A stretch of 16,610 nucleotides of DNA from Chloroflexota bacterium (GTDB lineage Bacteria; Chloroflexota; Ktedonobacteria; Ktedonobacterales; Ktedonobacteraceae), in contig VBHV01000220.1 of NCBI GenBank assembly GCA_005881995.1, forward strand, positions 1-16,610, read 5' to 3'. A model generated the notes under the pieces. That model was not told the DNA's origin. It made no database searches and worked only from the letters and a program-made list of their open reading frames with translations. A program made the position numbers and the translations under genes. Positions within the stretch are counted from its first letter, which is position 1; every line of letters begins with the position of its first letter. Positions 1-16,610 of the stretch are shown here, one piece after another.

Positions 1-613
1 ACTCGAGGCCAGGCGGGTTGAAGACCTGCGCACGATCCAGCCCGGCCTCATCCAGGATTGAGGGATCCCAGCGTCCCTGGTACTGCAGGTTATGCACGCT
101 GTAGACGATGCGGGCCATCCCCTGGCGCAGGAGATAGCCATGGCTCGTGCGCAGGTAAGCGGCGCAGGGAGCCGTCTGCCAATCATTGAGGTGGAAAATA
201 TCCGGGACGAAGCCGAGCCCAGGCAGCGCCTCGAGCAGGCCACGACAAAATAGGAGGAAGCGCCGCTGCTCGTCACGCTGGTCTAATCCAAGATAGATGC
301 GCTGGTGCCGGCCAAAGAACTCCTCGTTATCCAGCAAGTAGACGGTGACGGGCGAATCGGGGAGGCTGGTTTGCAAAACAGACACGCTATGGTTGCTTCC
401 CGACATGGGGATCGCCAGCGTCAACCCTGTCGGTTTAAGCGACCAGCGGGCGACATCAATGGTGCCATAGCGGGGCAGAAAGAGGCGTACCTGGTGCCCC
501 AAAGTCGCCAGTTCTTTGGGCAGACTCCCCAGAACGTCGGCCACACCACCTTCTTTGGCAAGAGGAACCGCCTCCGTACCAACCATGAGAATATTGAAGC
601 GTGTGTTATCCAT
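1..613 (-). CDS. glgA: Glycogen synthase, GT5 family (5' part, runs off the window)
   Basis: Transfers glucose from ADP-glucose to the growing alpha-1,4-glucan in the cytoplasm. I translated this frame from the minus strand: ATG at 611-613, then 204 codons without a stop to the window edge. The N-terminus MDNTRFNILMVGTEAVPLAK leads into KEGGVADVLGSLPKEL (about residues 20-35), the ADP-glucose-binding K-x-G-G-L motif of GT5 synthases with E and V variants. HLNDWQTAP (about residues 138-146) matches the family H-N-D-W-H-T motif with Q for H. SVHNLQYQGRW (about residues 168-178) matches the conserved HN..YQG block. Only the N-terminal Rossmann half is visible. The gene is divergent from glgC, which makes its substrate, so a shared control region is likely. 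Identity is secure from the motifs. A starch-synthase-like paralogue cannot be excluded from half a protein. Confidence 0.92.
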   Translation of the reverse strand, partial: MDNTRFNILMVGTEAVPLAKEGGVADVLGSLPKELATLGHQVRLFLPRYGTIDVARWSLKPTGLTLAIPMSGSNHSVSVLQTSLPDSPVTVYLLDNEEFFGRHQRIYLGLDQRDEQRRFLLFCRGLLEALPGLGFVPDIFHLNDWQTAPCAAYLRTSHGYLLRQGMARIVYSVHNLQYQGRWDPSILDEAGLDRAQVFNPPGLE

Positions 614-796
614 GATACAGCCCTCGTGGAAATGCCGAAGCGCTATCCGCAGCATTGTTCTTTGCTATTCTATCATGCAGGACAAAGCGGTGTTGTATCG
701 AGAAGGAACATCTCACGTCCCTACGTAAGATATAATGAAGCATTCGGTGAGAAATAACGAAGCATCCATACACCAGGCAGAAAGGATCAGCGGCCA
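614..796. promoter_or_regulatory. Divergent glgA/glgC intergenic control region
   Basis: This 183-bp gap separates the start codons of glgA (-) and glgC (+), so both promoters should lie here. On the + strand there is a consensus -10 TATAAT at 731-736, about 60 bp before the glgC start. I see no convincing -35 at 16-18 bp spacing and no extended TGn, so an activator may be needed. On the minus strand TAGAAT occurs near 667-672 with a poor -35. AAAGGA at 781-786 is the glgC ribosome binding site, 10 nt before its ATG. Confidence 0.4.
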
Positions 797-2131
797 ATGA
801 GTAAAGTGTTAGCGGTAATTCTAGCGGGAGGCCAGGGCGAACGATTGAGTCTCCTCTCACAAAAACGGGCCAAGCCCGCCGTACCGTTCGCCGGTAAGTA
901 CCGCATCATTGATTTTGCCCTCAGTAATTGCGTGAACTCTGGTATCGCCGATGTGGCTGTCCTGACCCAGTACCGGCCCCACTCGCTGCACGATCATCTC
1001 GGCATTGGTAAGCCCTGGGACCTGGACAGGCAGCAGGGTGGCATTCGCCTGCTCCAGCCATATATAGGGCATCACGAGTCAGACTGGTACCAGGGTACCG
1101 CCGACGCGGTCTACCAGAATCTCAGCTTCCTCATGGAGACTCGCGTTGACTATGTGCTCATCCTGGCCGGTGACCACATCTATCGCATGGACTACGGGCC
1201 AATGATCGCCTTTCACCAGCAGCACAGGTCCGATGTCACGCTTGGCGCCGTAGTTGTGCCTCTGGAAGAAGGACACCGCTTTGGCATTCTGGAAACCGAT
1301 GCCGAGGGGCGAGTCATCTCCTTTGAAGAGAAGCCCGACAAGCCGCGTGGCACGCTTGGTTCGATGGGCATCTACGTCTTCGATCGCGATACCCTCATTC
1401 GTGCGCTGATCGAGGATGCGCGAGCCGCTGAGACTGGCGACCGCCCCACACAACATGACTTCGGTCGCAATATTATTCCATCGATGATGGCGCAGAACGA
1501 GCGTGTCTATGCCTATCCCTTTACCGGCTACTGGCAGGACGTGGGCACCATCCAATCTTACTGGGAGGCGCATATGGCGCTGCTTGGGGATCAGACTGCC
1601 TTCGATCTCTACGACCGGTCCTGGGTGATCCATACTCGTAGCGAGGAGCGACCACCTGCTCACGTGCGCAGCGGGGCACAGATTACAAGCAGTCTCATCT
1701 CACATGGATGTATCATCAAGGGGCGTGTCGAACGCAGCGTGCTCTCCCCTGGAGTTGTTGTCGAGGAGGGTGCAGTTGTGCGGGATTCCATCGTACTCTT
1801 TGACGCCGTCATTGGGGCTGGCAGCGTGATTGATCGTGCCATCCTGGACAAAGAGGTGGTGGTCGGCAAGCACTGCCAGATCGGCTACGGGGATGATATG
1901 ACACCGAACAAGCTGGAACCTACCCGGTTGAACACCGGTATAACGCTCATCGGCAAACGCGCGCACCTGCCTGATAATCTGAAGGTTGGTCGAAACAGCA
2001 AAATTGGTGCCGACCTGCGTCCCGAGGACTTTCCGGCTGACACACTGGCGAGCGGCGAGACGGTCGAGGACCGCTCCTTCGCGCATGGTTGGCAGCGCGA
2101 TCTGGCCCGTCGACGAGCCAATACACCATAG
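797..2131 (+). CDS. glgC: Glucose-1-phosphate adenylyltransferase (ADP-glucose pyrophosphorylase)
   Basis: Makes ADP-glucose from glucose-1-phosphate and ATP, the committed and usually allosterically controlled step of bacterial glycogen synthesis. The protein is 444 aa, slightly longer than the usual 400-430. The nucleotidyltransferase domain opens with LAGGQGERL (9-17) and RAKPAVPFAGKYRIIDFALS (24-43), followed by DWYQGTADAV (96-105), AGDHIYRMDY (124-133) holding the metal-binding Asp126, FEEKPDKP (176-183) for the sugar phosphate, and GYWQDVGTI (244-252). From about residue 285 the hexapeptide pattern (ISHGCIIKGRVERSVLSPGV, then further turns) forms the left-handed beta-helix. The last 30 residues are a basic tail. 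ATG at 797 has AAAGGA 10 nt upstream. It is divergent from glgA and convergent with the P450, with only 47 bp between stops and no clear terminator there. Confidence 0.96.
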   Translation: MSKVLAVILAGGQGERLSLLSQKRAKPAVPFAGKYRIIDFALSNCVNSGIADVAVLTQYRPHSLHDHLGIGKPWDLDRQQGGIRLLQPYIGHHESDWYQGTADAVYQNLSFLMETRVDYVLILAGDHIYRMDYGPMIAFHQQHRSDVTLGAVVVPLEEGHRFGILETDAEGRVISFEEKPDKPRGTLGSMGIYVFDRDTLIRALIEDARAAETGDRPTQHDFGRNIIPSMMAQNERVYAYPFTGYWQDVGTIQSYWEAHMALLGDQTAFDLYDRSWVIHTRSEERPPAHVRSGAQITSSLISHGCIIKGRVERSVLSPGVVVEEGAVVRDSIVLFDAVIGAGSVIDRAILDKEVVVGKHCQIGYGDDMTPNKLEPTRLNTGITLIGKRAHLPDNLKVGRNSKIGADLRPEDFPADTLASGETVEDRSFAHGWQRDLARRRANTP

Positions 2132-2178
2132 GCAATGGGCGGCTCAGGAGGTGCTGGCTCAAATTCCCAGTAGATGTC

Positions 2179-3549
2179 TTAAGTATTCATGGCTACAGAT
2201 GCCAATTTTGGCGCAGCCTCCAGTATCATGTGCATTCCGTATTTGGGGCGCAGCGTCACGCGCGGCTGGATTACCACAGGAAAGCCAGGTACCAGGCGTG
2301 GCGTGTAGCGCTGGAGAATGCTCGCGAGCAGCAGTTTTGTCTCCATCTCGGCAAATGGCATGCCAATGCAGATGCGCGGACCTCCACCAAAGGGGAAGTA
2401 CGCCCCTTGTGGAATCTTCTGCCCACTGGCTGGGTCCCAACGCTCCGGGCGGAATTGCTCAGGATCGCCCCAGATGTCGGGCAAGTTGTGCGTTACCCAC
2501 TGGCTGAGCAGCGCTACCGTGTTGGCAGGGAAATGATAGCCATCCAGATCGAATGCCTCAATCGCACGCCGTCCCTGAATCCAGGCGGGCGGATAGACGC
2601 GCCAGGATTCGTTGATGACCCACTCCAGGTACGGCAGTTTCGCCAGGTCAGCAACTGTAGGCGTGCGGTCTGCCAGCACCGTCTGAAGCTCGGCCAACAA
2701 TTTTTCGTTGACGGTGGGATGTTGCGACAGCAGGTAGAAAGTCCAGCTCAGCGTATTCTGCGCGGTCTCGTGTCCCGCCGCCACAAAGGTCAACACCTGG
2801 TCATGTACCTGCTTATCCGTCATAGTATAGCCCTCATCCTGGGCACCCAACAGCATGGAAAGCACATCTCCCACATCCCGCCCCTCTACGCGACGCTGGG
2901 CGATCAACTCATAAACAAAGTCATCAATAGTGCGCAGACCGGTGTCTCGCCTCCGATTTTGCTGTGGGGAAAGGTAACGCTTCAACTGGTCCAGCGCGCT
3001 CAAGCGCCGTGCAGTATTGTCGATCACTTCATTAAAAGCGTGGCCCAAAGTGGCAATCTGCACGGGAGAATCAATATTGAAGAGCGACTTCAGGATGATG
3101 CGCAGCGTCAAGCGCTGCATGGCCTGGGCCATATCAAGCTGCATACCGGCCTGCCACGTGTCTAGCATCTCTTGCGTAAACTGCACTATAGTATTCGCGT
3201 AGCCTTCCACCCGCTTCTTGTGAAACGCGGGCTGCACGAGCCGCCGCTGCTGGCGGTGAAAATCACCATCGGTGGTAAGCAGTCCATCTCCGAGGAACAT
3301 CTTCAGATTAGCGCCATTGCCAAGATTAGGCTTTTTGAAATTGCGCGGATGTTCCATCAGAAAGTAGCGGACATGCTCGGGACGGAAAAACGCCACTACT
3401 GTGTCATTGCCCAGGCGCAGCCCCACCATACGCCCATATTGGCGCTGATTTCTGCGCAGAAACGTGAGCGGGTCTCGCTGAAATTGCAAAGCATTCCCCA
3501 CGAAAGGTAATCCTTTGGGGCCAGGCGGTAATGTTTGTGTATGCTGCAT
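2179..3549 (-). CDS. Cytochrome P450
   Basis: Heme-thiolate monooxygenase, presumably soluble because there is no N-terminal membrane anchor. All hallmark motifs are present (numbering from the upstream TTG, one residue more than the chosen start): proline-rich LPPGPKGLPFVGN near residues 8-20, I-helix AGHET (259-263) with the acid-alcohol pair E262/T263, K-helix ESWR (315-318), FRPERW (367-372), and the heme loop FPFGGGPRICIG (386-397) with axial Cys395. Length about 456 aa is normal. I chose ATG at 3549 over the in-frame TTG at 3552 because AAGGA then sits 7 nt upstream. The sequence style resembles long-chain/CYP102-like bacterial P450s, but the substrate cannot be read from sequence. No ferredoxin or reductase gene is adjacent, so redox partners come from elsewhere. 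It lies downstream of the kinase-like gene on the same strand. Confidence 0.95.
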   Translation of the reverse strand: MQHTQTLPPGPKGLPFVGNALQFQRDPLTFLRRNQRQYGRMVGLRLGNDTVVAFFRPEHVRYFLMEHPRNFKKPNLGNGANLKMFLGDGLLTTDGDFHRQQRRLVQPAFHKKRVEGYANTIVQFTQEMLDTWQAGMQLDMAQAMQRLTLRIILKSLFNIDSPVQIATLGHAFNEVIDNTARRLSALDQLKRYLSPQQNRRRDTGLRTIDDFVYELIAQRRVEGRDVGDVLSMLLGAQDEGYTMTDKQVHDQVLTFVAAGHETAQNTLSWTFYLLSQHPTVNEKLLAELQTVLADRTPTVADLAKLPYLEWVINESWRVYPPAWIQGRRAIEAFDLDGYHFPANTVALLSQWVTHNLPDIWGDPEQFRPERWDPASGQKIPQGAYFPFGGGPRICIGMPFAEMETKLLLASILQRYTPRLVPGFPVVIQPRVTLRPKYGMHMILEAAPKLASVAMNT

Positions 3550-3582
3550 CAATTTGTCCTTGTTCTTGATAAATGTTAAAGA

Positions 3583-3600
3583 CCTCTACCCGAATAGAGG
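3583..3600. repeat. Inverted repeat between kinase-like gene and P450
   Basis: CCTCTA (3583-3588) and TAGAGG (3595-3600) form a 6-bp hairpin with a 6-nt loop, placed 5 bp past the stop of the kinase-like gene and 34 bp before the P450 ATG. On the minus strand a modest T-rich stretch follows (TCTTTAACATTT), so it could be a weak intrinsic terminator reducing read-through into the P450. A repressor operator is the alternative. Confidence 0.4.
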
Positions 3601-3605
3601 CGTGA

Positions 3606-4316
3606 TCAACCTCCAAACGCTTTTGCCAGGGGGAGTGTCTGCTTGATCAAGTCGGCAGCCAGGTCGAAGGGGAAGAGCCCTGTATTGATGAGCAAGTGAT
3701 ATAACTCAGGTCGGTCCTGGTTGGAGCCATAATCCACCTGCGCATGGTTCATCACATTTGCGATGCGATCGGCGAGCGGCGCGAACACATAGATATGCAG
3801 TGTGCGCGGCGCTCGGTGCAGTAAAAATTGTGAGCCGCGCCCGATAATCACTGCGTCGCCTGCCGTCGCCAGTTCCAGAATAACCCGGCGCGTTAATTGC
3901 CAGTGGATGAGTTCTTGTGATTGCGTGGGGAGCTTCGTCGGGTTGAGCAGTGTGTTGAGATTGACCGCAAATGGGCCGTTTGATGAAAGCGCATCGAGGA
4001 CGTGCCGTACCGTGCCTACCGTTTGCTCATCCTGGCGCGCCGCCTGTTCGACATTCACACCGAGCCGCCTGGCCACTTCCCCAATAATTTCGTAATCGAG
4101 ATACAACAGTCCGCATTCCTGGGCCACAATACGCCCAATCTCAGCACCACCACTGCCGAACTGGCTGGAGATGGTCACCGTGACTTTGCCCTCTGGCGGT
4201 ATACCGGATGGCATCGCCTGGTCAATCAAGGGTGTTTCGGGGAGCAGGCGAGTTGCTTGCTGAGTATCTTTCGCCTGGGGGTGCTGCTGACCTCGTCCGC
4301 GAAATAGGTTGGGCAT
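3606..4316 (-). CDS. Cytidylate-kinase-like protein, lid region apparently missing
   Basis: Member of the cytidylate-kinase-like P-loop family (AAA_26 / Cytidylate_kin2 type). With ATG at 4316 the protein is 236 aa. This start has GAGGA a few bases upstream, while the in-frame ATG at 4328 has no ribosome binding site. After a 44-residue polar leader comes TISSQFGSGGAEIG (48-61), equivalent to the family's nucleotide loop but with Ser and Ala where I expect two Arg. IIGRGS (157-162) and the C-terminal LYHLLINTGLFPFDLAADLI block (205-224) are family features. Between DRIANVMN and the C-terminal block only about 15 residues remain, where relatives I know have a longer arginine-rich lid helix. 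Nucleoside monophosphate kinase activity is therefore doubtful, and a regulatory or binding role is possible. It probably shares transcription with the downstream P450. Confidence 0.8.
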   Translation of the reverse strand: MPNLFRGRGQQHPQAKDTQQATRLLPETPLIDQAMPSGIPPEGKVTVTISSQFGSGGAEIGRIVAQECGLLYLDYEIIGEVARRLGVNVEQAARQDEQTVGTVRHVLDALSSNGPFAVNLNTLLNPTKLPTQSQELIHWQLTRRVILELATAGDAVIIGRGSQFLLHRAPRTLHIYVFAPLADRIANVMNHAQVDYGSNQDRPELYHLLINTGLFPFDLAADLIKQTLPLAKAFGG

Positions 4317-4411
4317 GATTGTCCTCATTGTGTCTAGCAGTACATTCGTACTTCCATCCTACAATGTTACACGCTCAAAATGCAAGGTTGATGAACTTCC
4401 TCCAGAAGGTG

Positions 4412-6853
4412 TCAAGCTCCGAAACGGGCTTGCAGAGCCTCCCAGGCGCTGCTGCTGCTTTGGAACACTACCACGCTGCCATCGGGCGTTACGTGTGTGT
4501 GCGAAATGCGGTTTGCCGAAATTTTCCACTGCACTGTGCCTGTGTTCCCGTCGAGACCATACAAGGTCTGGTGACCGCACGAGGTCGTATTTCCTGGCAA
4601 ACAGAGCGTGACAAAGAGCATCCCCCGCGCCTCGTGCAGGGCGCCCGCTCCAGGATAGAGGAAAAGCGCCTGCTCATCTGGTTGGAAGGTCCAATGCACG
4701 GTCGTCGTTTTCACGTCGAACGCGACCAGCGCTTGATGCTGAGAGCCGCTGTCAAGGTTGTTGGACACAACCGCGTAGATGAGCGAACCATTCGCAGAAA
4801 CGGTGACATCGGAGACCGCTACCATGTTTTGATGCTTCCAGAGGATGTTTTGTGTAGCGGCATCGATGGCCTCGATTGCGCCATCGCCGTAGAGGATGAA
4901 TTCATTGCCAGTGGCGACAATTCCGCCGGGTGTTTGAGCTGTATCGGAGCCGAGACCCGCCAGTGTCCAGCGTTCATTGCCGGTAGAAAGATCAAGCGCG
5001 TGATAGAGATCGCTGCGCCTTACTAAGAGTACGCCTGCGTTTTGGGCCATCTGCGCATCTTCCAGCATTGAAACGGTAGAGTCCTTTTCCGCGATATAGC
5101 TGCGCCACTGAATCTGGCCAAGCTGAGTATCAAGCGCGTAGAGCGTGCTGTTTGCCTGCCAGTAGATAAGGCGTTCCCCCGTAAGCAGAGATCCGTAATC
5201 GGGCACTGCGGTTCCTTGCTTACGGGGCCCAAAGATGCGCCAGGCGATAACGCCGGTGGCCTTCTGGACCGCGATAAGCTGAACGACCATATTGCCACGC
5301 ACGATTGAGCGGCTGGCGACGTAGATGAAGCGGGTATCGTCACCTAGAACGGTGCTTTCCTGGAGCTCGCCACCACGCACAACTGTACTCTGCCAGATGA
5401 CCTGTCCTGAACTGCGATCGAGCAAGTACAGGACGAAGAGATGGTCGAGCGGATGCGTGTAGGCCACATCATCGGGTGCGTAGTGATAGTTCAAGGATGT
5501 AAAGCCGCTCAAGGCCACCAGGAGTGTTCCCGCCTGGGTAGAGACGGCGGGAAGCGAGAAGACGCCCTGGCTGGAGAAGGTTGCCCAGCGTGAAGAGCCT
5601 CTGCTATCGAGCGCCGAAAGCTGAGAGAGATGGTCTCCCGAAGTGGCGATTACGAAGCTGCCCTGGCTATCGGCGCCTGTCAGGGTAGCCGGTGTATTCA
5701 ATGCCTGCTGCCACTGAGCGCTACCATTGCTGGCCTCGACCTGGTTCAAGAACTGCTGTGCGTGATTGAGCCGGGTGTACGTCAGGATACCCGCGCTCAT
5801 CAGTACAGCGACCAGGGTCAGTGCAAAAAGGAGGTGTGAGAAGCGCCACAAACGCGCGGTTAGTACGAAAGGCATAAGAAGAGTATGTGGTATGCGACTC
5901 AGGGCATGCTTTAGCTTCTTGACCCATAACTGGAACGGCAGAATCCACAGCAAAAGGAGGGTGAAGAGGCTGGCTATGCTGATAGCAAGCAGCAGGAGAC
6001 GCGTCCATGACCAGTTTCGCAAGGCCGTCTGGGTAGCGGTTTGCGCGCTGAAGAGACTGAGTGTCTCGTTTGATACCTGGATCACCTTGGGTGTTGCCGC
6101 CGTCACTCCCGCCAGCGGTATGCGCCACCGCGGCGAGCCATTGCCAGTATCGTAGGCGGTAAGCGTGTGGCTGCCATCCGCTTGCACTTGTTCAAACAGC
6201 ACCAGACCCTGTATAGAATCGACGTAAGGGGTAAAAATACGCCCTGCATCCGTGTTGCTAAAACCAGAACCAATTTGTTCTGACCAGTGCGACTCTCCTG
6301 TAGATGCATCGACCGCAAAGAGCCAGAACTGCTCCTGCACCTTCTGCGCATCCCAGGCAATGCCGGTTGCATAAATCACGTTATTGGTATTTGAAATACT
6401 GGCCTGGTAAAACTGCGCAGCTGTCAATGTCGCGTTGTCTGCCACGTCCGGCCGTCCATTAAACGACCAGATTGAACGACCGGTTGCGGGATCGAACGCC
6501 ATCAGGCCTGGCGCTCCCACGGCGATGAGCAACGGCTGCGCTGCAGAAGCCATGAGCAGTGTTCTCGTTGGAGAGACTGCTTTCCAGAGGATAACCCCTG
6601 TAGCAGTGTTCAGCGCGTAGAGTGTGTGATCGCCCGCCACAAAGACGGTATCTCCATACAGCAATAATGGGGGGGCGTATGCCAGCGTGTCATCAAGGTG
6701 CTGAGTCCAGCGAGCGGCCCCATTTCGCAGGTCATAGGCTGCCACGATACCTTTAGAAGCGTTCTTGACATTATAGACGGTGCTGTGGTCAAACGCGGGC
6801 GCAAACGCATGCGCTCCCAGCGTTGGCTCTTCCCCTGTTGTTTGCCAGAGCAT
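4412..6853 (-). CDS. PQQ-like double beta-propeller membrane protein, C-terminal portion (frameshifted from the upstream frame)
   Basis: This 813-aa open frame is most of a large protein whose N-terminus is encoded in the 6789-7949 frame. It carries many PQQ/pyrrolo-quinoline-like blade motifs of the type A-x-D-x-x-x-G-x-x-x-W, for example AYDLRNGAARW (39-49), ALNTATGVILW (80-90), AFDPATGRSIW (119-129) and AVDASTGESHW (180-190). Two hydrophobic segments (about 284-306 and 340-360) separated by a basic loop then interrupt the chain. A second propeller follows, with motifs such as LLDRSSGQVIW, ALDTQLGQIQW, ALDLSTGNERW and GLDGNTGTVQW. Expected topology is both propellers outside the membrane. 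Catalytic dehydrogenase motifs were not recognised, so a binding or sensing role is more likely than PQQ enzyme activity. The ATG at 6853 is probably not a real start: there is no ribosome binding site and it lies inside a blade. Confidence 0.8.
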   Translation of the reverse strand: MLWQTTGEEPTLGAHAFAPAFDHSTVYNVKNASKGIVAAYDLRNGAARWTQHLDDTLAYAPPLLLYGDTVFVAGDHTLYALNTATGVILWKAVSPTRTLLMASAAQPLLIAVGAPGLMAFDPATGRSIWSFNGRPDVADNATLTAAQFYQASISNTNNVIYATGIAWDAQKVQEQFWLFAVDASTGESHWSEQIGSGFSNTDAGRIFTPYVDSIQGLVLFEQVQADGSHTLTAYDTGNGSPRWRIPLAGVTAATPKVIQVSNETLSLFSAQTATQTALRNWSWTRLLLLAISIASLFTLLLLWILPFQLWVKKLKHALSRIPHTLLMPFVLTARLWRFSHLLFALTLVAVLMSAGILTYTRLNHAQQFLNQVEASNGSAQWQQALNTPATLTGADSQGSFVIATSGDHLSQLSALDSRGSSRWATFSSQGVFSLPAVSTQAGTLLVALSGFTSLNYHYAPDDVAYTHPLDHLFVLYLLDRSSGQVIWQSTVVRGGELQESTVLGDDTRFIYVASRSIVRGNMVVQLIAVQKATGVIAWRIFGPRKQGTAVPDYGSLLTGERLIYWQANSTLYALDTQLGQIQWRSYIAEKDSTVSMLEDAQMAQNAGVLLVRRSDLYHALDLSTGNERWTLAGLGSDTAQTPGGIVATGNEFILYGDGAIEAIDAATQNILWKHQNMVAVSDVTVSANGSLIYAVVSNNLDSGSQHQALVAFDVKTTTVHWTFQPDEQALFLYPGAGALHEARGMLFVTLCLPGNTTSCGHQTLYGLDGNTGTVQWKISANRISHTHVTPDGSVVVFQSSSSAWEALQARFGA

Positions 6854-7949
6854 TTGTCCTGTTGGGCGTGACGCTCAAGGTCGAGTGCGCAAGCTGGGCA
6901 GTATGCTGAGCGGCGACACGCCAGGAGGTATTGCTTCCGGCCAGAGTGAGTATCTGCTGCGAGCCTGACTGCGATGTCGATACCCCTAGCAGCAGCGAAG
7001 ACTGCAATAGCACGGGATTGGTCAGCGTGGCAGCGTCCTGGTACCCTCCACCAAGGTCTTGCTGCGCCTCTACCTGTCCACTCGCCGCGTCGATATGATA
7101 CAGGTAGAGGTGCGTGTCGTTCACGTCGCGCCACAACAGGAATGAACTGGTAAGAAACAATACCAGCAGGCAGAGAACCAGAAGAGTACGCGCCACGCGT
7201 CTGCGCTCGCCCGGTCGCGGCTCTTCTACAAGCGGTAAAGGAGTTTCGGGAATATCTCCTGTGACCAGGGCGCGGGAAAGTTGGGCAAGCTCTGGCTGAA
7301 TCCTACCTTCTACGGGAGGGAAAGGAGTTTCAGGAGTGTCTCCTGTGGCCAGGGGTGGGGGGAGTTGGGCAAGCTCTGGCTGAACCCTACCTTCTACGGG
7401 GGGTAAAGGCGTTTCAGGAATATCTCCTGTGACCAGGGCGGGGGCAAGCCCCGCCCCTACCATACCTTCTACGGGAGGTAAAGGCGTTTGAGGAGCGTCT
7501 ACCTCTAAACCTATAGCGGGCTCAGGTGCTACCACTGTAATAGAGGCGCGACGCTCCGTATCTCTTGGTTTTACCGGTGTCGCATCCAGGTCAGGCTCAA
7601 AAGGCGAAACCTCTGGCTCAACTTCTTTAATGAATTTTTTTCGTGGCTTTGTAGGGCGTCGTTTTGTGCCGGGAGTGGATTTTTTCTCTGGCTCGATCGA
7701 TGGCGCTTCAGATGGCGTTTTTACGGGAGTATCGGCTGTATCAGCCGACTGCGTGTCGGTAGACTTGATGTCTCTAGCGAGCTGCTTTTTACTTCTGCCG
7801 CGAGCCGGTTTTGCTGCAGGAATCTCGTTCTCAGTTTCACTCGTGACCTTAAGCGTGGTATTATGCGATAATGCAGGTTCAGACTCTGTAGGGGCACGAT
7901 TTATCGCGCCCGCGTCTGGAGGAGTATTATGCAGTTGCTCATCGGACAT
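6789..7949 (-). CDS. Double-propeller membrane protein, N-terminal portion: disordered region, TM helix, first blades
   Basis: 386-aa frame starting at ATG 7949 (weak upstream GAAAGA). Residues 1-245 are polar, Pro/Glu/Lys-rich and probably disordered in the cytoplasm. They include basic clusters (KKQLARD, TKRRPTKPRKK) and, at about 151-242, four copies of a unit starting D-[IAT]-P-[EQ]-T-P-L/F-P. A membrane helix follows at about 254-273 (TLLVLCLLVLFLTSSFLLW) after RRRVAR, predicting N-in orientation. Propeller-like strands then begin (YHIDAASGQVEAQQ, LTLAGSNTSWRV). The last 25 or so residues (NRTNALANNRGRANAG...) look out of frame. Dropping one base near 6860 turns SVTPN into SVTPTGQMLWQTTG and joins the 813-aa frame, giving about 1178 aa. 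Without that correction the protein ends mid-propeller. Confidence 0.75.
   Translation of the reverse strand: MSDEQLHNTPPDAGAINRAPTESEPALSHNTTLKVTSETENEIPAAKPARGRSKKQLARDIKSTDTQSADTADTPVKTPSEAPSIEPEKKSTPGTKRRPTKPRKKFIKEVEPEVSPFEPDLDATPVKPRDTERRASITVVAPEPAIGLEVDAPQTPLPPVEGMVGAGLAPALVTGDIPETPLPPVEGRVQPELAQLPPPLATGDTPETPFPPVEGRIQPELAQLSRALVTGDIPETPLPLVEEPRPGERRRVARTLLVLCLLVLFLTSSFLLWRDVNDTHLYLYHIDAASGQVEAQQDLGGGYQDAATLTNPVLLQSSLLLGVSTSQSGSQQILTLAGSNTSWRVAAQHTAQLAHSTLSVTPNRTNALANNRGRANAGSACVCARV
6855..6869 (-). other. Apparent single-base frameshift joining the two propeller frames
   Basis: On the minus strand the upstream frame reads ACG CCC AAC AGG ACA, while the downstream frame reads CCA ACA GGA CAA ATG. 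Removing one A (or C) from CCCAACAGG gives a continuous frame with the junction V-T-P-T-G-Q-M-L-W. That itself has the shape of a blade motif, which strongly suggests the two frames are one gene. The combined span 7949-4412 is 3538 nt, one more than a multiple of three. Confidence 0.8.
7234..7499 (-). repeat. 84-bp tandem repeat inside the double-propeller gene
   Basis: Units beginning GGTAAAGG or a close variant start near 7234, 7318, 7402 and 7477, giving periods of 84, 84 and 75 bp. They encode a 28-residue repeat of the form D-I-P-E-T-P-L-P-P-V-E-G-R-x-Q-P-E-L-A-Q-L in the disordered cytoplasmic region. The 75-bp unit is the one that contains the palindromic element at 7436-7460. All periods are multiples of three, so the frame is kept. 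Confidence 0.85.
7436..7460 (-). repeat. GTAG-palindrome element, in-frame copy encoding VGAGLAPAL
   Basis: Read on the minus strand it is GTAG followed by GGGCGGGG, CTTGC and CCCCGCCC. This 8-bp palindrome sits behind the same GTAG head as the copies at 7888, 10334 and 10385. It encodes V-G-A-G-L-A-P-A-L in the disordered linker of the propeller protein. Confidence 0.65.
7888..7911 (+). repeat. GTAG-palindrome element, in-frame copy encoding GAINRAPT
   Basis: GTAG followed by GGGCACGAT, TT, ATCGCGCCC: 9-bp arms with one mismatch around a 2-nt centre. It lies antisense inside the first 25 codons of the double-propeller gene and contributes G-A-I-N-R-A-P-T. The 9-2-9 layout is identical to the intergenic copies after the acyl-CoA dehydrogenase. 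Confidence 0.65.
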
Positions 7950-8020
7950 CGTACTGAATCTTTCTGTGCTGTAGTTCTTCGTCTCCTACTATATCAAACC
8001 GGTCGAGATTAGAAAAGCAG
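7950..8020. other. Divergent region, propeller-gene side
   Basis: AT-rich stretch before the double-propeller ATG. On the minus strand TATAGT (7988-7993 complement) may be a -10, with only a poor TTTTCT -35 at about 17 bp. No strong operator was recognised here apart from proximity to the LysR promoter. Confidence 0.25.
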
Positions 8021-8048
8021 TTGACAGAATCGTCTAAGATAGTACTAT
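8021..8048 (+). promoter_or_regulatory. Sigma70-type promoter of the LysR operon
   Basis: Perfect -35 TTGACA at 8021-8026 and TACTAT at 8043-8048 with 16-bp spacing. The predicted start is near 8055, which leaves a leader of about 165 nt before the LysR ATG at 8222. Confidence 0.55.
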
Positions 8049-8058
8049 ACGTTCCTTG

Positions 8059-8170
8059 CAGCCTGTCTGACCGCAGGTGCTTCCTATCATCACTGCTGAC
8101 ACGGAGTGTAGAGACGCAGTCTCGTTGCAGTGATGCTTTCAAGCTGAAGACGTAGTCCGTTGACAGGCTG
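8059..8170 (+). promoter_or_regulatory. Nested inverted repeats in the LysR leader (possible structured RNA)
   Basis: Five complementary pairs nest without crossing. P1 is CAGCCTGTC 8059-8067 with GACAGGCTG 8162-8170. P2 is CATCACTGC 8088-8096 with GCAGTGATG 8127-8135. Inside P2 lie P3, ACAC/GTGT at 8099-8109 with triloop GGA, and P4, GAGAC/GTCTC at 8111-8123 with triloop GCA. P5 is CTTT/GAAG at 8136-8149. The set starts just after the predicted transcription start. It could be a cis-regulatory RNA. Individual palindromes could instead be LysR operators. It resembles no riboswitch class I can name. Confidence 0.4.
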
Positions 8171-8221
8171 GTTATCAAAAGGTTCGCCATTGAAAGGTTA
8201 TCTTTGTTCCAGGGGGCTTCC

Positions 8222-9163
8222 ATGCTAATGCACACAATGAATCTGCACCAACTCCACACCTTTCAAGTCGTCGCGAAACATTGTAGCTATGTTCGAGCGG
8301 CTGAGGAATTGCATTTCAGTCAACCTGCCGTATCAGCGCAGATACGCCACCTGGAAAATACGCTGGGCGTCAAATTATTTGAGCAGATAGGACGTAAGAC
8401 CCATCTCACGCAGGCCGGTGAGGAACTGTATATTTATAGCCAGAAAATATTCTCCATTATCGACGAGACGATGGAACTCATGGAGATGCTGCGCAGCCCC
8501 CATCATGGCCGCCTGAGCGTGGGTGCAGATACAACCGTTGGATCGTACGTGATTCCCGGACTGCTGGGAAAGTTTCGCCAGAGCTTCCCTGCCGTAGAGA
8601 TCTCTCTGGAAGTTCTGAATCGTGCCTCGCTAATCGACGCGCTGCTGAGCAATCGCGTCGACCTGGCGGTGATGGGCGCGGTTCCTGATGACGCGCCCAT
8701 CGAAATCGAGCCATTCGCCTACAATCCCCTGGTCTTAATCGCTGCGCCCAACCATCGCCTGGCTGGACGGACTGACGTGCCGATCAAAGAGTTGGGACGA
8801 GAACATTTTCTGCTGCGCGAACCGGGTTCAGGCACGCGCTCAGCCCTGGAACTCGCTTTGAGGGAGGCTGGAGTAGAGCTGCACATCAGCATGCAGGTGG
8901 GCAATAACAGCGCCATCAAGCATGGTGTGGCGGCTGGCCTCGGCATCGCTTTGATTTCGCGGGTTGCCCTGGATATGGAATTGGAGACCAACCGCCTGGT
9001 TATCCTCGATGTGGAGGGGTTTCCCATCATCCGTCAATGGCGGTTGGTTCACCTGAAAGAAAAATACCTCTCCCCCACCGCCCATGCCTTCAAAGCCTTC
9101 ATGTTGCAAAATGCTGATCGACGTTTGCGCAGGAAGCCGCCAGAGAGTATCTCATCATCGTAA
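8222..9163 (+). CDS. LysR-family transcriptional regulator
   Basis: DNA-binding one-component regulator, about 313 aa, typical length. The winged helix-turn-helix spans roughly residues 7-66 (MNLHQLHTFQVVAKHCSYVRAAEELHFSQPAVSAQIRHLE pattern, shown here only as a landmark: the recognition helix contains FSQPAVSAQIRHLE). The effector-binding domain starts near HHGRLSVGADTTVGSYVIP and resembles CbbR/CysB-type domains. I chose ATG 8222 because AGGGGG lies 5 nt upstream. TTG 8204 and ATG 8237 are alternatives, the second without a ribosome binding site. It is 16 bp upstream of the acyl-CoA dehydrogenase on the same strand, so unlike most LysR genes it is co-directional with its likely targets. The effector is unknown, and a CoA ester or organic acid of the downstream pathway is a reasonable guess. 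Confidence 0.92.
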   Translation: MLMHTMNLHQLHTFQVVAKHCSYVRAAEELHFSQPAVSAQIRHLENTLGVKLFEQIGRKTHLTQAGEELYIYSQKIFSIIDETMELMEMLRSPHHGRLSVGADTTVGSYVIPGLLGKFRQSFPAVEISLEVLNRASLIDALLSNRVDLAVMGAVPDDAPIEIEPFAYNPLVLIAAPNHRLAGRTDVPIKELGREHFLLREPGSGTRSALELALREAGVELHISMQVGNNSAIKHGVAAGLGIALISRVALDMELETNRLVILDVEGFPIIRQWRLVHLKEKYLSPTAHAFKAFMLQNADRRLRRKPPESISSS

Positions 9164-9179
9164 ATAGAAAGGCCTTATC

Positions 9180-10337
9180 ATGGATATTCCTTTATCTCAC
9201 GAAAGGCAGATGGTCATCGATGAAGTCAAGCGTTTTGTAGAACGTGAGGTAATCCCTGTTGCGCACCAACTCGAACACGATGATGTCTATCCTTTCGACC
9301 TGATCGAAAAGCTCAAGGCCCTGGGCGTTTTCAGCGCTACTATCCCCGAAGCCTATGGCGGCCTGGGTTTAGATTTCCTCACCTACTCGCAGGTAATCGA
9401 GCAGCTTGCGCGCGGTTGGATGAGCCTGGCGGGGATCGTCAATACGCATATACTGGTTGCCTATATGCTTCAAACCTACGGTACCGAGGAGCAGCGCCGT
9501 ACTTTTCTCCCCATAATGGCGGAGGGTGACAAACGCGGGGGGATCTGTCTTTCGGAAGCGAACGCGGGCAGCGATGTGCAGGCTATTACCATGACTGCAA
9601 CCCCCGAGGAGGATAATTATATCCTCAACGGCTCCAAGCTGTGGGTCACGAATGGCCTGCATGGGAGTATCTTCGCGGTGTTAGCGCGCACCGATACAAG
9701 CGCGTATCCTCCCTATCGCGGCATGAGCGTTTTCATCGTCGAAAGAGACACGCCAGGTCTGAGCGTCAGCCGCACCTTTGAAAAGCTGGGCTACAAGGGG
9801 GTCGAGACGGCGGAACTGGTCTTCGACCACGTGCGTGTTCCTGCCGCACGGCTGCTTGGCGGCAAAGAAGGCGAGGGTTTTAGGCATGCCATGAGCGGCC
9901 TGGAAGTCGGGCGCATTAATGTGGCCGCACGTGCCGTCGGGGTAGCGCAGGCTGCCTTTGATGATGCGATTCGCTATGCGCAGCAGCGGCAGACCTTCGG
10001 CAAACCCATCGCACAGCACCAAGCCATCCAGATTAAGCTGGCGGATATGGCAACCAGAATCGAGGCAGCCCGTCTCCTACTCCAGCACGCGGCACGTAAG
10101 AAAGACGGAGGTGAGCGCTGCGACCTGGAAGCTGGCATGGCGAAGCTCTTCGCCACCGAGATGTGCCAGGAGGTCACACTCGAAGCCATGCGCATTCACG
10201 GTGGCTACGGCTACACCAAAGAGTTCAACGTCGAACGCTACTACCGTGACGCCCCGTTCATGCTTGTCGCAGAGGGAACCAGCGAGATTCAAAAGTTGGT
10301 GATCGCCCGGCAGTTGTTGGAGAAATACAAATTGTAG
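9180..10337 (+). CDS. Acyl-CoA dehydrogenase (candidate methylsuccinyl-CoA dehydrogenase)
   Basis: FAD enzyme that introduces a trans double bond into an acyl-CoA and passes electrons to ETF. The 385 aa are the standard family length. FAD/substrate motif CLSEANAGSDV (123-133), LWVTNG (154-159), GYKGVETAELVFD (204-216), RQTFGKPIAQHQAIQ (270-284), RIHGGYGY (338-345) and VAEGTSEIQ (363-371) are visible. Glu365 sits where short-chain family members keep the catalytic base. The start ATG at 9180 follows AGAAAGG. The neighbours (mesaconyl-CoA-hydratase-like MaoC and a beta-methylmalyl-CoA-lyase-like gene) suggest methylsuccinyl-CoA as substrate. Other branched short-chain acyl-CoAs cannot be excluded, and Proteobacterial Mcd proteins are longer. 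Its TAG stop (10335-10337) lies within a palindromic repeat element. Confidence 0.9.
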   Translation: MDIPLSHERQMVIDEVKRFVEREVIPVAHQLEHDDVYPFDLIEKLKALGVFSATIPEAYGGLGLDFLTYSQVIEQLARGWMSLAGIVNTHILVAYMLQTYGTEEQRRTFLPIMAEGDKRGGICLSEANAGSDVQAITMTATPEEDNYILNGSKLWVTNGLHGSIFAVLARTDTSAYPPYRGMSVFIVERDTPGLSVSRTFEKLGYKGVETAELVFDHVRVPAARLLGGKEGEGFRHAMSGLEVGRINVAARAVGVAQAAFDDAIRYAQQRQTFGKPIAQHQAIQIKLADMATRIEAARLLLQHAARKKDGGERCDLEAGMAKLFATEMCQEVTLEAMRIHGGYGYTKEFNVERYYRDAPFMLVAEGTSEIQKLVIARQLLEKYKL

Positions 10338-10408
10338 GGGTGCAATTCATTGCGCCCTTATGCTCATATATCGGCCTGCAATGAGGGCGCAATGAATTGC
10401 GCCCCTAC
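10334..10408. repeat. Inverted pair of GTAG-palindrome elements between dehydrogenase and hydratase genes
   Basis: Copy 1 (10334-10357) is GTAG plus GGGTGCAAT, TC, ATTGCGCCC. Copy 2 (10385-10408) is the same element in reverse orientation with one base difference. The two can pair over 24 bp (one T-G wobble) around a 27-nt loop, and each is also self-complementary. In the transcript this would form a very stable hairpin between two operon genes, affecting 3' end protection or partial termination. It has no T-run on the + strand, so it is not a classical terminator. Confidence 0.8.
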
Positions 10409-10427
10409 ACGAGAAGAGGAGATATCT

Positions 10428-10946
10428 ATGCAATTCGGCAGATGCTTTGAAGAATTTGAGATCGGCGCAATCTACAAACACTGGCCTGGTCGCACGATTA
10501 CCGAATATGACGATACACTGTTCTGTATGCTGACTATGAATCACAACCCCTTGCATATAGACGCGCACTACGCTGAAACCCGCCAGCATGGGCAACGCCT
10601 GGTGGCCGGGCCGCTCATCTTTAGCATTGTACTGGGCATGACCGTCGAAGATGTGAGCGGTAAAGCCATTGCCAACCTGGAATTTGAGAATGTCAAACAT
10701 CTTGCTCCCACTTTTCACGGGGATACTGTCTACGCGGAAACGAAGGTGCTGGATAAAAGGCTTTCGAGCAGCAAGCCGGACCGCGGCGTCGTGACGGTGG
10801 AGACTATAAGTTATAACCAGCGCGGGGAAACGATACTGTCGTTCAAACGGCGTGTGATGATTCCCACCAGGACGGCAGATGAAGCATGGCAGCGTGAATG
10901 GGATGAGAAGATGGAGAAGTTACGCGAGGAAGGGAAGCAAATATAA
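10428..10946 (+). CDS. MaoC-type hotdog hydratase, mesaconyl-CoA hydratase-like
   Basis: Single-hotdog enoyl-CoA hydratase 2 family protein, 172 aa. ATG 10428 is preceded by AAGAGGAG about 7 nt upstream, so the open frame further upstream (26 codons through the repeat element) is not used. The N-terminus (MQFGRCFEEFEIGAIYKHWPG) and the LTMNHNPLHIDAHYA block (35-49) closely resemble, from memory, the short MaoC protein beside ccr, meaA and a CitE-like lyase in Streptomyces ethylmalonyl-CoA clusters. Classical R-hydratases carry Asp in the D-x-N-P-x-H motif. Here Asn38 takes its place, with His43 and Asp45 following. The expected reaction is water addition to mesaconyl-CoA giving beta-methylmalyl-CoA. 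The last 25 residues form a charged helix. An itaconyl-CoA-hydratase role is the main alternative. Confidence 0.85.
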   Translation: MQFGRCFEEFEIGAIYKHWPGRTITEYDDTLFCMLTMNHNPLHIDAHYAETRQHGQRLVAGPLIFSIVLGMTVEDVSGKAIANLEFENVKHLAPTFHGDTVYAETKVLDKRLSSSKPDRGVVTVETISYNQRGETILSFKRRVMIPTRTADEAWQREWDEKMEKLREEGKQI

Positions 10947-10982
10947 TCAGTCGTTGTTGAGACAATATATCCTGTGGTTCCA

Positions 10983-11008
10983 CCCTGGCCAGCAAATACC
11001 AGCCAGGG
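10983..11008 (+). repeat. Stem-loop after the hydratase gene
   Basis: CCCTGGC (10983-10989) and GCCAGGG (11002-11008) form a 7-bp stem with a 12-nt loop, 36 bp past the hydratase stop. No T-run follows directly. It may add to 3' end protection ahead of the stronger hairpin at 11037. Confidence 0.4.
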
Positions 11009-11036
11009 ATTCATTAACGATAGTTCTTTCTTGTGC

Positions 11037-11085
11037 CTCCTCTCTCCCCAAAACACATCGGGGAGAGAGGAGTGCTTTTCTCTAT
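11037..11085 (+). terminator. Strong hairpin terminator, end of the LysR operon
   Basis: A perfect 13-bp stem, CTCCTCTCTCCCC (11037-11049) with GGGGAGAGAGGAG (11060-11072), has a 10-nt loop and is followed by TGCTTTTCTCTAT. It lies between convergent genes (hydratase + and Asp-box protein -). The T-rich side is on the + strand, so it mainly serves the LysR-dehydrogenase-hydratase transcript. Confidence 0.8.
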
Positions 11086-11097
11086 CTATTACCTACC

Positions 11098-12549
11098 TTA
11101 TGCACTCGTAGCGGAGATGCTTGTCCAGGTTAATCCACCATCGACCGTCTTGAGCAGAGAAGAGGAATTGGCTGTTGCCAAAGTGATCGCCCACCCGACT
11201 GTAGTTGAGACAAAGTCGATCTGGGTGATGTTTTTGAAATTCGCACTGGGGGAGAGTTTTATCCAATGCTGGCCTCCGTCGCTGGTACGATAGAGCATTG
11301 TGCCGTCGGTCGCCCACCCATGCTGCATATCGGCAAAACTAAGCAGCGGAAGGGCAGCAGCAATGGGTGCTGTACTCTGCCAGGTTCTGCCACCATCGTG
11401 CGTGGTATAGATAGCCGTGGCAATAGCACTGTCAGTCGTGATGTTAGAAAAGATGACGGGAAGGATGCCATCGGCGGTCGAAAAGAAGGTGGGGGAGAGG
11501 AGCGAGAGCCGGGCAGATGGCAACCCGGGTGGCATAAGGAGCGATTGCGGTTGCCAGGTCGAACCCCCATCATGTGTGACATAGAGCCACGCGAGATCGG
11601 TAATGAAGACGGTTCCAGTCACCCATCCTGTCGAGGCATCCAGAAAGTGCATCCCTGATTTCTGCCCTCCATAGGGAAGCTTGCCGGGGGGAGTCGCGTC
11701 CGAAAAAAGTGCAGTGGCTACGTTCACCCAGGTCTTGCCCCCGTCCGTCGTGCGAAACACAGACACCGGTTCAGCTGGTCCTCCCAGGGGACGCACAGCA
11801 GCCAGTACCCAGCCGCGCTGCGCGTCAATGAAGGAGATTTGCCGTGGCAAGGGCATCTGGATCGTTGATTGTTGCCAGCTCTGGCCGCCATCAGCGGTGT
11901 GCAAGACCTGAGTACTCGCTCCATCAGGCCGGGGCGTTCCTATCGACGCTATAGAAGCGGTAGGGAAGTCCGCTATACTGTCCTGTGTGAGCGTGGCGCC
12001 AGCAGGCGTCACATTCTTCCAATGAACTCCCCCATCGGTGGTGCGCAGCACTGTCTGCCCGGTGAGCGCCCATCCGGTCGACGCATCGATCATATGAAAA
12101 GAGAGCAACGTAGGCAACGTATTGAGACCTCCTGTTGGTTTCGCTGAACTACCGGGACTACTTCGATGTGATAGGTTCAATACAAAAAGGAGGGAACTCA
12201 CCACCAGCGCTGCAACCAGCACGGCAGCAATCATGCTCATGCGGCGCTGCCAGGGCTTTCTTTCGATACTAGGAGAGCGAGTTGGCTTTACATCCCCTGT
12301 AGGGGCGGGGGTAGTGCGGATGTGGGGTGGGGGCGCTTGCGTCGCCCGCGTCGCCCGTTGTTGGATGTCACGCGCCTCGTTACTAGGTAACGGATGTAGA
12401 GAACCCTCATTATTGAGGAGGCGCTGCTGGACGCGTGCGAGATGCTGAGCTTTTTGACCATCCGCCCGATACATGAGGCGAAGATCTCGGATGAGGCGTT
12501 GGTGCTGTTCATCCACCTCTTCAGGGAGTAGTTCGTTGGTGTCTGCCAT
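11098..12549 (-). CDS. Membrane-anchored Asp-box (BNR) beta-propeller protein, partner of an ECF sigma factor
   Basis: 483 aa. Residues 1-100 are cytoplasmic and begin with a helical stretch (about 10-46, EEVDEQHQRLIRDLRLMYRA...), followed by a Pro/Thr-rich linker. One membrane helix is at about 104-126 after KPWQRR. The outer part holds seven Asp-boxes of the form T-x-D-G-G-x-x-W, ending at about W177, W225, W274, W332, W390, W429 and W475. The pattern matches Ycf48/HCF136- or sortilin-like propellers. The gene starts 14 bp after the sigma factor stop, with AAGGA and GAGG upstream of ATG 12549, so the two are co-transcribed. Position and topology suggest a sensor or anti-sigma role with the N-terminal helices holding the sigma factor. 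No zinc-binding anti-sigma motif (HxxxCxxC) is present. Hydrolase activity is not implied by Asp-boxes. Confidence 0.85.
   Translation of the reverse strand: MADTNELLPEEVDEQHQRLIRDLRLMYRADGQKAQHLARVQQRLLNNEGSLHPLPSNEARDIQQRATRATQAPPPHIRTTPAPTGDVKPTRSPSIERKPWQRRMSMIAAVLVAALVVSSLLFVLNLSHRSSPGSSAKPTGGLNTLPTLLSFHMIDASTGWALTGQTVLRTTDGGVHWKNVTPAGATLTQDSIADFPTASIASIGTPRPDGASTQVLHTADGGQSWQQSTIQMPLPRQISFIDAQRGWVLAAVRPLGGPAEPVSVFRTTDGGKTWVNVATALFSDATPPGKLPYGGQKSGMHFLDASTGWVTGTVFITDLAWLYVTHDGGSTWQPQSLLMPPGLPSARLSLLSPTFFSTADGILPVIFSNITTDSAIATAIYTTHDGGRTWQSTAPIAAALPLLSFADMQHGWATDGTMLYRTSDGGQHWIKLSPSANFKNITQIDFVSTTVGWAITLATANSSSLLKTVDGGLTWTSISATSA
12299..12347. repeat. Degenerate GTAG-palindrome sequences in the linker of the Asp-box protein
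   Basis: GTAGGGGCGGGG at 12299-12310 shares the head of the repeat family. GGGCGC, TT, GCGTCGCCC at 12331-12347 looks like a 9-2-9 member that lost three bases from its left arm. Both fall in codons for the Pro/Thr-rich linker (ATRATQAPPPHIRTTPAPTG). Confidence 0.4.
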
Positions 12550-12563
12550 GACCTCGTTCCTTT

Positions 12564-13094
12564 CTAGTGCTGCTCGTAGATCCTCCGTAGGAGTGCAAGG
12601 CTACGAGAACAGATTTTCCTCACAGTGGCTTCGCGTTTGTTCAGTAAGACGGCAATCTCGGTGAAGCGCAGGCCCTCCCCATAGCGTAATTGGAGCACCT
12701 GCTGTTGCTGCGATGAGAGTTTTCCAATGGCTTTGTACAGACGCTCAAGCTCTTCGCGTCGCAGTACCAGTTGTTCAGGCGTCAGCGCCTCATCGTGGGA
12801 CGCGTTCTCTACAACCTGTTCCAGGGGGACAGCAGGCGGTTGACCTGGGCGGCGATAGCTATCGATGAGTTTGTTGTGAGCGACGCGCCACAGCCAGACG
12901 AGCTGCTGTTTGTCGGTGAGCCAGGAGAGGTTATCATGCTCTAAAGCTGTTAAGAAGACCTCCAGTGTCAGATCCTCGGCATCTTGCCACGAAGCGGTAC
13001 GCGATCTCACGTAGGCAAGAATGATCGCTGCATACCGCTCGTAAAGCGTGTTGTCTGAGTTCTGGGCCAGTTTGTGTTCGTCTTGTTGCTGCAT
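12564..13094 (-). CDS. ECF-type RNA polymerase sigma factor
   Basis: About 176 aa, normal for a two-domain group 4 sigma factor. Sigma2 region: YERYAAIILAYVRSR, then DAEDLTLEVFLTAL and WLWRVAHNKLIDSYRR. Sigma4 region: LSSQQQQVLQLRYGEGLRFTEIAVLLNKREATVRKICSRSLALLRR. The linker is acidic and proline-containing. The open frame begins GTG ATG ATG at 13100-13092. AGAAGG upstream favours the second ATG (13094), although 13097 is possible. The downstream Asp-box membrane protein is likely its cognate regulator. Such sigma factors often activate their own promoter. A TGTCAC and a CGTC element lie 14 bp apart upstream on the minus strand (around 13130-13157), but I cannot show they form its promoter. 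Confidence 0.93.
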   Translation of the reverse strand: MQQQDEHKLAQNSDNTLYERYAAIILAYVRSRTASWQDAEDLTLEVFLTALEHDNLSWLTDKQQLVWLWRVAHNKLIDSYRRPGQPPAVPLEQVVENASHDEALTPEQLVLRREELERLYKAIGKLSSQQQQVLQLRYGEGLRFTEIAVLLNKREATVRKICSRSLALLRRIYEQH

Positions 13095-13153
13095 CATCAC
13101 CTTCTGCGCTCCATATGCTCACATATAAAAGACGCGAAATCTCTAAAAGTGTG

Positions 13154-13185
13154 ACACAGATTTGATAGTTGCTAGTGATCTGTGT
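13154..13185. promoter_or_regulatory. 8-bp inverted repeat upstream of the sigma factor
   Basis: ACACAGAT (13154-13161) and ATCTGTGT (13178-13185) are separated by 16 bp, in the 224-bp region between the sigma factor and lyase start codons. Centre-to-centre distance is 24 bp, so a dimeric regulator is possible. As RNA on the + strand it would form a hairpin ahead of the terminator at 13209. Confidence 0.4.
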
Positions 13186-13208
13186 AAATCATTCACAGAG
13201 AAGATGAG

Positions 13209-13242
13209 GAACTCGACAGCGAACCGCTGCCGGGTTCTTTTT
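13209..13242 (+). terminator. Orphan intrinsic terminator upstream of the lyase gene
   Basis: Arms GAACTCGACAGCG (13209-13221) and CGCTGCCGGGTTC (13225-13237) pair with one wobble and one mismatch around an AAC loop, followed directly by TTTTTGTTT. On the + strand this is a textbook intrinsic terminator. No + strand gene lies between the hydratase terminator and this point, so it ends either a small RNA, an antisense transcript through the sigma operon, or a lyase leader. Confidence 0.75.
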
Positions 13243-13249
13243 GTTTCAG

Positions 13250-13258
13250 TGATATAAT
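13250..13258 (+). promoter_or_regulatory. Extended -10 promoter of the CoA lyase
   Basis: TGA followed by TATAAT (13253-13258) matches an extended -10. The -35 region is poor, as is usual for this class. It lies about 60 bp before the lyase ATG and directly after the orphan terminator, so the lyase is insulated from upstream transcription. Confidence 0.55.
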
Positions 13259-13318
13259 GAAGAACCTGGAAAAACATCCATTTTAAGCTATGCAGTTTGA
13301 GTGGGAGGAGGGTTACCC

Positions 13319-14218
13319 ATGCGCTTGAGACGGTCTGAGTTGTCAACGCCTGCCAGCAATGAACGCATGATCGCCAAAGCCGCAGCAAGCGCTGCTGACC
13401 TGGTATTTCTCGACCTGGAAGACTCTGTGGCACCGATAGAGAAGGTCGGAGCGAGAGCAAAGGTAATCCATGCCTTACAAACCCTGGACTTTGGGAAAAA
13501 GACCAGGGCAGTGCGGATTAATGATCTTGAAACAGAGTACGCCTACCAGGATATCATCTCAATCGTTGAGGAGGCGGGTGATAAACTTGATATCATCATT
13601 ATCCCGAAAATCAAATCCGGCAAAGATGTGTGGTGGGTTGATTTGCTTTTAACACAAATTGAGAAGCGGTTGCATCGATCAAAGCCCATTGGCCTTGAGG
13701 CTCAAATTGAGGAGGTTGAAGCATTGCAATGTGTTGAGGAAATTGCAAGGTCAAGCCCACGCCTTGAAGCACTCATATTTGGGCAGTATGATTATGCAGC
13801 CTCCCAGGGGGTAGATCCCAGGGCAATTGAGGAAGACTCAATGCTCTACGAGAGTGATATCTGGCATTACGCCAGAAACAAAATAGTGATTGCCGCACGC
13901 GCAGCAGGCATTGATGCCATTGACGGCCCTTTTATTGATTATCAGAATGCGGAGGGCTTCAGGAGAGCATGTGTCCGGGTCCGTACCCTTGGGTTTTCAG
14001 GGAAATGGGCAATTCACCCAGGCCAAATCGAGCTTGCGAATGGTGTCTTTGCACCCTCGGACGACGATATTGCCTGGGCGAGAAAGCTGGATGCACTCTA
14101 CAAAGAGGCACAAGAAAAGGGTTTGGGAGCCGTGACGTACGAGGGGAAAATGGTTGATGTTGCACTCATTCGCAATGCGAGAAACATAATCCAAAAAGCA
14201 GACCTTATTGGAAAGTAG
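13319..14218 (+). CDS. HpcH/HpaI (CitE-like) CoA ester lyase, candidate L-malyl/beta-methylmalyl-CoA lyase
   Basis: Mg-dependent TIM-barrel lyase, 299 aa from ATG 13319, which has GGAGGAGGG 6-7 nt upstream. The in-frame GTG at 13301 is less likely. LDLEDSVAP (31-39), the VRIND block with Arg66, GLEAQIE with metal-ligand Glu127, IFGQYDY with Asp158, IDGPF (201-205) and GKWAIHPGQI (228-237) fit the malyl-CoA lyase branch of the family. The expected reaction splits beta-methylmalyl-CoA into glyoxylate and propionyl-CoA, the step after the hydratase encoded at 10428. Base composition is visibly lower in G+C than the dehydrogenase (a 60-bp sample at 13681 is about 47%), and it is not in the LysR operon. 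Citramalyl-CoA lyase is the alternative. Confidence 0.88.
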   Translation: MRLRRSELSTPASNERMIAKAAASAADLVFLDLEDSVAPIEKVGARAKVIHALQTLDFGKKTRAVRINDLETEYAYQDIISIVEEAGDKLDIIIIPKIKSGKDVWWVDLLLTQIEKRLHRSKPIGLEAQIEEVEALQCVEEIARSSPRLEALIFGQYDYAASQGVDPRAIEEDSMLYESDIWHYARNKIVIAARAAGIDAIDGPFIDYQNAEGFRRACVRVRTLGFSGKWAIHPGQIELANGVFAPSDDDIAWARKLDALYKEAQEKGLGAVTYEGKMVDVALIRNARNIIQKADLIGK

Positions 14219-14413
14219 CGATGCGTGTCTGATAAACGGCTCAGTTCTAGCTCGCCAGAAAGGAGGCAGCCGCAAGGTCGGGCTCTCTCTCCTGCCCAGC
14301 ATGTACCATGAAACTGTTCTCTCCTTAAGAACGTGCCCATTGAACAACGAGCGAATGAGGCGTTGTCATGTGACTGCTATTGATGAGCCTTTTAAAGGAG
14401 AAGTGGTCATGCC
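14219..14413. other. Intergenic stretch after the lyase
   Basis: 195 bp between convergent genes. A 69-codon + frame covers it but has no family resemblance or credible ribosome binding site at its start. No strong terminator hairpin was recognised. AAAGGAGG occurs at about 14259-14266 without a following open frame of note. Confidence 0.4.
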
Positions 14414-14677
14414 TTAGTCAATCGAACCGAGTAATTGTGTCAGATCGTCAAGGTACAGATGCAACCGTAAAATTTGCGCCTTGGCGTGGCTCATGGTCTC
14501 AGGCGAGACGTTGGTGCCCTGATCAAGGGCCTCAGCGATCAGATTGAGCGCCTGTCTCACCTGCTGGCTTTGTTCTTCAATGTCGCGTTGGCGGCGGCGC
14601 ACCTGCTCGCCGCTGGGCTGCTGCCCGGGTAACTCAGCTTTTCCCCCTTGTCCGTTGCCGTTCTGGGAGTTTGACAT
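14414..14677 (-). CDS. Small hypothetical protein, helical/coiled-coil
   Basis: 87 aa with an excellent ribosome binding site (AGGAGG, about 7 nt before ATG 14677), which makes it a real gene despite its size. Residues 1-24 are Gly/Gln/Asn/Ser-rich and disordered. Residues 25-87 are probably two helices: a heptad-like stretch rich in Gln, Arg and Glu (EQVRRRQRDIEEQSQQVRQA), then ALNLIAEALDQG, and after a short turn ETMSHAKAQILRLHLYLDDLTQLLG. There is no signal peptide, membrane segment or cysteine. I do not recognise the family. It stands alone between a convergent lyase and a long upstream non-coding region that holds phased direct repeats. Confidence 0.75.
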   Translation of the reverse strand: MSNSQNGNGQGGKAELPGQQPSGEQVRRRQRDIEEQSQQVRQALNLIAEALDQGTNVSPETMSHAKAQILRLHLYLDDLTQLLGSID

Positions 14678-15258
14678 GTGTGATCCTCCTGTGTGTCTGA
14701 AGCGGTGAGTCTTTCACATGTCCTCTCTTCTCTGGAGCAGGGTGCTTGGTGAGCCTGCTCGGGCTGCGCCTCATGAGTGTGCTTGTGTTCTCAATCTCCT
14801 GTGTCACCACTGCTTCACAGCGGACATGATTTGCTTCACAGCTCATGGTTCGGTCCTGTTGCTGGGAAAAAGGAATGATCTCCTACTTTAGACACGAACA
14901 ATCCCACTGTCATGGAGACAGGCCCTACATGAAGGGCGCCAGTAATTCATTGGGCCGAACACATATGTTCGTTGGATGGCTCTTCCCCAATTTAAGTATG
15001 CCTGGTTGCTTTGTTTTAAAACCAGAACAGCATTGACCGAGAACCAGCTTCACGGATGAGCTAGAGGAGATCTCGCCAGACGGGGCCAGCACTTTCAAGT
15101 AAGCAAACTCACTTAAATTGACGGAGAGCCTTGTGAGGTATTCGTCTAGAAAAGTGTGAGCCAGTTCACATTCGTTTCCGGGTTGCTCTGGTACGCTTGC
15201 GCTGGTTACATCCTTATAAAATGTACCTTCTAGAATAACTACCGGCAGCCTCCTCGTA
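14678..15258. other. Long non-coding region upstream of two divergent genes
   Basis: 581 bp without a supported gene. It holds the phased direct repeats at 14811-14842, a palindrome CGAAC-N6-GTTCG at 14956-14971, and a possible -10 TATAAA at 15215-15220 for the lipoprotein gene. A 53-codon + frame from 14875 (ATG right after AAAAAGGA) has no usable spacing and no recognisable domain. Confidence 0.5.
14811..14842. promoter_or_regulatory. Two 11-bp direct repeats spaced by two helical turns
   Basis: TGCTTCACAGC at 14811-14821 is repeated exactly at 14832-14842. The 21-bp repeat distance places both on the same face of the helix, a typical activator site layout. On the minus strand (GCTGTGAAGCA) it lies about 135-165 bp upstream of the small helical gene. 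Confidence 0.5.
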
Positions 15259-16431
15259 ATGCTTTTTCTTATTCCTCTCTTTGCGGCCTGTAGCAATGGC
15301 GCGGGTAACACAGGTAACACAGGTAACACACCAACCCCGCAGAGTACTGCTGGTAAAGTTGGAAACAACACCCCACCTCCAGATGCAACACCGGGCGTCG
15401 TCTTAGGCCCGCGGACCTGTCCTGCAGGATTCGCTGACCCGGCGCACTGGCAGACGATCATCAACCCCATTGCCTATGGCGGTTCACAACATGTCGAGAG
15501 TGTGAGCTGCGCCAACTTGATGGGCAACGCTTCGCTCCAGGCCCTGGTGACAGACCGTCGCAGTGATGCAAGTGACACGCTGGATGTATTCGTGTTCAAC
15601 AACATCACTAATGCGATGCCTACCCCGGTCTTTAAGACATATGGACTGGTCAAGGGCGATGCAAAGATCAGCGGCTACAATACCGTGTTGACGGCCCAGG
15701 CGGACGAACTCTCCGCGGTCAACGTGGGCAAACCCGTCTCCGCCATGACTGCAGATCTCTCCCGCGAGTTTAAGTGGTCAGATAGCGCGAGCACGTTGGT
15801 GCAAACGGTCTTTCCCGGCATCTTCCCCGACCTGACGCGCTACCAGGCCGAAGCAGACCAGGTGCAGGTCAACCAGGGACATCAACCCTGGAAACTCAGT
15901 GCGACAATGGTCGCCGGCGCCCTGGCCGTGAGCTTGCTCAACTGGTCTCCCAGTTCCTCAACCACCCTGCTCAGCGGCGGTGGAGCGCATGATGTCAGCG
16001 CGGTTGTGCGGGTTCGGAACAACCTGGTCGTCAGTGGAACCATCACGGTTACGCTTTCGCGCCTTGAAGGCAACAGCAACGGTGGCATCTGGGAGGCCAT
16101 CTCCGTCACAGCCGATGGTATGTCGATCACCAGTCCTGGGCCGCTTGCACAGCTCAGCAGCCCGATCGGTGTTAAGGGAACCGGCAGTGCCTTTGAAGGG
16201 CAGATCGGACAGGTCATCGTGCTGGATCACCTCTACAATAAAATTGGACATGCGAGCGCCACGGGAGCGATCGGCGAGGGCCAGACCACGTTCTCGACCA
16301 ACGTGTCCTTCCAGTCCACCTTCCCTGCCGGTATCCAGGAGGGAGTGCTTGTCCTCTCCGCCCCCAGCAACGCCAATGGATCGATTGCTGCCGCCGTCCT
16401 GGTCAAGGTGCTGGTCAACGGCGTCCTCTAG
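15259..16431 (+). CDS. Lipoprotein with C-terminal Gmad2 immunoglobulin-like domain
   Basis: 390 aa. Lipobox LFAAC puts lipidated Cys at residue 11, followed by a Gly/Asn/Thr linker containing three exact 9-bp repeats (15304-15330, GGTAACACA) coding N-T-G. Residues about 55-285 form an unrecognised secreted domain. The last 100 residues (ITSPGPLAQLSSPIGVKGTG, FEGQIGQVIVLD, QTTFSTNVSFQ) match the Gmad2 domain (PF10648), first described next to spore germination proteins and common in Gram-positive and Chloroflexota surface proteins. The signal peptide is too short: only 10 residues, without a basic N-region, and no ribosome binding site precedes ATG 15259. The frame is open back to 15220 (...RITTGSLLVMLFLIPLFAAC), which would give a normal signal but has no standard start codon. 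The true start is unresolved. Confidence 0.8.
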   Translation: MLFLIPLFAACSNGAGNTGNTGNTPTPQSTAGKVGNNTPPPDATPGVVLGPRTCPAGFADPAHWQTIINPIAYGGSQHVESVSCANLMGNASLQALVTDRRSDASDTLDVFVFNNITNAMPTPVFKTYGLVKGDAKISGYNTVLTAQADELSAVNVGKPVSAMTADLSREFKWSDSASTLVQTVFPGIFPDLTRYQAEADQVQVNQGHQPWKLSATMVAGALAVSLLNWSPSSSTTLLSGGGAHDVSAVVRVRNNLVVSGTITVTLSRLEGNSNGGIWEAISVTADGMSITSPGPLAQLSSPIGVKGTGSAFEGQIGQVIVLDHLYNKIGHASATGAIGEGQTTFSTNVSFQSTFPAGIQEGVLVLSAPSNANGSIAAAVLVKVLVNGVL

Positions 16432-16460
16432 ATGATTTGACTGCCAGGGGGACCAAGGGG

Positions 16461-16522
16461 CGAGCAGGGCGACCGCGAGGGGGACCAGGAGCGAGCAGAG
16501 CGACCGCGAGGGGGACCAAGGG
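16461..16522. repeat. 31-bp direct repeats, G-rich
   Basis: Two near-identical units start at 16461 and 16492 (each contains CGAGCAG, GCGACCGCGAG and GGGGACCA). They are flanked by further partial GGGGACCAAGGGG copies at 16446-16460 and 16510-16528. A perfect CCAGGG-CGA-CCCTGG palindrome (16525-16539) follows. The array lies just after the lipoprotein stop. It is not a CRISPR, as there are no spacers. Confidence 0.75.
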
Positions 16523-16524
16523 GA

Positions 16525-16539
16525 CCAGGGCGACCCTGG
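16525..16539 (+). repeat. Short hairpin after the lipoprotein gene
   Basis: CCAGGG, CGA, CCCTGG: 6-bp perfect stem, 3-nt loop, without a T-run. It may stabilise the lipoprotein mRNA end or be part of the adjacent repeat array. Confidence 0.45.
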
Positions 16540-16610
16540 CGGCATTGATTCCAACAAAGGGGGGGTAAGCCCTGCAGTTGTGGCAATGGCCTCAAAAAGC
16601 TGATCCATTC

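Follow-up and report, generated by a model that had tools for sequence, protein, structure and literature searches.

The 16,610-nucleotide stretch of DNA analyzed here, hereafter the window, places GTAG-tagged REP/REPIN elements in a Ktedonobacteraceae-like soil bacterium (Chloroflexota), an affiliation indicated by named homologues. Membership of its palindromes in this superfamily is supported, and it is a sharper assignment than the "REP/MITE-like" label of the initial annotation, which is narrowed accordingly; the accompanying description, hairpin-constrained and partly inside genes, holds. A new feature emerges from relatives found in virus contigs: the GTAG head and the first four stem pairs (GTAG-GGGC) are constant, and the distal stem varies yet stays paired. 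We consider it quite likely that the elements, including one REPIN, are non-autonomous and spread as single-stranded DNA via a host RAYT that reads the head, the clamp, and the hairpin shape.

GTAG-headed hairpins in the window

Four GTAG-headed hairpins had been called in this DNA, and all are present, each with an unpaired GTAG at one end of a stem in the 6-13-bp range of such REPs and a short loop. Copies 3 and 4 together form a fifth entry.

7436..7460, minus strand: GTAG-REP copy 1, GTAGGGGCGGGGCTTGCCCCCGCCC, in frame as VGAGLAPAL
7888..7911, plus strand: GTAG-REP copy 2, GTAGGGGCACGATTTATCGCGCCC, 9-2-9 with one mismatch, GAINRAPT in frame on the minus strand
10334..10357, plus strand: GTAG-REP copy 3, GTAGGGGTGCAATTCATTGCGCCC, 9-2-9 with one mismatch
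10385..10408, minus strand: GTAG-REP copy 4, GTAGGGGCGCAATTCATTGCGCCC, 9-2-9, perfect
10334..10408, no strand assigned: REPIN (head-head dimer), copies 3 and 4 inverted with heads outside, one long hairpin

The layout proposed for the four combined a GTAG head with arms that are usually 9-2-9. The head is found in every copy and the arms in copies 2, 3, and 4, but copy 1 falls outside this layout because its perfect arms are 8 bp long around a 5-nt loop (alternatively, it reads as 9-3-9 with one mismatch). Head and architecture are indeed constant, but the arms do not differ in every copy: copies 3 and 4 share theirs apart from one wobble, so there are three arm types in the window, not four. 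In copies 2 and 3, the lone mismatch can pair as a G-T wobble on one of the two strands, namely the head strand in copy 3 and the opposite strand in copy 2. Allowing at most one mismatch and a loop of 0-5, hairpins of GTAG plus 9 bp occur four times in the window, against a mean of 0.053 and a maximum of 1 in 300 dinucleotide shuffles, and the next best of the 256 possible 4-nt heads reaches 2. The local density of clear GTAG hairpins is 4 in 16.6 kb. Two of the copies are intergenic, at the 3′ end of an ORF, and two are in frame inside a gene.

Copies 3 and 4 are one inverted REP pair, i.e., a REPIN. Its arms of 29 nt are 93% complementary, and the fold has a z of -8.7, with 0 of 200 shuffles folding equally well. 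It occupies a 90-bp gap between two genes that run in the same direction:

9180..10337, plus strand: acyl-CoA dehydrogenase, upstream of the REPIN
10428..10946, plus strand: MaoC-like dehydratase, downstream of the REPIN, with its ATG at 10428

The TAG in the copy 3 head doubles as the stop codon of the upstream gene. In the mechanical ORF list, the MaoC-like ORF begins at a TTG at 10350.

REPINs and RAYTs were reportedly the subject of studies by Bertels and Rainey in 2011 and by Nunvar in 2010. The GTAG-tagged REP superfamily has 24 families according to the main text of Di Nocera et al. (2013, PMC3733652), where its members resemble the window copies in their unpaired GTAG, mostly 6-9-bp stems, short loops, and G-T pairs, as well as in their head-head dimers, in-frame intragenic copies, and, for two of the four, a site just behind an ORF. 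Intragenic in-frame copies in several species and alternative complementary stem residues within families were already known from that text, which counts Chloroflexi among the phyla with GTAG REPs. The sole Chloroflexi case named in its cited passages is GTAG-23 of Thermomicrobium roseum, whose copies group into few blocks; we found no GTAG hairpins in 50 kb of a T. roseum plasmid. The main text uses neither "Ktedonobacter" nor "phage", and its cited sections and passages do not describe a GTAG-GGGC clamp with a free distal stem or a phage setting. As in the REPIN/RAYT systems of the cited passages of PMC6006769 and PMC8266576, two inverted REPs form a unit at 10334-10408; those systems have a RAYT gene, whereas none was seen in or near the window.

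Palindromes inside beta-propeller protein genes

Copies 1 and 2 lie in a gene for a PQQ beta-propeller membrane protein, which an apparent frameshift near 6790-6850 splits into two ORFs:

6789..7949, minus strand: N-terminal half, with linker and hydrophobic segment, containing copies 1 and 2
4412..6853, minus strand: C-terminal half, in a different frame

The two peptides attributed to these copies in a membrane-protein linker were located in ORF 7949-6789(-), with GAINRAPT (copy 2) at residues 14-21 (nt 7887-7910) and VGAGLAPAL (copy 1) at residues 164-172 (nt 7434-7460). Copy 1 sits in the first of three linker units of ∼25-28 aa, and the homologue P0122, with one such unit, carries VRAGLAPAL there. 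P0122 also conserves the N-terminal residues ahead of GAINRAPT. The window protein and P0122 have the peptide GA[IR]NRAPT at residue 14; P0152 has it at 169 and P0148 at 210. Its frame pattern gave 4 matches in the linkers of 48 homologues (shuffled mean, 0.21), the fourth of which, GDQEVAPT, is seemingly unrelated. The four other reading-frame signatures had 0-1 matches each in the same linkers, which is not above expectation, and the BNR linkers contained none of the five. A second peptide repeat, CHPERSEGS (P0151 and P0153), had 0 matches when sought as window DNA with an approximate pattern.

Palindromes in frame inside coding genes are also a feature shared with Rickettsia palindromic elements (RPE). 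The earlier comparison with RPE is apt as an analogy for in-frame insertion, but not as kinship: RPE-4 and RPE-6, to which the intragenic R. conorii repeats correspond, lack the GTAG head and are counted as CGTC repeats in the main text of PMC3733652, whereas the head is GTAG in all four window copies.

A further gene contains what may be the remains of an element:

11098..12549, minus strand: BNR/YCF48-like beta-propeller protein with N-terminal linker and hydrophobic segment, containing an 18-aa insert
12295..12357, minus strand: insert region of 21 codons (RATRATQAPPPHIRTTPAPTG), holding the putative decayed REP(s) at 12299-12347

Degenerate family members had been proposed at 12299-12347. 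The stretch does begin with GTAGGGGCG, end with CTTGCGTCGCCC, and lie inside the 18-codon insert, but the hairpin fold is gone, being no better than that of shuffles (z of 0.16). The alignment of genes with and without the insert supports an insertion into coding sequence. Of 120 homologues, 24 without the N-terminal part were excluded; 95 of the remaining 96 lack the extra residues, with 2-6 residues in place of the insert region; the 18-codon insert is common to the window gene and the one other. From these comparisons, the gene clearly appears to have gained a protein piece at the site of a decayed element. We infer that the insert was formerly a REP, although this copy is too decayed for proof.

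Related elements in virus contigs

Compensated variation of the arms had been suggested as a mark of hairpin constraint, and in relatives, sampled from virus contigs rather than from Ktedonobacteraceae, it goes well beyond chance. Among the matches listed for GTAGGGGCG-N10-CGCCC, 89 of 184 distinct places are paired at all four free positions, against a mean of 5.6 and a maximum of 13 in 1000 arm shuffles, and the set includes 30 distinct distal arms. In the converse test, which fixed the inner arm, the free outer arm is fully paired in 84 of the 162 oriented matches listed (27 contigs, several from one phage group, with both strands of full palindromes counted), and 76 of these 84 outer arms are GGGC+G/A. 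At virus loci selected because they carry such elements, a perfect 8-bp hairpin comes after GTAG in 38 of 1000 cases (median over 256 heads, 0.56), and the sole head as high is the overlapping TAGG, at 41 per 1000. In the virus contigs, the elements appear to avoid ORFs: 86 of 175 listed lie inside them, compared to a coding fraction of 0.861 and to 15 of 21 for unpaired matches taken as a control. The copy 2 24-mer is identical in contig L126 and the copy 4 24-mer in L133, L134, and L138, as found with a pattern designed on the window.

Other searches returned little. The pattern GTAG-N4-CAATTCATTG, scanned with trailing N ignored, had 87 distinct matches listed, none fully paired, and we read these as chance hits to an AT-rich core. 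The exact query GTAGGGGCGACGCTTGCGTCGCCC had 0 matches in virus contigs, and probing the same contigs with the acyl-CoA dehydrogenase revealed no ktedonobacterial DNA. The 19 plasmid records with a BNR protein included no Chloroflexota among their genus names, and a scan for relatives with the LysR protein listed one unrelated hit. Plasmid searches with the window REPIN and with copy 1, and a phage search with the REPIN, gave only short matches with E of at least 0.4, which we also attribute to chance.

GTAG-type elements are present in tailed-phage genomes, with occupied and clean empty sites among relatives. In this comparison, 43 pairs with at least 97% identity were dropped as near-duplicates, and several of the 46 "empty" pairs had a decayed core or another repeat; we rely on those empty sites whose gap is at most about 20 bp and which lack a core. 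Differences of 24 bp between L080 and L092 and between L004 and L008 were rejected as empty sites, as the element is in both members of each pair. The 39-base element of L047 had no match in 50,697 phage records. The recurrence of copies in phages offers a natural archive of how REPs have moved, and phages are a possible path for them from host to host.

Proposed mechanism and alternatives

How might such elements spread? We infer the participation of a RAYT, the single-stranded route, and the contacts that read particular bases. In this scheme, a very short, non-autonomous element in single-stranded form would be recognized through its hairpin by a RAYT (REP-associated Y1/HUH tyrosine transposase) of the host. 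The unpaired GTAG would guide the enzyme to its cleavage site, GGGC at the start of the stem would serve as a sequence clamp, and of the distal stem the enzyme would require pairing alone. A RAYT reading in this way would account for a constant head and clamp alongside compensated drift of the distal arms, perhaps via G-T wobble intermediates. The constant clamp and free distal stem thus amount to a direct prediction of the bases that a RAYT reads. Insertions would be tolerated for the most part in intergenic DNA (here directly after a stop codon) and, provided that they preserve the frame, in linkers, where they would supply short Gly/Ala/Pro-rich peptides and then decay. Searches for a Y1_Tnp transposase in 50 virus records, in the genome of L001, and on the Thermomicrobium plasmid, none of which is the window's host genome, found 0.

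Could the hairpins instead be kept for a host function in RNA or DNA, such as mRNA 3′-end protection, attenuation, or binding of gyrase or another protein, with compensation reflecting structural selection rather than mobility? The strongly folding REPIN directly behind a stop codon between same-direction genes fits this idea, as do the G-T wobbles in two of four stems, and roles of REPs in mRNA stabilization and gyrase targeting are cited in the main text of PMC3733652. However, host function leaves the in-frame linker copies and the orthologous presence and absence in relatives unexplained, and none of the four terminator-like sites in 7000-12600 falls on a REP; we regard it as unlikely. Self-correction of palindromes by template switching during replication, which could compensate arms without selection or a hairpin-reading transposase (transposition being still possible), is also rather unlikely. 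It would yield any fully paired distal arm, as is observed, but the proximal stem should be affected too, and there the outer arms are nearly uniform in the matches listed; moreover, uncorrected copies persist, in the decayed 12299 stretch and in the one-mismatch copies 2 and 3.

The probability that the palindromes arose by chance, or as a side effect of repetitive protein sequence, with Gly/Ala/Pro-rich linker peptides happening to be encoded by palindromic DNA, is negligible. The linker units of the PQQ protein (VEG...PETPLPP) are themselves tandem repeats, but the same head recurs in two intergenic copies, the window excess is large, virus contigs contain the copy 2 and copy 4 24-mers, and GAINRAPT stands at differing linker positions among homologues; this reading is already contradicted.

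Extending the RAYT-driven reading, it is conceivable, if doubtful, that all of this is one very widespread REP lineage with a minimal address of GTAG plus the GGGC clamp and the rest of the stem read only as structure, so that one type of transposase could move an open-ended set of arms. Phages would then harbor many of the elements and pass them from one host to another, and short in-frame peptides would be supplied to linkers and C-terminal tails, including that of a phage portal protein.

The group 3 RAYT of Marinomonas, as described in the cited passages of PMC8266576, is a useful comparison. There, cleavage suffers from a mismatch in the stem and is lowered by a swap at stem position 4, while swaps at positions 2-3 leave it unaffected; this tolerance of some stem swaps, though not of mismatches, is a point of resemblance to the elements described here. 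Its cleavage largely tolerates GTAG mutations, so one would not expect all group 3 RAYTs to demand a strict head. The Marinomonas enzyme also needs a TTNA loop, and TTNA is the center of window copies 2, 3, and 4; among the distinct virus 24-mers listed, it occurs in 4 of 88, and thus it is no general loop rule.

GTAG palindromes and a REPIN in the window

All four GTAG-headed palindromes proposed in the initial annotation were found by direct sequence check.

7436-7460, minus: copy 1
7888-7911, plus: copy 2
10334-10357, plus: copy 3
10335-10337: stop codon of the acyl-CoA dehydrogenase gene (the TAG of the copy 3 head)
10385-10408, minus: copy 4
10428: ATG start of the MaoC-like gene
11098-12549, minus: BNR beta-propeller protein gene, carrying an insert

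The proposed 9-2-9 layout holds for three copies (one perfect, two with one mismatch) and fails for copy 1, where the arms span 8 bp and the loop 5 nt. Hairpins with a GTAG head and 9-bp arms (at most one mismatch, loop 0-5) number 4 in the window; 300 dinucleotide shuffles average 0.053 and never exceed 1, and under the same rule none of the other heads among the 256 possible has more than two. Copies 3 and 4 form a REPIN, a head-head dimer, since their arms agree except at one wobble, they lie inverted with the heads outward, and they fold together into one long hairpin (29-nt arms, z -8.7). The REPIN takes up most of the 90-bp gap from the acyl-CoA dehydrogenase to the MaoC-like gene. Four terminator-like sites were found in 7000-12600, and none is on a REP.

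The REP-like character suggested earlier is sound: the elements' features agree with the GTAG-tagged REP superfamily, in which PMC3733652 records copies inside genes, head-head dimers and stems with alternative complementary residues. The window palindromes are a genuine and well-supported new case of an element type already known. The suggested likeness to Rickettsia RPE is useful as an analogy, but the same paper classes RPE-4 and RPE-6 under CGTC, whereas the window elements have GTAG. For GTAG REPs together with Chloroflexi, the two papers listed were PMC3733652 and PMC6006769; in partial listings that cover few subscription journals, no title or abstract opening describes such elements in Ktedonobacteria or phage genomes.

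Copies inside reading frames

Two clear in-frame copies had been claimed in a membrane protein, and both lie in the PQQ beta-propeller protein gene (4412-7949), which is broken in the window into overlapping frames (ORFs 7949-6789 and 6853-4412). Its homologue P0122 is, in contrast, a single 1203-aa protein (76% identity), and the split is either an assembly error or a real frameshift. Because P0122 has GARNRAPT at the position of the window's GAINRAPT and VRAGLAPAL in its sole linker unit, both insertions are older than the divergence of the window and P0122. GAINRAPT also occurs elsewhere in the linker of other homologues (residue 169 in P0152, 210 in P0148), and the peptide pattern of its frame has 4 matches in the linkers of 48 homologues versus a shuffled mean of 0.21, though the match in P0163 appears unrelated. 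The remaining four reading-frame patterns show no excess in these linkers, and all five have 0 matches in BNR linkers. Among the 48 homologues listed for the PQQ protein and the best 120 of 3,816 for the BNR protein, those with an organism name, a minority, are from Ktedonobacteraceae.

Around 7250-7480 (minus strand), the window has three tandem linker units (VEG...PETPLPP) where P0122 has one. Only unit 1 bears a clear REP, centred on GGGCTTGCCC. On direct reading, units 2 and 3 keep GAGCTTGCCC at the matching place, and for this reason the array may descend from a REP-bearing unit. The linkers of the homologues P0151 and P0153 contain CHPERSEGS (residues about 210 and 238), which we take to be the product of another widespread repeat; a DNA pattern for that repeat has 0 matches in the window.

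In the BNR protein, 21 residues separate the anchors DIQQ and DVKPTR. Among the best 120 of 3,816 homologues, 96 have the relevant N-terminal part, and the spacing is 2-6 residues in 95 of these, P0002 (96% identical) alone having 21. Against P0003 (83% identical, 3 residues there), the insert amounts to 18 codons, or 54 bp, inside 12295-12357. The insert opens with GTAGGGGCG at 12299, and CTTGCGTCGCCC lies at 12336-12347. These ends, and its being an insert, lead us to read it as a probable decayed REP or REP pair. The degenerate members proposed at 12299-12347 therefore stand in part: they have REP-like ends within an insert, but the stretch folds no better than shuffles.

Compensated arms and a constant clamp

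The compensated arm variation proposed from the window is borne out in its virus-contig relatives. A scan of virus contigs with GTAGGGGCG-N10-CGCCC, four inner pairs left free, hit at least 120 stretches with at least 212 matches, or 192 places after strand merging and 184 with distinct flanks. Among the matches listed, all four inner pairs form in 89 of the 184 places, three in 59 and two or fewer in 36, while shuffling arms among places (1000 trials) gave a mean of 5.6 fully paired and a maximum of 13. The 89 listed places carry 30 distinct inner arms; several types occur within each of contigs L014, L064 and L090, and a single type in L011 and L026, again among matches listed. In the reciprocal scan, with inner arm ATTCATGAAT fixed and the outer arm free, 84 of the 162 oriented matches listed are fully paired, spread over 27 contigs, with outer arms GGGCG (46), GGGCA (30) and other (8). 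Together, the two scans show that the GTAG head and about four proximal pairs (the clamp) are kept constant and the distal stem changes in a compensated way, a sharp, testable pattern.

Across 137 loci, a perfect 8-bp hairpin follows GTAG in 38 per 1000 heads (median of all heads, 0.56), which shows head specificity only, as the loci were chosen for such elements; TAGG, at 41 per 1000, overlaps the GTAG elements. The copy 4 24-mer is exact in virus contigs L133, L134 and L138 and that of copy 2 in L126, all found by a window-built pattern. NTAC lies 3' of the stem in 43 of 148 virus-contig elements listed (mostly CTAC, GTAC or TTAC), so a second head of looser sequence often stands at the far end. 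Mosaic REPINs, head-head pairs with unlike arms in their two halves, occur at L060:2574-2627 and L133:4162-4213.

These elements are probably moved as single-stranded DNA by a group-3-like RAYT. According to PMC8266576, GTAG has a part in cleavage-site choice and group 3 enzymes use perfect palindromes as substrate. In the Marinomonas system, that paper reports, cleavage is impaired by a mismatch in the stem, falls when stem position 4 is swapped and is unaffected by swaps at positions 2 and 3; GTAG mutations are mostly tolerated, and three of four loop positions are required (TTNA). The centre of copies 2, 3 and 4 is TTTA or TTCA; of 88 distinct 24-mers from virus contigs, just 4 share the TTNA form. 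Searches of 50 virus records, of one Thermomicrobium plasmid and of the genome of L001, which is unrelated, turned up no RAYT.

Occupied and empty sites in phages

Virus contig L047 is a tailed phage, as its terminase, portal, protease, major head and connector proteins indicate, and occurrence in phages is a lead towards phage carriage. The core GGGCGATTCATGAATCGCCC (at most two mismatches) has 7 copies in 11.5 kb of L047, 5 in L011, 6 in L026 and 6 in L106. These four contigs, to which L288, L300, L301 and L304 are related, thus have 5-7 near-identical GTAG-REP cores in 6.8-14.5 kb, despite only about 70-87% identity in aligned stretches of several members of the group. The phage elements differ from the window's in their arms and have head and clamp in common with them.

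Flank comparison covered 237 elements in 119 contigs. Both flanks aligned in 142 element-contig pairs, of which 43 at ≥97% identity were left out. The 99 pairs scored comprise 53 occupied and 46 called empty, giving at least one empty call for 29 of the 40 elements concerned, and several of the empty calls contain a degraded core or a different repeat. The clean empty sites include those for the element at L106 8547, missing in L011, L047, L288, L300 and L304, and for that at L047 3434, missing in L106 and occupied in L011, L288, L300 and L304. The L047 portal protein (7977-9275, minus strand) has the C-terminal end ...APVGAIHESPALEPP..., in which VGAIHESP is an in-frame REP core near 8027.
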